Below are positions 1 to 64,000 of a stretch of 64,000 bases of DNA, one piece after another. The position numbers were made by a program, and so were the translations under genes. The stretch's first letter is position 1; each line of letters begins with the position of its first letter. Source of the stretch: Candidatus Jordarchaeales archaeon (GTDB lineage Archaea > Asgardarchaeota > Jordiarchaeia > Jordiarchaeales > Freyrarchaeaceae); assembly GCA_038889235.1 (NCBI GenBank), contig JAWAHN010000002.1:292288-356287 (forward strand), written 5' to 3'. Below the pieces are notes generated by a model. That model did not search any database and had not been told where the DNA came from. It was given only the letters and a program-made list of their open reading frames with translations.

Positions 1-936
1 CGCTCCCTTAGTGTCGTAAATTGCTCTCAGCGCTTTTTCCCAGTTAACCGGCTTTCCAATCCTTATTGCTGTCGCTACCGTTTCCGGATTTTCAATGAAG
101 GTAGCTTCCTTTCTTCCTTCCTTGTAAGCGCGCGCTATGGGAGCTGCCCCCTCCGCTTGGATCCCTATAAGTCTGGGCATTTGCTCTATGAGCCCAAGCT
201 GCTTCCACTCCACGAACCCTTTGTGTATAGCGCTTATGTTACCCGCATTCCCAACAGGAAGTATTACAACGTCAGGTGTCTCCCCAAGCTGCTCCACAAT
301 CTCGTAAGCTATGGTCTTCTGTCCCTCCAAACGGTAAGGGTTCAGACTGTTCAACAAGTAAAGTCCAAGGCGCCTGCTGCTCTGCTCTACTAAACTTAAA
401 GCCTGGTCAAAGTTGCCTTCAACAGCTAAGACCAGCGCGCCATACATTATTGCTTGTGCAAGCTTTCCTAGCGCTATCTTACCTGAAGGGATCATCACAA
501 CGCACTTCAACCCGGCCTTAGCAGCATAGGCTGCAAGCGACGCCGAAGTATTCCCGGTGGAGGCGCACGCGACAACTTTGCTGCCTAGCTCCTTAGCAAG
601 TGAAACTCCAACGGTCATCCCTCGGTCTTTGAAGCTCCCCGTAGGGTTTTCGCCTTCATTTTTAACCCAGAGCTTTCTCGCTCCCACTTTTTCAGAGAGT
701 CTGTTGCATTTGTAAAGACTGGTTCCACCTTCGTTAAGCGAGACTTTTTCCCTTACTTTGGGGAGGAAGTCTTCATACCTCCAAACGGAGAGCGGCTTCT
801 TCCACTTCTCCGGGTTAGGCTCTTCAAACTGGTATTTCACATCGAGAAGCGCGCCGCAGCGGTCACACGTGTATATCACAGTGTCCCACGGGAATATCTT
901 GTGGCACCTTATACATTCGAGCCACATTTTCTCCAT
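1..936 (-). CDS. thrC: Threonine synthase (C-terminus cut by window edge)
   Basis: PLP enzyme that converts O-phosphohomoserine to threonine, the last step of threonine synthesis. The frame is open from the ATG at 936 to base 1 (312 codons), so the C-terminus lies outside the window. The N-terminus carries a zinc-ribbon-like cysteine set (C9, C12, C24, C27). The motif NPTGSFKDRG contains the presumed PLP lysine K103, followed by ASTGNTSAS. The start is supported by GGAGGGAG just upstream. The first 28 bases overlap the end of hom, so the two are probably co-transcribed and translationally coupled. The family assignment is firm. The missing C-terminus cannot be assessed. Confidence 0.95.
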   Translation of the reverse strand, partial: MEKMWLECIRCHKIFPWDTVIYTCDRCGALLDVKYQFEEPNPEKWKKPLSVWRYEDFLPKVREKVSLNEGGTSLYKCNRLSEKVGARKLWVKNEGENPTGSFKDRGMTVGVSLAKELGSKVVACASTGNTSASLAAYAAKAGLKCVVMIPSGKIALGKLAQAIMYGALVLAVEGNFDQALSLVEQSSRRLGLYLLNSLNPYRLEGQKTIAYEIVEQLGETPDVVILPVGNAGNISAIHKGFVEWKQLGLIEQMPRLIGIQAEGAAPIARAYKEGRKEATFIENPETVATAIRIGKPVNWEKALRAIYDTKGA

Positions 937-1940
937 AACTCTCCCTCCATTTTTCCTCTTCTTTCAGCTATTGCTATTATGTCTGACATTATGGCGCTTG
1001 CCGTTTCTTTTGGCCCAGCCCCCTTACCTATCAGTGTTAGGGGTCCGGAAAGTTCGGTGTTAAGTGTTATTACGTTGAATGTTCCTCCAACGGCTAGAGG
1101 CGAGTTCTTGGGGACGAGTCTGGGGGCGACTTCCATCTTGTTTTCGTCTAGGTATGCCACGTGTTTTACTAGGTAGCCGTCTTCTTCTGCTAGTTCTATC
1201 ATTTCGGGCGTCACTCTGCTTATTCCCTCTATTTCGACGTCTGAAAGGTGCTTGTCCATTTTCATGATGCCATTCGCTAGTATGACGAGCTTGCAGGCTG
1301 CGTCGATCCCCTCGATGTCATAAGTCGGATCTGCCTCGGCATAACCCATCTCTTGTGCCTCTTTTAGCGCGTCATCAAAGGAAACCTTATCCTCGCTCAT
1401 CCTAGAAAGAATGTAGTTCGTTGTGCCGTTAAGTATCCCTTCAATGCTTATTATTTTATCGTGCTTCAGCGACTCTCTAGCAACCGTGAATACCGGTATA
1501 GCTGCACCGACGGTAGCCTCGTACATAAGGAGACGCCCCTTTCTCTCCGCTAGGGAGAGCAATGCCCTCATTGAAACGACTAGGGGGCCCTTGTTGGACG
1601 TAACGACGTCCTTGCCCTCTTCCAACGCCTTCTTTATGAAGCTTAATCCCGGCTCCCCATCCTTCACGTTCGTCGGCGTCATCTCTACCACTATGTCGCA
1701 TGGTAGCTCTGCGATGTAATCTAGTGGGTTTGCGTTCGGGACCCAACTCTCGTGTTTTTCTCCTTTCTCAATGACCTCGCCTAGTTTGAGCCCATTGTGG
1801 TCTATGAAACCCCCCTTACTTCTAAATATGCCTGTTACGTTGATGTCTAGCCCTATTTTTTTCAATCTGTCTCTCTTTTCATGTAAAATGCGCGCTAATG
1901 CCCGACCGACATTCCCGAAACCTATCAGGATGAGGTTCAA
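909..1940 (-). CDS. hom: Homoserine dehydrogenase
   Basis: Reduces aspartate semialdehyde to homoserine with NAD(P)H. The Rossmann motif GFGNVG is at residues 8-13. The family signature region EADPTYDIEGIDAACK (about residues 203-218) and a catalytic-domain segment GILNGTTNYILSRM are visible. At 343 residues it is the short form and lacks a C-terminal ACT domain. That fits with the separate ACT protein encoded four bases upstream. The start appears to be TTG at 1940, after a weak GGAG. It lies in a minus-strand operon with lysC, the ACT gene and thrC. Confidence 0.95.
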   Translation of the reverse strand: MNLILIGFGNVGRALARILHEKRDRLKKIGLDINVTGIFRSKGGFIDHNGLKLGEVIEKGEKHESWVPNANPLDYIAELPCDIVVEMTPTNVKDGEPGLSFIKKALEEGKDVVTSNKGPLVVSMRALLSLAERKGRLLMYEATVGAAIPVFTVARESLKHDKIISIEGILNGTTNYILSRMSEDKVSFDDALKEAQEMGYAEADPTYDIEGIDAACKLVILANGIMKMDKHLSDVEIEGISRVTPEMIELAEEDGYLVKHVAYLDENKMEVAPRLVPKNSPLAVGGTFNVITLNTELSGPLTLIGKGAGPKETASAIMSDIIAIAERRGKMEGELWRKCGSNV

Positions 1941-1944
1941 GCTT

Positions 1945-2430
1945 TCAGCTCCATGCGATGAAGAGGTCTTTTTCGTTAGCTACTTTTTTAAGAACTTTAA
2001 GAGTGCTCTCCAACCTCTCACTCGTATCTGCTTCAAGTACTATTTTAACCGTAGAAACCTCCTCCGCGCTTTTAATCCTAGCAACGAGCTTCTTAACCCT
2101 TACACCCCTCTCCAAAACCCTGTCCAAAGTATCCTTTATATTAGTCGCAAAAACGTGACCAACTAGTATGACTACTTTCCTGTGTACCTCCATGAGTGGC
2201 TCTATACCTGTTACTTTTATCCCCGCAGTTTCCACGGCGTCTTTTATCTTGAAGAGCTGGTCCAAGTCTTTAACATCGAACGTTACGGTAACTGGAAGCA
2301 TATTTCCTCTTTTCTCCTCCCTTAGATGTGAAACTTCCCTCACGTTACCCCCAAACTCAGCTATCGGGCGCAAAACCTTCAATAACTGGCCGGGTTCATC
2401 CGCTAAGTTAAAGCTCATCTTAACTCTCAC
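1945..2430 (-). CDS. Free-standing ACT-domain regulator
   Basis: This 161-residue protein begins with an ACT-like fold (MRVKMSFNLADEPGQLLKVL) and has a second alpha/beta half that may be a divergent ACT repeat. ACT domains usually bind amino acids and tune enzymes of amino acid synthesis. The gene sits between lysC and hom, and hom has no ACT tail. I infer that this protein gives homoserine dehydrogenase feedback control in trans; a direct DNA- or ligand-binding role is also possible. The GTG start at 2430 follows GGAGGAGG at good spacing. No catalytic motif is seen. Confidence 0.8.
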   Translation of the reverse strand: MRVKMSFNLADEPGQLLKVLRPIAEFGGNVREVSHLREEKRGNMLPVTVTFDVKDLDQLFKIKDAVETAGIKVTGIEPLMEVHRKVVILVGHVFATNIKDTLDRVLERGVRVKKLVARIKSAEEVSTVKIVLEADTSERLESTLKVLKKVANEKDLFIAWS

Positions 2431-2490
2431 GTTTCCTCCTCCATCTAGGAAGCCGGAGCTATTTACCGCTTTTCTCTCAAGAAATCAAAA

Positions 2491-3897
2491 TTAACCCTCT
2501 GAAAGCTTAAACTCATCGTGTATCGCTTTAACGGCTTCCTTCAGGTCCTTTCTCGAGACAACAAGCGTTATATTTAGCTCACTGCTTCCCTGAGCTATCG
2601 CCCTTATGTTTATCCCTTTCCTTCCTAGGGCAGAGCAGACCCTAGCAGCTATCCCCGGCGTGCTCTTCATTCCGGCTCCCACCACGCTCACAAGCCCGAT
2701 ATCGTCTTCCACCTGTATTCTTATCCAGTGACTCCCAAAGAAATTAGACCTCTTTATGGCTTCAACAGCCTTATCTTTATCCGCCAAGTCTATGACAAGC
2801 GTTATGTTGTTTTCAGAGGACGACTGAGATATCATCTTTATGTTTACGTTTTCCTCCCCCATTATGGAAAAAAGTTTGGCGGCAGTTCCTGGCCTCGAAA
2901 CCATAGCTTCCCCTTCAACAGTTATCATGGCAACCTTGTCCATTCCTGAAACAGCCTTCACCACGCTCGCCTTTTCCTCCACAACGTTCGATATAATAGT
3001 GCACTCTTCAGAGTCCATCTTCCAAAAGTTCCTTACCTCAACAGGTATATTCTTCTTTTCGGCAGGGATCAAGCAAAGTGGGTGAAGGAGTTTAGCTCCG
3101 AAGAATGCGAGTTCCTTCGCCTCCGCATATGAGATCCCTCTAATTAGTCTCGCCTCTTCCACGTACTCCGGATTTGCCGTCAGCATTCCATCTACATCCT
3201 TCCAGAGAATCACCCTAACGTTGCTTTTCTCGTCCTTCAAACCGTAAGCTATTATTGTCGCAGTGAAATCGCTTCCCCCTCTACCCAGGACACCAATTTT
3301 TCCATCAACGTTCTTGCATATAAATCCGGGGACGATAACCTTCACGTTCTTCTCAAGCAAAGGTATTATCTTCTCTCTAACATTGGCGGCGGTCTCCTCC
3401 AGGAGCGGGAGACCGTTGAGGTAGCTGTTAAACGCAACTATAACGTCCTCGGCGTTAACAACCTTCACGTTAAACCCTTTTTCCTTAAGGAATGATTCGA
3501 GCAGTGCCCCCGACAATCTTTCCCCAAAACCTTCTATGAACGCGACAAGTGAATCCTCCAACCCCTCGGCTGCAACTTTGCTCAAAGTCCTTGAAAGAAC
3601 CTCCTTCATGTCATTTAATTTTCTAGTAAACGCCTCCCTCTCTTGTTTCAGTATTTCAACAGCGTTTTCAAAGTGTCTATTAATGAGCAAATCCAACTCG
3701 CGGCTAAACCCCTCACCTCTAGCAGCGCGCCCCGCCATATTAATCAAATAATCTGTCACACCAGAAAGAGCAGAAGGGACGATAACAAGCTGACTTTCCA
3801 TACCATACTTACTAATAGCCTTCAAAACTCCATTAAATGCACTCGCGTCCCGCAAACAGCTTCCGCCAAACTTCATAACAACTCTATCTACTTTCAT
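2491..3897 (-). CDS. lysC: Aspartate kinase
   Basis: Phosphorylates aspartate, the entry step for threonine, methionine and lysine synthesis. The amino acid kinase domain starts with VMKFGGSCLRD (about residues 7-17). Also visible are GRGGSDFTATIIAYGL, the KDVDGMLTANP nucleotide-site motif, and two ACT domains over about residues 310-468, each with a characteristic PG[TI]AA segment. The length of 468 residues is normal for the ACT-bearing monofunctional enzyme. It is the first gene of the minus-strand operon. The ATG at 3897 is preceded by GGGAGA. Tandem ACT domains imply allosteric feedback by lysine or threonine. Confidence 0.95.
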   Translation of the reverse strand: MKVDRVVMKFGGSCLRDASAFNGVLKAISKYGMESQLVIVPSALSGVTDYLINMAGRAARGEGFSRELDLLINRHFENAVEILKQEREAFTRKLNDMKEVLSRTLSKVAAEGLEDSLVAFIEGFGERLSGALLESFLKEKGFNVKVVNAEDVIVAFNSYLNGLPLLEETAANVREKIIPLLEKNVKVIVPGFICKNVDGKIGVLGRGGSDFTATIIAYGLKDEKSNVRVILWKDVDGMLTANPEYVEEARLIRGISYAEAKELAFFGAKLLHPLCLIPAEKKNIPVEVRNFWKMDSEECTIISNVVEEKASVVKAVSGMDKVAMITVEGEAMVSRPGTAAKLFSIMGEENVNIKMISQSSSENNITLVIDLADKDKAVEAIKRSNFFGSHWIRIQVEDDIGLVSVVGAGMKSTPGIAARVCSALGRKGINIRAIAQGSSELNITLVVSRKDLKEAVKAIHDEFKLSEG

Positions 3898-4039
3898 GAA
3901 CTTTCTCCCTTTAGCGCGCTCTTAACGAGGGAAGATTGCCGTAAGAATATAAACATTACGCGTTTCATGTAAACCTTAACTAGATTGAACGAAATGAAAA
4001 AATTAAAGTATTCTTTCACAGAAAATGGAACTCTAGCAT

Positions 4040-4444
4040 ATGTCTACCGTCTTTCCTGGGGGTTTGCTCATCCCAGCTGGAATAGTTATAATCGGTTGGG
4101 ACAGAAAGTCCGGCGCTGTCGCCGAATACTGTTTTCCTGAATGCCTATCTCTCCCTCCAGATTTCGTGACACAAGTGTTCTCAGCACACTTTCAGGGAAA
4201 TCTAGAAAACTTCACCCCCACAGCCGCTCTCCAGGTTTCAGGTCGAAAAGTAGTCAGCTACCTTGTTAACATCGGCGAGAAAAAGAAGTGCTTCGCAATA
4301 CTCCTTCACAAGGAGGAAAAGACGAACGAGTGGATCGAACCACTTAAAACACTGGCATGCGAGATAGAAAAAAGAGGTGATTTAAAAGTAATCCCATCGC
4401 TTTATAAAAAACTCCTCCTAGAAAAGGGGAAAGCTAAACTGTAA
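4040..4444 (+). CDS. Small protein of unknown function, possibly longin/roadblock-like
   Basis: I do not recognise this 134-residue protein with certainty. The N-terminal part (GIVIIGWDRKSGAVAEYCFPE, about residues 14-34) has the strand-turn-strand look of small longin or roadblock-type regulators, and the rest alternates predicted strand and helix. It has no membrane segment. It ends convergently with the next gene, overlapping by 11 bases. It stands alone, divergent from lysC, with an A/T-rich region upstream of the ATG. The coding call rests on length, composition and a plausible start. The fold suggestion is only an inference. Confidence 0.6.
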   Translation: MSTVFPGGLLIPAGIVIIGWDRKSGAVAEYCFPECLSLPPDFVTQVFSAHFQGNLENFTPTAALQVSGRKVVSYLVNIGEKKKCFAILLHKEEKTNEWIEPLKTLACEIEKRGDLKVIPSLYKKLLLEKGKAKL

Positions 4445-5225
4445 ATTCCACTTCTTTGTAAAAGGTTTTCCCGTCGACATTAACAGACCTTTTAACCTTT
4501 CCCTTTCTTTTCGACATAACTCTAAGTTCTTTCACTGTAAGTCCCTCCCCACATTCCGGAGGGATCAACTTCTCTATTACGAACTCGTTTGCGACAAGCA
4601 TCCTCTTGAAGTCACGGGGGACAACGTCCAAAAAGTCTGGCACCGTTTGTTCAAGCAGTATCTTTAGCCCATCTCCCTCAACTTTAACCCTGCCTACACA
4701 AAAGTTTATATCTCCACCTCCTTCCTCGCCTCCGAGGCTAGCCATCCAGTCTATCCTAGTCTTGCACTTAACACTCGCCCCCCGAGCAGTCTTAATGCTA
4801 AAAAGCATGGTGCACTCGTCGGAGTACTCTTCATATATCCTCCTCAACTCACCCGCCTTAAACGAAGAGTTCACCTTCACCTTGTACATCTCCCCCTTAG
4901 CCTCAACCTTATTCCCACTCTCCTTAAACAGCTCAGTGCACATTTTCCCCAACGCCACCCCACTAACGCTACAGCTTTCGTCGTCACCCATAAGTCTTAC
5001 AACAAACCAGCCTATGAGATCCTCATATCCTAAATCGCCCCTCAAAGTCACATAGCCGCCCCTAACGCTAACTTCTAGTCGGGGACCACCAAAAGTCCCA
5101 GCCGAATACTTCACAAACCTCCTGTGGAGCCCCTCATCGCAAAGCCCACTAACAAGCCGAGCCAGCCAGTGCAAGTCCACCACCGAGAGAAGAAAGAAGC
5201 CAATCAACATTAAAACCTTCCCCAA
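4434..5225 (-). CDS. Hypothetical protein with hydrophobic N-terminus
   Basis: This is a 263-residue protein I do not recognise. The first 20 or so residues (MGKVLMLIGFFLLSVVDLHW) are hydrophobic. The remainder is mixed alpha/beta and soluble in character. The longest frame starts at TTG 5225; the in-frame ATG at 5210 or a later GTG could be the true start, in which case the hydrophobic stretch would shrink. A TATA-like TTTTTAAA lies near 5258-5268 on this strand. The gene is divergent from the membrane hydrolase gene at 5290 and convergent with the gene before it. Confidence 0.6.
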   Translation of the reverse strand: MGKVLMLIGFFLLSVVDLHWLARLVSGLCDEGLHRRFVKYSAGTFGGPRLEVSVRGGYVTLRGDLGYEDLIGWFVVRLMGDDESCSVSGVALGKMCTELFKESGNKVEAKGEMYKVKVNSSFKAGELRRIYEEYSDECTMLFSIKTARGASVKCKTRIDWMASLGGEEGGGDINFCVGRVKVEGDGLKILLEQTVPDFLDVVPRDFKRMLVANEFVIEKLIPPECGEGLTVKELRVMSKRKGKVKRSVNVDGKTFYKEVEFTV

Positions 5226-5289
5226 AAGTCAAACGTTATTAGGAGGCTCAAACAATACATGTTTAAAAACAGGTGGAGGCTTAACCAAA

Positions 5290-6027
5290 ATGGCCGCCAG
5301 AAAATACCACCTCGCAGTAGGAATACTAATATTCGCGACATTCACCGCGCTCTACTACAAATGGTACCTTGGAATCTGGTCGCTCACACAAGTAGGCGAA
5401 ACAGCTTTCTTTCACCTCCGCTCCATCACACTGAGAGACATTGTTTGGATAACCGTAGCGTTTTTCCTCTCCCTAACCGGAGCTGAAATCGCGGACTTTG
5501 ACTATGCAGTAACATGGATGGATCACCGTGACTGGCTCACCCACTCCGCCATAATACCATCAATACCCGCCATCGTAGTTCTACTCTCAACGTTCAACGA
5601 TACCTTCATGCAGGAACCACGCCTAGGTCTATCCCTCCTACTAGCAGTAATCCCCCTAGTACTCGCAGCAGCCTCCCATCTCATAATAGACATATTCCCC
5701 AGCATACCCATCGAGGAACTCGCCAAAAAAGGAAAATACGTCGAACTAGCAATCCGAATGGCTGACAGTGTAACCAGAGGAATGACCCTAACAGAGTTCA
5801 ACAAAAGAATGTCCGGAGGCTACCTAATACACTTCTGGTGGAGCATCAAAACAGAGAAAGGAAAAAAGAAACGCACACTAAACGAAAAAGAAACAAAAAC
5901 CTGGCTGATAACCAACGGACTCATACTGACAGTAGTAGCGCTAACCCTCCTAGCAAGGTACATCATACTTGAAACACAAATACTCCCACTCCTTCAAATA
6001 ACACACACCCTACCCGCCATCAGCTAA
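5290..6027 (+). CDS. YdjM/DUF457-like membrane-bound metal-dependent hydrolase
   Basis: An integral membrane protein of 245 residues with about four to five hydrophobic segments. Motifs fit the LexA-regulated YdjM/DUF457 family of putative membrane hydrolases: GAEIADFDY (about residues 64-72), HRDWLTHSA (about 78-86) and ASHLIIDIFPS (about 124-134), whose His/Asp residues would bind metal. The substrate of the family is not well established. The ATG is preceded by AGGTGGAGG at 5271-5279. The gene is monocistronic, ending 122 bases before the tRNA gene. The C-terminal part has a K/E-rich loop and a final membrane helix. Confidence 0.75.
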   Translation: MAARKYHLAVGILIFATFTALYYKWYLGIWSLTQVGETAFFHLRSITLRDIVWITVAFFLSLTGAEIADFDYAVTWMDHRDWLTHSAIIPSIPAIVVLLSTFNDTFMQEPRLGLSLLLAVIPLVLAAASHLIIDIFPSIPIEELAKKGKYVELAIRMADSVTRGMTLTEFNKRMSGGYLIHFWWSIKTEKGKKKRTLNEKETKTWLITNGLILTVVALTLLARYIILETQILPLLQITHTLPAIS

Positions 6028-6114
6028 AACACAAAAAGAACACAAATTCACAAAACAAGCAAAACCCACACAACAGGTTCAAAACCAGAAACAAGCAAAA
6101 CTTTAAACGAGATA

Positions 6115-6123
6115 AATTTATAT
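6115..6123 (+). promoter_or_regulatory. TATA box of the tRNA-Val gene
   Basis: AAATTTATA lies about 30 bases before the first base of the tRNA, the normal box A spacing in archaea. Confidence 0.6.
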
Positions 6124-6149
6124 CAACAACAATCATAGATACCGAACAG

Positions 6150-6241
6150 GGGCGGGTAGTCTAGCCTGGTTATGACGCCACACGAAAAGGGCGAAGCTTA
6201 CGACGTGGAGGTCCCAGGTTCGAATCCTGGCCCGCCCACCA
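6150..6241 (+). tRNA. tRNA-Val (anticodon UAC) with a 14-nt noncanonical intron
   Basis: Acceptor GGGCGGG (6150-6156) pairs with CCCGCCC (6231-6237), followed by discriminator A and an encoded CCA (6239-6241). The T arm is CCAGG-TTCGAAT-CCTGG and the D arm contains the archaeal tRNA-Val sequence GCCTGGTTATGACGCC. The anticodon arm reads as a tRNA only if 6182-6195 is removed. Then stem CCACG/CGTGG closes loop CTTACGA, giving anticodon TAC with U33. The intron therefore falls between positions 30 and 31, inside the anticodon stem, not at 37/38. A helix CGCC (6176-6179) with GGCG (6190-6193), flanked by three-base bulges at both cut sites, fits a relaxed bulge-helix-bulge for the splicing endonuclease. 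Confidence 0.93.
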
Positions 6242-6332
6242 AACAAACCCTTCTTCTTCAAACAAAATTATTAAATTAAAAATTGGCAACTCGATAATTA
6301 AAATAATTTATTTTTTACTGGAAAATTACTTC

Positions 6333-7055
6333 TTACGTTTCACTGAATAATTTCTTCAACCTCTCCAGTTCAGCCAACATAGCACTTCTCAACTCATTAA
6401 TCGACAACGCCTCTGAAGAAGGTGTACCTCCCGGAATAGACACAGAAACAGCTGACGGTACTGCAGATGGTGCAACAGGCGTTGCTGGCATCGCTCTGGG
6501 CGGTGCTGCTGGCGGCGCCGCTGGTGGTGCTGCCGGTGGTGCCTTCGGCGCTGCTGGCGGTGCTGCTGGCGGCGCCGCTGGTGGTGCTGCCGGTGGTGCC
6601 TTCGGCGCTGCTGGCGGTGCTGCTGGCGGCGCCGCTGGTGGTGCTGCCGGTGGTGCCTTCGGCGCTGCTGGCGGTGCTGCTGGCGGCGCCGCTGGTGGTG
6701 CTGCCGGTGGTGCCTTCGGCGCTGCTGGCGGCGCCGCTAGGGGGGTTGTTACCGTGACTTCTTTTGTCTCTATTAGTGGTGTTTTTTCAGCGCGTTCTAT
6801 GAACATGTCGAAGACTGTTTCTGGTTCTTTTATTGCGAATGTCTCTATTTCTGGTATTGTTGTGACTATTTCTTCTATGGGTGTTGTTTCAATGCTTTTA
6901 GCTAGTTTCTCTATTTCTTTTTGGATTTTCTTGATTGAAGTTATGTAGGCATTGTGTATTTTCTGAAAGTTTGCGAAGTATTTTTCTGATGTACTTATGA
7001 GTGATTTGCAAAGGTTGATCATGGCTTTAAGGGCTTTCTCTTCCTTTCTAGGCAA
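6333..7055 (-). CDS. Coiled-coil protein with Ala/Pro/Lys tandem repeats
   Basis: A 240-residue protein I cannot assign to a family. Residues 1 to about 60 form a K/E-rich predicted coiled coil. There follows a Thr/Glu-rich linker, then about 85 residues built from PPAAPPAAP units with a Lys every 19 residues, and a short C-terminal helix (INELRSAMLAELERLKKLF). No signal peptide or membrane segment is seen. The TTG at 7055 is preceded by GAGGGGA. The architecture (helix, long proline-rich spacer, helix) suggests a structural linker or scaffold. The repeat is encoded by four near-identical 57-bp units, so length may vary between strains. Confidence 0.65.
   Translation of the reverse strand: MPRKEEKALKAMINLCKSLISTSEKYFANFQKIHNAYITSIKKIQKEIEKLAKSIETTPIEEIVTTIPEIETFAIKEPETVFDMFIERAEKTPLIETKEVTVTTPLAAPPAAPKAPPAAPPAAPPAAPPAAPKAPPAAPPAAPPAAPPAAPKAPPAAPPAAPPAAPPAAPKAPPAAPPAAPPAAPPRAMPATPVAPSAVPSAVSVSIPGGTPSSEALSINELRSAMLAELERLKKLFSET
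6502..6729 (+). repeat. Four tandem 57-bp repeats inside a coding region
   Basis: Units at 6502-6558, 6559-6615, 6616-6672 and 6673-6729 are essentially identical. The period is fixed by the lysine codon complement TTC at 6544, 6601, 6658 and 6715. Each unit encodes 19 residues on the minus strand. The sequence is strikingly GC-rich compared with the flanking coding DNA, which points to recent amplification by slippage or unequal recombination. Confidence 0.95.
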
Positions 7056-7246
7056 AGCAGTCCCCTCTCAAATACAATATTTCTCTTCTCAGTTCTACTT
7101 AAAGGTTATTCCTCCTGTGATTTTTAGTGGTATTTTTTATATATGAATTTTGTCGCAAAACGTTCTGGTTTGATCCGGGGGCTTTGCTGGGCGGAATGTC
7201 TCTCTGGTTTGTTTTTGCGTCTCTTACTGTGGGGTTTACATGGTTG

Positions 7247-8149
7247 TTAAAGGCTGAGTATCGTTACTAATATGATCATGTATGTTGCGTGGGCTGCTAT
7301 CGTTGTTAGCAGCCTGTAGTCTCTTGCTTGGAAAATTGCTCCAAGTGTCAGGGAGAGCACGATGTATGTTGGAAGCGCTAGAATGATTCCTATGATTCCT
7401 ATTTCCAGCAGCCCTGTGCTTGTTGCTGCCCTTTGTGGGTACAGTACTACGTGGATTAGGGAGAATATTAGCGCGGCTGCTACTAGTCCCCTCCATCGCC
7501 CCCAGCTTTTTTCGAGTCCTCGCTGCAGGAACCCCCTAGTTGCGACTTCCTCGCATGGGGCTACAAGTAGCGTTACGGATGCCAAGAGTAGTAAGAGTTG
7601 TGCTGGGTTGGCTGCCATGAATGGGAGCGTGATCTCCGATAAGAATTCCTCTGTGAGCCATAGTAGGAGCGCGCCTAGTACTGTGCCGTAAAGTACCTGA
7701 AGCACTGGTAGTAGAACTAGTGACGTCATAATGGTAGTGATGGTTCCAGCTATTGTCATGCCCATCCCCGTTAAACATCCCACCGCTATATCTGTCAGTG
7801 CAACTCTTTTGCCCCCCGTTCTCAACCCCAGTTCACTGTACGGGATTCCTCTAAGCTTGAGGTATAGTAAGGGAGTGGCTAGAAGGGACAGTTCTCCAAG
7901 TGTGACGAAAAACAATAGTTCTGGCGGCGTCACAATCATCAGCTTAACTTCATACCCGCCGTAAAGTATGTTGAAGCTTAGTCCCACCCTCAGGAGTAGA
8001 AATGGGTTCATGCTCATTATCATCGACAAGCCTACAATGAATAATATTTCTTGGAATAAGAAGAGGAGGAGTATCGACAAAGCATACACGAGCAGTGCTT
8101 CAAACCAGCCCCAGGTTACTCCACCGTCCGCTTCACGGCTCAAAATCAT
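7247..8149 (-). CDS. CPBP-family intramembrane metalloprotease
   Basis: A polytopic membrane protein with the CPBP (CAAX/Abi) motifs: EEVATRGFLQ (motif 1, EExxxR), FSLIHVVLY (motif 2, FxxxH), and a later HATYM that fits the third metal-ligand position. Family members cleave prenylated or other substrates within the membrane; the substrate here is unknown. The frame is open from GTG 8197, but GGAGG directly before ATG 8149 makes the latter the likely start (300 residues) and leaves 31 bases after the adenine deaminase stop. It is probably transcribed with ade and the UbiA gene. Confidence 0.8.
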   Translation of the reverse strand: MILSREADGGVTWGWFEALLVYALSILLLFLFQEILFIVGLSMIMSMNPFLLLRVGLSFNILYGGYEVKLMIVTPPELLFFVTLGELSLLATPLLYLKLRGIPYSELGLRTGGKRVALTDIAVGCLTGMGMTIAGTITTIMTSLVLLPVLQVLYGTVLGALLLWLTEEFLSEITLPFMAANPAQLLLLLASVTLLVAPCEEVATRGFLQRGLEKSWGRWRGLVAAALIFSLIHVVLYPQRAATSTGLLEIGIIGIILALPTYIVLSLTLGAIFQARDYRLLTTIAAHATYMIILVTILSL

Positions 8150-8180
8150 CAATCCTCCTACCCGTCTAACTCGATTAGTG

Positions 8181-9941
8181 TCACATCTTAACGACACTAA
8201 CGATTTTTTGTGAGTTCACATCTACGAGTCCTTTCTCTGTTATTTTCAGGAAGGGTATCACTGGAAGACTTATAAATGACAGCGTCATGAACGGGTCATG
8301 CATTCTGCACCCAAGCTCCCTCACCGCCTTGAGTAATGCTCTCCTCTTTTCTATCACTACTTCTGCGCTCTCAGAGCTCATGAGTCCTGCCACATCTAAG
8401 GAGAGCGAGCCCAAGACTTTTCCTTCGTTGACGACGACCATACCCCCTTGCATCTTCACAACTTCCCTGACCGCCACAGCCATGTCCCTCCAACTGGCTC
8501 CAACAACGACTAAGTTGTGTGAGTCGTGGGCCACGGTCGATGCAAGGCTCCCCGAGTGAAGGCCAAACCCTCTAACAAACCCCAACCCAACTTCCCCTGT
8601 CCCCTTATGCCGCTCTAGAACGGCAACCTGGAGCACATCGTCACTTGGGCTCGGCTCAACCACTCCCCTAATAACCTTCAGCTCCGCCTCTTCCTCCCGC
8701 GTGATAATGCTCCCCTCCTCGACCCTTATCACCCTCACCGTAGCGATGTCTCCTTGGTATCTCACCTTGAAGATGTCCTCACTTACCTCCCGTGGGACAC
8801 GCACACTGCTCCTTATCCTATCCGAGTAGCTAAACCGTTTAAACTCAACAGTTAGCCTTCCGCCCTCAGCCACCAACCTACCCCCCACGAGCACCTTTTC
8901 AACGCTGACCTTTTCAAGACTGCTGACTACCGCGATATCGGCCCTCCTCCCCGGAGCTATACCGCCAAGGAAGCCGTCAACTCCCAGGTAGACTGCTGTG
9001 TTTAAAGTCGCCATCTGGTATGCCCTAACAGGATCAACCCCCTCCTCAATACTCCTCCTCACACGCAGGTTCATGTGCCCCTCTTTAAGATCTTCAGGGC
9101 TTATGTCGTCGCAAGCCAAGAGACAGTTTCTCGTGTCCAATTTCATTTTAACCACTGGCTTTAGTAGCTCTGAGAGGTTCTTAGACGCAGTTCCTTCCCT
9201 CACTATCAGAAACATTCCCCTCCTAAGCTTCTCAAGTCCCTCTCTGCCAGACGTGCTCTCATGATCAGACCTTATCCCGGCAGCAATATAGGCGCACAAC
9301 TCCTTCCCCAAGAGACCAGGACAGTGTCCATCGATAACCCTCATCCCCTGAGCCGCACTTAGTTTGGCCACAACCGACGAGTCTAATCCGAGAACCCCGG
9401 GGAAGTTCATCATCTCCCCAAGCCCTATAACTCCCTCCTCTTTTCTGAGGATCTCTATCTCCCTAACTCCTATCTCGCCACCAGCCCCTCCAAGCCGGGG
9501 GTCAGAGGCCGGGACGCAGCTCGGTATTACTATAAAAAAGTTTAGCGGGAGACCCCTGACTTCTCGAAGCATTTCAAGCACTCCGTTGACGCCCGCAACG
9601 TTAGCCACCTCATGTGGGTCCCAGACGACGCTAGTCGTACCATGTGGAAGGCAAAGCCGCGCAAACTCGGTCGGCGTAATCTGACTACTCTCAACGTGGA
9701 CATGTGCGTCGAAAAACCCTGGAGAGATATACATGCCGCTTACATCCAGGACCATCGTGCCATTTCCAATGTGCTCTTTCACGTCGCCGACGCAAACTAT
9801 CCTGTCCCCCTTAATAGCAACGTCGGCTCTCTCCAACTCGCACGTGAAAACGTTGATGACCTCCCCACCTAGCAAAACCAAGTCGGCTTTCACATGTCCC
9901 AGAGCGGCCCTAACAACATCCTCCAGTCTCACATCTACCAC
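8181..9941 (-). CDS. ade: Adenine deaminase
   Basis: Amidohydrolase that deaminates adenine to hypoxanthine in purine salvage. The metal site motif PGFFDAHVHVESSQ is at about residues 74-87, with the family stretch HGTTSVVWDPHEVANVAG after it. DGHCPGL and DHESTSGREGLEKLRRGM follow, and the C-terminal domain has VAHDSHNLVVVGAS. At 586 residues the length is typical of bacterial/archaeal AdeC. The start is GTG at 9941. It overlaps the UbiA stop by seven bases, indicating co-transcription. The enzyme class is clear from motif order and length. Confidence 0.93.
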   Translation of the reverse strand: MVDVRLEDVVRAALGHVKADLVLLGGEVINVFTCELERADVAIKGDRIVCVGDVKEHIGNGTMVLDVSGMYISPGFFDAHVHVESSQITPTEFARLCLPHGTTSVVWDPHEVANVAGVNGVLEMLREVRGLPLNFFIVIPSCVPASDPRLGGAGGEIGVREIEILRKEEGVIGLGEMMNFPGVLGLDSSVVAKLSAAQGMRVIDGHCPGLLGKELCAYIAAGIRSDHESTSGREGLEKLRRGMFLIVREGTASKNLSELLKPVVKMKLDTRNCLLACDDISPEDLKEGHMNLRVRRSIEEGVDPVRAYQMATLNTAVYLGVDGFLGGIAPGRRADIAVVSSLEKVSVEKVLVGGRLVAEGGRLTVEFKRFSYSDRIRSSVRVPREVSEDIFKVRYQGDIATVRVIRVEEGSIITREEEAELKVIRGVVEPSPSDDVLQVAVLERHKGTGEVGLGFVRGFGLHSGSLASTVAHDSHNLVVVGASWRDMAVAVREVVKMQGGMVVVNEGKVLGSLSLDVAGLMSSESAEVVIEKRRALLKAVRELGCRMHDPFMTLSFISLPVIPFLKITEKGLVDVNSQKIVSVVKM

Positions 9942-10879
9942 CCCGAAGAGTATGGTCCAGCGAGAAAAGCCAGAATGCCAAAGAATGCACCAACCTTGTC
10001 CAGTAAGCTTGCCCTACTCTGAGCCTCACGAGAAGCATACTTCATTAAGATCAGCACGGTTGAAGCACCTACAGCGGCGACGCCTGGAAAGCAAAACGGG
10101 TAAAACCAGAAACCGAGAGTTTTAACAGGCCAAGACCCAAGGCTGTCTAAGATTGGACATGCGATGAAACACAGTATCCCTATGGCGTTGAACGCTGCGC
10201 CAGCGTAAGATGCGGTCCTTAATCCGTAAACTCTTGCAATGGTCCTAGCGCCTCTAACAGCATCCCCCTCCACGTCTTCCATGACCTTTATTATCTCCCT
10301 CCCCTGCAGAACGCAGAACGCAGTTAGGAAGAAGAGTAAAACCATTGAGGGGAGGTAAAACAGACCGTAATCACTAGACACCACAAGAGAGCCGTAAATG
10401 TACCCGAAAGCAAAGCTGAAGGAAACAACGAAGTTACCAAGCAAACCTAAAACCTTGACCTTTGCAGCATAAAGCAGCCCCAGAGTAGAGAAAATGACGG
10501 CTAAGACGCCAGATGGAACGCTTATCATGAACGCTAAGACGCAGCCGGTGAACCAAAGCACCGCAGCCAGCACCTTAGCCTCCCTGACACTCATAGCCCC
10601 GCGAGGCAGGGGCCTATTGGGCTTATTGATCCTATCGACTTCCACGTCATATATGTCGTTTACGACATTCCCAGCGGCAGCTATGAAGAAATAAACTAGG
10701 TAGGCGAGTATCCCCATCTCCCAAAACCTGTTAGGAAAAATCCAGAACCTAGGCCAAAGCCAGTTTAAGAAGAAGAAACCAAAGGAGACCTTTGAAACCT
10801 GAAGGGAGGAGATAACGGTCAACCCGCCCATAAAACAGTTATGCGGACGCGTAATTTCCAGCAAAGCCCGTAACTCCAT
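9935..10879 (-). CDS. UbiA-family prenyltransferase
   Basis: An integral membrane enzyme that transfers a prenyl chain to an acceptor. The two Asp-rich motifs are present: NDIYDVEVDRINKPNRPLP (first, Mg-diphosphate binding) and DVEGDAVRGARTIAR (second). About eight hydrophobic segments fill 314 residues. In archaea the family includes digeranylgeranylglyceryl phosphate synthase (membrane ether lipid synthesis) and quinone/chlorophyll-type prenyltransferases. The exact substrate cannot be fixed here, but a lipid role is likely. The ATG at 10879 follows GGTGG. It heads a minus-strand operon with ade and the CPBP protease gene. Confidence 0.88.
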   Translation of the reverse strand: MELRALLEITRPHNCFMGGLTVISSLQVSKVSFGFFFLNWLWPRFWIFPNRFWEMGILAYLVYFFIAAAGNVVNDIYDVEVDRINKPNRPLPRGAMSVREAKVLAAVLWFTGCVLAFMISVPSGVLAVIFSTLGLLYAAKVKVLGLLGNFVVSFSFAFGYIYGSLVVSSDYGLFYLPSMVLLFFLTAFCVLQGREIIKVMEDVEGDAVRGARTIARVYGLRTASYAGAAFNAIGILCFIACPILDSLGSWPVKTLGFWFYPFCFPGVAAVGASTVLILMKYASREAQSRASLLDKVGAFFGILAFLAGPYSSGW

Positions 10880-11021
10880 GATACCACCAGACAGTCGTAA
10901 TCCTGTAAATGAGTAGTAAAAAGTTTTACGTCAAAACGTCCTCAAAACGCAGCTCTACTGGTCTCTTGCAATATCATCCCACATATATTCACATATTCAC
11001 TATATATAATATTTCGGCAAA

Positions 11022-11030
11022 ATATATATT
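11022..11030 (+). promoter_or_regulatory. TATA box for the MtdB-like gene
   Basis: ATATATATT lies about 30 bases upstream of the GTG at 11057, with a further TATATATAA at 11001. The spacing puts transcription initiation at or just before the start codon, so the mRNA is probably leaderless. Confidence 0.5.
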
Positions 11031-11056
11031 GGATTTTTTATCCCTTTTATGCCGGG

Positions 11057-12730
11057 GTGATTGAAGTGGAAGTGTTGGAGTTAAAGAAACCTGGCAGAAA
11101 ACTTACAGTGGTTATGGTTGAGAAAGAGTACAACGAGGTGATCAGGGAGCTCGAAGTTACTGGAAATGGTGAAGCGCTCGAGCCACGGGTTCCAACACCA
11201 GCCTTTAAGGAGTTCCTTAAGAAGCTTGTGATAGCGGTGAAGCCTGACTTCGCAACGGAGGAGTTAGGTGACCGTGATCCTAAGAAAAAGACTGAGCTTG
11301 CGGAGGTCTTCGAGCAGCTAAAAATCCCATTCTTCACAGTTGATATCGATGAAAACGCGAAGAACTACTTGCTCCACGAACTAGACACGATGAAAGACAA
11401 ACTGAAGGAAACACTTGAAACCTTGATAATGTTGAGAGAAAAAGGTGGACGCGAAGTAGACATAGACTACCTGGCAGCTTACGCAGACTACTTGAAGGAC
11501 ATTTTAAAGGAGAGCGCTGGCCGCATTAAGCGCGAGGTCAGACCAGCCTGGATAGTTAAAGGCATAGTTGACGCCGCTGAGAGCATTGCAGGTGGCAAGA
11601 AGGACCTAACTGGTATTCATGTGTGCTCTCCAGAGCACTTAAACGAGGTCACAAAGCTCCTAGAATCACTTGGTGTTAGGGTTGAAGTAGCTTCCATGAA
11701 AAAAGAATATGTTGTCGAGGAGGCTACGGGCAGCAGCCCTGCCTCCATAAAAGTTAAAGTTAGACCAGTTATTAGGGGAGCCGTAGAAAAATTTCCCTAC
11801 ATCCTTTTCTTTCTGACGACTGACGAGATAGCGAGTCCCTTCGACATATGCATGGCGTACGACGCTGGCTTCGACACCGTGAAGACCTACGAGTCTGTGA
11901 CCCCTGAAAAGGCAAAGGTCATAGTTCAAGACGCAATATTTTCACGCGGGACGAAGGGAGTTAAGTACACGTGCTTCTTCGTGAGCGGAAGGGAAGTCGA
12001 GAAAGTTGAAGAGGTAGCTGAAGTAGTCAGAAAAACCATGTTCAAACCATTCAAGACATCGGTTGTCGTGGATCCAAGGGGGGCCTACACCACTGCGGCC
12101 GCTATGATAGCTAAAGCAGAAGAAGGACTTCAAAAAGTCGACCTAGGAGATCTTGCAGGTAAATCCTGCGTAGTTTTCGGGACAGGGCCTGTCGGAGTAA
12201 TAGCCGCCGTGCTCCTGTCTAAGCTTGGATGCAACACTGTGATAGCTGAGCCATACGAGAAGCTTAACCAGGCGTACGTTGACTCTGTCGTAAACAAGCT
12301 TAGAGAGAAATACGGGGTTAACGTTAAGGGAGTTTTCGCTCCAACCAAGCTTGAAAAATCAAGCATTGTGCAGAATGCGGACGTAGTTTTCGCCGCCACG
12401 GCAGCCGGAGTCAGAGTTATTGATGCATCAATAATTGAAAAGCTGAGAAAAGTCACGGTGTTCGTGGACATAAACGCCGTTCCACCGTCTGGAGTTGAAG
12501 GCGTGGAACCCAGGGATGACATGAAAGAGATAAGACCAGGGATATACGGCATTGGTGCGCTAGCCGTAGGAGACCTGAAGTACAAAGTTGAAATGGAGAT
12601 GCTGAGGGATGCCAGGCTAAGCGGTGACGGATTCTTCGACTACAACTACGCGCTTGAAAAAGCAAGGGAAATCCTTAGAAGGAAAGTAGAATTAGTGCAG
12701 CCATTCGCTCTCACGATCTCGCGTCAATAG
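11057..12730 (+). CDS. MtdB-like methylene-tetrahydropterin dehydrogenase with extra N-terminal half
   Basis: Residues about 247-550 match the NAD(P)-dependent methylene-H4MPT dehydrogenase (MtdB/MtdA) architecture. They contain FPYILFFLTTDEIASPFD, a YDAGFDTVKTYESVTPEK segment, IFSRGTKG, PFKTSVVVDPRGAYTTAAA, the dinucleotide motif GTGPVG (375-380), and a late YGIGALAVGDLK. The normal enzyme is about 290 residues, so the first 245 residues are additional. They are alpha-helical and K/E-rich in the middle (about 65-165), then a small alpha/beta segment, and I do not recognise them. The gene is monocistronic and convergent with the PhoU gene (7-base overlap). A role in C1 transfer is probable, but could be altered. 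Confidence 0.8.
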   Translation: MIEVEVLELKKPGRKLTVVMVEKEYNEVIRELEVTGNGEALEPRVPTPAFKEFLKKLVIAVKPDFATEELGDRDPKKKTELAEVFEQLKIPFFTVDIDENAKNYLLHELDTMKDKLKETLETLIMLREKGGREVDIDYLAAYADYLKDILKESAGRIKREVRPAWIVKGIVDAAESIAGGKKDLTGIHVCSPEHLNEVTKLLESLGVRVEVASMKKEYVVEEATGSSPASIKVKVRPVIRGAVEKFPYILFFLTTDEIASPFDICMAYDAGFDTVKTYESVTPEKAKVIVQDAIFSRGTKGVKYTCFFVSGREVEKVEEVAEVVRKTMFKPFKTSVVVDPRGAYTTAAAMIAKAEEGLQKVDLGDLAGKSCVVFGTGPVGVIAAVLLSKLGCNTVIAEPYEKLNQAYVDSVVNKLREKYGVNVKGVFAPTKLEKSSIVQNADVVFAATAAGVRVIDASIIEKLRKVTVFVDINAVPPSGVEGVEPRDDMKEIRPGIYGIGALAVGDLKYKVEMEMLRDARLSGDGFFDYNYALEKAREILRRKVELVQPFALTISRQ

Positions 12731-13731
12731 AAACTCCTGTCTATCACTATCTCCGCCACGTCCACGGCATATTCCCCTATTTTTTCCATCGACTTTTGTA
12801 TAGAACACGTGGCGCATCCTATGTAAGGGTCTGATACGCTTACCAGTCCCTCTGAAACCTTAAGCGACTTCTCCTGTACCTTTGGCCACTCTTCATCTAT
12901 AATCACGTTCGCCACGTCTAGGTTCTCAGAGAAGAACGCCTTAACAGCGTCATCGTACATTTTTAACGTGTGTTTCCCAAGGTCTACAAGCATAGCTAAC
13001 AAGTTGCCCGTCAACCTTTTACTACGCCCATGCAAAAGCATATGCGTTTTAGCTATTTCAGAGGCGCAGTCAGCGGCATGCTCTATTTTACTGATCAAAG
13101 TCTGGTAGTCTAAGCAGTCCACGCTTTCTATACCCAACCTCTCCGCGAGCATGGGATCATGCACTGCTTTTTTCAAAACCCTCAAGAGGAAGAATAGGAA
13201 GTTGTCGACGTCGTCGTCGAGAGTGTAAACAGCCTTAGCTATGTCTAAAGAGTCCTCTTCTAGTGCCCTAATGGCACTTTCGCACATAGAATAAGCCACG
13301 GAGTGCATACGTCTAATGCTCATGTTCAGCGAGACCTTACTTTCATCTAGTGCCGCCTCAAGGTACATGTGCTTGGAAGTCGACTCCATGACCCTAAGGT
13401 AGAGCATCCTTGCCACTTTCCTTATCCCTTTTTGCTGCGCAGAAGACAGCACACCATCAGACTTAACCACGATACTCTTGTAGCCGTTTAAGTAGCACGC
13501 TATTATCTTCCTTGAAAACGACGCAAATTGTTCATCTTTACCGACCACGATCTCTATGTGTCTATCCTCCCTCTCCGGGAAGGTGACGGGTGACAGAACT
13601 AACGCGCCGTCCCGTCTCACCGACAGAGAAACAGCATCCCCTTTCTTCAATTTGTGAAATTCAAGCCACTTCTTCGGTAATGAGACGACGAGCGAAGACT
13701 TGCCAAGCGATATTATCCTACGGACCTCCAT
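12724..13731 (-). CDS. AbrB-PhoU domain regulator
   Basis: The N-terminal domain (RRIISLGKSSLVVSLPKKWLEFHKLKKGD) is a SpoVT/AbrB-type swapped-hairpin DNA-binding domain. The rest is two helical PhoU repeats, as in archaeal phosphate-uptake regulators. The expected role is controlling phosphate transport or a related metal or phosphate response. The longest frame begins at 13824, but ATG 13731 has GGTGGG upstream and lies after the TATA box near 13765-13773, so it is the better start (335 residues). It is divergent from the deoxyribosyltransferase-like gene. Confidence 0.85.
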   Translation of the reverse strand: MEVRRIISLGKSSLVVSLPKKWLEFHKLKKGDAVSLSVRRDGALVLSPVTFPEREDRHIEIVVGKDEQFASFSRKIIACYLNGYKSIVVKSDGVLSSAQQKGIRKVARMLYLRVMESTSKHMYLEAALDESKVSLNMSIRRMHSVAYSMCESAIRALEEDSLDIAKAVYTLDDDVDNFLFFLLRVLKKAVHDPMLAERLGIESVDCLDYQTLISKIEHAADCASEIAKTHMLLHGRSKRLTGNLLAMLVDLGKHTLKMYDDAVKAFFSENLDVANVIIDEEWPKVQEKSLKVSEGLVSVSDPYIGCATCSIQKSMEKIGEYAVDVAEIVIDRSFY

Positions 13732-13764
13732 CCAACCCACCGTGAATATGTCTCGAGAGACAAG

Positions 13765-13800
13765 GTATATATCTATTTTGCAAACTATTGGGTATATATA
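13765..13800. promoter_or_regulatory. Divergent promoter pair
   Basis: Two TATA elements lie back to back. GTATATAT at 13765-13772 (read on the minus strand as ATATATAC) serves the AbrB-PhoU gene, about 35 bases before its ATG. GGTATATATA at 13791-13800 serves the plus-strand gene, about 27 bases before its ATG, implying a leaderless transcript. The AbrB domain protein could bind here, which is inference. Confidence 0.55.
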
Positions 13801-13822
13801 CGAAGCTGGAAAGGTGTCGGAC

Positions 13823-14233
13823 ATGCGCGTCTACCTCTCGGCACCACTATTTTGCGAGGCTGAACGCTCCTTTAACGATAAATTGGCAACAAGGCTTCGT
13901 GAAGCTGGGTTCGACGTCTGGTTACCACAAGAAATAGCCGTTTTAGGGAGCTGGTCTGAGGAAGAGAAAAAACACATTTACGAGTCAAACATCTCAGCAC
14001 TTGGGAGCAGCGATGTAATAGTTGCGGTGCTTGACGGAGCGAGTGTGGACTGCGGTGTAGCCTTTGAAGTAGGTTATGCCACCGCGATAGGAAAACCAGT
14101 AATAGGCCTAAAAACGGACCATCGCGTCTTCTCAAGATTCGAAGAAGTTAACCTGATGCTCGAAGTCCCCATGAAAGCCATTTGCAAGTCGATTGATGAA
14201 CTAGTCGAGCTTTTAAAGTCTTTAAGCATTTAA
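13823..14233 (+). CDS. Nucleoside 2-deoxyribosyltransferase-like protein
   Basis: A 136-residue protein with the family's opening MRVYLSAPLFCEAE, the acidic segment SDVIVAVLDGASVDCGVAFEVGYA (about residues 73-96) holding the catalytic-type Asp/Glu pair, and GKPVIGL. Family members exchange bases on nucleosides or hydrolyse nucleotides. The start is the ATG at 13823, just downstream of a TATA box at leaderless spacing; a longer frame from 13700 would run through the promoter and is unlikely. The specific substrate is not visible. Confidence 0.82.
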   Translation: MRVYLSAPLFCEAERSFNDKLATRLREAGFDVWLPQEIAVLGSWSEEEKKHIYESNISALGSSDVIVAVLDGASVDCGVAFEVGYATAIGKPVIGLKTDHRVFSRFEEVNLMLEVPMKAICKSIDELVELLKSLSI

Positions 14234-14709
14234 CGTCCCGACTTCCTCTAAGCGCCCTTCTTATTCATCAAAACTGAACGCCACATAAGGGACGACGTGC
14301 AAACGCAATGGAACAAGTACATATTCAGCGACGATAAAATGTTTATAACGAATGGCAACCGCGCCGGCTTCATAGTGATCTTCGCCTGGGCTCAAAAGGG
14401 CACAAGACAACGTGAAAATCATGTGCCTTCGCCACTCTACAAGACACAGAAAAGTCAAAGACTACGGCTTGCTCAAGAAGCTCGGATATAAAACATTTGC
14501 ACAACGACAAAATGTAAGAGTTCCCGGCCGAGAACAGTAGCCCCCGAAAGAAAGCAGCTTACTCTACTAAATCTACGAAGACATGCTACACGTACAATGA
14601 CACATATCGTCGAAGTATTCTGTTCAAGGAGTATCAAACAACGATGAAAGACTTTTAGTCCCCAACTTATTTTTAGTCACTTAAGAAAAAAGGAAAGTTG
14701 CATGTACTG
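14234..14709. other. 476-base stretch without an intact gene; possible decayed coding DNA
   Basis: No convincing complete gene or RNA is visible. Short plus-strand pieces look protein-like in different frames: one around 14300-14390 (KMFITNGNRAGFIVIFAWA), one around 14420-14540 (KVKDYGLLKKLGYKTFAQRQ), one around 14560-14660 (NDTYRRSILFKEYQTTMKDF). This pattern is what a frameshifted remnant would give, but composition alone could also produce it. I could not identify a parent family. Confidence 0.3.
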
Positions 14710-14868
14710 CTAGATTTTCTCGAACATGTCCTTGCTTGCGCCGCACACTGGGCAAACCCAGTCGTCAGGCAGCTTTTCGAAAGGCGTTCCAGGCTTGATG
14801 CCCGAGTCCGGATCCCCTTTCTTCGGGTCGTACACGTAGCCACAGACCGTGCACCGCCATTTCTCCAT
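14710..14868 (-). CDS. rub: Rubredoxin
   Basis: A 52-residue one-iron electron carrier. The two CxxC knuckles are C6-TV-C9-GY and C39-PV-C42-GA, and the core has [14 protein letters not shown], the conserved W37, and a short C-terminus. The length is exactly that of classic rubredoxins. The ATG at 14868 has GGAGG upstream. Rubredoxins pass electrons in anaerobe oxygen or peroxide detoxification (rubrerythrin, superoxide reductase, flavodiiron proteins). A ferritin/rubrerythrin-like gene is found at 23.7 kb but not adjacent. The gene stands alone. Confidence 0.97.
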
Positions 14869-15167
14869 AACTAATCCTCCAAGCCGTCTACACTCACTAG
14901 TTTATCTTTTATACCTTTTTAGGTTTTCCTTAGCCAGGAAGTCACATCATAAAAGGTCAAATCCACACCTGTCAAACAAAAAAAGAAACGAGCTAAGTAA
15001 TCATAAACGTCTTCTTGCAACTCAAATTACTAGTCTTTTTCCATAGCAAGCCCTCAATTCGCTGTCTCTCTACTGGTGAACAGTATAAACCCCGAAAGTA
15101 TATTTGCGGAAAATTTCTGTCACCACGCAGAACACCAAGTGGCAAAAATTATCTAACTGTCCCTCCA

Positions 15168-15590
15168 TCACTTCACTTTTTCAATTATTATTGCTGGGCA
15201 GACTCTGGTAACCCCTTGCATGTATTCAAGCTTCTTACAGAACTCGGCTAACTCTCCAGAGTTTTTAAACCAGCACTCCACTAGGATCATGTGATCTCCG
15301 CTTGTAGCATAGACGCTCACGGTTTCCTTCATACCCTTAAGCTTCTCTACGACCTGCAGGTAACATTCAGGCTTAGTGTCTAGCCCTATCAATGTGTTTA
15401 TTTCGAACCCCAGCTTCCGTGGATCTACTTCAACGGTGTACTTCTTTATCACTCCGCTTTTCTCGAGCTTCCTCACCCTCTTTCTAACGGCTGTCTCGCT
15501 CACACCAAGTGCGTCTGCGATCCTAAGAAATGGAGTTCTCGCATTTTCTCTAAGCATTTTCACCAATTCTATATCCGAAATTCGAACCAT
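15168..15590 (-). CDS. Lrp/AsnC-family transcriptional regulator
   Basis: A 140-residue protein with an N-terminal helix-turn-helix (ELVKMLRENARTPFLRIADALGVSETAVRKRVRKL, about residues 9-43) and a C-terminal RAM/ligand domain. Such proteins usually sense amino acids and regulate their metabolism; no ligand is identifiable. TATA-like ATTTTATATC about 25-30 bases before the ATG suggests a leaderless message and possible autoregulation. The nearest metabolic gene upstream is aspartate dehydrogenase, over 300 bases away. Confidence 0.92.
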   Translation of the reverse strand: MVRISDIELVKMLRENARTPFLRIADALGVSETAVRKRVRKLEKSGVIKKYTVEVDPRKLGFEINTLIGLDTKPECYLQVVEKLKGMKETVSVYATSGDHMILVECWFKNSGELAEFCKKLEYMQGVTRVCPAIIIEKVK

Positions 15591-15912
15591 AAGTAGCCAA
15601 AATCAAAAGAAAGATATAAAATTATCGCACCATAATTCAATTCAAAAACTAACTTGGTTTATGGATAAAGGTTCACGATAAATGAATAAGTGGAAAAAGA
15701 GGCGATCGGTAGGTGTGTCGGAGTTAATAGAAAAGCAGGATTCGTGGATTTCCAGTAAGTGAAGAAGCTGAATTTGTCCTTTGAGATGAGAAAAGTTCTT
15801 AAAGTCTCCTTAGGAGGGCAGCTATTCCAATAGGTTGAGCTTATACCTGGGGGAGAAAAGCGTTCGTCACGTGTCCGAGATTTTCTGTGGCAGAAACATG
15901 TCTTCTCCGTTT
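15591..15912. other. 322-base intergenic region, nothing identified
   Basis: Contains the Lrp promoter near 15613-15625. I saw no further gene, RNA or repeat in the rest. Confidence 0.4.
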
Positions 15913-16734
15913 TTAAGTTCCCACCTTAAATCTTTCAGTCAGCTGTTTGAGTGTTTTGATGGCGCTTAGTGCTGCCAGATAGCTTGTTTCAGGGTTTTCG
16001 GGGGACGGAAAGTTCTGTGTTATGCAGGTGAGTTTTCCAAAAGCTCCTTCAACATATATCTCATGTACGTTTTTCTTTATCGTCGGATCGGCGACTACTT
16101 TGACCTTAGTCTTGTCGGCTCCTATACCTGCTAGGCTTATGGTTAAGGCGACATTCATGCCTTTAGGGAAAAGTCTTGCAGCTTCCCTAGCAGTTCCCTC
16201 GAACAGGACTAGTGGTTCCTTCAGCTTGTCTAAGTCTACTCCTTTCTGCTTTACGTACTCGTTTCCTTTAAAAGCTGCTGGCGGCTTCCTTGTAACAAGC
16301 TCAACTCTTTCTATGCTTTCCATGGACGCAGCCTTAATAGCGTCTATACCGCTTACGGCTCCTGAGGGTATGTAAACGTGTACGTTCCTCTCTCTTACTA
16401 TCCTAAGAATTTTCTCGTAAAAGTCTTGGTCGCTGAAGGCTCCTACACTCATCACCATGAGGTTCTTTCCCGACAAAAGGATCTTTTCACCATACTCTTT
16501 AACTGCTGAAGGAGCTGCCGCCTCAATAACTAGGTCGACTGAACGGTCACTTAGGATCTCATTCACACTCTCAGCGACTTTTGGCTTCCCCTTAAGAGAA
16601 GACGCCAACTTGACCGCTTTCTCCCTATTAACATCGAAAAGGTAAATCAGTTTAACGCTTCCAGCCCTTCCTTCATCGATCGCTTTAGCAAGCGTGCTGC
16701 CTATAACGCCGCAACCTATTATGGCTACGTTCAT
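15913..16734 (-). CDS. nadX: L-aspartate dehydrogenase
   Basis: An NAD(P)-dependent dehydrogenase that converts aspartate to iminoaspartate/oxaloacetate, the first step towards NAD in organisms lacking L-aspartate oxidase. The Rossmann motif GCGVIG is near the N-terminus; conserved stretches are IEAAAPSAVKEYG, MSVGAF, and IPSGAVSGIDAIKAAS. At 273 residues it is close to the family norm. The frame opens at 16752, but GGGGGAT directly upstream favours the ATG at 16734. It is divergent from mfnE. Confidence 0.88.
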   Translation of the reverse strand: MNVAIIGCGVIGSTLAKAIDEGRAGSVKLIYLFDVNREKAVKLASSLKGKPKVAESVNEILSDRSVDLVIEAAAPSAVKEYGEKILLSGKNLMVMSVGAFSDQDFYEKILRIVRERNVHVYIPSGAVSGIDAIKAASMESIERVELVTRKPPAAFKGNEYVKQKGVDLDKLKEPLVLFEGTAREAARLFPKGMNVALTISLAGIGADKTKVKVVADPTIKKNVHEIYVEGAFGKLTCITQNFPSPENPETSYLAALSAIKTLKQLTERFKVGT

Positions 16735-16827
16735 CGAAATATCCCCCTTCATGGCAATGCATTATTACGAATTTAGTAAAAAAGCTTCTCATTAGTAGAA
16801 TAGGCCTAACCTTAAAGGGGTGCAGAC

Positions 16828-17472
16828 ATGTTTGAAGCGGTAGTTAAAGTTGGGGGTAGTCTCACCCGTTCAAAGCGAGTCTTTACACGTCTTTGCTCCA
16901 CTCTCTCCGAGTTAGGGAAACGCCACAGATTGCTTTTTATTCCCGGTGGAGGCTCCTTCGCCGACGAGGTGAGAAAGGCATACAAAAGGTTTGGGTTGAG
17001 TGAAACGACAGCTCATTGGATGGCTCTAATGGCCATGAACCAGTTTGGCTTAATGCTTGCAGAACTTATAGGAGTAGAAGCTGTAGAATTCATAACTCAC
17101 GACCGGACAGTGGTGCTTCTCCCTTTCAAACTAATCTTCGAAGAAGACCCCCTCCCTCACTCCTGGGAAGCAACATCAGACTCCGTAGCTACATACATTG
17201 CTTGCAAGATTCACGCTCCGAAACTCGTACTGCTTAAGGACGTCGATGGAGTATTTTCCGCAGATCCAAAGAAAAGTAGTGATGCGAGGCTGCTGGAGAA
17301 TCTTAAAGCGGAAGACCTCTTGTCCTTAGGTATCCCGACATGTGTAGACCCAGTGTCTCCCAGAATACTAACCCGCTGTAAGGTTGAAGCATGGGTTATA
17401 AACGGAAAACACCCTGAAAGACTTGCAGAACTCCTTTCAAAAGGGAAAACTATAGGAACAAGAATCTGCTAG
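16828..17472 (+). CDS. mfnE: Methanofuran-pathway amino acid kinase-fold enzyme (MfnE)
   Basis: Amino acid kinase fold of 214 residues. It matches the archaeal MfnE, which converts aminomethylfuran phosphate to the diphosphate in methanofuran synthesis. Visible motifs: VVKVGGSLTRS (N-terminal), IPGGGSFADEVRK, HSWEATSDSVATYIA, LLKDVDGVF and a C-terminal VINGKHPERL typical of MfnE. The ATG follows AAAGGGGTG. mfnB lies 0.8 kb away across a GTPase gene, which supports the assignment over aspartate kinase or UMP kinase. Confidence 0.88.
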   Translation: MFEAVVKVGGSLTRSKRVFTRLCSTLSELGKRHRLLFIPGGGSFADEVRKAYKRFGLSETTAHWMALMAMNQFGLMLAELIGVEAVEFITHDRTVVLLPFKLIFEEDPLPHSWEATSDSVATYIACKIHAPKLVLLKDVDGVFSADPKKSSDARLLENLKAEDLLSLGIPTCVDPVSPRILTRCKVEAWVINGKHPERLAELLSKGKTIGTRIC

Positions 17473-17488
17473 ATTTGCAACACTATTT

Positions 17489-18193
17489 TCACGTAACCTT
17501 CAGTAGACTGTCAGGGTTCTCCAACGCCCTCTTTATAGGTGGGGTAAGCCAGAATACTCCAGCCCTCCAGTCGACTTCAACGTACCCCCTTAATTCGAGC
17601 CAGTTGAGCACCCTCCTCACAGATGACAGATCAAAGTTCATCATGTTTGCGAAACGACTGATGCCTCCAGCTTCCCCCTCAAACTTGTTAAGCAGGTTTA
17701 ACAGCGGAGCTGCTTTTCTTATTATTGACACAAGCAGCAATCTTAACGCATACGGAAGGTTTAACCCAGTTAAGGCGCTAGTCGCGATTACGGGAACTTC
17801 ATCTGGGATCCCAAAAACCTTCCTCACCACTTCTGGGGGGCGCGCTCCGTCCAGGTCCTGTTTGTTGGCAAGATACACGCGCACAGTATTGGGGAGAAAC
17901 TCGTCCACCTCCCTCATCACGGCAATAGCCTCACCGTCTGATCCGGGGTTAGCGCTATCAATTACGAAAAGCACTCCGTCAGTTCCTTTCGAGAGAATTT
18001 CCCTTAAAATCTTAAAGTGTTTCATACCAGGAGTTCCGAAGAGGTGGATCTTTAACCCCTCAATGTCCGTTCTTCCGTAATCTAGGGCGACAGTGGTTCC
18101 ATGTTTATCCACATGAATACTTTTCCCGCCTGAAAGGAACCTCACAATATTAGACTTACCCGAATGGTGTCCTCCAACAACCAGCACTTTCAA
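17489..18193 (-). CDS. Small GTPase with C-terminal winged-helix-like tail
   Basis: Residues 1 to about 160 form a Ras-like GTPase: P-loop GGHHSGKS (7-14), a switch I threonine region GTTVALDYG, FGTPG in place of the usual DxxG, NKQD (base recognition, near 111) and TSALTG. FGTPG is typical of the archaeal/bacterial COG2229-like group; the following Gln that usually helps catalysis is Met here (GTPGMKHF). Residues about 165-234 are not part of the core and look like a winged helix (SRFANMMNFDLSSVRRVLNWLELRGYVEVD). It is encoded between mfnE and mfnB; the link to methanofuran synthesis is only positional. The ATG at 18193 is the chosen start. Confidence 0.8.
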   Translation of the reverse strand: MKVLVVGGHHSGKSNIVRFLSGGKSIHVDKHGTTVALDYGRTDIEGLKIHLFGTPGMKHFKILREILSKGTDGVLFVIDSANPGSDGEAIAVMREVDEFLPNTVRVYLANKQDLDGARPPEVVRKVFGIPDEVPVIATSALTGLNLPYALRLLLVSIIRKAAPLLNLLNKFEGEAGGISRFANMMNFDLSSVRRVLNWLELRGYVEVDWRAGVFWLTPPIKRALENPDSLLKVT

Positions 18194-18285
18194 CCTGCCA
18201 CACCATCACCGAATTTTTCACCAACTAACGGGGGACCGATGCGGGTTAAATCAAGCACAAGACGTCCCTAAAAACTCTTTGCCGC

Positions 18286-19020
18286 TCAGATCCCCACGCA
18301 CCTTGGACAAGCCCCCCTAACTACCTCAACTAGTTCCCTCACCTTCGAACTTGTTATACGTCCCCTCAACCTATCATTTCCATCACACGCGGCCCCCCTC
18401 ACTCCGACTATGTCTGCTCCCAGCTTAGCAATCAACGGTAGCTCTTCTTTTCGAAGAGATCCAGCTAGGGCAACACTTAACCCTCTACTCTTTGCAAGTG
18501 AAACGAACCGAGTTATCCCACTTTCCCCCCAAAGGTCAACTAAACTGTTGCCATCCTTAACCGCAGTGTCAACCATAGCAACGTCGGCGCCAGCCTCCTC
18601 AACAACCGCCGGGATTAAAAACGGGTCTATTGCACCAACCCTCGCTGCATCAGCGTATCCGGCTATAACTACCTTGACAGCTGGGCTAAATTCCTTAACC
18701 GCCCTAACAACTTGCTTAGACAAGTAGACTGCATCCTCAAACCTACTTACACCGTAAAGACCAACTTTCACGTAGTCTACACCACAAACTGCAGCCCCCA
18801 AAGCCGCAAGGGCAATTGTACCCGGCTTGAAAGGCACATCACCAACTGTAGCGCTCACCTCAACGCTTCTTGGAACAACTTTGCGCACCCTCCGGATAAC
18901 CCAAGGAAAGTTAGCTCCAAGAGATCCCTCCGAAGGATTCTTAACGTCTATGATGTCTGCGCCTCCTGCAACGGCCTCTAAGGCCTCAACTTCATCAATA
19001 GGACTCACTAGAAGCTTCAC
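18286..19020 (-). CDS. mfnB: (5-Formylfuran-3-yl)methyl phosphate synthase (MfnB)
   Basis: A TIM-barrel enzyme that condenses glyceraldehyde-3-phosphate units to the furan precursor of methanofuran. The start LLVSPIDEVEALEAVAGGADIIDVKNPSEGSLGANFPWVI matches the MfnB family, with the lysine of DVKNPSEGSLGA in the expected place. VKVGLYG and LVDLWGESGI follow. The frame is open from ATG 19050, but GGTGG before the GTG at 19020 and family length (about 240) favour 19020. Its presence with mfnE shows this organism makes methanofuran or a relative. Confidence 0.9.
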   Translation of the reverse strand: MKLLVSPIDEVEALEAVAGGADIIDVKNPSEGSLGANFPWVIRRVRKVVPRSVEVSATVGDVPFKPGTIALAALGAAVCGVDYVKVGLYGVSRFEDAVYLSKQVVRAVKEFSPAVKVVIAGYADAARVGAIDPFLIPAVVEEAGADVAMVDTAVKDGNSLVDLWGESGITRFVSLAKSRGLSVALAGSLRKEELPLIAKLGADIVGVRGAACDGNDRLRGRITSSKVRELVEVVRGACPRCVGI

Positions 19021-19273
19021 AAAACCACCCAGTTTAAAAAATCGCCACACCTTTCTATTTAATCTTTCTTTTTTTATGAACGAAGATTAAATATGTGCAG
19101 ACTCGACACTCAAGATCCTCATCATTCCTTAAAAGGTCCGCGGGGTCAGACCTCTCATCGTCTGCAAGAAAAAACATGGTCCACTAAAAGAAATACTTTT
19201 CTCTCATTAGAATAGTGGTGGAGAAAAACAGCAGCACTCGGAAACAAAAAGAAAGAGAAAGAAGAGGGCTCGC

Positions 19274-21631
19274 TTACTTCTTGCGTACGAGTCTCGGCAA
19301 CAACGTTGGGTCTGGGATTTCCGTCGGCTTCCAGCCTCTATCTTTCAACTCGCGTAAGAGGTCTTCCTTGTAAGTGATCGGAATGTCGCCTTCCACTCTG
19401 ATGAACTTGTGGATGTCGTCTGGCCACTCTTTGCCAAGATACTTTCTGGTGAGGTCGATGTAGTGGCTTAGCTTAATCTGCCTTCCTTTAGTCGTGTCGT
19501 TTGGTCTCAGGCACAGTTTGGCTGTGAGAACAATGCATTCCTCTTTTGTCTCAGCTACCACTATCAAGTGCTCAGGTGTCGGTCCAACGTAAACTTTTTC
19601 GCCCGTCCTAGCGTTGTACACGTACCAGTCGTCGTCGATATCGCTTCTGCCTAAGTACTGCCGCCTATACTTGGCTCCGTGCGGCCCAACTATAACTGGT
19701 ATACCCCACATGTTGACTCCAGTTGCAATACTTGCAGCTTTCTGCGAGTAGGCGCCCCATGCTACACCGACAGCGCCCACACGGTTGAGAATGTAGTCTG
19801 CTATCTCCTCAAAGTTTCCTCTTAGGTTTCTTCTGGCAAAGATGCTTGCTATCTTCACTGCGGCTCCGACTATGTGGGAGTTCGCTACACATGAGCCAAC
19901 GTTGACTAGGCCTCCAGCGTCAAAGACGCCAGGATACTTCTCGTAAAGTGTTAATCCCTCCTCATCTCTGTACCTGCCTAGGTCCATGGCAGCGCAACCG
20001 CTGGCTACCACAATGTACCTTCTTTTCAGGAATTCCTCTGCCATCTCGATGAGGTCCTTGTGCCCGTTTGGATAGTTAGCACAACCAACATAAGCTATAA
20101 CGCCTGGAATTTCGCCAAGCACTATAGGTGAGCCAACAGTTCTAATTTCAGTGTCTCTTATCGGCCCTCTCCCAGTCCGCACCTTGTACTTATCTTCCTT
20201 AATCTGTTTCTCAGCCGCTTTAACTATGAGGTCGTGTACAGGTATATCTTGTGGACAAACCTGGCTGCACCTGTTGCATGAGACACACGCCTCATACAAG
20301 TCTGCAAGCTTGTTGAGGTTTCCTTCGGCAGCAGCTTTAACGGCGTAACCGGTTGGCAAATCTTCTGGACAAGCCCTTTGGCAAGTGTGGCAGAGAGTGC
20401 ACTTGGAGGCGAGCTTAACAAGCTCCTCCTTGTCGGGTATTATCTTGTATTTCTTCCTCAAGGGTGCTAGTTTCATCGCCACCTTAACAGCTACTTCGCC
20501 AGCCTTCTCTGGGTCAGATATGAAGACGCCATTATTCGTCTGGCTGAGCGCTCCCTTAACCAAGTCCTCCACTATAGCGTCAACAGGGTCGTTCGTTCTG
20601 TCAGGTAGCCCTCCGATATTCTTGTCGGTTGTAGCTATGAACGCAGCTTTAACCTTCCTGGCTTCGAGGAGCACGTCAGTTCGTATGCACTGCTCGTCCA
20701 CCATGACTACGTCGGGTGCACCAGACCTAATGTACCTCAGTTGCTTGCTTATTGTACCAACAATCTTGTACCTTGCATCATACCTCGTAATATCCCACGC
20801 CGTGCAGCATATACCTGCAACTTCGACATTGTCTTCTAAACCGTGCTCACGCAAGTAATCTATTATGCCAACTGAGGGTATGACGTTGTGCCCTATGACC
20901 AGTATCACGGGCTTTTCAAGGTCTACTACACCCATACCTATTTCAACCAGAGGCGCTTCAGGATCCCCTTTCGGGAACCCGAGGGTTGTTATTTGAATTA
21001 TGTCCGCTACTTCCATCGCCAAAGTGTCCATCAAGCCGATGTGGAGCGCTTTGGCTTCGAAATCGAGGAAATTGCTTTCCTGGCCTGTGTGAGTTGCAGA
21101 CAAGCAGTGAAGCACTTGCTCTTGAACATAATCGAGTACCGGAATGAAGTCCCTGAGAGTCTTCGGCCTAATCCCACAAACAGTCCTCGTTATCGGTGCC
21201 TCGACAGCTATATCGTCGCCCAGGTTTATTGGATAGTCCGGCCCGTATCTGCGGATTAGCTCATCAAGCATGTGTCTGGCGTGTCCAGCGTGGGCAGAGC
21301 AACCGATAAGACACGCCAAAAGGACTATGCGTCCTTGCTGATCTCCAATGTTTATTCCGCAGGCACCCCTCTTACCGGCAGTTAGGTCACAATGGCCGAA
21401 GGTACATAGACAGCATTTGTCACAGAATGGTGCGTAAAACGGTTTGTAACGTTTTAAAAGAGTGTGCGCCCAGTTTCTAGTGGTGAGCAAGTTAGGGAAC
21501 GGCATTGGTCCCTGCGGTTCCCACTCTTCCTCTTCTTCAATTATCTCTCCTATGTACATTTCGAGGTTCTTGAACGAAGCCATCCCTGTGCTCAGTGAGT
21601 CGGCCTTTATCTTCGCGGCAGGCCTAACCAT
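19274..21631 (-). CDS. cdhA: Acetyl-CoA decarbonylase/synthase CO dehydrogenase alpha subunit
   Basis: Catalytic CO dehydrogenase of the archaeal CODH/ACS complex. An N-terminal cysteine cluster (CDKCCLCTFGHC) and, around residues 400-465, two ferredoxin-type sets (CTLCHTCQRACPED and CVSCNRCSQVCPQD) mark it as the archaeal form. Further cysteines and His (IGCSAHAGHARHM, HNVIPSVG, GICCTAWD) build the active site. About 785 residues is normal. TGG-AGGG precedes ATG 21631, which I prefer over an in-frame TTG at 21661. The other complex subunits are not next to it. Regulation is not evident, but a TATA-like site may precede it. Confidence 0.96.
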   Translation of the reverse strand: MVRPAAKIKADSLSTGMASFKNLEMYIGEIIEEEEEWEPQGPMPFPNLLTTRNWAHTLLKRYKPFYAPFCDKCCLCTFGHCDLTAGKRGACGINIGDQQGRIVLLACLIGCSAHAGHARHMLDELIRRYGPDYPINLGDDIAVEAPITRTVCGIRPKTLRDFIPVLDYVQEQVLHCLSATHTGQESNFLDFEAKALHIGLMDTLAMEVADIIQITTLGFPKGDPEAPLVEIGMGVVDLEKPVILVIGHNVIPSVGIIDYLREHGLEDNVEVAGICCTAWDITRYDARYKIVGTISKQLRYIRSGAPDVVMVDEQCIRTDVLLEARKVKAAFIATTDKNIGGLPDRTNDPVDAIVEDLVKGALSQTNNGVFISDPEKAGEVAVKVAMKLAPLRKKYKIIPDKEELVKLASKCTLCHTCQRACPEDLPTGYAVKAAAEGNLNKLADLYEACVSCNRCSQVCPQDIPVHDLIVKAAEKQIKEDKYKVRTGRGPIRDTEIRTVGSPIVLGEIPGVIAYVGCANYPNGHKDLIEMAEEFLKRRYIVVASGCAAMDLGRYRDEEGLTLYEKYPGVFDAGGLVNVGSCVANSHIVGAAVKIASIFARRNLRGNFEEIADYILNRVGAVGVAWGAYSQKAASIATGVNMWGIPVIVGPHGAKYRRQYLGRSDIDDDWYVYNARTGEKVYVGPTPEHLIVVAETKEECIVLTAKLCLRPNDTTKGRQIKLSHYIDLTRKYLGKEWPDDIHKFIRVEGDIPITYKEDLLRELKDRGWKPTEIPDPTLLPRLVRKK

Positions 21632-21785
21632 TATAGCCCTCCACTCAGCTCTCAACTTCAAGTCAACAAAAGTACATTTTTATTTTAAAAGTTTCGTTAT
21701 AATGCTTCTGGGAAGAAGCGCCTTCAAATTATTTGGTTAAAAGAAAAATTAAAATGACGTTTTCCAATGTGAACGCGCAAAAACG

Positions 21786-22667
21786 TTATAGTCCGAGCTC
21801 CTTTAGGTATATGAAGTACTTCCCCAGTTTCCCCTGGTAGTTTCCAGCTGTTATTTTAACTACACCGGGCATCTCTATTGCCGCTTTAATTCCTTCTTTC
21901 ATTGCTTGTTTTACTTGGTCTAGTGTAAGTCCGTTTATCACTATTTCATAGACGCAGCCAACCCCTTCTGGTATCTCACTGTCCCCAACAACTCCCTTAA
22001 GAGTCGGACACAACTTGTGGTTGGTTGTCGCCTTCATGAACTTGTACTTCAGCGAGCCTACTTTGCTGCCGCTCCTGCATATTCCTCCAGGGAATGGGAG
22101 TATAACGTTGTCCACCTTTCGTATGGCTTCCACAGCTGCCTCGGCTGCAGCCAGCCCCTTCTCCCAGTTCTCCGCTAGTATCATGAAGTTTCCGCCCGCA
22201 ACACCCTTCCTTATCCCTAAAGTTTCCTCTATTTTAAAAACTCCCTCCATGACTGGTATCTCGTGTATCGTCCTCCCTTTAAGTTCAGTTTTCGTTTGGA
22301 ACCCGTCTCCGAAGTACCTCATTTTAGCCCCTGTGTCGAGTTTCTCCTCGGGCTCTGGCATAGCGTCAAAAACAGCTGTTGTCGGACAGGTGAGTACACA
22401 CTGTCCCAGTCTGTTCAAAAGCACGTGGTCGAGGTTCTTCTTGGGGGCGAAAAACATCACCACTACGCCTGGTCTACCGTCAGGGGTTTCAGATGCCGGA
22501 ACAGCTTTTTCTATTCCAGCTTCGGCGTCACACCCTATCATGGACGTCGCGTACCCTGCAGCCACGGACGCCGCAGTTCTAGCCCATTTCTCACTTGCAG
22601 CTGTTATGAGAACTCTGGCAGCCCAAAGGCTGAACGCCTCGGCAAAGGTATCTTCTATTACGACCAA
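21786..22667 (-). CDS. ftr: Formylmethanofuran--tetrahydromethanopterin formyltransferase
   Basis: Transfers the formyl group from formylmethanofuran to H4MPT, an early step of the archaeal methyl branch. The 293-residue sequence matches Ftr throughout, including DTFAEAFSLWAAR, the GYATSMIGCDAEAGIE segment, FFAPKKNLDHVLLNRLGQCVLTCPTTAVFDAM, and FPGGICRSGSKVGS. The TTG at 22667 is preceded by GGGAGGG. It is divergent from mtd, with 164 bases between. This is direct evidence for methanofuran/H4MPT chemistry. Confidence 0.97.
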   Translation of the reverse strand: MVVIEDTFAEAFSLWAARVLITAASEKWARTAASVAAGYATSMIGCDAEAGIEKAVPASETPDGRPGVVVMFFAPKKNLDHVLLNRLGQCVLTCPTTAVFDAMPEPEEKLDTGAKMRYFGDGFQTKTELKGRTIHEIPVMEGVFKIEETLGIRKGVAGGNFMILAENWEKGLAAAEAAVEAIRKVDNVILPFPGGICRSGSKVGSLKYKFMKATTNHKLCPTLKGVVGDSEIPEGVGCVYEIVINGLTLDQVKQAMKEGIKAAIEMPGVVKITAGNYQGKLGKYFIYLKELGL

Positions 22668-22831
22668 TCTTAAAACCCTCCCTTCCGAGTTTAACCTAAC
22701 TTTTTTAAATCTCTCTCATTTAATAGGTTTGCGCTTCTTATGGCCTCTTCCGGAGAAAATAGTGAAGAAAAACTTTTTTAGTTCATTGCTTCCCTTTTTG
22801 AGAGAATTCGCCGCATCTCTAGGTGGTTGTT

Positions 22832-23665
22832 ATGAGCGTCGTTAAAGTATGTGTTTTAAAGGCTGGAAATATAGGTTCCGCCCCGCTACTGGAACTCCTG
22901 CTAGACGAAAGGGCTGACAGGAATGACATAGACGTGAGAGTTATCAGCTCTGGAGCTAAGCTTAACCCTGAGCAAGCCGAAGAGATCGCTGAGAAAGTTT
23001 TCGAGTTTAAACCGGATCTTGTAATCGTCGTGAGTCCAAACGCTGCACTTCCAGGGCCAAGCAAGATAAGGGAAGTAATGGCTAAAGCTGGGGTGCCAAC
23101 CATAGTCATAACGGATGCTCCAGGGAAGAGGGCTAAGGAGGATATAGAAGGAAAGAAGCAGGGATACATCATAGTCAACGCGGACGCTATGATAGGCGCG
23201 AGGAGAGAGTTCCTCGACCCAGTTGAAATGGCTTTGTTCAACGCAGACGTCATAAAGGTCCTAGCGATAACTGGCGCTCTCTCGGTAATATACCGGGAGA
23301 TTGATAAGGTCATAGACTCGATAAAGAAGGGAGTAACACCCGAACTGCCAAGGATTATAGTCGACAAGGAAGTAGCTGTCGAGGCAGCGGGCTTCAGCAA
23401 CCCCTACGCTAAAGCCAAAGCTATGGCTGCATACGAGGCGGCTTCTAAAGTGGCAGACCTCAACGTTGAAGGATGCTTTAAGGTGCAAGAGCCGGAAAGA
23501 TACATACCAATAATTGCAGCCGCTCACGAGCTAATGAGGAAAGCAGCACTGCTTGCTGATGAGGCCAGAGAGCTCGAAAAGTCGGGTGACACCGTCTTCA
23601 GAATGCCGCACAAGAAATCGGGCGAGTTGGTCTCCAAGAGAAAGCTTCTAGAGAAACCAGCATAA
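22832..23665 (+). CDS. mtd: F420-dependent methylenetetrahydromethanopterin dehydrogenase
   Basis: Oxidises or forms methylene-H4MPT using coenzyme F420. The protein begins KVCVLKAGNIGSAPLLELLLDERADR and contains DFVIVVSPN-type motifs (LVIVVSPNAALPGP), VITDAPGKRAKEDI and QGYIIVNADAMIGARREFLDPVEMALFNADVIKVLAITGA, all typical of Mtd. AGGTGG (22821-22826) precedes the ATG at 22832; an in-frame GTG at 22823 lies too close to it. The length of about 277 matches methanogen and Archaeoglobus enzymes. It shares the divergent region with ftr. Confidence 0.96.
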   Translation: MSVVKVCVLKAGNIGSAPLLELLLDERADRNDIDVRVISSGAKLNPEQAEEIAEKVFEFKPDLVIVVSPNAALPGPSKIREVMAKAGVPTIVITDAPGKRAKEDIEGKKQGYIIVNADAMIGARREFLDPVEMALFNADVIKVLAITGALSVIYREIDKVIDSIKKGVTPELPRIIVDKEVAVEAAGFSNPYAKAKAMAAYEAASKVADLNVEGCFKVQEPERYIPIIAAAHELMRKAALLADEARELEKSGDTVFRMPHKKSGELVSKRKLLEKPA

Positions 23666-23745
23666 AAAGCCTCTCCCTACCTTTTCCCTCCACAGTTAGT
23701 TTTCTAAGTTTACCTGCACGAGATGAATGAGAAAGGTGAGGGCTG

Positions 23746-24036
23746 TTGCTTTCGAAAATCCCTATCAAGTTAGATAAGGTTAACAAAGAAAATACTAACC
23801 GGGAAGTGTTGCGCGTCGCCATGATCGCTGAGTTGGATGCAATCAACCTATACGAGCAACTCGCAGCGATGACAGAAGATGTAAACCTGAGGAAGCTTCT
23901 TCTAGACGTGGCTAAGGAAGAGAAGACGCATTTTGGTGAATTCCAAGCTTTGCTTTTGAGGCTCGATGGCGAGCAGGTTAAGGAGCTTGAGGAAGGACGC
24001 AAAGAAGTTGATGAGCTCATCGGGAAGAAGTCTTAG
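23746..24036 (+). CDS. Ferritin-like/rubrerythrin-type protein
   Basis: A 96-residue helical protein (IAELDAINLYEQLAAMTEDVNLRKLLLDVAKEEKTHFGEFQALLLRLDGEQ) with two ExxH-type iron ligands in the EEKTH segment and the first E in IAELDA. It resembles the small ferritin-like proteins that, in Pyrococcus, are fused or linked to encapsulin shells. The length is one ferritin-like half, so it likely oligomerises. It starts at TTG 23746, after GGTGAG. No encapsulin gene is in the window. Iron storage or oxidative protection is probable. Confidence 0.8.
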   Translation: MLSKIPIKLDKVNKENTNREVLRVAMIAELDAINLYEQLAAMTEDVNLRKLLLDVAKEEKTHFGEFQALLLRLDGEQVKELEEGRKEVDELIGKKS

Positions 24037-24971
24037 GGCATCTCACTTAGCGCCACCTCTAAGATCTCTTCAACCCCTCTCTTAAGGATGCTGATGTGTA
24101 CCCTATCTCCACTCTTTCTCTTATGTATCTCCCTAAGCAAGTCTTCAACGCTCTTGATTCTGGCGCCGTCAAGTCTAAGTATAATGTCCCCCGCCTCTAT
24201 TCCAGCCCGGTATGCTGGCCCGCCCTCAATCACTCTCGTCACCAGCACGCCTTCAACCGGCGGTAAGTTGTACTGACGCGCCACGCCCTCGGTCAAACCT
24301 AACCCGACTATCCCTATCCATGGTCTCGAAAACACTCTTCCACTGATTATCTCATCAGCGCACTTCTTGGCTACATTTATTGGAATAGCGAACCCTATTC
24401 CTTGAGCGAAGGGAACTATCGCAGTACTTATCGCCACAACCTTACCCCTAACGTCGACAAGCGGCCCCCCGCTATTCCCGGGGTTTATGGCTGCATCTGT
24501 CTGAACCAAGTTCTCCAATAACAATCCACCCTCAGCCTCTATGGTTCTATTAAGCGCGCTTATCACACCCGACGTGACAGTCGGCCCCCCGGCAAGCCCA
24601 AAAGGGTTCCCAATAGCGTAAACTCTTTGACCAACCCTTAGTTTATCCGAGTCGCCGAGCTCAGCTGCTGGAAGCCCATCCGAGTTAACCTTAACGACAG
24701 CTATGTCGTGCAAAAGGCATGAGCCAACAACTTCTCCCTCAAATACTTCACCGTTCCAGAGAGTTACACTAATCCTCCTAGCACCCCTAACAACGTGGTT
24801 ATTCGTTAAAATGTAACCCTTCGAATCTATTATCGTCCCTGAACCAACGCCTTTAACGGGAACAACTTGGTAAAACATGGCATGGACAAGCTTTACCGTG
24901 CTAATGTTAACTACACTTTTGCTGGCCTTCTCCAAGAGGTCAAGCACTTCCTCCTCACTTGGACTGGACAA
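24033..24971 (-). CDS. HtrA-family serine protease
   Basis: A trypsin-like protease with one C-terminal PDZ domain (about residues 205-312). The catalytic triad is visible: His in TNNHVVRG, Asp in HDIAVVKV and Ser in GNSGGPLV. The longest frame begins at 25007, but GTAGGAGGT and a TATA-like element upstream place the likely start at TTG 24971. That leaves no signal peptide, so the protein is probably cytoplasmic or membrane-associated through unknown means. It ends convergently with the ferritin-like gene, overlapping by four bases. Confidence 0.9.
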   Translation of the reverse strand: MSSPSEEEVLDLLEKASKSVVNISTVKLVHAMFYQVVPVKGVGSGTIIDSKGYILTNNHVVRGARRISVTLWNGEVFEGEVVGSCLLHDIAVVKVNSDGLPAAELGDSDKLRVGQRVYAIGNPFGLAGGPTVTSGVISALNRTIEAEGGLLLENLVQTDAAINPGNSGGPLVDVRGKVVAISTAIVPFAQGIGFAIPINVAKKCADEIISGRVFSRPWIGIVGLGLTEGVARQYNLPPVEGVLVTRVIEGGPAYRAGIEAGDIILRLDGARIKSVEDLLREIHKRKSGDRVHISILKRGVEEILEVALSEMP

Positions 24972-25229
24972 CCCACAACCTCCTACGAGTGAAAAATATA
25001 GCCTCAACTTTATAATAATCTTCTCTCCACGATATCTCCTCTATATCTGCATCTCTATAAAACTCTTCTCTACAAAATAATTGTAAAAAGGATCTCTATT
25101 ATTGAGGGTATTTTAAGTACTCCCTTATTTTATGTAGAAGTATAGCTCCGCCACCAGTACTCGGGGTCTATAAGCCATTTTAGGCCACTTTTTCTAGTTT
25201 TCTCCCGTTACTCGCGGCTTTAACGTGTT

Positions 25230-26518
25230 TCATGCAAACTTGCGCGGGTCTGTTATCTCTCCTGTGACGGCCGAGGCGGCTACAGTTGCCGGCGACGCTA
25301 AGTATATCTTCGCATCCTTGCTCCCCATTCTGCCAACAAAGTTCCTGTTAGACGATGATATGCACACTTCACCGGGAGCCAGGAGGCCTAGATGCGCCCC
25401 TATGCACGGCCCACAGGTTGGGTTGCAGACCACGCAGCCTGCTTCGAGGAATATCTCTATCAGTCCCTCCTTCATAGCTTTCAAGTATACTTCCTTCGAT
25501 GCCGGTATCACTATCGCTCTGACCATATCTGCAACCTTTCTTCCTTTGAGTATCTTCGCAGCAATCCTGAGGTCTTCGAGCCTTCCATTGGTGCATGAGC
25601 CTATGAACGCCTGGTCTATTTTTACACCCTCAACTTCCGAGACCGGGACGGAGTTTTCCGGGCTTGGAGGTTTAGCCACCTGCGGCTCAAGGTTAGTGAC
25701 ATCCACATCTATGACTTCCTCATATTCAGCGTCGGGGTCGTTGTAGACTGGTTTAAACGGCTGTCTGGCTCTCTCTTTGATCCATTGCAGGGTTTTTTCA
25801 TCCGGCTCTATTATGCCCGTTTTCCCGCCCGCCTCTATCGCCATGTTACAGAGGGTGAAGCGAGCATCCATGCTGAGCTCCCTAATAGTGTTACCTGCAA
25901 ACTCCATAGCTTTGTAGCTTGCCCCCTCAACACCTATCTCGCCTATTATGTGAAGGATTATGTCTTTACCCATAACCATTGGTTGAAGCTTTCCCTCCAC
26001 GTTAAACTTGACCGTTGAGGGAACCTTAAACCAGATTTCTCCTGTCGCCAGCACAATGGCCATGTCCGTTGCACCCATCCCAGTAGCAAAGGCGCCCAGC
26101 GCTCCGTAAGTCGTCGTATGCGAGTCACTCCCGACGACAAGATCCCCAGGCTTAACAAATCCCTTCTCAGGAAGGACGACGTGGCATATACCCTCGCGCA
26201 TGTCAAGCCAGTTCTTGATCCCGTACTTTTTCACAAACCTCCTACACGTAGCGTGTACAACAGCTGCATCGATGCTCGGCGCAGGGGTCCAGTGGTCTAT
26301 AAGTGCAACCACCTTTTCAGGGTCCCAAATCCTATCTAGGCCCAGCTCCTCATATATGTCCGCTATCCGCAGTTCGGCGCAGCCCGCTAGTGGGCGGCGC
26401 TTCCGAGCATCTCGTGGACCATCACGAGGTCAACCTTTGCGTTAACAATTTCACCCGGCTCAACTCGCTCCTTGCCCGAATGGGATGCAAGTATCTTCTC
26501 CGAAATAGTCATCCCCAT
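25230..26518 (-). pseudogene. leuC: 3-Isopropylmalate dehydratase/homoaconitase large subunit, frameshifted near N-terminus
   Basis: Aconitase-family large subunit. Frame 1 opens at ATG 26518 (GGAGG upstream), runs [20 protein letters not shown]... to residue 43 and stops at TAG 26387-26389. The remaining protein continues in another frame ([20 protein letters not shown]) and goes on through GSDSHTTTYGALGAFATGMGATD, the 4Fe-4S cysteine of FIGSCTNGRLED, and CNPTCGPC to a normal end at 25230. The shift lies near 26388-26400, within a GC-rich palindromic stretch. The gene is either a true pseudogene or a one-base sequencing/assembly error. Homoaconitase or leucine-pathway function cannot be told apart. 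The partner small subunit is not nearby. Confidence 0.85.
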
Positions 26519-26761
26519 CTGCGCTAACCTCCAGAGGAACGCTCTCCACGGACATTAAACATCTCCGTTAAAAAACTTGATGGAACCCGAAACAAGAACC
26601 CGGAAAGCAGAAGCCCAACGGGGAAAGACTACACCACAGTTTTACCTGAAGAGACTGCCACAGAAAAATGGGTTACATTTATTAGGATTTTTAGGGCTAG
26701 TCTATGGTGACTCTCCACTGTTTTTCACGTTTTCCTTATTAATTAACGGTGGTTGTATGCA

Positions 26762-29446
26762 ATGACAGAACCTTGGCACTCGCTTCCCATAGAAGAAGTC
26801 TTCAAGAAGCTCGGTTCCAGCAGAAACGGTTTAACCCAGTCGGAGGCCAAAGATCGACTCAAGATTTACGGCTTTAACGAGATCAAGGAGGTTGCGAAAC
26901 GCCACCCAATATTGCTCTTCTTAGACCAGTTTAAGAGCGTCTTGATACTAATCCTCATCGTCGCAGCCCTAATCTCTCTCGCCCTCGGAGACGTGGCTGA
27001 CACGATAGTTATATCGTTCATCTTGTTTCTAAACGCTGTCCTGGGATTCTACCAGGAGTACAAGGCTGAACAAGCTGTCGAAGCTCTGAAAAAGATGGCT
27101 GCCCCTCAGGCTACGGTCATACGTGATGGTGAGAAGAAGCGGATATACGCGAGGGAGCTCGTAGTAGGCGATGTCGTCCTGCTGGAGGCTGGAGACAGAG
27201 TTCCCGCCGACGTTAGACTAGTTGAAGCGATGAACCTTAGAATCGATGAGTCCGCTTTGACCGGTGAATCCGTCCCCGTAGCCAAAGACGCGTCCCTTAT
27301 TATGAGTAAGGATACACTCCTTAGTAACCGGGCTAATATGGCTTACATGGGGACCGTTGTCGTAAGAGGTAGAGGGGTCGGAGTGGTTGTTGCCACGGGA
27401 ATGAACACAGAGTTCGGTAAGATCGCCACACTTGTCCAGACAGTTGAGGAAGAAGAAACTCCTCTCCAGAAGAAAATGGGGGAGCTTGGCAGGAAGCTTG
27501 GCGCGGCGGCCGTGCTAGCTTGCGTCATAATTTTCTTCATTGGCCTCTTTAGGGGAACCGAGCTGCTGGAGCTCTTCCTTGCGTCCGTGAGCTTGGCTGT
27601 TGCGGTTGTTCCCGAGGGACTGCCGGCAATAGTTACGATAACGCTGGCTTTAGGAGTTCAGCGGATGGCGAAGAGGAACGCAATAATCAGGAGGCTGCCA
27701 GCTGTTGAAACTTTAGGGTGCGCGACAGTCATATGTAGCGACAAGACTGGAACTATAACGAAGAATGAGATGACGGTTAGAGAAGTCTATATCCCCCACC
27801 GCTCGCTCCAACTTACGAGTCAAGAAAACGCTGTGCTAGACGAGAAAGGCGACCAGCACTTGCGCTTCATGTTCGAGGTCGCATCGCTTTGCAACGACGC
27901 CAATGTAAGGAAAGACAAAGACAAGTGGAAGATCGTAGGTGACCCAACAGAGGGAGCTATCCTTGTAGCCGCGGAGAAGCTCGGCATCAAAGTGGACGAG
28001 TTAAGAGAGAAGCATCGCAGGATATTTGAGATACCCTTTGAGTCCGAGCGCAAGAGGATGAACACAGTCAACCTGTGGGATGGTAAGGCGATAGTGTGTG
28101 TTAAGGGAGCGCCAGAAGTGATAACAGAGTTAACGTCAATGATTCTCACGAACGGAGTTGTAAGAGAGTTTAGCGAAGAAGCGAAGAAGAGGATTCTTGA
28201 CGTGAACCGTAAGATGGCCGAAAAGGCGCTGAGGATTCTAGCTGTAGCGTACAAGGAAATAGAGGTCAAGAGCACCTACAAGGAAGAAGAGCTGGAAGAC
28301 GGTCTCATTTTCCTCGGGTTAATCGGCATGATGGACCCCCCAAGGGAGGAGACTAAGGGTGCCGTCGAGAAGTGCAAGAGTGCAGGGATAAAGGTGATCA
28401 TGATAACAGGTGACAACGAGCTAACGGCCAGAGCAATAGCCAGCGAGGTAGGAATCTTAGAAGAGGGCGGCTTATCTATGACGGGAGCCGAGCTGGAAAA
28501 GATAGACGTCAACGAGCTTGAAAAAGTCGTCGAAGACGTGAAAGTCTACGCCCGCGTCTCCCCAGAACATAAGCTCAAGATAGTCACCGCTCTCAAGAAC
28601 AAGGGGCACGTAGTCGCGATGACAGGGGACGGCGTGAACGACGCCCCAGCCCTCAAGAAAGCCGATATAGGAGTGGCCATGGGTGTAACGGGGACTGACG
28701 TAGCTAAGGGAACAGCGGACATGGTTCTAGCCGACGACAACTTCGCCACAATAGTTTCAGCGGTGGAAGAGGGGCGCACGATATACAGCAACATAAAGAA
28801 GGCAACATACTACTTGTTGGCGTCAAACATAGGAGAACTGCTAACGATTCTATTCGCTATGATAGCCGGTCTCCCCCTCCCGCTGACCGCAGCTCAAATA
28901 TTGTGGATAAACCTCGTCACCGACAGCTTCCCAGCACTCGCCCTTTCAGTCGAGCCACCGGAGGCGGACGTGATGAAGCGTCCTCCCAGAGACCCGAAAG
29001 CACCATTCATAGGACGTGCATCTATCCTAGAGTTGCTCGGCTGTGGTCTAGTTATGAGCTGCGTCACCCTCCTCTTATTCTCCGTGGAGCTTGGAGGGAT
29101 ATTCTCAGGAAATTACGAGAGAGCTAAAGTGGTTGCATTCATGACACTCGTACTCTTCCAGATATTTAACGCGGTAAACTACAGGTCGGAGGAGAAATCC
29201 ATTTTCACTATAAACCCGCTTTCGAACAAGTATCTACTTATAGGGCTCGCAATAGCCTTCGCCCTACAGCTCGTTGTAGTCTACGTTCCCCAACTCCAGC
29301 CCTTCTTCGAAACATGCTACCTGTCAGCACTAGACTGGTTGTACATAGCAGCGGCTTCAAGCACAATAATAGTGTTCCACGAAGCGAGAAAAGCCTACCA
29401 GAGGAGAAAGACAAAGACAACGAGAATGCTTGTAAAGGCCGCGTAA
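26762..29446 (+). CDS. P-type cation-transporting ATPase (Ca2+/PacL-like)
   Basis: A membrane pump of 894 residues. An N-terminal cation ATPase domain is followed by DESALTGES, the phosphorylation motif CSDKTGTITKNE (near residue 325), KGAPE, and the hinge MTGDGVNDAPALKKADIGVAM. About ten membrane helices are present. The order and the PEGLPAIVTITLALG segment fit the P2 calcium/PacL group. Ca2+ is the likely ion, inferred from family. The ATG at 26762 has GGTGG ten bases before it; the frame also opens at TTG 26753. Monocistronic. Confidence 0.92.
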   Translation: MTEPWHSLPIEEVFKKLGSSRNGLTQSEAKDRLKIYGFNEIKEVAKRHPILLFLDQFKSVLILILIVAALISLALGDVADTIVISFILFLNAVLGFYQEYKAEQAVEALKKMAAPQATVIRDGEKKRIYARELVVGDVVLLEAGDRVPADVRLVEAMNLRIDESALTGESVPVAKDASLIMSKDTLLSNRANMAYMGTVVVRGRGVGVVVATGMNTEFGKIATLVQTVEEEETPLQKKMGELGRKLGAAAVLACVIIFFIGLFRGTELLELFLASVSLAVAVVPEGLPAIVTITLALGVQRMAKRNAIIRRLPAVETLGCATVICSDKTGTITKNEMTVREVYIPHRSLQLTSQENAVLDEKGDQHLRFMFEVASLCNDANVRKDKDKWKIVGDPTEGAILVAAEKLGIKVDELREKHRRIFEIPFESERKRMNTVNLWDGKAIVCVKGAPEVITELTSMILTNGVVREFSEEAKKRILDVNRKMAEKALRILAVAYKEIEVKSTYKEEELEDGLIFLGLIGMMDPPREETKGAVEKCKSAGIKVIMITGDNELTARAIASEVGILEEGGLSMTGAELEKIDVNELEKVVEDVKVYARVSPEHKLKIVTALKNKGHVVAMTGDGVNDAPALKKADIGVAMGVTGTDVAKGTADMVLADDNFATIVSAVEEGRTIYSNIKKATYYLLASNIGELLTILFAMIAGLPLPLTAAQILWINLVTDSFPALALSVEPPEADVMKRPPRDPKAPFIGRASILELLGCGLVMSCVTLLLFSVELGGIFSGNYERAKVVAFMTLVLFQIFNAVNYRSEEKSIFTINPLSNKYLLIGLAIAFALQLVVVYVPQLQPFFETCYLSALDWLYIAAASSTIIVFHEARKAYQRRKTKTTRMLVKAA

Positions 29447-29970
29447 AATCGTCTGCAAACACGGCCATTTACCTCACCTTTTTCTCCAAAAATAGCAAGA
29501 TGAAGGCAGATTGTGTTGAAAAAGCGCATCACCTCCTCCACCCGTTTTCTCACGGAGTTTTCAAAAAATTCCTTCTCTCAGTGCATTTGATCTTGAGAAT
29601 CCCTTCTCATAACTTCAATTCTCGGGAAAGTTGGGGTGCTGTGCGTTTAATAACAATTCCTGCATGCTTTAACAGCCCGCTCTTTCCACGTTCCTGGAAA
29701 CTATAAATCCACCTTCTGAATGTTTTACCACAGATATAGAGTCACAGATAAAGTCTCTCCAACCAAGAGGCATGACGAAAATTTTACTAACAAAATATAT
29801 ATTCACTTCACTCCTTTCTTTTCATCAAATTTTAGGTTGGAGACTTAGTACTAGCTCCCTTATTTGGAGGGGAATTACAATGTACCGCTACGGGTCGCCT
29901 TCCAGTATCGCTTACATTACATCTTTTTGAATGAATTCCACACCAGAAGAGATGTTGGGGGAAAAATACT
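29447..29970. other. 524-base intergenic region before the acyl-CoA synthetase
   Basis: Holds a TATA-like AAATATATAT at 29794-29803 and a small plus-strand reading frame at 29880-29930. The first 350 bases showed nothing else I could support. Confidence 0.4.
29880..29930 (+). CDS. Possible 16-residue leader peptide
   Basis: ATG at 29880 follows a strong GGAGGGG and opens a frame of 16 codons (MYRYGSPSSIAYITSF) ending in TGA at 29928-29930. It lies about 50 bases after the expected transcription start set by the TATA-like site at 29794, and 40 bases before the TTG of the synthetase, whose own ribosome site is weaker. It could be a translated leader or a chance frame. Confidence 0.25.
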   Translation: MYRYGSPSSIAYITSF

Positions 29971-32073
29971 TTGAATAATCTTAGGGCATTGTTTAGGCCT
30001 TCAAGCATAGCAGTGGTCGGCGCGTCGAGAAGCAAGGGGAAGGTCGGCTACGAAATTCTAAGGAACATAGTTGAAGGAGGATACCCTGGAAAGATTTTCC
30101 CCGTGAACCCTAACGCAGACCAGATCTTAGGACTACCCTGCTACCCAAGCGTGGAATCCATAGGTGAAGAGGTTGAACTGGCGGTCGTAGTTGTCCCAGC
30201 AAAGCTAGTCCCCGAGGTAGCTGAGGACTGCGGGAAGGCCGGTGTCAAGTGCCTAGTAGTAATAAGTGCCGGCTTCAAGGAGACTGGTTACGAAGGAGCC
30301 AAGCTTGAGAACCAGCTTGTATCCATAGTCAGAGAGTACGGCATGAGAATGCTTGGACCAAACGTCGTCGGAGTTGCCGACACTCACACTCCCTTAAACG
30401 CGACCTTTGCAGCCAAAGCCCCATTAAAGGGAAACATAGCTTTTGCCTCGCAGAGTGGCGCCATGCTAACCTCAATACTAGACTGGTCCATGAACGAGGG
30501 CATAGGGTTCAGCAAGATCGTAAGTTTGGGCAACAAAGCCGACATAGACGAAACCGACATATTGGAGTTTCTAGCGGAGGACGAGGAAACAAGAGTCATT
30601 TTAATGTACTTGGAGGACGTGAAGAGGGGGGGCGAGTTCTTCAGAAAGGCGAAAAACGCTGTTAGAAAAAAACCTGTGATCATCCTAAAGTCTGGCAGGA
30701 GCGTCGCGGGTTCCAGGGCTGTCGCGTCCCACACGGGTGCGCTAGCTGGAAGCGACAGAGCCTACACAACAGCCTTCGAACAGATAGGCGTGATAAGAGT
30801 AGATAAAGTTGAGGAACTCTTCGACCTCGCAGTGGCGTTATCCAAGCAGCCACTGCCCGACGTGGAAGAAGTGGTAGTAGTGACCAATGCAGGTGGGCCA
30901 GGAATAGTGACCGCCGACGCCTGCGAGGAAAGGAAAATCAAACTTGCCTCCCTAAAGGAGGAAACTATAAGGAGACTTAGGGACGCGCTACCCCCGGCAT
31001 CATCAATCTACAACCCGGTGGACGTGCTTGGTGACGCCGATGAGCAACGCTACAGGAAGGCCCTCGAAATAGTGCTTGAGGACCAGGGAGTTGGAGGATG
31101 CATTGTGATCTTAACTCCACAAGCTATGACGAACTCCATGAACGTCGCAGCTACAATCGCCCAGATCAGCAAAAAGCACGCCAAACCTATCCTGGCGGTC
31201 TTCATGGGTGGAGAAAGTGTGCTTGAAGCCAACAGGTTCCTTTCACTTAACGGAATCCCATGCTACTTTTTCCCTGAAAGAGCTGTCAGCGCCCTGTCAG
31301 GCATGATAAAGTACTCGAAGGTGAAAAGACGGGACTACGGGGAAGAATACGTCTCATTCAACGTGAACAAGGATAAAGTGAAAGATGTTTTAAGGGCAGC
31401 CCGCAACGATGGAAGAACAGTCCTGCTGGCACACGAAGCCTTTGCCGTGGTGTCAGCCTACGGTATACCCGTTCCACAGGGTGACATAGCTAGGAGCGAG
31501 GACGAGGCTGTGGAAATAGCCGACAAAGTCGGCTACCCAGTGGCTATGAAAGTGGTCTCCCCACAGATACTCCACAAAACAGAAGTGGGTGGAGTGCTGT
31601 TAAACCTTCACAGACCAGAGGACGTAAGACGCGGCTACCTCTCAATTCTTTCAAACATACGCAAGTATGCTCCTCACGCCAGAGTCTACGGCATCTATGT
31701 TCAGAGGATGGTTGAACAGGGGAAGGAGTTTATAGTTGGCATGAGCCGTGACCTCACGTGGGGGCCCATGCTGGCTTTCGGCTTGGGAGGAATATATGTA
31801 AACTTGATCGAAGATGTATCGTTTAGAATAGCCCCTGTGACGAGGAGCGAAGCGATCCAAATGGTGAAAGAGACAAAAGCGTACAGGCTTATCCAGGGGT
31901 TTAGAGGGGGACAACCACTTGACCTAGAAGCTATACTGGACACGATACTCAAGGTTTCGCAGCTCTCCACGGATTTCCCTGAGATAAACGAGATAGATAT
32001 AAACCCACTTTTCGCTTACCCGAAAGGTTGTATTGCGCTTGACGTCAAAATAACGATAGAGAAGGAGGGTTAA
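29971..32073 (+). CDS. ADP-forming acyl/acetyl-CoA synthetase, fused alpha and beta
   Basis: Interconverts acyl-CoA, ADP and phosphate with acid, CoA and ATP. The alpha part (about 1-450) has the CoA-binding domain (VVGASRSKGKVGYEI), SQSGAM and the phosphohistidine-type loop SHTGALAGSDRAY; the beta part is a C-terminal ATP-grasp (VGYPVAMKVVSPQILHKTEVGGV, FGLGG, EINEIDINPL). At 700 residues it is the fused form found in many archaea. Start is TTG at 29971 after a GGGGG stretch. The next gene starts three bases after the stop, so this is the first gene of an operon. Confidence 0.92.
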   Translation: MNNLRALFRPSSIAVVGASRSKGKVGYEILRNIVEGGYPGKIFPVNPNADQILGLPCYPSVESIGEEVELAVVVVPAKLVPEVAEDCGKAGVKCLVVISAGFKETGYEGAKLENQLVSIVREYGMRMLGPNVVGVADTHTPLNATFAAKAPLKGNIAFASQSGAMLTSILDWSMNEGIGFSKIVSLGNKADIDETDILEFLAEDEETRVILMYLEDVKRGGEFFRKAKNAVRKKPVIILKSGRSVAGSRAVASHTGALAGSDRAYTTAFEQIGVIRVDKVEELFDLAVALSKQPLPDVEEVVVVTNAGGPGIVTADACEERKIKLASLKEETIRRLRDALPPASSIYNPVDVLGDADEQRYRKALEIVLEDQGVGGCIVILTPQAMTNSMNVAATIAQISKKHAKPILAVFMGGESVLEANRFLSLNGIPCYFFPERAVSALSGMIKYSKVKRRDYGEEYVSFNVNKDKVKDVLRAARNDGRTVLLAHEAFAVVSAYGIPVPQGDIARSEDEAVEIADKVGYPVAMKVVSPQILHKTEVGGVLLNLHRPEDVRRGYLSILSNIRKYAPHARVYGIYVQRMVEQGKEFIVGMSRDLTWGPMLAFGLGGIYVNLIEDVSFRIAPVTRSEAIQMVKETKAYRLIQGFRGGQPLDLEAILDTILKVSQLSTDFPEINEIDINPLFAYPKGCIALDVKITIEKEG

Positions 32074-32076
32074 AAA

Positions 32077-33147
32077 ATGGGAGACGTGAAAAAAGTGTTG
32101 GTTTCAGGTGTTAGGTATAGTGGGAAAACCGCAATGTGCCTGGCCCTAGCTTTACTGTTCAAGGATGAGGGGCTGAAGGTAAGCTACTTCAAGCCCGTTG
32201 GGTGGACTTCTAAGCCTGGCGGAGTAGACGAGGACGCCCTTCTCATAAAAGAAGCACTCGGCATGGAACACCCCATCGAAGTAATTTCCCCTATAGTTCT
32301 CGACGCCTATTACCTCAACAGGCTTTACAAGGGGGAGCTGGCTGACGTAGAAAGGAAAATAGAGGACGCTTACCACAAGCTTAGCAAAAACGCAGACGTG
32401 ATGCTTATCGAGGGGGGACATGCCCCAGTCGCTTTCTACAGCGGGAGAATATCATCCTTTCACATAGCGAGGATGCTCGGCGCCAGCGTCCTAATAGTGA
32501 ACACCTTTAGAAGTGATCTGACGCTGGACGTCGTGCTAGCTCAAGCCGAAATGTTTCGGCTTACGGGCTCAAAGGTGATGGGTGCTATATTCAACAACGT
32601 CCCAATCGTAATACTAAAGAAAGTCAAGGGAATGGTCAGTGAAATCGCTGAGAAAAACGGGGTCCGCGTGTGGGGGGTGGTTGAGGAGGACAGACACTTA
32701 ACATCCCCCACGGTCAGAGAGGTGTGTGAGGTTCTTGATGGGGAAATACTCGAAGAGGGAGACATGGATAGAATAGTTGAGGACGTGCTCGTTGGTGCTA
32801 TGAGCGTTGAAACCGCCCTTAACTACTTCAGGAGGGGGGTCAACAAGGTTGTTATAACAGGCGGAGACAGGGCAGATGTTGCGCTTGCGGCTCTAGAAAC
32901 AGACACCAGCATGCTCGTACTCACAGGAAACTTGTACCCTGACGTGCGTGTTCTAGCTAGGGCGCGTGAAGCCGGCGTGACGGTTGTGCTTGTCCCCTAT
33001 GACACCTACACGGCGGTTCAAAGATTGAACGAGGTCGGAGGACGCATAAAACCTGGAGACAAAAAGAAGATTAATATAGCTGTGGAAAAGGTCAAACGCG
33101 AGACGGACTGGAAAGGGTTATTGAACGCCATAATGGGGGAAGAATGA
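32077..33147 (+). CDS. BioD-like P-loop plus DRTGG-domain protein
   Basis: A 356-residue protein. The N-terminal part has a P-loop (SGVRYSGKTA, residues 10-19) and a BioD/dethiobiotin synthetase-like fold (KVSYFKPVG, LIEGGHAP). From about residue 210 the C-terminus matches the DRTGG domain seen in the N-terminal extension of large phosphotransacetylases (ITGGDRADVALAALETD). The combination is that of a Pta regulatory N-terminus without its catalytic domain. AAGGAGGG precedes the ATG; it directly follows the acyl-CoA synthetase gene, so a role as its regulator or sensor of CoA/acetate status is plausible but unproven. Confidence 0.82.
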   Translation: MGDVKKVLVSGVRYSGKTAMCLALALLFKDEGLKVSYFKPVGWTSKPGGVDEDALLIKEALGMEHPIEVISPIVLDAYYLNRLYKGELADVERKIEDAYHKLSKNADVMLIEGGHAPVAFYSGRISSFHIARMLGASVLIVNTFRSDLTLDVVLAQAEMFRLTGSKVMGAIFNNVPIVILKKVKGMVSEIAEKNGVRVWGVVEEDRHLTSPTVREVCEVLDGEILEEGDMDRIVEDVLVGAMSVETALNYFRRGVNKVVITGGDRADVALAALETDTSMLVLTGNLYPDVRVLARAREAGVTVVLVPYDTYTAVQRLNEVGGRIKPGDKKKINIAVEKVKRETDWKGLLNAIMGEE

Positions 33148-33870
33148 GTGGAGTTCCTGCTGGAACGAATGACATGGAAGGAGGTTGAAGAAGCCGTTAA
33201 GCGCGCGGCGGGCGTCATAGTCCCATTCGGAGCAACAGAAGAGCATGGCCTCCACCTCCCTATCTCCACCGACAACATCATAACGTACGAGCTTGTTTGT
33301 AGGGCGGCGGAGAAGACGGGCTTCCTAGTGGCGCCAATTGTCAACTACGGTGTCTGTAGGGCAACGAGAGGGTTCCCGGGAACCATAGCGTTAAGGTTCG
33401 AGACTCTTAAGCAGCTTGTGTTGGACATAATATCCGACCTCGCCGCGTCCGGCTTCAAGAAAATAGTCCTCTTCAGTTTCCACGCAAGTAACGCCCACCT
33501 CACAGCTATAAAGGAAGCTGCACTCGACTTTTCTCTCAACAGCAGAGACGCTAAAGTCTACTTTGTGTCCAGCGCAGAATTAGCCTCGGAGGAAATGTCG
33601 AAAATGCTTGAAACACCACCATACCACGCTTGTGAAGCCGAAACATCACTAATGCTTCACCTGAAACCCGAACTAGTACGCGTCGACAAAATAGAAGACG
33701 AGAGACCTCAAACTCCACCCTTCCTCGTAGTCCCAACGTGGAAGCCGTGGATGAAAACCGGAGTCATAGGAGAGCCAACCCATGCAACCAGAGAGAAAGG
33801 AGAAAAAATGTTCAACGCATTAATCAAGAAACTCATAGAAGTGCTCGAAATAATAAAAAGCCAGCCGTGA
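33148..33870 (+). CDS. Creatininase-family amidohydrolase
   Basis: A 240-residue protein with metal-site motifs PFGATEEHGLHLPISTDN (about 22-39) and SFHASNAHL, and a conserved Glu in HACEAETSLML. Family members open lactams or remove formyl groups; archaeal relatives include the deformylase ArfB of flavin and F420 synthesis. Here the role is open. GTG at 33148 begins immediately after the preceding TGA, with GGGGGA upstream, so it is translationally coupled as the third gene of the operon. Confidence 0.85.
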   Translation: MEFLLERMTWKEVEEAVKRAAGVIVPFGATEEHGLHLPISTDNIITYELVCRAAEKTGFLVAPIVNYGVCRATRGFPGTIALRFETLKQLVLDIISDLAASGFKKIVLFSFHASNAHLTAIKEAALDFSLNSRDAKVYFVSSAELASEEMSKMLETPPYHACEAETSLMLHLKPELVRVDKIEDERPQTPPFLVVPTWKPWMKTGVIGEPTHATREKGEKMFNALIKKLIEVLEIIKSQP

Positions 33871-33881
33871 AAAGGGGGAAA

Positions 33882-34154
33882 TTACCACTTCTCCCCCTTC
33901 CGCACCAAGTACTTCACAGGAATATCCTGGTACGTCCCATCCGGAAGACGGCGCCTTATAGTTATCGGCAGGACGCCGCTTTCCAGCTCAATCCTAGCAA
34001 CAGCAACAGGGTCCTTAACGTCCGGAGGCAAGTCTATCAGTATGGGGGCACCCAGCGAGATCTGCAACACGCGTGCACTGAGAACCCTCGACTTCTCGAA
34101 CCGCGTTAACCACGGCGGCCCTATCTTGATAACGAAATCCCCCGTGGCAATAAT
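33882..34154 (-). CDS. rpoK: DNA-directed RNA polymerase subunit K (Rpo6)
   Basis: Archaeal homologue of RPB6/omega, a small core subunit of RNA polymerase. The frame reads GPPWLTRFEKSRVLSARVLQISLGAPILIDLPPDV and ends in the conserved GVLPITIRRRLPDGTYQDIPV. No ATG, GTG or TTG exists in frame before RLTRFEK-type sequence; the first in-frame GTG (34070) would delete it. Two ATT codons (34154-34152 and 34151-34149) follow GGAGG at about seven bases and come just after an in-frame TAA. So translation most likely begins at ATT, giving about 90 residues. Identity is firm; the start codon is inference. Confidence 0.93.
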   Translation of the reverse strand: MIATGDFVIKIGPPWLTRFEKSRVLSARVLQISLGAPILIDLPPDVKDPVAVARIELESGVLPITIRRRLPDGTYQDIPVKYLVRKGEKW

Positions 34155-34259
34155 ACTTTAGCCTCCGTTCAACTTATGGCGTCTAAAAAGAAAAAAACAT
34201 ACTTTTTAAAATTTTCCCAAAAAGAAGGTGGGTGGTCGGGCAAAAAGCGGAGGGAAAGT

Positions 34260-35915
34260 CTAGTCTATGGAGCTGCTCTCCTTCTCCTCCTCTTCCTCAG
34301 ACGTCTTCTCACCGCTCGGTCCAGTTTCACTCTTTGCCGCTGAAGCCGCTATCACGTCGTCGATTCTCAGTATTAACGCTGCAGCCTCAGTCGAAGACTT
34401 CAACGCCTGCTTCTTAACCAGCGCAGGCTCCCACACACTCATCTCAGCCATGTCCACAACTTTGCCGCTGAACACGTCAACACCGTAAGTCACCTTGCCC
34501 TTCTCGTGCGCCGCCCTCAGCTCAGCTAGAATGTCAATCGGGTCAAGCCCAGCATTCTCAGCGAGCGTCTTAGGTATAACCTCAATCGCCTCAGCGAACT
34601 GCTTCACGGCAAGCTGCTCTCTGCCACTCAGCGTCTCAGCATACTCTTTAAGTCTCTTAGCAATCTCAATCTCTGGAGCCCCACCGCCAGCAACTACACG
34701 TCCATCCTCAACCACAGCTTTCACGACGCAAAGCGCATCGTGTATCGAGCGCTCGGCTTCTTCGACAACCAGCTCCGTACCACCTCTGACCAAGATGCTC
34801 ACAGCCCTCGGATTCTTGCATCCTTCTACAAACACCATCTCGTCGTCGCCAATCTTCTTTTCGTAGACCACTGCTGCCTCACCGAGATCCTTCTCACTTA
34901 GGTCCTCAAGGTTTGTCACTATGTTTCCACCAGTAGCCTTCGCGAGCTTCTCCATGTCACTCTTCTTAATCCTTCGCACCGCAAGAATCCCAGCCTTCGC
35001 CAAGAAGTGCTGAGCCAAGTCATCAATACCCTTCTGGCAGAGAACCACGTTAGCACCGGTCTTCACAATCTTGTTCACCATCTCTTCAATCATCCTCTGC
35101 TCCTCATCAAGGAAACTCTTCATCTGCTCCGGTGAAGTAATGTTAATCTTAGCGTCAAACTCAGTCTTCTCAATCTCCAACGGACAGGCCAGCAAAGCAA
35201 TCTTCGCATTCTCAACGCGCTTCGGCATCCCCGGGTGCACAACCTCCTTGTCAAGCACTATGCCCTCAATGAACATCGTATCATCAAGACTCTCCCCTTC
35301 CTTCTTCTCCACCTTAATGTTGTCAAGGTCAACCTTCCACTCACTGTTAACCCTCTCCGCAACCTTCCTCACAGCCTTCACCGCAATCTCAGCCAGGTAA
35401 TCCCTTGACCCCGAAACCATCTTACTGCACATCGCCGTCATAGCAACCTTCTTAAGCATCTCCTCGTCATCCGGGTCAACCCTAACCGAAATACTGTCAA
35501 TAACCTCCAAAGCCTTCTCCAAAGCCTTCCTGTAACCATCAACGATCACAGTCGGATGCACATCCTGGTCCAACAACACCTCAGCATTCTTGAGAAGCTC
35601 ACCAGCTAACACAACCGCTGTCGTTGTACCATCACCCACCTCTTGATCTTGCGTCTTCGCAACGTTAACCATCATCTTCGCCGCAGGATGCTGCACATCT
35701 ATCTCTTTTAGTATAGTCGCTCCATCGTTCGTGATCACCACGTCCCCGAAGCTGTCGACGAGCATCTTGTCCATTCCGAGGGGGCCAAGTGATGTCCGAA
35801 CTGCCTCCGCGATTACTCTGGCCGCCATGATGTTTGTCCTTTGTGCGTCTCTACCAGCAGCTCTTCTAGTTCCCTCCTTTAGTATGAGGACTGGGGTTCC
35901 ACTTAGCATAGCCAT
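34260..35915 (-). CDS. Thermosome subunit (group II chaperonin)
   Basis: ATP-driven protein-folding chaperone. Typical motifs: [60 protein letters not shown], and [12 protein letters not shown]. About 551 residues, with an acidic/Ser-rich tail ([12 protein letters not shown]). AAGGAGG before ATG 35915 sets the start; the longer frame to 35936 encodes only the leader of that site. A TATA box lies near 35972. One subunit gene is in the window; others may exist elsewhere. Confidence 0.98.
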
Positions 35916-35971
35916 AACGAATCCCTCCTTAAACACTCACAGAGAAGTCATAAATTGGTGAAAATGCACTT

Positions 35972-35980
35972 CTATATAAA
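35972..35980 (-). promoter_or_regulatory. TATA box of the thermosome gene
   Basis: CTTTATATAG on the minus strand, about 55-60 bases before the ATG, giving a short leader that includes the AAGGAGG. Confidence 0.5.
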
Positions 35981-35983
35981 GTT

Positions 35984-36788
35984 AACGGATCACTCATTAC
36001 GTCCTCATACTCGTTTATCCACTCGCTTTTCTATTGCTTGTCGAGATCGTTTTCCATCCAGTAGAACGAGGAGTCGTTTGTCTTCCAATGGTGAACACTT
36101 TGTTAGCCGGCATCTTGCACTTCTAACGTAGGTTGTTTATTTTTAACTTTAGACTGGAGGGCTTCAAATCTCCCTTGTCGTGGAGCTAATTAAAAATAGT
36201 GTTATGTGCCGGTAGGGACTGTTGTGTGGCTTTGAAGGGTTTGATGAAGTCTTCAACTAAGGTGGTAGGGTTGTGGTAGGCTTCGGTCAAGGGCCTGTGG
36301 GAGTTCGAAGTTAAACGGGAAGATGGGAGGTCGGGTAGCAGTTATCGCGCAATAGACTTTACATGTCTTATTTCTAAACGAGACGGCTAATGAAAATGGG
36401 TTGAAAAACGTCTGGATGCGCTTAAGTGGTGAGCTAATGGTTATTAAATAGCACTCCCCGGAGAACACCTGGCGTTTGTCGGTAACGTGTCCGCCCCTTG
36501 ACGGGGGACTGTGTTCACTTGAAGGCTTCAACATGATAGTTATTGTAGCAGTTGTCCGCCGAGAAACCTAAAACCTAGTTGGCCCGGGGGGCTCCTAGAA
36601 GAACGCGGGGAGTAGAAAATGTAATGGTGAGGTTAAAATTATGCTGAGTGAGTGCTCATGAGGGTAAGCTTGATGGAAGGAAGTGTCTGGCTGATAAAAA
36701 TCCAGACAGCCCCGACGAAGGGAAGTGGACTCTTGGGAGACTTATTTTGTTAATGTTTTGGCTGACATGAAAAAGGTGGAGCGTGTGT
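35984..36788. other. 800-base region without a supported gene
   Basis: Between the thermosome promoter and the next gene. A minus-strand frame at 36253-36534 has odd composition and no good start. Minus-strand fragments nearby look weakly protein-like in two frames, as a decayed gene might. Foldable stretches occur: nested pairings over about 36462-36520 with a GC-rich hairpin at 36489-36509, and a 7-bp hairpin TGTCTGG/CCAGACA at 36684-36708. I found no match to RNase P or SRP RNA signatures. Confidence 0.3.
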
Positions 36789-37253
36789 TCACGTAGTTTT
36801 GCTCAAGAGGTTTGTTATCAGTTTGGCTAACTCCTCTGGGCTTAGCCCTGCCTCTCTGAGCTTCTTCACTACAGTCTCAAGCTCGCTTTCAACCTTCTGG
36901 ACTTCGGCTATTGAAACTTTTTTCTCCTCTACTGGCTTTTTCTCAGTCTCCCTGAACGACACGGTGAAGGTCTTCACGGGCTTCATTTCGTACACTTCTA
37001 CGGTAGCTGAGACAGGATTAAACTCGCCGTGCGGTCCGGTTTCGTACTCTATCGTAAGTCTTGTAGGCTTGTCACTCACGCCTTCGGCGTTCATTCTCTC
37101 AACAAGCTTCGAAGCCATCTCGGTCCAAGCTTTTACGTTCCTAGCCTTAATGTCCTCTGAGGCATTCTTGGAAAAGACGGAGTAGAACCACCTCTTAGCC
37201 CTAAACACTGCACCTCTACCAGTTGGAGTAAGTCTAAACCTCTGGGCAGGCAT
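36789..37253 (-). CDS. Conserved-looking hypothetical protein
   Basis: A 154-residue protein I do not recognise. The N-terminal half is basic and aromatic (RFRLTPTGRGAVFRAKRWFYSVF), followed by an alpha/beta section and a Lys/Glu-rich C-terminal helix region (IAEVQKVESELETVVKKLREAGLSPEELAKLI). No membrane helix or catalytic motif is seen. A strong AT promoter (TATATATG near 37281-37288) and GGTGGG precede the ATG at 37253, so it is very likely expressed. A nucleic-acid-binding role is possible from its basic start, but unproven. Confidence 0.7.
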   Translation of the reverse strand: MPAQRFRLTPTGRGAVFRAKRWFYSVFSKNASEDIKARNVKAWTEMASKLVERMNAEGVSDKPTRLTIEYETGPHGEFNPVSATVEVYEMKPVKTFTVSFRETEKKPVEEKKVSIAEVQKVESELETVVKKLREAGLSPEELAKLITNLLSKTT

Positions 37254-37288
37254 ACTAAACCCACCCAGAATTTTTTGTCATATATATG

Positions 37289-37691
37289 TATTATATATGT
37301 ACTCCTGAAAATAACTATAAAAAATGTAAAATTAAAACTTTTTCACATAGCGAAAGCCGCAATAAGCGCGCAAATGCTCTAATCAAGTATCGAACAAAAT
37401 GTCTGGAAATAAAAGCTCTTCAAGTAGTTACAAGGATCTGCTTAAAGTAATACCTTGCTAGATGAGGGCATAACTCGTATCGAGAGTTTGGGTTTGCGTC
37501 ATGAAAAGGAGAAATGTGAAGAGGGTAGTCAAAGTTGGGTGCTAACCTCCAAATGATTTCCTTTTTGGAATTCGTTCACACTTGAGACGGAACATCTTTA
37601 GAAGCTTTATGACTCGTATTGAAGGGTGCTTGGACCGAGCTAGGTTGGTTGTATGTCCCGGCTTCTACCGTCCTGGGGAACCATTTGTTTT
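37289..37691. other. 400-base region without a supported gene
   Basis: After the promoter of the preceding gene I see only AT-rich noncoding sequence. A plus-strand frame at 37582-37767 overlaps the next gene and has no ribosome site. Confidence 0.4.
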
Positions 37692-37946
37692 TCACATCTT
37701 CTTTTTTAATAAGTTCTTTTCGATTAAGTCTAAAACTAAGTTTTCAAGTTTGACATACTCGTCGTAGAAGAGCCGGCTTCTGAGCGAGCCTAGAAGAATT
37801 CCTATTTCGAGGGCTTCGATGACACCGCAATCTGTTCCCCCTTCCTCTATACAGTGCATTTTTTCAGCTAGACTTTTCAAGATGAGGGCATCCTCGTAGC
37901 AGATTCCACGCTCGATTACTTCTTTTATCAAGTCCTTCAAATTCAT
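37692..37946 (-). CDS. Small helical protein of unknown function
   Basis: An 84-residue, apparently all-helical, acidic protein with four cysteine-containing positions (C16, C32, C40 among them). I do not recognise it. CCGGGG lies about eight bases before the ATG. It stands alone on the minus strand, divergent from the glycosyltransferase gene. Confidence 0.5.
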   Translation of the reverse strand: MNLKDLIKEVIERGICYEDALILKSLAEKMHCIEEGGTDCGVIEALEIGILLGSLRSRLFYDEYVKLENLVLDLIEKNLLKKKM

Positions 37947-38266
37947 GTTAAATCCCCGGAGGTTCTCAGTTTATTATAGCAGAACACCTCTCAGCTATTT
38001 AGGCTTCTCATGAAACCAAAGGGCAGGGTCTTTTAAACTTTTTCGTAAAATCATCCATGCAAATTGAAAGTTTTTAAATCACTTTGTTTAATTCACTTGT
38101 TTCAAACATGTTAATTGAAAATAATTTAACGAGAAATGGCGCCTTAAACCTATATTCCCAGAGCCTCCAAAAACCCCTTCTTTTTTCTCGTTTGTTTTCC
38201 CAAACATTTTTGTGAAGTTCTTTTTCGTATCTTGTTTCTCGGTGTGCTTGAAGGAGGTGCCTTTCT
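37947..38266. other. 320-base divergent intergenic region
   Basis: AT-rich. Contains a possible TATA (TTTTTAAAT near 38070) and the GGAGGTG of the glycosyltransferase start. Nothing else seen. Confidence 0.4.
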
Positions 38267-39250
38267 TTGGAAGTTTTGTTTGTTTGCTCCTCCAAGGTGA
38301 ATGAAAGGTTCCCGCAAAGGGACTTTCATGTATGCCGCGAGCTTAGAAAGCTAGGATGTAAGGTTAGGATCGTTAACGCTTATAACCCTTTAATAGGCGC
38401 GCTTGGCGTGCTAAAAAACAGGAAAGTTAAGTGCAAGATTTTTTGCGGCTTCAGAGCGGGGTTCATAGCCCTCCTTCTAAAGCCCCTTATAAAAGAGTAC
38501 TTGTATGATCTTGTAGAGTGGAAGGCTGATTTGTGTAGAGATAACTGGAAGGGAGTGAAAAGGTTACTTGTTCCCTTGGTCGAGTTCGTTGACAAGATGA
38601 TTATTAGGTGTGCTAGAATAGTTTTTAACGCCGACAGAAACTTCATTCACCCCTTTCTACGCGGTCTAAGCGAGAAGGTTGTTTTTGCTGAAAACGGGTA
38701 CAACGACGAACTTTTCGACCCCAGCAAGTACGACAGGCTTTCAATTAGGGAGAAACATGGTGTTAATTTTCCATTAGCAATCTATGTTGGCAAGCTTACC
38801 GACATGTATGTGAAGTATCTTGTCCCAGTGATTAAGGCTATGGACATTGTGCGCAAGCACCTTCCAAGCGCGGAGTTCTGGATAATCGGGGACGGACCTG
38901 CTAGAGCCTTTTTAGAGGAGGCCGCTAGGGGTGTTAGCGGTGTCCGCATGCTAGGATACGTGCCTTACGAGCGCGTACCCGAGTTTGTTGCGATGGCCGA
39001 CGTCGGGGTGAACGCCTATAAAACAACGAGTCTAAAGCTTAGAGAGTGGGTTGCAATGGGTCTTCCGACTATCGCTCCGCCGGAGGTTAAGTTTCCAGGT
39101 GTTACAAACTGTGAATGGACGGAGGAAAAAATCGCCCATAACATTGTGAAGCTTTCAAAAGAGGGGACACGTGTTAAAGTCAAATTGAACACGTGGAAAG
39201 ACGTTGCATGGATCATGTTGTCCGTGTGCAAGAGGCTATACGGAGATTAA
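38267..39250 (+). CDS. GT4-family glycosyltransferase
   Basis: A 327-residue GT-B enzyme. The C-terminal domain has the donor-binding GKLTDMYVKYLVPVIKAM, IIGDGPARAFLEEAA, LGYVPYERVPEFVAMADVGVNAYK and LREWVAMGLPTIAPPEV, typical of GT4. The acceptor and sugar are unknown. TTG at 38267 has GGAGGTG seven bases upstream. It ends convergently with the HAD gene and neighbours glycan genes, so it probably acts on lipid-linked or surface glycan. Confidence 0.85.
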   Translation: MEVLFVCSSKVNERFPQRDFHVCRELRKLGCKVRIVNAYNPLIGALGVLKNRKVKCKIFCGFRAGFIALLLKPLIKEYLYDLVEWKADLCRDNWKGVKRLLVPLVEFVDKMIIRCARIVFNADRNFIHPFLRGLSEKVVFAENGYNDELFDPSKYDRLSIREKHGVNFPLAIYVGKLTDMYVKYLVPVIKAMDIVRKHLPSAEFWIIGDGPARAFLEEAARGVSGVRMLGYVPYERVPEFVAMADVGVNAYKTTSLKLREWVAMGLPTIAPPEVKFPGVTNCEWTEEKIAHNIVKLSKEGTRVKVKLNTWKDVAWIMLSVCKRLYGD

Positions 39251-39856
39251 AGCGGCTACCTCTTCGAGTCTCCTGACCCGTGGCCCCTCATATCCTTTTA
39301 TCTTGTCCCCTAAGGCAATGAACTTGACACCAGCAGCAAAAGCTGCAGCAAGGTCATACGGGTGATCACCAACGTAAACAGCTTCTTCAACTTTAACTCC
39401 TAGAAGCATTAAAGCGTGGATTATCGGTTCGGGGTTTGGCTTTGTTTTAAGTGTATCCTCTCTTCCGATAGCTACATCGACATATCTTAATAGGCCGGCC
39501 TTTTCGAGCGACGCAATTACGCACTTTTTAGAGTTGCGGGAGACCACTCCTATCTTTAAGCCCATCTTCTTCAACTTCTCCAACAGCTGAAGGGTATCAT
39601 GCTCCACTATAGGCTTCTCAGCGGCCTCCAGCTCGTACAACTCTACTAACTCGTAGCACATTCTCCTGAACTCTTCACCTAGCCTGCGTGAGGCCTCTTC
39701 TATCCCCTCTATTATTTGGCGAAAGTCGCACTCTACTCCCAGCCTAGACGCATACTCCCTCAGTTTCTTCCTTAACTCATCGTAGTTTATCGGGAGCTTA
39801 AGCAATGTTTCGTCCAAGTCGAAAAGAACCGCTTTTAAACCACTTTGGCCCTCCAC
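39236..39856 (-). CDS. HAD-family phosphatase
   Basis: A 206-residue HAD hydrolase. Motif I is LFDLDETLL (residues 11-19), motif II is GVVSRNSKK, the motif III lysine is in LKTKPNPEP, and motif IV is VGDHPYDLAAA. The cap is helical, as in phosphoglycolate/sugar-phosphate phosphatases. Substrate unknown; neighbours suggest a sugar-phosphate. GTG at 39856 lies within the end of the ATP-grasp gene (22-base overlap), so the two are coupled. Confidence 0.88.
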   Translation of the reverse strand: MEGQSGLKAVLFDLDETLLKLPINYDELRKKLREYASRLGVECDFRQIIEGIEEASRRLGEEFRRMCYELVELYELEAAEKPIVEHDTLQLLEKLKKMGLKIGVVSRNSKKCVIASLEKAGLLRYVDVAIGREDTLKTKPNPEPIIHALMLLGVKVEEAVYVGDHPYDLAAAFAAGVKFIALGDKIKGYEGPRVRRLEEVAALISV

Positions 39857-40881
39857 TCTCCTTCCCTCACGAGTATAGGACCAGAATCCATATGTCTAAT
39901 CCAGTATAACCCTGAAGGAAGTGCATTATATTTCTTCAGCTTCGGTATCTCTTCATCATAAGCAAGCTTGACGTATATGTATGGCATGTTAAGGCCGGCT
40001 TGTGAGAAGAAAAGACTCGTGGTGAAAAACCTTCCAGCGTTTATCTCTGTTGGACACGGAACTCCATCCTTGTTCTCCTTGAGGTCAACGCAGAAAATGC
40101 CGTTGGGCTTGTCGTCGACAGCCAATATGCACTCTGTCGCTATCCTATTTACATCTTCCCTATCTATAGTTACCGCGACGCTCGGCGTTCCTGTAACTCC
40201 TGAGGGAGCAAGGGACGGGTAAATGTATTCCAGTCTCTCCCTCGCTTGGGATACCACAAGTTCACCATCCTTCCAAACACTGTGAAATGCTATGTTCCTC
40301 CCAGGTAGGTATTCTTGGGCGATAAACTCCCACTTCTCCCCCCTGCTACGCCAATACCTTATCCACGCCTGCGCCATTTCAAGGTTGTAACAGGGCGTTG
40401 ACCCTCTGCCACCAGCCCCTGACGTAGCCCTAAGCCAGAAAGGAAAGCCCAGCACTCTGGCCGCCTCCTTCAATGAATCTTCATCCTCGACTGGTACCGT
40501 TTTTGCTACAGGTATCCCCTCTCTCTCCCAGATTTCAGCTGTCGCCTTCTTGTCCTGGCATATCCTAACAGTCTCTTTCCTAGGAAGGAACGTTTTCGCC
40601 CTCAACTTCTCTCTATTCTCCGATAGCACCCTCACCTCAACGTCCGGCTGAGGGTGGACAAATTCAACTTCCTCCCTCTCTATTATCTTGTTTAGTTTGT
40701 CTATGTATTCTGGGTGATTGCAGGGGGGTACAAGGTATCTTGCGTCACAGTCAGGTAACTCCAAGTGATACCTGTTCGCGTCAGAACCAACTATGAAAAA
40801 CTTCTCTGGGGCAAGTCTCAAGCTCTTAATGAAGTTTACCCCCGCAGGGCCTCCTGCTCCCGTCACAAGTATTCGTTTCAA
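39835..40881 (-). CDS. ATP-grasp ligase of carbamoyl-phosphate-synthase type
   Basis: A 348-residue protein with a Rossmann-like start (ILVTGAGGPAGVNFIKSL) and an ATP-grasp domain: FPFWLRATSGAGGRGS (ATP loop), FIAQEYLPGRN, and GIFCVDLKEN...TEINAGRF (metal ligands). Such enzymes join a carboxylate to an amine or thiol. Substrates are unknown; a role in modifying a nucleotide sugar or glycan is suggested by the epimerase and HAD neighbours. TTG at 40881 follows GGAGAGGG. Confidence 0.82.
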   Translation of the reverse strand: MKRILVTGAGGPAGVNFIKSLRLAPEKFFIVGSDANRYHLELPDCDARYLVPPCNHPEYIDKLNKIIEREEVEFVHPQPDVEVRVLSENREKLRAKTFLPRKETVRICQDKKATAEIWEREGIPVAKTVPVEDEDSLKEAARVLGFPFWLRATSGAGGRGSTPCYNLEMAQAWIRYWRSRGEKWEFIAQEYLPGRNIAFHSVWKDGELVVSQARERLEYIYPSLAPSGVTGTPSVAVTIDREDVNRIATECILAVDDKPNGIFCVDLKENKDGVPCPTEINAGRFFTTSLFFSQAGLNMPYIYVKLAYDEEIPKLKKYNALPSGLYWIRHMDSGPILVREGEWRAKVV

Positions 40882-40882
40882 C

Positions 40883-41881
40883 TCAAACCCTCTCCTTAAC
40901 GTTCCATCTTTCTGGGTTAGCCTTCACCCACTCTATCTCGCGCTCCACACCCTCTCTTAGACTCGTCTTAGGTTTCCATCCCGTTTCCCTTGCCACCTTC
41001 GAAATGTCCAATTGAAGGTTTCTCAGCTCTTTAGGTATCCTCCACCTCCCCGTGATGGATGAATACCCTCCTTCTGGAGGATCTTCATATATTGGTTCTA
41101 AAGAGTTTCCTGACAATTCTATGACGAGCTTCGCGAGATCCCTTATAGACGTGGCTATGCCGCTCCCAACATTGTAAGCTTCGAAATCGCCTCCGTAATC
41201 GTCCTCTAAAAGAATGTTATGAAGCTCAGCAACATCTCTAACATATACGAAATCCCTCGTCTGTCTCCCGTCGCCAAATATAACGGGTGGCTTATTTTCT
41301 AACACGGCGCGTTTTATGAACATAGTTAACACCCTACCAAACCACTCCCTTTCACCGTAAACTATCCCGTATCTGAGAGCGCAGGTTTTAATGCCGTAAA
41401 ATTGCGAGTACTGTAAGCAGTAAAGCTCACCTGCATACTTGCTGACACCATACGGCCAAGATGGTCTCTTGGGGTGTTCCTCGTCCTGAGGAAGCTTCAC
41501 CGCCTCTCCATATATAGCAGCCGAAGAAGCATAAATCACCTTTCTAACCTTCTTTCTCACAGCGGCTTCCAAAACATTTATCGTTCCCTCAATGTTGATT
41601 CTTGCATCCGAAATGGGATCCTTTATTGCAGAACCTATTTCAAGCTGAGCTGCGTGATGGGAAATGGCGTCACACCCTTCAACAACATTCATCAGTTTAG
41701 GGAAATCTAAGACGTCACCCTTCACTATTTTTATGTCCATGGATAGGTCCTTTATGTTCTCCATGCTGCCAGTTGAGAAGTTGTCGTAAATTATGACTTT
41801 GTGGCCCTTGCGTGCAAGTTGTTCTGCTATGTGGCTTCCTATGAAGCCGGCGCCTCCAGTCACCAGCACCTTCATTCTCAT
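40883..41881 (-). CDS. NAD-dependent nucleotide-sugar epimerase/dehydratase
   Basis: An extended SDR of 332 residues. GGAGFIGSH (Rossmann), the catalytic YGVSKYAGE (YxxxK), and a Ser in YASSAAIYGE are visible. It resembles UDP-glucose 4-epimerases. The product would feed N-glycan or S-layer sugar synthesis. The ATG at 41881 follows GGGGTG and abuts the stop of the GlcNAc-1-P transferase gene. Confidence 0.88.
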   Translation of the reverse strand: MRMKVLVTGGAGFIGSHIAEQLARKGHKVIIYDNFSTGSMENIKDLSMDIKIVKGDVLDFPKLMNVVEGCDAISHHAAQLEIGSAIKDPISDARINIEGTINVLEAAVRKKVRKVIYASSAAIYGEAVKLPQDEEHPKRPSWPYGVSKYAGELYCLQYSQFYGIKTCALRYGIVYGEREWFGRVLTMFIKRAVLENKPPVIFGDGRQTRDFVYVRDVAELHNILLEDDYGGDFEAYNVGSGIATSIRDLAKLVIELSGNSLEPIYEDPPEGGYSSITGRWRIPKELRNLQLDISKVARETGWKPKTSLREGVEREIEWVKANPERWNVKERV

Positions 41882-42889
41882 TCACACCCCGTAGAGTCGC
41901 AGGAACGCCAAAGTCGCTATTGATGCGATGCACAACTCGAACAGTATGATCCCAACCGTGACATCCTTTTCGTACACTTTACCTTTAAGTTTCTTTAATA
42001 TGACTATGAAGAGGTGAGCTACATCGCATATTTTGTAGTATGGCTTATCTAGTGTTCCGTCCTCGTTGACTTTTCCGAAAGCCTCTATTTTCATTCTCCC
42101 TCTAGACCCAAATATGAAGTCCATGTAGTATGGGATGAAAAGTATGAGGGCTAGTTTCTCCATGTTGCCGAGTATGGCCATGCACGCCATTATGGCTCCA
42201 ATCATGTAAGTGAACGTGTTTCCCGGAAAAACCTTCGCAGGGTACCAGTTGAAGTAGAGGAACGCGAGGAGAGCGGCGATCGTCGTCACTCCTATCATGG
42301 CCACCCAGCTTTCCCCCATAGCGTAAGCATACAGGCTCATTGCTGAAAGTATTACCACGCCCATGCCCGCCTCTAACCCGTTATAGCCTGCAAGCATGTT
42401 AAAACCATTAGATGCTCCAACAATCCCTATCGGAACAATTATCAGCGAGTAAAGCAACCCAAGGTCTATAGTCCCCACAAATGGAATTGATATCACCGGA
42501 TTTCCTGCCCCAGCGACCATCATAGGAATAGCTGCTGGTATAGTTAGCAGAGGCTTATGCCACTGTTTGAGCCCAATCTTCCATCCGAGAGCATCGTCAA
42601 TCATGCCGACTATGGTCGTCATGAGAATGGTAGATAAGGCAGCGAAAATAAAGAGGTTAAGCGCCCTCTGGTTCAAAACGAATGAGTTAAGGGCTATGTA
42701 GAACATTAATCCGGAAGCTATGCCTGCAAAGACCGGCACACCCCCCATTTCTGCTACTTCAGGTCTACCTACCTTGTTCATATCCTTACCCACGATGCCC
42801 GCGCGGTGGGCAAGCGGAATCCACCTCTTCGTTAGGAAGAACGAAACAACAAACGATAAAACTGGTGAAACTAGCAACAACGGCTCCAT
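41882..42889 (-). CDS. UDP-GlcNAc--dolichyl-phosphate GlcNAc-1-P transferase-like (MraY/AglH family)
   Basis: A polytopic membrane enzyme of 335 residues (about ten membrane helices). Motifs of the GPT/MraY family: GRPEVAEMGGVPVFAG near the N-terminus, MIDDALGWKIGLKQWHKP (Asp-Asp, Mg site), NGFNMLAGYNGLEAGMG and KVFPGNTFTYMIGA. In archaea it attaches the first sugar phosphate to dolichol in N-glycosylation. The ATG at 42889 follows GGGAG. First gene of the minus-strand glycan operon. Confidence 0.9.
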   Translation of the reverse strand: MEPLLLVSPVLSFVVSFFLTKRWIPLAHRAGIVGKDMNKVGRPEVAEMGGVPVFAGIASGLMFYIALNSFVLNQRALNLFIFAALSTILMTTIVGMIDDALGWKIGLKQWHKPLLTIPAAIPMMVAGAGNPVISIPFVGTIDLGLLYSLIIVPIGIVGASNGFNMLAGYNGLEAGMGVVILSAMSLYAYAMGESWVAMIGVTTIAALLAFLYFNWYPAKVFPGNTFTYMIGAIMACMAILGNMEKLALILFIPYYMDFIFGSRGRMKIEAFGKVNEDGTLDKPYYKICDVAHLFIVILKKLKGKVYEKDVTVGIILFELCIASIATLAFLRLYGV

Positions 42890-42967
42890 GAGTGCTCCCT
42901 CTCACAAGACCCCTCATATGACACTACACTTTTTAGCTCTTTCCTTCTTTCCCTCGCCGGGGAACTA

Positions 42968-42992
42968 TCAGCTCCAAAGGTTTTGGAGCTGA
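42968..42992. repeat. Perfect 11-bp inverted repeat (hairpin or operator)
   Basis: TCAGCTCCAAA (42968-42978) and TTTGGAGCTGA (42982-42992) are exact reverse complements around a three-base centre (GGT). It lies in the 215-base divergent region between the GlcNAc-1-P transferase gene and the wHTH regulator gene. It may be an operator for that regulator or form an RNA hairpin in the leader of the transferase gene. Confidence 0.6.
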
Positions 42993-43104
42993 CGCCCTCA
43001 CCGGAACCAGGTAGTTTCAGCCTGAAGCTCTCTGGTTTTCCCATGTTTTACTGTATGAAACCTTAAAATTTTTTTATATTTAGAAATTTGTACTTAATAA
43101 TGGA

Positions 43105-43743
43105 ATGGGTGGGGATGAATTGTTCAGGGAATATTTTAGGGATGCCTTATCTTCTAGGACTGTTCGTCCAAGTTTTTGTGAAGGTGACGTTCTGGGAGCA
43201 CTTCTTCTGCTTGCTGAGGGACCCACTGGGCGTTATGCACTAAAGGATTTTTTAGGGCTAGGCGACGCTGCGGCTAGAACCTTGCTTCGCAGACTCCACC
43301 GCTTAGGCCTAGTTAAGCCCGCTGGGAGGAAGGGCCACATACTGACTGAGAGAGGTCGTTCGATTGCTGAATCTCTCAAACGTTACTTGGCGGAGTTTAA
43401 GGAGCTTCCAAGGAGCTTTCTCAGCATAGACAAGTGCGACTACGGGTTCAGGCTTAGGGGACTCTCGCATATAATCTCTAACGGGGTTAAAGAGAGGGAT
43501 CTCGCTGTTAGCAGTGGAGGCAAGGGCGCCACGACGATTATAGTCAAAGATGGGAGGTTCATAGTGCCATCAGTTATGGAGCTCACAGGCAAGGAGGAAG
43601 ATTTCTTGAGGCGCTTTTTCGACCCAGAAGAGGGTGACGTCATCTTGATAGTCTCAGCGAAGGATCGCTCAACAGCACTGAGGGCTGGACTCAACGTTGT
43701 TGCGGAGCTCATAATGCAAGCTGAAGTAGAAGGAATAAGATGA
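43105..43743 (+). CDS. Winged-helix regulator (DUF4443-like)
   Basis: A 212-residue archaeal protein. The N-terminal section (PSFCEGDVLGALLLLAEGPTGRYALKDFLGLGDAAARTLLRRLHRLGLVKPAGRKGHILTERG) is a winged helix with clear wing; the C-terminal domain (GKGATTIIVKDGRFIVPS) matches what I know as DUF4443. Probably a transcription factor; ligand and targets unknown. ATG at 43105, divergent from the glycan operon, with the inverted repeat at 42968-42992 upstream as a possible binding site. Confidence 0.8.
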   Translation: MGGDELFREYFRDALSSRTVRPSFCEGDVLGALLLLAEGPTGRYALKDFLGLGDAAARTLLRRLHRLGLVKPAGRKGHILTERGRSIAESLKRYLAEFKELPRSFLSIDKCDYGFRLRGLSHIISNGVKERDLAVSSGGKGATTIIVKDGRFIVPSVMELTGKEEDFLRRFFDPEEGDVILIVSAKDRSTALRAGLNVVAELIMQAEVEGIR

Positions 43744-43796
43744 AAAAGGATTCATAGGGCGTGCTCGTGAAAACACATAAAATAAAGAAGTAGTAC

Positions 43797-44228
43797 TTAT
43801 ATGTAGAGACTGCTGCAGTCCGATTGGTTTCTCTTGCTCCAAGCGCTTTGCCACTTTTTGAAGAAGCTTGCAGTCTCCTCTATTATGTCGCATATCTCCT
43901 CCGCGCCACTTGCTAGTACCTCCTGCAAGTTCCGCTTAATTTCTTCCTCCTCTTTCTCCCTTAACTTCTCCGTTACAGCCTCCCTGAAGAGCTGGACGGC
44001 CTTAGCGTCCTTTATCAAGTTAAGCAAGTATTTATTTATGAGCTCGTCGAACTTGTCGTCAGCGCTCACAGTTTGTATTGATTCGAGGAGAGCGAGAAAA
44101 GCCACGTCAAACTCGTCTATGTCCAGTTCAAGGTTAGCGTTCTCGAGCTCCTCGATCAACTCTTCATAGCTGGAAAAGTAGATCCAGAAGAGGTTTCGCA
44201 GCTCATTAATAAGGGGATCTGTTGCCAT
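43797..44228 (-). CDS. Helical protein of unknown function
   Basis: I do not recognise this mostly alpha-helical, acidic protein of 143 residues. It ends in CSSLYI. The frame opens at 44276, but a TATA-like TTTTTAAATG lies there, and GAGGTGG precedes the ATG at 44228, which is therefore the better start. No motif indicates function. It is between the wHTH gene (convergent) and the MaoC gene. Confidence 0.6.
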   Translation of the reverse strand: MATDPLINELRNLFWIYFSSYEELIEELENANLELDIDEFDVAFLALLESIQTVSADDKFDELINKYLLNLIKDAKAVQLFREAVTEKLREKEEEEIKRNLQEVLASGAEEICDIIEETASFFKKWQSAWSKRNQSDCSSLYI

Positions 44229-44325
44229 GTACGAAAGCCACCTCACACTTCTACTTCCTACTAAGTCTAAAAGCATTTAAAAAGGTAACACGTAAAGCTT
44301 ATATTACACTTTGACCCGGTGCGCG

Positions 44326-45162
44326 TCATCTGAGTTCAACTAACCCATTCGATAGGACAACGTCCCCACGCTGGTTTTTCGCCTGTAAAATGTACTTTTT
44401 ACCTTCGCCGTCAACCTTCCACCCTTCTAATATTACCGTATCACCTGGGAACACTACGTTCGAAAAGCGGAACTCGAGGGATTTAACCCTGACCGGATCG
44501 TTGCCGCAAAGCTTACGCACAATGGATCTACAAGCGAAGCCGAAGGTGCAGAGCCCGTGAAGTATTGGCTTCTCGAACCCAGCTAGTCTGGCGAAGTCCG
44601 GGTCTATGTGAAGGGGGTTTAGGTCGCCTGAAAGCCTGTAAATCACATTTTGATCCTTCCACGTCGCAAGCTGGTCTACGAAGTCTGGCTCCCTTTGCGG
44701 CGGCTCGTTAACACTCTTCGGCCCACGTTCCCCCCCAAACCCTCCAGCCCCACGAATAAGGAAGCCGGCTGTGTTGTCGCACACACGCCTTCCGTCTTCA
44801 GTCCTAGTTTCAGCTTCGACAACCATCAGTGCGTGCTTCCCCTTGTCGTATATGTTTGCTATTTTCGCTGTGGTGAAAAGCTTCCCCTCCCTCGGTATCT
44901 CACCGTAAAGGACTATCTTGTGTTCGCCATGCACTAGGCGGGTGAAATCCACTTTGGCTTCGAAGAGGCTCCAGGCGAGAGCTGGCTGAGCGATTATTGT
45001 TGCGAATGACGGGTAAACCTTCAACCTTTTCTCGTAGACAAAATCCAGGTCATCGTTGCCTGCCCCTATTCCAACAGCGTAGAGCACCACATCCTTCCAA
45101 GTGTAAGAGTACATGAGAGGCTGCGAGACTTTACCAACAGCGCTTAAATCGACCCCCGGCAA
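44326..45162 (-). CDS. MaoC-like (R)-enoyl-CoA hydratase
   Basis: A 278-residue double hot-dog protein. The C-terminal half has the hydratase-2 motif YRLSGDLNPLHIDPDFARLAGFEKPILHGLCTFGFA, with catalytic-type Asp/His; the N-terminal half is a second hot-dog domain without it, as in peroxisomal type-2 hydratases. Likely hydrates enoyl-CoA in fatty-acid-type metabolism. It fits with the acyl-CoA dehydrogenase/Etf operon 1.5 kb upstream on the same strand. Confidence 0.88.
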   Translation of the reverse strand: MPGVDLSAVGKVSQPLMYSYTWKDVVLYAVGIGAGNDDLDFVYEKRLKVYPSFATIIAQPALAWSLFEAKVDFTRLVHGEHKIVLYGEIPREGKLFTTAKIANIYDKGKHALMVVEAETRTEDGRRVCDNTAGFLIRGAGGFGGERGPKSVNEPPQREPDFVDQLATWKDQNVIYRLSGDLNPLHIDPDFARLAGFEKPILHGLCTFGFACRSIVRKLCGNDPVRVKSLEFRFSNVVFPGDTVILEGWKVDGEGKKYILQAKNQRGDVVLSNGLVELR

Positions 45163-45218
45163 CGAAAATCCCTCCGAGCGAAGTAATAAGTGATAATACC
45201 TCCTAAAAAGTTTCTCGT

Positions 45219-46655
45219 TCAGCTTCTAAAGAAGACTTTAACCATTCCTAAGTCAAGAACTAGCGTGGAAGGAGCCGGAGGGGCAAAAGCCGCCTCCACA
45301 ATGTAGACGTCCGCCTCACTTAACGTAAACCACCAGGAGGCTGCAATCGTCCAGCAGCTCACAACCTCCCGCCACATACCCCCACACGTGGGAAGTCCGG
45401 TAAAAGCAGTTACAGCTGACGCGTGGCTTACATAAAGTCCAACATAGCACACAGGTTGGGGCCTAACTAAAGCTACCCAAACTGCTGCCGCGTAAACCGG
45501 AACCGTGGTTGGCGTCAACGGCCCCCTGAGGTAAGTGGGCCAAAGGATTAGTGCGAGAGGCGATGAAAGGGAGAAAATAAGGGGGCTTTGAAAGGACACG
45601 AGTTCGGGTGGTGGGGGCTGGCCGGGCTGAAGCGGGTCCAAAGACTGTACGCCTCTACTAATAGTTGGAGGCGCTATGAGAAGCAACGCTAGTATTGTTG
45701 CCAGGAGAATCTTCTTCACTCTCTTAGTGTTCCACCTGCCTCTCGCAAGAGTCCTCCCTGCGAAGAACGAGGCGGGGAGCATGAGGTATGCGCACAAGCG
45801 CGAAGGATATCCTGCAAAAATAAAGAAAGAGAGAGCGAGAAATAAGTAGGCGAGGGATGTGTCCTCCTTGCGCTTCACCGCGGCAACTACTGATGGTAGT
45901 GCTAAAAGCCATTGTATAACGGGTATGAATGGGGCTCCCGAAGCCTGCGTGGAAGCAAACCATTCAATGTGGTTGGTGACGTGAAGGATCCAGGGGAGAT
46001 AAGTGAGAGCCGAAACCGAGACTACTTTAGCGAAGAATCTGGCATACCCTGCCCCCCTCATTAAGCTGAACGTGAAAAGCGAAAGTGCGGCTGTCAGCGG
46101 CATGGAAATATGAAGCCACAGCATTACAGAGAAGAGCACCACTGAAGTCAACGCCCTCCTCTCCATAAAGGAGAGGATGAGTAGGGGGGTTAAAGCCAGA
46201 ACTAGGGTCGCCGGCATAATCATTACAGCGAGAGGAAGCAAAGGCGACGCAGACGCTAAAACCAGGGTGGAGTAAAAAGCTGTCTTCTCGTCCGCGAGCC
46301 TCCTGGTTGAAAACCAGAAGGAGGAGAGGAGTAGAGGGTAAGTGAGAGTCTTCAGGATTCTAGCCGTGAAAAATACGTCTCCCCCAGAAATTCTCAATAG
46401 GAGCGCCATCAGCGCGTGGAGGAGTGGAGGGTAAAGGTGGGGTCTGCCAAGCGGGAAGAACTCCCAGAAATCCCACGTTGGAACGAAGCTGAAGACGAAT
46501 ATTTGACGGGCAACGCTCAAGTGATAAAAGTCGTCAACCAAGAGTGGAGGGTTCACGTGCAGCAAGAGTGTGAAGGTAGAAGCCACCAGTAGCAGAGAGG
46601 CATAGTCGAAGAAGCTGAGGGAAGAGGTTAGGTGGCGTGCACTGATTCTTGGCAA
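45219..46655 (-). CDS. GT-C-like multi-membrane protein
   Basis: A 478-residue protein with about ten or more hydrophobic segments. An acidic site after the first helix (LLVDDFYHLSVARQIF) and a Pro/Tyr-rich loop (RPHLYPPLLHALMA) recall GT-C glycosyltransferases that use dolichol-linked sugars. I do not recognise the precise family. It could add sugars to proteins or lipids. TTG 46655 is the longest start, with only a weak ribosome site. Confidence 0.65.
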   Translation of the reverse strand: MPRISARHLTSSLSFFDYASLLLVASTFTLLLHVNPPLLVDDFYHLSVARQIFVFSFVPTWDFWEFFPLGRPHLYPPLLHALMALLLRISGGDVFFTARILKTLTYPLLLSSFWFSTRRLADEKTAFYSTLVLASASPLLPLAVMIMPATLVLALTPLLILSFMERRALTSVVLFSVMLWLHISMPLTAALSLFTFSLMRGAGYARFFAKVVSVSALTYLPWILHVTNHIEWFASTQASGAPFIPVIQWLLALPSVVAAVKRKEDTSLAYLFLALSFFIFAGYPSRLCAYLMLPASFFAGRTLARGRWNTKRVKKILLATILALLLIAPPTISRGVQSLDPLQPGQPPPPELVSFQSPLIFSLSSPLALILWPTYLRGPLTPTTVPVYAAAVWVALVRPQPVCYVGLYVSHASAVTAFTGLPTCGGMWREVVSCWTIAASWWFTLSEADVYIVEAAFAPPAPSTLVLDLGMVKVFFRS

Positions 46656-46682
46656 ACTACACCACTCTCTTTTAGTCAGCTC

Positions 46683-47636
46683 TTACTTGCGCTTTTCTTC
46701 CACGACCTTGCTGAGTAGGCTTGGCAGTATTTCCTGCACGTCGCCAACCACTCCATAGTGGGCTACGGCGAATATCGGCGCCTGCGGATCCTTGTTTACT
46801 GCTATTATTAATTCACTATCCTTCATGCCTACAACATGCTGAAATGCACCACTTATACCAAGAGCTAAGTACAGCTTCGGCTTGACGGTTTTCCCGGATA
46901 TCCCAACCTGTCTGTCCTTTGGAAGTAGGCCGCTATCGATAACCGGTCTACTACCTGCAACAGCCCCTCCAAGCACGTTGGCAAGCTCCTTAGCTAACTG
47001 GATGCTCGAAACAGCACCCCTTCCAACAGCCACTATGACGTCCGATTTAGATATATCAACCTCCCCCGTCTCCGGAGCTACAACCCTCACAGTGCGTCTC
47101 CTGGGCGGCTTCGAGGGGGCCAAGCTCAGCTCTTTTAGCTCACCATTAGTACGGGCCCCCTCCTTGAACACCCCCTGTCTCACCGTTAAAACACACGGGA
47201 GGCGTTTCACCCTTAGGTCCGCCATAAGCTTACCCTGATATATGTAGCGTGACACCACAAGCCCCTCTTGCGCCACGGTGACGCCTACGACATCCGTCAC
47301 CACCGGGCAGTTGAGCTGAACCGCTAATAGTGGCGCGAGCTCACAACCCTGAGAGGTGCTCCCCAAGAGCACCACGTCAGGTGTCTCCCTTTTAAAGAAC
47401 TGCACTAAGACGTCCGCGTAAGTTTCAGGGTTGTACTCTTCAAGCTGCCCCCCCTTCAAAACCCATACCTTGTCGGCGCTCCTAGAAATGCTGTCTAGTA
47501 AAGGCCGGTCCGCTCCCCCAACCACTACAGCTTCGCTAGTCCCGCCCATCTTGATCATGTTGGCAAGGTTTAGAAGCTCGAAGCTCACCGGGTTAATACC
47601 CTCGGACACTCGCTCAACTACTGCGAAGACCCTCAT
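46683..47636 (-). CDS. etfA: Electron transfer flavoprotein alpha subunit
   Basis: FAD-binding subunit that takes electrons from acyl-CoA dehydrogenases. The C-terminal FAD domain has GSRPVIDSGLLPKDRQVGISGKTVKPKLYLALGISGAFQHVVGM and VNKDPQAPIFAVAHYGVVGD. 317 residues, normal length. The ATG at 47636 overlaps the etfB stop codon, so the two are coupled. Partner dehydrogenases lie upstream in the operon. Confidence 0.96.
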   Translation of the reverse strand: MRVFAVVERVSEGINPVSFELLNLANMIKMGGTSEAVVVGGADRPLLDSISRSADKVWVLKGGQLEEYNPETYADVLVQFFKRETPDVVLLGSTSQGCELAPLLAVQLNCPVVTDVVGVTVAQEGLVVSRYIYQGKLMADLRVKRLPCVLTVRQGVFKEGARTNGELKELSLAPSKPPRRRTVRVVAPETGEVDISKSDVIVAVGRGAVSSIQLAKELANVLGGAVAGSRPVIDSGLLPKDRQVGISGKTVKPKLYLALGISGAFQHVVGMKDSELIIAVNKDPQAPIFAVAHYGVVGDVQEILPSLLSKVVEEKRK

Positions 47637-48379
47637 CAAATCACTCCTTTAACTTTCATTAACTTCACGAGCTTAGACGCAACCTCGGATGGAGCTCCTC
47701 CTAAGATCTCCGCTTTCCTAGTAGGTGGGAAGTAGATTCGCTCGACAACCACTGCGGGCTCCCTCAATGCAACCACGCGCTCCCTTAACTCCTTTGATCT
47801 AGCAGCCTTAATACCCATTATCGAAACATACCTCGGCTCATTTATCCCACTCTGAACGCTGACTAGGCAGGGAAGTGGAAGTAAGACCTCCTCGCTGTAT
47901 CCTCCTTCAAGCTCCCTAACCGCTAGGACTTCACCTTTTTCGACACTTAGCCTCGTAACCGCCGTAGCGAAGGGTATTCCGAGCATCGTCGCTACAAGCC
48001 CTCCGACGAGAGCATTATTCGCATCCTGACTCATGAACCCCGAGAGCACCATGTCGAACATTTCGCCTCTCAAGACGTCAACTATGGCTTCAGCCACCTG
48101 ACAAGCGTCAAATCCGACTTCGACAGGAACCTTAATAGCCCCATCAACTCCCATAGCCAAACACTTCCTCAGCGTTGCGTCACAGTTAACACCAACACTC
48201 ACAGCGATTACTTCACCTCCATACTTCTCCTTCAACCTTACAGCCTCCTCAACAGCATACCTATCCCACTCGTTTATATCGTAAGTAAGGCAGACCGGGT
48301 CGACGCCCCTTCCGTCGGCACTCACACGGAGAGTCGACTCAAGCAGTGGGGCATGCTTAACCAGAACAAAGATTCTCAA
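47636..48379 (-). CDS. etfB: Electron transfer flavoprotein beta subunit
   Basis: A 247-residue AMP/FAD-associated beta subunit. The start VLVKHAPLLESTLRV, NEWDRYAVEEAVRLKEKYGGEV and the later LPCLVSVQSGINEPRYVSIMGI are typical of EtfB. The signature near DANNALVGG fits. Start is TTG 48379 after GGGGTT. Fourth-from-last in a block of acyl-CoA dehydrogenase, acyl-CoA dehydrogenase, etfB, etfA. Confidence 0.95.
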   Translation of the reverse strand: MRIFVLVKHAPLLESTLRVSADGRGVDPVCLTYDINEWDRYAVEEAVRLKEKYGGEVIAVSVGVNCDATLRKCLAMGVDGAIKVPVEVGFDACQVAEAIVDVLRGEMFDMVLSGFMSQDANNALVGGLVATMLGIPFATAVTRLSVEKGEVLAVRELEGGYSEEVLLPLPCLVSVQSGINEPRYVSIMGIKAARSKELRERVVALREPAVVVERIYFPPTRKAEILGGAPSEVASKLVKLMKVKGVI

Positions 48380-48393
48380 GGTTTTTCAACCCC

Positions 48394-49584
48394 CTATTTC
48401 AAAGGATGCTTTCGCGTGGCTCCGAGAACCGATGGAACCAAGCCGAGGAGCGCCCTAGCTATCAGCTCAACCTCCACTTCCCTCGTCCCCTCGTATATTT
48501 CCAGTACACGCACATCCCTGTACATCCTCGAGACCGCTTGGTCCCCCATGAACCCGTAGCCACCGTGAATCTGAAGCGCCTCATTAACAACACTCTGCGC
48601 GACACGCGCAGCAAAGTATTTAGCCATCGCGGTAAGGCCCGGGTCCGGTTTCCCCCTGTCCGCTGCCATCCCGGCTTGGAGCGCTAGGAGTCTCGCAGCC
48701 TCAATCTTGGTCCTCATCACCGCCAGCTTCTCCCTGATAGCTTGAAACTCGACGAGCCTCCTTCCAAAAGCCTCCCTGTTCTTAGCGTACTCCACCGCTA
48801 TGTCGAACGCTCCCTGAGCTATACCCACAGCCTGGAAAGCCGTGTGTACGCGTGTAAGGTTAAAAAACTCCATCGCTTGGCGGAACCCCTCACCCTCCAC
48901 TCCGACAAGATTGTCCCTTGAAACCCTCACATTGTTGAAGTACACCTCAGCAGTGTCACTTGCCCTTATACCAAGCTTATTGGTTAATTTCTTCGCCTCC
49001 AGCCCGGGGGTTCCACGCTCAACAATAAAAACACTTAAACCCTGCTGCCTCCTAGAAGGATTAACCTCGGTTCTAGCTAGAACTATGTAGTAGTCCGCTA
49101 TCGACCCATTCGTTATAAAAGTCTTCACCCCGTTAATAACGTAGTAATCTCCATCCCTCTCAGCCTGCGTTTTGATCCCAGCAATGTCGCTCCCAGCCTG
49201 CGGCTCGGTGAAACAGGCACAGCATATCTTCTCCCCTCTCGCTAAAGGCGGCAAGTACTTTCTTTTCTGCTCCTCGCTCCCGAACAAGAGGAGCATCTCA
49301 GAACCAAACGTCGTCGAGAGAATCATTCCGAGACCAGCGTCCACACGCCAAAACTCTTCGACGGCAAGGCAGTAGGCGAGGAAGCCCACCCCTTGGCCAC
49401 CGTACTCCTCTGGAATGTGGAGCCCGATAAACCCTAGGCTTGCCGCCTTCCTAAACAAGTCAAACGGGAACTTCTCCTCCCTGTCGCACTCCTCAACATA
49501 CTTAGGGAACTCCTTTTCAGCGAACTCACGTGCAGCATCCCTAACGGCCTTCTGCTCGTCGCTCAGCATCATGTCTATCAACAA
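48394..49584 (-). CDS. Acyl-CoA dehydrogenase
   Basis: FAD enzyme that makes a trans-2-enoyl-CoA. LSDEQKAVRDAAREFAEKEFP near the start, CFTEPQAGSDIAGIKTQAER and GYGFMGDQAVSRMYRDVRVLEIYEGTREVE near the end, with the family's catalytic Glu in the last segment (IYEGT). About 396 residues. The frame opens at GTG 49608, but GGGGTG suits a TTG at 49584; ATG 49572 is also possible. Overlaps or abuts the preceding acyl-CoA dehydrogenase and probably uses the downstream Etf. Confidence 0.93.
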   Translation of the reverse strand: MLIDMMLSDEQKAVRDAAREFAEKEFPKYVEECDREEKFPFDLFRKAASLGFIGLHIPEEYGGQGVGFLAYCLAVEEFWRVDAGLGMILSTTFGSEMLLLFGSEEQKRKYLPPLARGEKICCACFTEPQAGSDIAGIKTQAERDGDYYVINGVKTFITNGSIADYYIVLARTEVNPSRRQQGLSVFIVERGTPGLEAKKLTNKLGIRASDTAEVYFNNVRVSRDNLVGVEGEGFRQAMEFFNLTRVHTAFQAVGIAQGAFDIAVEYAKNREAFGRRLVEFQAIREKLAVMRTKIEAARLLALQAGMAADRGKPDPGLTAMAKYFAARVAQSVVNEALQIHGGYGFMGDQAVSRMYRDVRVLEIYEGTREVEVELIARALLGLVPSVLGATRKHPLK

Positions 49585-49604
49585 AACAATGCACCCCGCC
49601 AGCG

Positions 49605-50903
49605 TCACGGCTCCGTGTAACGTTTGGCGATCAAATCAGCATCGTAGTACTTTTTCTCGTAGCTTTCTATGACATCCTCAGCAGCCTCGAGACTCAGAAC
49701 TTCAACTGTCCCATCCTCTATCTGAAGTGCCCTAGCGTCCCTGAAAAGCTTCTCAATTATCATCTCCTTACTCAGCCCATATGCACCGAACACCTGAAGA
49801 GCTTCGTCCGCAACCTCGTATGCGATCCTTTTAGCATACACCTGTGCCATCCTAGCATGCCTCGGCGAAGCGTCAAATGACCTTTTTTCGAATATTCTGC
49901 GGTGCGTGTACTCCATGGCTTTCCTAACATAGTAGCGGGCAGACTCAACCTTCTCGAACATCCTGTATAGGGCAAGCTTAATGTTCTTGTGCTTAACCAG
50001 CGGAACACCACCCTGAACCCTCTGCCTAGCATATCTCAATGCCTCCTCGAACGCCGCTCTCGCAAGCCCAACCGAGAAGGCGCCGACAGCACAACTAGTT
50101 AAGCAAAGTAACTGGTCTGCAAAAATACCATAAAACGGCCCCGGCGGGACAACCACGTAGTCTTCGGGTATTCTCACCTCGTTGAAGAAAAGCTCCCCTT
50201 GGGGGCAGTCCCTCATACCGAGCATGTCAACAGGCTTACCCTTTTCAACACCTTTGACGTTCAGAGGTACTATGCAGAATATTCCGTCGGCGAGGCTTCT
50301 CCCATCGGCGAGCTGGGCGTGCAGCCCGCAGTGAGTCGCCACAGGCGCTGCGGAAACCCAAGCCGACTTTTGCCCACTTATAACCCATTCTTCCCCATCC
50401 TTTCTCGCCTTGACGTTGCCTTTACCATACTTCAAGTAGTCTTCATCTCTTATTATCATCAGGTAGTCGCTTCCATGCTCGGGCTCGGTAACCCCCCAGC
50501 ACCCGTGAAATTTTCCTTCAGTGTCGTTCAGCCACTCCGAGACAAGCTCCATGAGCTTCTCCGACCCAGTCAGCGCGGCTGCAGAGAACGGTATGGAATC
50601 CACGCCTATCGCCGTTGCGAGACCCAAGCTCCCCCACCCAAGCTCCTCCATTATGATGTACCTCTGAAGCGGAGTTAGGTTTAAGCCGCCGAGCTCAGGG
50701 GGAACATGGAGCTTGTGATATCCAAGCTTCTTCATCTCCCTGATAACTTTAAAGTAAGGTGAAGAAGGCTTCACCCTCTCCTCAGGTGGCATCTTGTCGA
50801 GTGCCACCGAAGCCGGACGCACGACTTCTTCAACAAACCTGTGAACCTCACTTTTGAGAAGCTCGTCCTCCTCGCTTAACTCGTCAAGATCAAGATAAGC
50901 CAA
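49605..50903 (-). CDS. Acyl-CoA dehydrogenase, second type
   Basis: A divergent paralogue of the neighbour. It has GCWGVTEPEHGSD (FAD-loop), the helical C-terminus QVFGAYGLSKEMIIEKLFRDARALQIEDGTVEVLS, and the catalytic region with IEDGT in place of IYEGT. The frame is open to 50957, but GGGAGGTGGAGG before TTG 50903 makes the latter the likely start (432 residues). Two different dehydrogenases in one operon suggests a substrate range or a heteromeric enzyme, which is inference. Confidence 0.9.
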   Translation of the reverse strand: MAYLDLDELSEEDELLKSEVHRFVEEVVRPASVALDKMPPEERVKPSSPYFKVIREMKKLGYHKLHVPPELGGLNLTPLQRYIIMEELGWGSLGLATAIGVDSIPFSAAALTGSEKLMELVSEWLNDTEGKFHGCWGVTEPEHGSDYLMIIRDEDYLKYGKGNVKARKDGEEWVISGQKSAWVSAAPVATHCGLHAQLADGRSLADGIFCIVPLNVKGVEKGKPVDMLGMRDCPQGELFFNEVRIPEDYVVVPPGPFYGIFADQLLCLTSCAVGAFSVGLARAAFEEALRYARQRVQGGVPLVKHKNIKLALYRMFEKVESARYYVRKAMEYTHRRIFEKRSFDASPRHARMAQVYAKRIAYEVADEALQVFGAYGLSKEMIIEKLFRDARALQIEDGTVEVLSLEAAEDVIESYEKKYYDADLIAKRYTEP

Positions 50904-51062
50904 ACACCTCCACCTCCCTAGGAACACTACTCTGTAAAATAATTTGAAAGAGAACATCGTTTTAATGAATTTTTTGCTAACGATCTAATCGAAAAAAGGA
51001 AGAGAAAGTGCTTAACTACTAAAAGGCGCTTTCACGTCTTGGATTTGGCACATCGGCGGGTG

Positions 51063-51869
51063 CTATACTGAGAGGAAGCCTCCATCGACCGCTACAACTG
51101 CCCCCTGCATGTAACTTGCTAAGTCACTGGCAAGAACTAGAGCTATACGAGCTACCTCGTCCGGGTCCCCAAATCTTCCTAAAGGCAGCCTACTTATGAA
51201 GTACTGAGCCGACTTCGTGGGGTCTCTTCCCTTCTCGGCAAGCTCTCTGGCAGCCTTCTCCACGCCTGGGGTCAGTATACCTCCAGGAAGTATAACGTTA
51301 ATTCTGAACCCTTTCTCGCCGTAGTCTCGAACCAGAGATCTTGAAAGCGCGATCACCCCTGCTTTCGCCATGGTGTAGTGTGCTGTCTCGTGCTCGAAAG
51401 CCAGCAGAGCTTCTATGCTGCCCACGTTTATGATAACTCCCCCCTTGTCCAGTCTCCTCCTAATCATGTGCTGGCACATCCAGAAAACAGCTTTAAGGTT
51501 GACGGCGAGAACCTTCTCCAGGAACTCCTCGTCGACCTCTAGGAAGTCTCTGAAAGGGTAAATTCCCGCATTGTTTATGAGTATGTCCGGCTCTCTGCCC
51601 TCAAGCTTGCTCCACAGCACGTCTATCTCCTTCTTCTTGGAAAGGTCGACCTTATGGACGTTGACTTCGACGTTGAACTTTGAAGCTTCATCCCTAACAC
51701 TTTTCAAGCCCTCCAGATTGATGTCGACTAGTTCCAGGTTCGAGCCAGCCTCAGCAAACCTCAACGCCATTGCTCTTCCTATGCCCGAAGCAGCTCCAGT
51801 GATAAGGCTCCTCTTTCCGCGTAGCGAAACCAAGTCTGAGAGGCTCCTAAAACTCTTGCTCAAAATCAT
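51063..51869 (-). CDS. Short-chain dehydrogenase/reductase
   Basis: A classical SDR of 268 residues: TGAASGIGRA (cofactor loop), NNAGIYPF, the Ser of NVGSIEAL, and YTMAKAG (YxxxK). D after the second strand (LELVDINLEG) hints at NAD rather than NADP preference. Often a 3-oxoacyl or 3-hydroxyacyl reductase, which would suit the acyl-CoA genes downstream on the same strand. GGAGGGGG sits very close to ATG 51869; TTG 51863 is also possible. Confidence 0.9.
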   Translation of the reverse strand: MILSKSFRSLSDLVSLRGKRSLITGAASGIGRAMALRFAEAGSNLELVDINLEGLKSVRDEASKFNVEVNVHKVDLSKKKEIDVLWSKLEGREPDILINNAGIYPFRDFLEVDEEFLEKVLAVNLKAVFWMCQHMIRRRLDKGGVIINVGSIEALLAFEHETAHYTMAKAGVIALSRSLVRDYGEKGFRINVILPGGILTPGVEKAARELAEKGRDPTKSAQYFISRLPLGRFGDPDEVARIALVLASDLASYMQGAVVAVDGGFLSV

Positions 51870-51965
51870 CCCCCTCCATTACAAACTCTATAGCCACCAC
51901 TAACAACTAATAAAGGTAGAGGTAGCTGCAAGCAGCCCTATGCAGAGGCCACTTTCACCGGGCTT

Positions 51966-52238
51966 CTACGATATTTCCATAGTCCTAGTGTTGCTTTCCA
52001 TGTCGTGGAATATTTTCAGCGTGACCTCTCTGTTTGGTGTCACCGTTACCTTCCCCGGAGCAACCTCCACTGTGCACCCGTCGATCTTCGCGCTCTTGAC
52101 GGATTCTTCAGTTACCGTGGCCTCCTCCCGCTTTCCCTCCTTTGAAACCTCCAGTATTATTGTGACCTGCCACCCCTCTCGTTCAGGAGTCAGTTCAATC
52201 CTGTGAAAGCGGTCATATGTAATCGTCTTCTTAACCAC
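51966..52238 (-). CDS. Small beta-rich protein of unknown function
   Basis: A 90-residue protein, apparently all beta with charged alternating strands (ITYDRFHRIELTPEREGWQV ... KVTVTPNREVTLKIF). I do not recognise it. GTG at 52238 has GAGGAGG nine bases upstream. It is divergent from the amidohydrolase gene. It could be a small Ig-like or Hsp20-like protein; neither is shown. Confidence 0.6.
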   Translation of the reverse strand: MVKKTITYDRFHRIELTPEREGWQVTIILEVSKEGKREEATVTEESVKSAKIDGCTVEVAPGKVTVTPNREVTLKIFHDMESNTRTMEIS

Positions 52239-52364
52239 TTCAAATTGCCTCCTCTCACCGCCTAAGACCGATTCATCCTTAGCTTCTTAACAATATAAAA
52301 AGTTTGGAGGAAAACGGTTTTTAACGCGTAACCGCTAATCTGATAGGGTGCGTAAACTCTCGTC

Positions 52365-53783
52365 GTGGGATTGAATTTGCTTGTTCTTGAAGGCGAAGAC
52401 GGGAGGAAAGTAAAGGTCTTCGTCGTCGACTTCCACACACACGTGGGAAAGGAAAAGGTCCTAGACGCCGTAGGGGAGGCCTTCCGCTCCAATACACCAA
52501 AACAAACAATAGACTTCTACCATAGGCTCCAATTCGAGTTAAAGGCGTGCATGAACTCCTCCCCCTCAAGTTACCGCTACAAGCTCGTCGAGCCGCTCAC
52601 AGAGCCCCCAAAAGCGTTGAAGTCTTTCTATGACTCTTTTGGTGGCATGTGGGGGTGGACGGTAGACCAGTTTGTTGCCTTCCCCTTCAACGACTACAGA
52701 GCCTACTCCACGAAGCCGGGCTTCATGATACCCAACGACATGGTCTTAAAGCGCTCGCTCACACTGCCATTCTCCCCTCGGATGCTTGGCTTCGTCAGGG
52801 TGGATCCGCACGACGGCGAGGGAGCCGTAAGAGAAGTTGAGAGGTGCGCTGCCGCGGGGGCGAGGGGGCTAAAACTCCACCCGATATCACAAGGCTTCCT
52901 CGACGAGGTGAACTCTAAGGAGGTGCAGGATGTTGTCATCGCAGCTATCAACAACGGGATGCCCGTTATCTTTGACTGCCGGTACTACGCGACAGCGGAG
53001 GACATTTATGAGCTCGTGCAGTCCATTCGAGGTGCAGTTAAAAGAGAGCGGTTTGCCGTAGTGCTTGCTCACTCGAGCATGGAGTACACGAAGAAAGGCC
53101 TCTACGATATACTAGGCGACCCGAACATATACGGTGATACGTCAGGTGTGAGGGGTGACGACGTGCAGGTCTTCCTCAAAATGCTTAGAAACAACTTGGG
53201 CGATGAGTGGTCTCGCAAAATTCTCTTTGGCACAGACTTCAACTACTTCACTATCCCGCAAGCGGTCGACTTTCTCTCTTATCTTTTCACCTGGGACTTT
53301 TACGATGAGCTCGACGCAAAGCTGAAAGACGTCGAACGTATACTTGCGGGGAATGCTCTCTCGATGATCAAGCCTCACATCGAGTCCCACGGGCACACTT
53401 GGGCGATGAAGTTTAGAGGGGAGGCCGGAGAGGCTTTCTCGAGGAACCTGCTCCATAGAGCAGGCTATGCTGCGTCGAAGAAGACGGTTGAGACATTAAC
53501 ATATGACCCAGTAGTTCAAGGAAGTGGGGTGGTGGACGCAGAAAGCTTCGTGCTATCACTCCGCCGTGCCGGAGGCGGGGGTTCGTCGCTGATCGTTAGG
53601 AGGGGAGCTAAAAAAACTTTAGTAGCACTTCTAAGCGTTTGTGATGTGGACGCAAGCTTAAGAGTGAGAAAAACATCCGGAGACTACACAAAAGTAATCC
53701 GGGGTGTGGTGTGGGGTAGTGTAGAGGTGGACAACGTCGGCGAAGCTGAGGAGCTGGCGGACAAATTGATTCGAGGTTTTTGA
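52365..53783 (+). CDS. Amidohydrolase-2-like metal hydrolase with C-terminal extension
   Basis: The first 330 or so residues look like a TIM-barrel amidohydrolase: VVDFHTHVGKEKV (metal HxH), GARGLKLHPISQGF (lysine ligand type), VLAHSSMEY, and ILFGTDFNYF (final Asp). Residues about 345-472 are not part of that barrel and I do not recognise them. Substrate unknown. GTG 52365 is the longest start; TTG 52371 is possible. A TATA-like TTTTTAAC lies near 52319. Separated by a promoter-like stretch from the VWA gene on the same strand. Confidence 0.8.
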   Translation: MGLNLLVLEGEDGRKVKVFVVDFHTHVGKEKVLDAVGEAFRSNTPKQTIDFYHRLQFELKACMNSSPSSYRYKLVEPLTEPPKALKSFYDSFGGMWGWTVDQFVAFPFNDYRAYSTKPGFMIPNDMVLKRSLTLPFSPRMLGFVRVDPHDGEGAVREVERCAAAGARGLKLHPISQGFLDEVNSKEVQDVVIAAINNGMPVIFDCRYYATAEDIYELVQSIRGAVKRERFAVVLAHSSMEYTKKGLYDILGDPNIYGDTSGVRGDDVQVFLKMLRNNLGDEWSRKILFGTDFNYFTIPQAVDFLSYLFTWDFYDELDAKLKDVERILAGNALSMIKPHIESHGHTWAMKFRGEAGEAFSRNLLHRAGYAASKKTVETLTYDPVVQGSGVVDAESFVLSLRRAGGGGSSLIVRRGAKKTLVALLSVCDVDASLRVRKTSGDYTKVIRGVVWGSVEVDNVGEAEELADKLIRGF

Positions 53784-53816
53784 ATCTTGGAGAGTATAGC
53801 TGAATCATTTTTCCAG

Positions 53817-53827
53817 AATTTTTATAC
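53817..53827 (+). promoter_or_regulatory. TATA box before the VWA-domain gene
   Basis: ATTTTTATAC lies about 55 bases before the GTG at 53873, so the VWA gene has its own promoter and is not simply read through from the amidohydrolase gene. Confidence 0.5.
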
Positions 53828-53872
53828 GGTGAAATCTCTCTTTAGAGAATCTCTGGAGAGGCGTGTTAATAG

Positions 53873-55210
53873 GTGATTCAATTGTCCTTGAAACTTGAGG
53901 TTGTTAATGCTGGCGCTGCTGATGGGCGCGCATTTATGAACCCGAGCGACATGAAGCAGCTTGGAATAGACGACTTTGACATAGTCGTTTTCATTAACGA
54001 GTACGAGGACTGGGGTGCTGTCCAAGTTATATCTAAGAGCGACTGCCCTGAAGGCTACATAATGATTGACGAAGACGTGCTTGACTCGGCGAACGTTTCA
54101 GAAGGAGACGTAGTTACTGTCAAGAAGAAAAAGGCTAGAGGAGGGATAAAATACGTTCAACTGGGTGTTGAACCAATGGAGGGGCAACCTACAGAGGAGG
54201 TCGTCGTGTGGGTTGCGGATCACGTCAGTGATCTTGCCAGGATACTCAAGAAGAGGCCCATATACAGGAACCTCGAGGTCAGCTGGCGGGATGCTGAGTG
54301 TGGTTACATAAAGCTGAGGGTTCAGTCAACTAAGCCCGACCTCTCGGGTGAAGAGGTTGGAATAATCGATCCGACGGGGCACGAGGTCACGTTCGAAATA
54401 GTTCCAGCCCTCGACATGACGTTTAACGCGGTGCTCATGATAGACGTCTCCGGATCCATGCAGAAGAAGGATATGAGGCTTAAAAACGTCGACGGAGCAA
54501 TAGAAGGGCTGAAGAAGGGGATGCGTGAGACACAGCGCTTGAAGGAGTTCCTTGTAGGAATAGAGGAAGGTGGGGTAGTTAGCAGGATAAAGGCAGCCGC
54601 CCTCGCAACGCTGCTCTACTTGTCCTTGAAGATAGGGAGAGGGTGGGGTGAAAACGTTCAAGTCATAACGTTCGCCGAACAAGTTGAACCGTTAACCATA
54701 ACGGACAAGCAGGGAAGGCAGACGACAGTCATAAAGTGTACTGGGGAGAGTAAGGCTCTGGGGCTTGAAGCTATAGGAGAGTACATACTTGAAAAGTGCC
54801 AGGAGGGAAGTGGGTTAACGTTCATGAGCGGCGCATTAAAGAAGGCCGCCGAGTTAGCTGAACTGTTCCCTCCTAACCCAAAGACCGGAAAACCTTATCC
54901 TGTGATGTTCGTCCTGCTCTCCGACGGGTATCCAAACACCGGGGACGAGGAAGCAGGAATCCCGGTCAACCCGATACCTATAGTGCGCGACTACTTCTCC
55001 CAGAAAACAGATTGGGTACTCTACACTATAGGAATTGGAGAAGCGGACATGGAGCTCATGCGCAGACTGGCAGAGATAGGGAGGGGTGAGGCATTCAAAG
55101 CTGACGACTTCGGCGATCTGGCACGGTGGTACGACATGTTGGCGCAGCGCTTCGCGATAACGGTAAAAACGACCCCTTCACAGTTTGCTGCAGAAGTCTC
55201 TGAAACATAA
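53873..55210 (+). CDS. VWA-domain protein with Cdc48-like N domain
   Basis: A 445-residue protein in three parts. Residues 1-87 look like the Cdc48/p97 N-terminal double-psi barrel (LEVVNAGAADGRAFMNPSDM, LGIDDFDIVVF, SEGDVVTVKKKK). Residues 94-175 resemble the second Cdc48 N subdomain (LKKRPIYRNLEV, KLRVQSTKP, GIIDPTGHEVTF). From about 183 a von Willebrand A domain carries a full MIDAS: D191-x-S193-x-S195, T316 and D351 (LLSDGYPNTGD). There is no AAA+ ATPase and no signal peptide, so it is likely an intracellular binding or adaptor protein. The subdomain call is by pattern, not by search. It converges with the amidoligase gene. Confidence 0.8.
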   Translation: MIQLSLKLEVVNAGAADGRAFMNPSDMKQLGIDDFDIVVFINEYEDWGAVQVISKSDCPEGYIMIDEDVLDSANVSEGDVVTVKKKKARGGIKYVQLGVEPMEGQPTEEVVVWVADHVSDLARILKKRPIYRNLEVSWRDAECGYIKLRVQSTKPDLSGEEVGIIDPTGHEVTFEIVPALDMTFNAVLMIDVSGSMQKKDMRLKNVDGAIEGLKKGMRETQRLKEFLVGIEEGGVVSRIKAAALATLLYLSLKIGRGWGENVQVITFAEQVEPLTITDKQGRQTTVIKCTGESKALGLEAIGEYILEKCQEGSGLTFMSGALKKAAELAELFPPNPKTGKPYPVMFVLLSDGYPNTGDEEAGIPVNPIPIVRDYFSQKTDWVLYTIGIGEADMELMRRLAEIGRGEAFKADDFGDLARWYDMLAQRFAITVKTTPSQFAAEVSET

Positions 55211-55359
55211 AGACGCTGCCTGTAGCGCACAGGGCCTAAAGCGACTTCGAAGCTGGGAGAACCCCCGCACCCTCCAAAATTTTTAGTACGCAAATGCAGT
55301 TAACGGGGAACCTCACCCTTGGTGAGGTTAAAGCACTCCATCCTAAACTTGGCTCAAAA

Positions 55360-58300
55360 CTAGTTCGCCGAATCAAACACTTTTACGAGCTTCACTTCAT
55401 GCCTGGGTGTCTGCACTACTTCAGATGGTAGTAGTTTATCTTTCACGTAGACTAATGCTTCCAGCGTGACTATTGTGGTGTTAGGTACCTGCGGGGGCTT
55501 CCACGCCACACTTACCGTTTTCTCCTGCTGCTTAATCTCTCCGCTCCAAACTTTCCGTGTTTTCGTCAGAACCCTCGCAGTTAAGACAACCTTAATCGGT
55601 TGCGCCACTTTCTTCTTAACGTTGAATGCCAGTTTACTCTCTTTTCTCTCCTCCAGCATGGACGGGAGCTTGGTGAATGCGACCTTCACGAGAGGGCTGG
55701 TTGGCGGGCTTACCATGAACATTGGAGAAGTCTCCGTTAGCACGAAGGAGCCTTCCTGCGTTTTGAACTGTAGCATGGCTTGCAAGTACGTCTTCTTTCC
55801 CGCAAGCCACGGTGGAATCTCAATTTTCCCGTGAACCTTCACTCCCTTCCTAGGTTTAAGCTCAAGGCTTAACTTCTCCTCAACCTCAACTTCCCCCTGA
55901 AGTGTAAAAAGGCGGACCACCCCTCTAGCTTTTACCTGCCGCTCAGCGGCATTCTCTGCTTCGAACTCATACGCGACCTGACCACCAGCTTGCACATCCC
56001 TCACTCTAAGTGTTACCTCACTGATGGTAATCGGGGGACGAGGAGTTACATTAACCTCGACTTCTTCACTATAAACCCTAGCTCCGTCTGCCTCCAAACT
56101 TATCTTTAACTTGTGCCTTCCCTTCTCCTCCCAGGCTTTGACTGTCAGTGGCAAAACATGCATCCCTTCGTCCACGACATACTCCTTCGACGTCACGGAT
56201 CCGGCCGTCAACGAAACACTTAGCTTTACCGGCTTCATAACCCCTTCAACTCTCACTTTGAGCTTCACCACAATGGTCGACGACGCTGCAACATTCTTCG
56301 GGCACTCGATGCCGGAAACCTTGACCGCCTTCTTAGGCGGAAGAGCGGTAACATGAACGACCCCCGTCTTACACTCCGCTAGAACCTCCTCACCATGAAC
56401 TACACGGCACACGAAGGCGAAGCTCCCCTCCGTAACATCCTTGCCAACCTTAACCTTGCAGGACAGCCTCTTTGACTGCTTCACAACAAGCTCCCTATAA
56501 TCCATTAGCCTCCTCTCCCTTCCCTCCAGGAAGATCTCAGCAAAGAAGGGGCCCGCAACGTCTGGGTTCAAGTTCACAACTTCGAAAACCGCCTTGCAAG
56601 TCTCACCCCACTTAACCACGTGCTTGGAAACACTACCGGAAACACTCAACCGAGGTCTAAGGGAAATATGTGAGACGTCGATGGCTCTTGAAACATGGGC
56701 CGCAGCGACTGCTGTTTTGCTCTCTGCACGCTCCACCCTTCTACGTGAAGAGGGCTGAATACGAGTGAGCTTTGACTGCTTTGCTGTCTTCACAGCCCTC
56801 TCTGCCTTAGTTCTATCCTGAACGACAGGAGTTTTAGGCTTCGCAACGCTTACCTGTGCTTCTCGCCTAACTTGTGCCGTTGGCGGGGTAAGCCTGGTGA
56901 CTACTATAACCTTTGGCTTAGCCTCTGCCTCTCTAATGGTTACAGCCTCTTTCTTCTTGGCCTCCGCTGTCTGTGCGACAAGTTCCTGTCTTGTTGCGGT
57001 GGTCTTTGTTTCCACTGCTGCTACACTTGGCCTTTCAACTCTCACCACCGGGGTTTTATATTCTGCCACTGTTTCCCCCATGTAGAGTACTTGAAACCTA
57101 AGTGTGTACTCCCCCTCCTCGCCCGACGGAATAGGCACACTCACTACCGCAGGGATGTTTATCTTTTTCGTCAGAATAGGGGATATCTTTCCACCCTTTT
57201 CCGCTGTAACAACTAGTTTGTACTCCCCTCTAAACTCGGGAGGCCTACTCTCGACCTTCACCTTAAGCTCCCTAGTCTCCCCCACTCTGACGGTTTTAGG
57301 CGTGGTCCCAACAGTCACCTTCACGTTAGGTATCGCGGTGGCTTTAAACGTCCTAGTTTCTGCTTCGCAGCCCCCCACTCCCTCACCTTTCAAGGCAAAC
57401 TTCAGACGGCACGTCTTAGTTCCATGGAACGCTTTGAGAGGGATTTTGAGGGGGAGCTGCGAGCTCGTGACAATAACAGTCTTACCTTTCCTCAAAAATA
57501 TCTTCTTCACAGCCGTCTGGATCGTCTCGCTTTCATCGGCGAAGGTCACCTTCGCCACGAGCGTTGCCTGCGCATCCCCATCGCTGCTCACTTCAACAGT
57601 GAATGGTATGATCTCCTCTGCAACCACCATGGACGCTGTCGTCTCTGCTTTCATCGACACCTTGACCGCTAGCTTTGGTTTCTCTACAGATTCCACCCTT
57701 GCCTCTCCGAACGCTTCGATCAACGGGTCCCCTGGACCCGTGCAATACTTCCTAGTGATCTCCATCAAGCTGCGGGCTACGACCCCCATGTCTCCCCCCG
57801 AGCTACTGTAGAGGTATAGCAGGTAGTCTGCAGGGGAGCACGGGGGTTCAAGCTTATCTGAACCGTAGACGGATACAAGGAAAGGCTTGAGGTAGTCTTG
57901 GAACCCAAGCTCATCTACTTCCTCCTCAACGTACTTTAGCATCCCCCGGACGGCTTCGAAAAGCTTAGAGTAGGGCTCTCCTGAAGGAGAGGTGTTGTAG
58001 AATGATGCCTCCTTCTCCTTGAGCCCCTTGTCCGGGAAAAACTTCCCCATTAAACCATAGAGTATCGCTTTTTCCCTGTTCTCAACTACCACGCTCGAGC
58101 TGACCCTTGGAACCCTAACTCCTTTACTTGCTAGTTTGACCGCTTTGAGCGCCAGCGCCTGTAGGAGAGCTACAAGCGCCAACCTTCTTGCTGCACTGAA
58201 CTGTGAGTCGAAGACTCTGACCTCTATTGTTCCATAGTCTGTGAAGGGGAAAACGTCAACGTACCTGTCATCCGGCGGCTCCCTCATAACTACAGAGTCA

Positions 58301-59061
58301 AAAGCTCTCCTATCCAGTGACTCTAAGTAGGGTATGTAGTGGTCTTTGTCTGCGGGCCCCATCTGGCTCGTGTTGTACTTAAGCCTTATGTCTCGAACAC
58401 AGTCCTTTCCGATTATGAAGACTTTACCCTTCCTCTGAACTTTGACAGTCCCAGTAACCCCTTCCCTGATGAATGGAGAGTTCACCGTGAGAGCTATCAG
58501 GTGAGGGACAAATGCGCGTATCATGTTGTACACAGCTGGTGCTTCCTCTTTGCTCACTCCCACGTGGTAGTGGTCTCCAAAGGTTACCCCGCTCCTATAC
58601 TCTTCCTCGAAGGGGTTGAAACCTATAGAAATCAAGTGGTATCCTGAAGGGAGGGAGTCGTATGCCACGCTATAGAGCGTTTTAATCCACCATTCAAGCT
58701 CCTCCATAAATCTGCACGGAGGAGTTACGAGCTCCAAGATCCAGGTTATCTGGCTCACGTTCGGGTCTGGTCCGAGAACGTCGACGTCGGCAGCTCCACG
58801 AGGGGTCCTATAGGAGACCACAACGTAAGGTAGTCTCTTCCCCCTTCTCTCTTTCTCACTAAAAGAGACGTTAATGACGTTATCTGAAACCTCAGCTGGC
58901 GCGTCCGCGACAGCCTTCTGCAAGTTTTTCAAAGCGTTCCCCATAAGGTGCTTCCACACTTGGATTAGGGTTGCCCCACGTAGCAGTCTACCCTTTGAGT
59001 CGACCACTTGAACCTCCATCTCTATTCCTTGAGTGAAGGGGAGCTTGTGCATTTCAACCAC
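55360..59061 (-). CDS. GCS2-type carboxylate-amine ligase fused to Ig-like repeats
   Basis: A 1233-residue protein. Residues 1 to about 440 match the glutamate-cysteine-ligase 2/amidoligase fold: GIEMEV (E14, E16), ITWILELVTPP (E110), FGDHYHVGV (H164, H166) and GTIEVRVFDSQ (E280, R282, D285), so catalysis looks intact. The rest (about 450-1233) is beta-rich, Ig/CARDB-like modules separated by a Lys/Thr/Ala linker around 720-810. There is no signal peptide or membrane segment. GTG 59061 is the longest start; ATG 59052 is possible. It begins nine bases after the coiled-coil gene stop, so is its operon partner. Substrates are unknown; a peptide or protein tag is an inference. Confidence 0.85.
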   Translation of the reverse strand: MVEMHKLPFTQGIEMEVQVVDSKGRLLRGATLIQVWKHLMGNALKNLQKAVADAPAEVSDNVINVSFSEKERRGKRLPYVVVSYRTPRGAADVDVLGPDPNVSQITWILELVTPPCRFMEELEWWIKTLYSVAYDSLPSGYHLISIGFNPFEEEYRSGVTFGDHYHVGVSKEEAPAVYNMIRAFVPHLIALTVNSPFIREGVTGTVKVQRKGKVFIIGKDCVRDIRLKYNTSQMGPADKDHYIPYLESLDRRAFDSVVMREPPDDRYVDVFPFTDYGTIEVRVFDSQFSAARRLALVALLQALALKAVKLASKGVRVPRVSSSVVVENREKAILYGLMGKFFPDKGLKEKEASFYNTSPSGEPYSKLFEAVRGMLKYVEEEVDELGFQDYLKPFLVSVYGSDKLEPPCSPADYLLYLYSSSGGDMGVVARSLMEITRKYCTGPGDPLIEAFGEARVESVEKPKLAVKVSMKAETTASMVVAEEIIPFTVEVSSDGDAQATLVAKVTFADESETIQTAVKKIFLRKGKTVIVTSSQLPLKIPLKAFHGTKTCRLKFALKGEGVGGCEAETRTFKATAIPNVKVTVGTTPKTVRVGETRELKVKVESRPPEFRGEYKLVVTAEKGGKISPILTKKINIPAVVSVPIPSGEEGEYTLRFQVLYMGETVAEYKTPVVRVERPSVAAVETKTTATRQELVAQTAEAKKKEAVTIREAEAKPKVIVVTRLTPPTAQVRREAQVSVAKPKTPVVQDRTKAERAVKTAKQSKLTRIQPSSRRRVERAESKTAVAAAHVSRAIDVSHISLRPRLSVSGSVSKHVVKWGETCKAVFEVVNLNPDVAGPFFAEIFLEGRERRLMDYRELVVKQSKRLSCKVKVGKDVTEGSFAFVCRVVHGEEVLAECKTGVVHVTALPPKKAVKVSGIECPKNVAASSTIVVKLKVRVEGVMKPVKLSVSLTAGSVTSKEYVVDEGMHVLPLTVKAWEEKGRHKLKISLEADGARVYSEEVEVNVTPRPPITISEVTLRVRDVQAGGQVAYEFEAENAAERQVKARGVVRLFTLQGEVEVEEKLSLELKPRKGVKVHGKIEIPPWLAGKKTYLQAMLQFKTQEGSFVLTETSPMFMVSPPTSPLVKVAFTKLPSMLEERKESKLAFNVKKKVAQPIKVVLTARVLTKTRKVWSGEIKQQEKTVSVAWKPPQVPNTTIVTLEALVYVKDKLLPSEVVQTPRHEVKLVKVFDSAN

Positions 59062-59070
59062 TCGCCAAAC

Positions 59071-60576
59071 CTAGATGTCAACAGCTGGTTTTAAATAATG
59101 GTCGATGTAGCTCTTCGCCTCATCCGCCTCCCTCCTCCTCAACACTCCTGAATCAACCAGCACGCTTATCCCTCGCGAGAAAAGGGAGGCAGCCTCGGGG
59201 TTCAGGAGGTAGTTGAACTTCTTCAGTCCAGAGGCTATAGCACCCCACACTTCTTCTCTGAGGCTCAAGCTAACTATAGACTCAAGCTGGGAAGAGACTG
59301 CAACGCCGCCAGCTTCAACAACTATAGGGGGAATTACGTCGACAACTTCTTTTCCCCCAGCAAGCCTGTAGGCGAAGAAGGGCACGTACACAGTCGCCGG
59401 AAGCTTCCCGGGGAAAGTTGAAGCGGGAACGAGGAACGAAGAGTTTGCCTCGACACGAGACCTAGCTTGGGAAAGCCACTCCCTGGAGATCTCCTCGTAC
59501 TCCCTCTTCTGCCTGACCGCCTCGAGGAAGACCTGCTTCACCCGCCTGACTTCCTGGTTTACATCCTCAATCTCTCTTTCCAACTCTTTAAGTATTCTTT
59601 CCTCCTCTTTCTGAAACTCTTTTTCAGCCTTTTTCTTGAGCCGCTCTTTCTCCCTTTCAAAGCGCTCCCTGCGGCCGAGGTAATCCAAGTACTCCCTCTC
59701 AACTCTGGAGAACTCCTCAATGGCTTCTTCGAGCGAATCTATAACTGCCCTTATCCTCTCCAAGGTTAACTCGGGCTCCCCTCCAGACGTAGCCTCTGAA
59801 ATAGCCTTCTCCAACTTCTCAATATACCGCGAGAGGGGAAAAGTGCTCGGCGGGCTCTCAGAAAACTTCAACGCCTCTATTCTTTTAACTTCCATCTCAA
59901 ACTTAGCCCTCTCCTCCTCCACTCTCCCCTGAGCCTTCTCCTTAATTCTCTGCTTCTCCTCCTCAGCTTTCCTCTCGGCCTCCTCAATTTCTTCCCTGTA
60001 GCGGGCCAGCGTTTCATCGATAATTCTCAAGTTCTCCCTGAAAACCTCGGCAAAGTGGTTCACGTTCTCTTTTGTGAGCACGGTAAAAGACGACAAAGTC
60101 TCGCTTGCAGCCTTTAGGGAGATCCTTTCTGGGACCAACTCGTCAGGCTTGACATTCCACCGCTCCACATGTTGAAGTCTCTCGGTGAGCGCGGTGAGCG
60201 CCGGGCCGCTGACGAGTCCCGGCACGTTGGCTTTGAGGGGCTTAACCTGTCGTTTGAGAGACGAAACCCTCAGCTTTAGCGCCTCAGTAAATGATTCCAA
60301 ACGAGCCTCGTCAAAGTCTTTGAAGGATGAAAGGTGAGGCGAGTAGAAAACTGAGCCTGAAAGTGAAGCTGTCGCCTCAACGGCCACCATGCTCTCCCCA
60401 TCAACTGGGATAAGGTGTATCGGGAAAAAGAACTTCGAAACAGACACGAGTTCGCCGCCGGAAGATTTCTTCCAAATTAAGAAGAATGCCAGCGCAACCT
60501 CGACAGCGTCAGCGTACTTCGAGGGGAAGAACTCCCTTCTCTGAAGCACAAACGGCACTGAAAATATTTCAACCAA
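59071..60576 (-). CDS. Coiled-coil protein, operon partner of the amidoligase
   Basis: A 501-residue protein I do not recognise. A mixed N-terminal domain (about 1-150) is followed by two long coiled coils (about 185-240 and 275-375, rich in EEAERKAEEEKQRIK and EREKERLKKKAEKE) and a C-terminal globular domain (about 400-500; FLVPASTFPGKLPATVYVPFFAYRLAGG). The frame opens at ATG 60597, but a TATA-like TAAATATTT at 60604-60612 is too near; TTG 60576 fits better. No ATPase motif is seen, so it is not an SMC-type motor. It is probably a scaffold or partner for the ligase. Confidence 0.75.
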   Translation of the reverse strand: MVEIFSVPFVLQRREFFPSKYADAVEVALAFFLIWKKSSGGELVSVSKFFFPIHLIPVDGESMVAVEATASLSGSVFYSPHLSSFKDFDEARLESFTEALKLRVSSLKRQVKPLKANVPGLVSGPALTALTERLQHVERWNVKPDELVPERISLKAASETLSSFTVLTKENVNHFAEVFRENLRIIDETLARYREEIEEAERKAEEEKQRIKEKAQGRVEEERAKFEMEVKRIEALKFSESPPSTFPLSRYIEKLEKAISEATSGGEPELTLERIRAVIDSLEEAIEEFSRVEREYLDYLGRRERFEREKERLKKKAEKEFQKEEERILKELEREIEDVNQEVRRVKQVFLEAVRQKREYEEISREWLSQARSRVEANSSFLVPASTFPGKLPATVYVPFFAYRLAGGKEVVDVIPPIVVEAGGVAVSSQLESIVSLSLREEVWGAIASGLKKFNYLLNPEAASLFSRGISVLVDSGVLRRREADEAKSYIDHYLKPAVDI

Positions 60577-60659
60577 TCCCAGGCGGCCTCCATGCATCTT
60601 ACAAAATATTTAGGTGAAATGTGGCAATTTTAAAATAGTTGTTCTCTGGAGGTCCAAAG

Positions 60660-61577
60660 TTGAAAAGTATAGTGATAGATACGGATGTGGGCTTCGACGT
60701 GGACGACGCCTATGCTTTAGCTTTCGCCGCTAGGTCGCCCGAGCTCACCTTAGAGGGTGTCACGACAGTTTACGGAGACACGCTTTTGAGAGCTAGGGTC
60801 GCGTGCAAGGTCCTAAGGTTGGCTGGAAGGAGCGATATACCCGTCGTGGCGGGCCTAGGAGAGCCGCTCTCGCGCTGGAAGAAGGCACACATGTTCGGGT
60901 TTGAGGGGGAAGGCATACTGGAGGAGGGGGACGAGTTACCTCAAGTGCCAACTAACGCGGTCGAGTTTATACTTTCGAAGTGCACCTCGAGGATCACGTT
61001 GGTCACCATCGGTCCTTTGACGAACGTCGCAGCGGCAATATGTCGTGATCCGGGAATAGTCGACGAGGTTGAAGAGATCATAGTAATGGGTGGACTCCTG
61101 GAGCCCGTCGTCATCGAAGGAAAGGTAATCCCCACTAGGACGGAGTACAATGTTAACTGTGACCCGGAGGCGACCATCACCGTGCTCGAATCAGGGGCAA
61201 AAATTACCCTTGTACCTTTAAACACCACAATGAGGGTTGAAAATGCTCTTAGCGAGGAAGACCTGTCAGCTCTCAGAAGAGCGGGCACACCTCTCACGCA
61301 AACGCTGCTCAAGGCGAGCGAAATGTGGCTTAAGCGCCTTGACGAGCTGATGCGCGCGCTAGGAATGCCACCGGAGAGAGTGAAACTCTGGATGCATGAC
61401 CCGTTAACTGTTGCCGCGGCCATCGACAAACACATCTTCACGGTAGAAACGCTTAGAGTCAAAGCTCAGGTGGCTGAAGGCGAGCTAAGATTGTCTATTA
61501 AGGAGGACGGGTATGAGGTCAACGTCTGCCGAGGAGCGGACTACAGGAAGTTTAAAAAATGCTGGTTGAAAGACTGA
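60660..61577 (+). CDS. Nucleoside hydrolase
   Basis: Inosine/uridine-type ribohydrolase of purine or pyrimidine salvage. Near the N-terminus IVIDTDVGFDVDDAYALAFA carries the Asp ligands of the Ca2+ site. Later, ITLVTIGPLTNVAAAI, VMGGLLEPV, and the C-terminal WMHDPLTVAAAID (His/Asp) complete the set. 305 residues, normal. GGAGGT directly before TTG 60660 sets the start, seven codons inside the longest frame. Divergent from the coiled-coil gene. Confidence 0.93.
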   Translation: MKSIVIDTDVGFDVDDAYALAFAARSPELTLEGVTTVYGDTLLRARVACKVLRLAGRSDIPVVAGLGEPLSRWKKAHMFGFEGEGILEEGDELPQVPTNAVEFILSKCTSRITLVTIGPLTNVAAAICRDPGIVDEVEEIIVMGGLLEPVVIEGKVIPTRTEYNVNCDPEATITVLESGAKITLVPLNTTMRVENALSEEDLSALRRAGTPLTQTLLKASEMWLKRLDELMRALGMPPERVKLWMHDPLTVAAAIDKHIFTVETLRVKAQVAEGELRLSIKEDGYEVNVCRGADYRKFKKCWLKD

Positions 61578-61603
61578 CAAGGCCATAGTTCTCAACAGTA
61601 AGC

Positions 61604-62035
61604 CTAACACCGGCTGCTTGTTCCGGCAGCACACCTTTCTTCAGCTTTCAACCTTTCAATCAAGTCGATGACCTTCTCCCTTATAGCGTCCCTCACCTTT
61701 CGAGCTTCGTCAAGTGGCATGTTAGCTGGATCGGGCATGTTCCACTCTTCTACATGGCTTGCAAACACGAGTGGGCACTCGCTCCCGCCGCAGACTATCA
61801 CTGCAACGTCCGCATTTTCCTGCATTTCTCTGGTAAGCAACTTAGGCTTATTTCCACTAATGTCTATGCCCTCCTCGAGCATCAACCTTACAGCGTTCGG
61901 GTGAACCCTCTCCGCTGGACGTGTTCCAGCGCTGAAGGCAACCATGTTTTCTGGTGCGAGCTTGTTGAAATATGCTTCAGCTATCTGGCTCCTAAAGCTG
62001 TTCTCAACACAGACGAATAAAATCCGCTTCTTCAC
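61604..62035 (-). CDS. arsC: Arsenate reductase-like low-molecular-weight phosphatase
   Basis: The active-site loop CVENSFRS follows the CX5R pattern near the N-terminus. The later IVCGGSECPLVF carries the Cys pair, and WNMPDPA the catalytic Asp. This is the thioredoxin-coupled ArsC layout with the first and the C..C pair cysteines, though the second loop cysteine of many ArsC proteins is Phe. Arsenate reduction is likely; protein tyrosine phosphatase cannot be excluded. The C-terminus ends in a Cys-rich RCAAGTSSRC. GTG 62035 with GAGGGGGG upstream is the better start (143 residues). Confidence 0.8.
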   Translation of the reverse strand: MKKRILFVCVENSFRSQIAEAYFNKLAPENMVAFSAGTRPAERVHPNAVRLMLEEGIDISGNKPKLLTREMQENADVAVIVCGGSECPLVFASHVEEWNMPDPANMPLDEARKVRDAIREKVIDLIERLKAEERCAAGTSSRC

Positions 62036-62062
62036 GGAAACAGCACCCCCCCTCAAGGAGCT

Positions 62063-62899
62063 TTAAATGTCCTTCGTTTTAACCACCTTTATCCCCTGTG
62101 ACTCGGCAAATCTCACTATTTTCGCCCTCTCCTCCCCTCTCATTCCTTTCCAGTCAAGCACGAAGAGGTCTACGCCACCGAGTGTTTTCTCGACAGCCTG
62201 CTGTAAGAGGCTTTCGTCCAGAACTCCGGTATAGTACTTTGACGCTATATGACCTACTCCTATGTCTGACGAGATGTTTAGCTCGGTGAACTTTGGAGCG
62301 TAGTGTCCTCCCCCGAACCCCACAGCGTTGACACACTTTTCAGGTGGGCGAAACAGCAACTCTAAAATCGACTCGGCAACTACTTCTCCAGCCACCCTAT
62401 CCCTCCACTCCTTTTCGCTGCTCCCGATCTCTATAAACATGGAGGGAACGTCGACCGTCGGACCGTGATGTGTTTGCTCCTGTGACACAGTGAATCCTTC
62501 CAACGAGTACTCTTCTCTTAATCTGGCAAGCACCTTCAACGCCGCCTTGACGTGCATGGGTGATGCCATGCTAAGTTTCCTGGGCTCGCCTCCATACTCC
62601 GCCTTATCCCAGTTCCCTGAAACGTGGACGGACAGAGTTGCCATGTTAGCTAAGCTACTATGCCTGCTGGCGTAGATAACCAGACCTACGTCGAAGAACT
62701 TCTCTACGCCGCCACAATAGAGTATGTCTTCTTTGACGTGGACTAATGTAAGCTCGCATTTCCCAACGACTCCACTCCAGCACGCTGCGCACCTCTCTGG
62801 CGGTCGCCGGCTTGCCAACCCGGCGCGCTCCACAAGGTGGTTGGAAATGTTCATTCCCGCAGGGTCAAGTATTGAAGCCACAACAAGCACACTTTCCAT
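62063..62899 (-). CDS. dtdA: D-aminoacyl-tRNA deacylase, archaeal type
   Basis: Removes D-amino acids from mischarged tRNA. The 278-residue sequence matches the GEK1/DtdA family: ASILDPAGMNISNHLVE, VSQEQTHHGPTVDVPSMFIEIGSSEKEW, and the signature GFGGGHYAPKFTELN followed by GVGHIASKY. A TATA-like TCATATAAG lies about 35 bases before the ATG at 62899. It is divergent from ftsZ. Confidence 0.94.
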   Translation of the reverse strand: MESVLVVASILDPAGMNISNHLVERAGLASRRPPERCAACWSGVVGKCELTLVHVKEDILYCGGVEKFFDVGLVIYASRHSSLANMATLSVHVSGNWDKAEYGGEPRKLSMASPMHVKAALKVLARLREEYSLEGFTVSQEQTHHGPTVDVPSMFIEIGSSEKEWRDRVAGEVVAESILELLFRPPEKCVNAVGFGGGHYAPKFTELNISSDIGVGHIASKYYTGVLDESLLQQAVEKTLGGVDLFVLDWKGMRGEERAKIVRFAESQGIKVVKTKDI

Positions 62900-62925
62900 T
62901 CAAACCACGCATCCTAATCTCGGAC

Positions 62926-62938
62926 TTACGCTTATATG
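62926..62938. promoter_or_regulatory. Promoter region between dtdA and ftsZ
   Basis: CTTATATGA is a TATA-like element on either strand. On the minus strand its spacing suits dtdA; for ftsZ it would leave a leader of about 40 bases. Confidence 0.4.
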
Positions 62939-63002
62939 ACCTAGGTATTATGAAGAGTTTTACATGCGCCCCCTGTATGGTTAAAGGGAGAAGGTGTCCA
63001 AC

Positions 63003-64000
63003 ATGGAGAGCCTCATTAATGAGATTCTTCAAGAGAAAGATGATGTTAGTGAGATTTTAAACTACGTTCCTAAAATTCAAGTTTTCGGTGTTGGCGGTGC
63101 TGGGAATAACGCTATAAACAGGCTTGCCAGCGTAGGCGTTGAAGGCGTCGAGCTTATTGCAGTTAACACAGACGCTCAAATACTGCTCGGCGTGAACGCA
63201 GACAAGAAGCTGCTAATAGGGAAGGAGACTACTAAGGGGCTTGGCGCCGGAAACGACCCAGACATCGGAGAAGCTGCAGCAAAGGAGAGCATCGAAGAGA
63301 TAAGGGAGCTGATTTCAGGCGACCTGGTCTTTGTGACCTGCGGTCTAGGCGGAGGAACGGGAACTGGAGCATCCCCAATAATAGCTGAAGCTGCCAAGAA
63401 AACCGGAGCTCTGACGATTTCCGTGTGCACGCTCCCATTCATAGCTGAGGGTGCGAGGAGGTGGAGGAGCGCCTCGTCTGGTCTCAAGAAACTTGCGAGG
63501 GTTTCAGACACAATCATAGTTATACCGAACGAGAAACTCCTCGAGGTTGCCCCAAACCTTTCGCTGCTCCAAGCCTTCAAGCTGGCGGATGAAATACTTG
63601 TTAGGTGCGTGAAGGCTATATCTGAAATGATAACGAAGCCAGGCCTGGTCAACGTTGACCTTGCAAACGTGAGGACAATAATCAAGAAGGGAGGTGCGTC
63701 ACTCATAACTCTTGGCGAAGCCAGCGGGGAGAGGCGTGAAGAAAAAGCTGTAGATGACGCGCTCAACAACCCGCTTGTCGACGTAGACATTTCGTCCGCA
63801 ACTGGGCTGCTGGTCAACATAAGCGGGGACCAAGACCTCAAACTATACGAGGCGGAGGCCATAATAAGGTACGTGTCGGAGCGCATATCCCCCGATGGGG
63901 AGATAATATGGGGGGCAATAATAGACCCGACGCTGAAAGACAAGGTACGAGTGTCCCTCATAATAAGTGGCGTCACATACAGGCAGGTAGAACAAATACT
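63003..64000 (+). CDS. ftsZ: Cell division GTPase FtsZ (C-terminus cut by window end)
   Basis: Tubulin-like GTPase that forms the division ring. The N-terminus has VFGVGGAGNNAINRL (nucleotide site), the tubulin signature GLGGGTGTGASPIIAEAA, and NVDLANVRTIIKKGGAS followed by an acidic loop and SGDQDLKLYEAEAI. The gene runs out of the window after about 332 codons, near the end of the conserved core. The ATG at 63003 has AAGGTG upstream. FtsZ-based division separates this lineage from archaea relying only on ESCRT-III-type CdvB. Confidence 0.97.
   Translation, partial: MESLINEILQEKDDVSEILNYVPKIQVFGVGGAGNNAINRLASVGVEGVELIAVNTDAQILLGVNADKKLLIGKETTKGLGAGNDPDIGEAAAKESIEEIRELISGDLVFVTCGLGGGTGTGASPIIAEAAKKTGALTISVCTLPFIAEGARRWRSASSGLKKLARVSDTIIVIPNEKLLEVAPNLSLLQAFKLADEILVRCVKAISEMITKPGLVNVDLANVRTIIKKGGASLITLGEASGERREEKAVDDALNNPLVDVDISSATGLLVNISGDQDLKLYEAEAIIRYVSERISPDGEIIWGAIIDPTLKDKVRVSLIISGVTYRQVEQI

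Follow-up and report, generated by a model that had tools for sequence, protein, structure and literature searches.

An amidohydrolase, an amidoligase and a protein joining a Cdc48-type N domain to a VWA domain form a conserved core of genes in Asgard archaea, and we tentatively favor the reading that they act inside the cell as writer, eraser and adaptor of an amide modification carried by a protein or peptide. The window, i.e., the whole stretch of 64,000 nucleotides of Ca. Jordarchaeum DNA that was analyzed, had been described in an earlier note as holding a candidate system of three genes, coding for a Cdc48-N–VWA protein, an amidoligase with an Ig-like tail, and a coiled-coil partner. All three are indeed present as ORFs at the places given (position 60576, taken as one end of the coiled-coil gene, is an alternative start), with a 9-base gap between the ligase and coiled-coil genes and with the VWA gene converging on the amidoligase gene across 149 bases. 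Overlooked at that time were a PF04909 amidohydrolase gene, 89 bases upstream of the VWA gene and on the same strand, and a gene for a small protein at 51966-52238 (−). The features of the locus are as follows:

51966..52238, − strand: small protein, 90 aa, encoded divergently to the amidohydrolase; conserved beside this locus in Jordarchaeia
52365..53783, + strand: amidohydrolase, PF04909, TIM-barrel metal hydrolase, 472 aa (Pfam 2.5e-10)
53873..55210, + strand: Cdc48-N–VWA protein, 445 aa (Pfam CDC48_N and VWA)
about 53873-54412, + strand: Cdc48-N part of this protein (Nn double-psi barrel plus Nc)
about 54413-55162, + strand: VWA part of this protein
55360-59061, − strand: amidoligase, whole gene (GCS2)
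57712..59061, − strand: GCS2/YbdK-type catalytic domain of the amidoligase, residues 1-450 (GCS2 1.9e-8)
55360..57711, − strand: amidoligase tail at the C-terminus, with tandem repeats of a beta-sandwich (Ig-like) type (profile self-alignment)
59071..60597, − strand: coiled-coil protein of 508 aa, its gene separated by 9 bases from the amidoligase gene downstream

The statement that no described system with this gene set was known agrees with our literature searches, which covered sources other than subscription journals and preprints and returned no description of it. Elsewhere in the window, ARAGORN reported a tRNA-like gene at 6150-6241 whose anticodon has two bases (tRNA-???); it may be an intron-containing or spurious tRNA.

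Distribution, linkage and duplication of the gene set

We surveyed 228 Asgard genomes using cut-offs chosen for each family. All three core genes were present in 112 genomes, one or two in 29, and none in 87. Pairwise co-occurrence of the core genes was strong (Fisher p < 1e-35), a value that is descriptive because it ignores phylogeny and the genomes are incomplete. The core genes were neighbors in at least four class-level groups: Jordarchaeia, Helarchaeota, Thorarchaeia, and families f19 and f21 (taken as Heimdallarchaeia, a class name assigned by inference). Linkage across distant genomes, proposed earlier as the check on a common function, was thus found for the VWA and amidoligase genes; the coiled-coil gene was restricted to Jordarchaeia, and the place of the third core gene falls to the amidohydrolase.

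Within Jordarchaeia, loci of the window type recur in the same genus and in a sister family, and the source genome carries a second, paralogous locus with amidohydrolase, VWA, amidoligase, F4 and F7 genes. The order is VWA, Ig/F4-like, amidoligase, amidohydrolase in Helarchaeota; amidohydrolase, amidoligase and VWA are contiguous in f19; and in f21 the amidoligase and amidohydrolase genes are adjacent, with the VWA gene within 15 kb (a Ras-family GTPase gene lies between hydrolase and VWA). The VWA and amidohydrolase genes are adjacent in Thorarchaeia, lying within 5 kb of each other in 37/37 genomes having both, with the amidoligase gene 10–12 kb off where all are on one contig. Amidoligase and amidohydrolase genes lie within 5 kb in 38/47 Lokiarchaeaceae, 11/11 members of families f22-26, 6/6 of f19 and 9/9 of f21, and the amidohydrolase directly follows the amidoligase in most Lokiarchaeota loci. 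The exception is the VWA gene of Lokiarchaeaceae, which in most cases lies on a different contig or at a distance of tens of kb, and our count took in only part of the VWA places so that unlinked cases are under-counted.

Some Lokiarchaeota loci also hold VWA, Roadblock/LC7, gelsolin-like and Ig-like proteins, and Roadblock/LC7 and gelsolin-like genes sit beside the VWA gene in several Lokiarchaeia lineages (loci L109, L124, L128, L166, L170). Among possible links between the F4, F5, F7, gelsolin and Roadblock families, only one was modestly supported, joining F4 to the C-terminal domain of the Ig-like protein from Loki genomes. Genes resembling undecaprenyl-diphosphate synthase (UPPS) and HMG-CoA synthase are syntenic upstream of the amidoligase in Lokiarchaeaceae (L089 and others). 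Amidoligase loci of the Sigynarchaeota type (L135-L137, L121) have no adjacent amidohydrolase and hold a TPR/PIN-like protein and a protein that, by eye, looks related to the Loki Ig-like partner in its C-terminal domain. Between the VWA and amidohydrolase genes of the Jordarchaeia sister family lies a gene for a small protein (F17) that appears to span the membrane several times (L044, L045, L047, L049; one copy appears split).

As far as tested, the module is Asgard-specific: one motif-based scan, which missed most Thorarchaeia copies, found no convincing case outside the Asgards. Asgard-type loci were seen on contigs labeled Anoxychlamydiales (JAAKFN010000090.1, L131), Methanomassiliicoccales (DAOVGM010000081.1, L132) and Bathyarchaeota (WJJB01000489.1, L121), which are probably misbinned or misnamed.

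The amidoligase and VWA trees (the latter with long-branch warnings) both split into A and B groups with 100/100 support. The A group, to which the window belongs, holds Jordarchaeia A, the Sigyn-like family f27, f19 and f21, and the B group holds Jordarchaeia B, Thorarchaeia and Hel/Loki sequences. The amidohydrolase tree, from which f27 was left out, supports Jordarchaeia A with f19/f21 and Jordarchaeia B with Hel/Loki, and is compatible with the same split when read unrooted. The shared split and the compatible third tree suggest that the module was duplicated as one unit before these lineages diverged.

The coiled-coil protein gave only sub-threshold coiled-coil matches in Pfam, had no counterpart in the other classes tested, and a scan of genome contigs with it found nothing; its gene was rejected as a core member since the family is confined to Jordarchaeia, and the protein is an accessory. 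PADLOC likewise gave only coiled-coil background matches, and identity as a defense system was rejected. The 90-aa protein belongs to a family conserved near the module in both Jordarchaeia families. We rejected it as a tag because its C-terminus is variable (...EIS/EVSQ/EITT) and ends in no conserved Gly-Gly, Glu or Gln, and because it is also confined to Jordarchaeia. In the neighborhoods examined, we recognized no genes next to the module for a tag (Pup- or ubiquitin-like), an AAA unfoldase or a proteasome; unrelated small proteins might conceivably serve as tags.

The core proteins and a fused paralogue

The GCS2 domain of the amidoligase scored above the Pfam gathering threshold, and the model of its catalytic domain (pLDDT 90.7) was closest in Foldseek to YbdK (1tt4/1r8g; E 6e-17 to 2e-16), followed by glutamate-cysteine ligases (GCL) and then by PafA/Dop. 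GxExE, E-x-x-T, HxH and ExRxxD are kept in the homologues compared, as are throughout the residues aligned with the YbdK motifs, except that His187 varies (Ala or Gln in a few). The GS/GCL fold and the Mg-ATP motif residues place the protein in the GCS2/YbdK carboxylate-amine ligase superfamily. It is not a member of the YbdK family proper (TIGR02050, 78.4 vs. a cut-off of 176.4 bits), and PafA/Dop is not its closest fold. The Ig-like nature of its tail is plausible, though weak at the sequence level: profile self-alignment revealed internal repeats (E about 1e-9), whereas ASH/CARDB/Cep192-type matches were weak and sub-threshold, and a comparison with the PDB gave no confident match.

The Cdc48-N reading of the VWA protein holds at the fold level. 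The Pfam CDC48_N match was 1e-8 (35.7 bits; cut-off 35.1), and the predicted model (pLDDT 80.9; pTM 0.61, so that the inter-domain arrangement is uncertain) matched isolated p97/VAT (Cdc48) N domains along both subdomains, i.e., the Nn double-psi barrel and the Nc beta-clam, with TMt of 0.65–0.72 (5epp, 0.72; 4rv0, 0.71). The Nc Pfam model PF02933 did not match. By sequence, the barrel also resembles FwdD, and Cdc48-like recognition of tagged proteins should therefore not be assumed. The VWA domain matched Pfam above the gathering score (1.8e-6), and its MIDAS residues (DxSxS, T and D), expected from the earlier note, are conserved in all stand-alone proteins with a complete VWA domain. Foldseek also aligned DEPDC5 over the whole protein with the highest query TM among the 50 matches listed (0.35–0.38); sequence profiles gave no match to DEPDC5 or the Pfam IML1 family, and we treat this likeness as a lead. 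Apparent recoding of an in-frame TAG in VWA matches was rejected, as the alignments simply continue for a few residues beyond the natural stop. Another Cdc48N-VWA paralogue, the third (type C; L040:6835-9857), directly adjoins a gene for a radical SAM protein with an HMPTM zinc ribbon, and the two genes are also close together in other Jordarchaeia (L057, L063).

The amidohydrolase carries the TIM-barrel metal ligands HxH, H and D of the PF04909 superfamily, and D22, H24, H26, K170, H172, H236 and D291 are kept in the stand-alone homologues compared, except for two with incomplete N-termini. Its profile matched nothing in the PDB, and a single-sequence search found decarboxylases as nearest sequences, so amide hydrolysis by this protein is only putative. 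No hydrophobic segment or signal peptide is apparent in the three core proteins.

Jordarchaeia (about 850 aa) and Thorarchaeia also encode a paralogue, 848 to 893 aa, in which a degenerate amidohydrolase is fused to Cdc48N–VWA. The gene in the source genome is at about 269413-271956 of contig JAWAHN010000002.1 (L038:4414-6957); further fusion loci are L055 and L158-L160, and the fusion genes lie next to active copies. The fusion supports the view that the amidohydrolase and the VWA protein work together. The catalytic and MIDAS residues, intact in the stand-alone proteins, have disappeared from the fusion alone, which fits a scaffold; the fused protein is probably a catalytically dead scaffold or decoy. 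In both groups, the fusion gene has SPFH/Band-7 genes nearby.

Possible roles of the module

The module itself is well supported; its chemistry is inferred, with two active enzymes that would oppose each other on a macromolecular substrate. The amidoligase would act as the writer, joining a carboxylate to an amine using ATP, and the amidohydrolase as an eraser or trimmer that hydrolyzes this or a related bond, which would make the reaction reversible. The Cdc48-N–VWA protein would be the adaptor, recognizing the modified or unmodified target and bringing the enzymes to it through the MIDAS and the Cdc48-N surface, while the dead fusion of Jordarchaeia and Thorarchaeia could provide a scaffold or decoy. 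The target would most likely be a protein or peptide and not a small metabolite. Consistent with modification are the linkage in four class-level groups, the co-occurrence, the A/B split, the fusion, the intact active sites, a ligase of GS/GCL fold whose structural neighbors include PafA and Dop, the predominance of binding modules (Ig-like tail, Cdc48-N and VWA, besides the Roadblock and gelsolin-like neighbors in Loki genomes), and core proteins with no apparent hydrophobic segment or signal peptide. Against it stand the YbdK-like ligase fold, the decarboxylases nearest to the amidohydrolase in the PDB, the lack of a tag, AAA unfoldase or proteasome gene beside the module, the usual location of the Lokiarchaeaceae VWA gene elsewhere, and the Sigynarchaeota amidoligase locus with no adjacent hydrolase.

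The main rival is a small-molecule pathway, which we consider somewhat unlikely: the amidoligase would make a gamma-glutamyl or other amide metabolite (a thiol or cofactor tail), the amidohydrolase would process it, and the VWA protein would be a chaperone or metal-insertion-type helper. YbdK/GCL is the closest fold and sequence family of the ligase, PF04909 includes small-molecule decarboxylases and hydrolases, and GshA-type matches are noted in some Asgard genomes (PMC7278568). However, a pathway of metabolite synthesis would not usually involve large Ig-like tails, Cdc48-N and VWA domains and a dead scaffold formed by fusion, the ligase falls far under the YbdK cut-off (78 vs. 176 bits), and no thiol- or cofactor-pathway neighbor is common to all classes.

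Less probable still is a GTPase-linked scaffold built like the NTD and SABA domains of DEPDC5 in GATOR1; the protein that the enzymes modify would be a small GTPase or a Roadblock partner. The whole-length DEPDC5 alignment, the Roadblock and gelsolin-like genes adjoining VWA in Loki lineages, and the Ras-family GTPase gene of f21 speak for it, but TM-scores are low, the arrangement of domains in the model is uncertain, and sequence matches to DEPDC5 or IML1 are lacking. Asgard genomes carry many small GTPases, and proximity to one is therefore weak evidence. A further reading, and a long shot, is a pan-Asgard protein tagging/untagging system, independent of ubiquitin and Pup, with a recognition subunit of DEPDC5 architecture linked to Roadblock/GTPase and gelsolin-like proteins, possibly an archaeal forerunner of GATOR1-type regulation.

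That the VWA, amidoligase and coiled-coil genes form the functional unit, as first proposed, is very improbable: the 9-base spacing favors it, but no class other than Jordarchaeia has the coil family, whereas the amidohydrolase occurs, and is linked, throughout, and the distribution leaves the coil only the place of a Jordarchaeia-specific subunit. Chance or general synteny, to which the syntenic UPPS and HMG-CoA synthase genes of Lokiarchaeaceae might point, we practically dismiss, since the same three families stay together despite reshuffled gene order between classes, two of them are fused, and the genes co-occur and form two separate paralogous loci in one genome.

Comparison with known systems

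In MoxR–VWA type chaperone systems, a VWA protein is encoded in an operon with enzymes; the module likewise pairs the two, and no MoxR AAA gene was identified beside it. YbdK is a small-molecule gamma-Glu:Cys ligase. With the YbdK/GCS2 ligases (1r8g, 1tt4; TIGR02050) the Asgard amidoligase has in common the catalytic fold and GxExE, HxH and ExRxxD; unlike them, it scores far below the family cut-off, bears a long Ig-like tail in its Jord-, Thor- and Heimdall-type forms, and sits in a conserved operon with a hydrolase and Cdc48N-VWA. Pupylation likewise combines a GS/GCL-fold amide ligase (PafA) with an enzyme that undoes the bond (Dop), as the module possibly does. In contrast, the putative eraser here is a metal hydrolase of the unrelated TIM-barrel type, linkage to Pup or a proteasome was not recognized, and PafA/Dop rank structurally below YbdK and GCL.

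As in Cdc48/p97/VAT, both Nn and Nc are predicted in the VWA protein and are joined to a partner module; unlike in these proteins, the partner is a VWA domain instead of AAA domains, and Nc is missed by the Pfam sequence model.

The genes, which travel together, code for an enzyme suited to forming an amide bond, one of a family able to break such a bond, and a two-part binding protein, and they look like an undescribed machine; early duplication and conservation in several Asgard classes of a set with ligase, hydrolase and adaptor folds point to a basic cell function. If proteins are its targets, the module would add a third amide-tagging chemistry of prokaryotes to the ubiquitin-like and Pup systems, and this in the lineage nearest to eukaryotes, as Asgard archaea are their closest known relatives. 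DEPDC5/Iml1 of GATOR1 places a Cdc48/NSF-N-like domain before a VWA/Sec23-trunk-like one, an order that the VWA protein may share, its NTD resembling Sec18/NSF N and its SABA domain Sec23 (PMC8534245). The VWA protein matches DEPDC5/Iml1 along its whole length at low TM; no sequence similarity between the two was detected, and the VWA protein has no SHEN, DEP or CTD and keeps its MIDAS intact. Its DEPDC5-like architecture would offer a concrete link to the origin of nutrient-signaling complexes, one that is open to testing.
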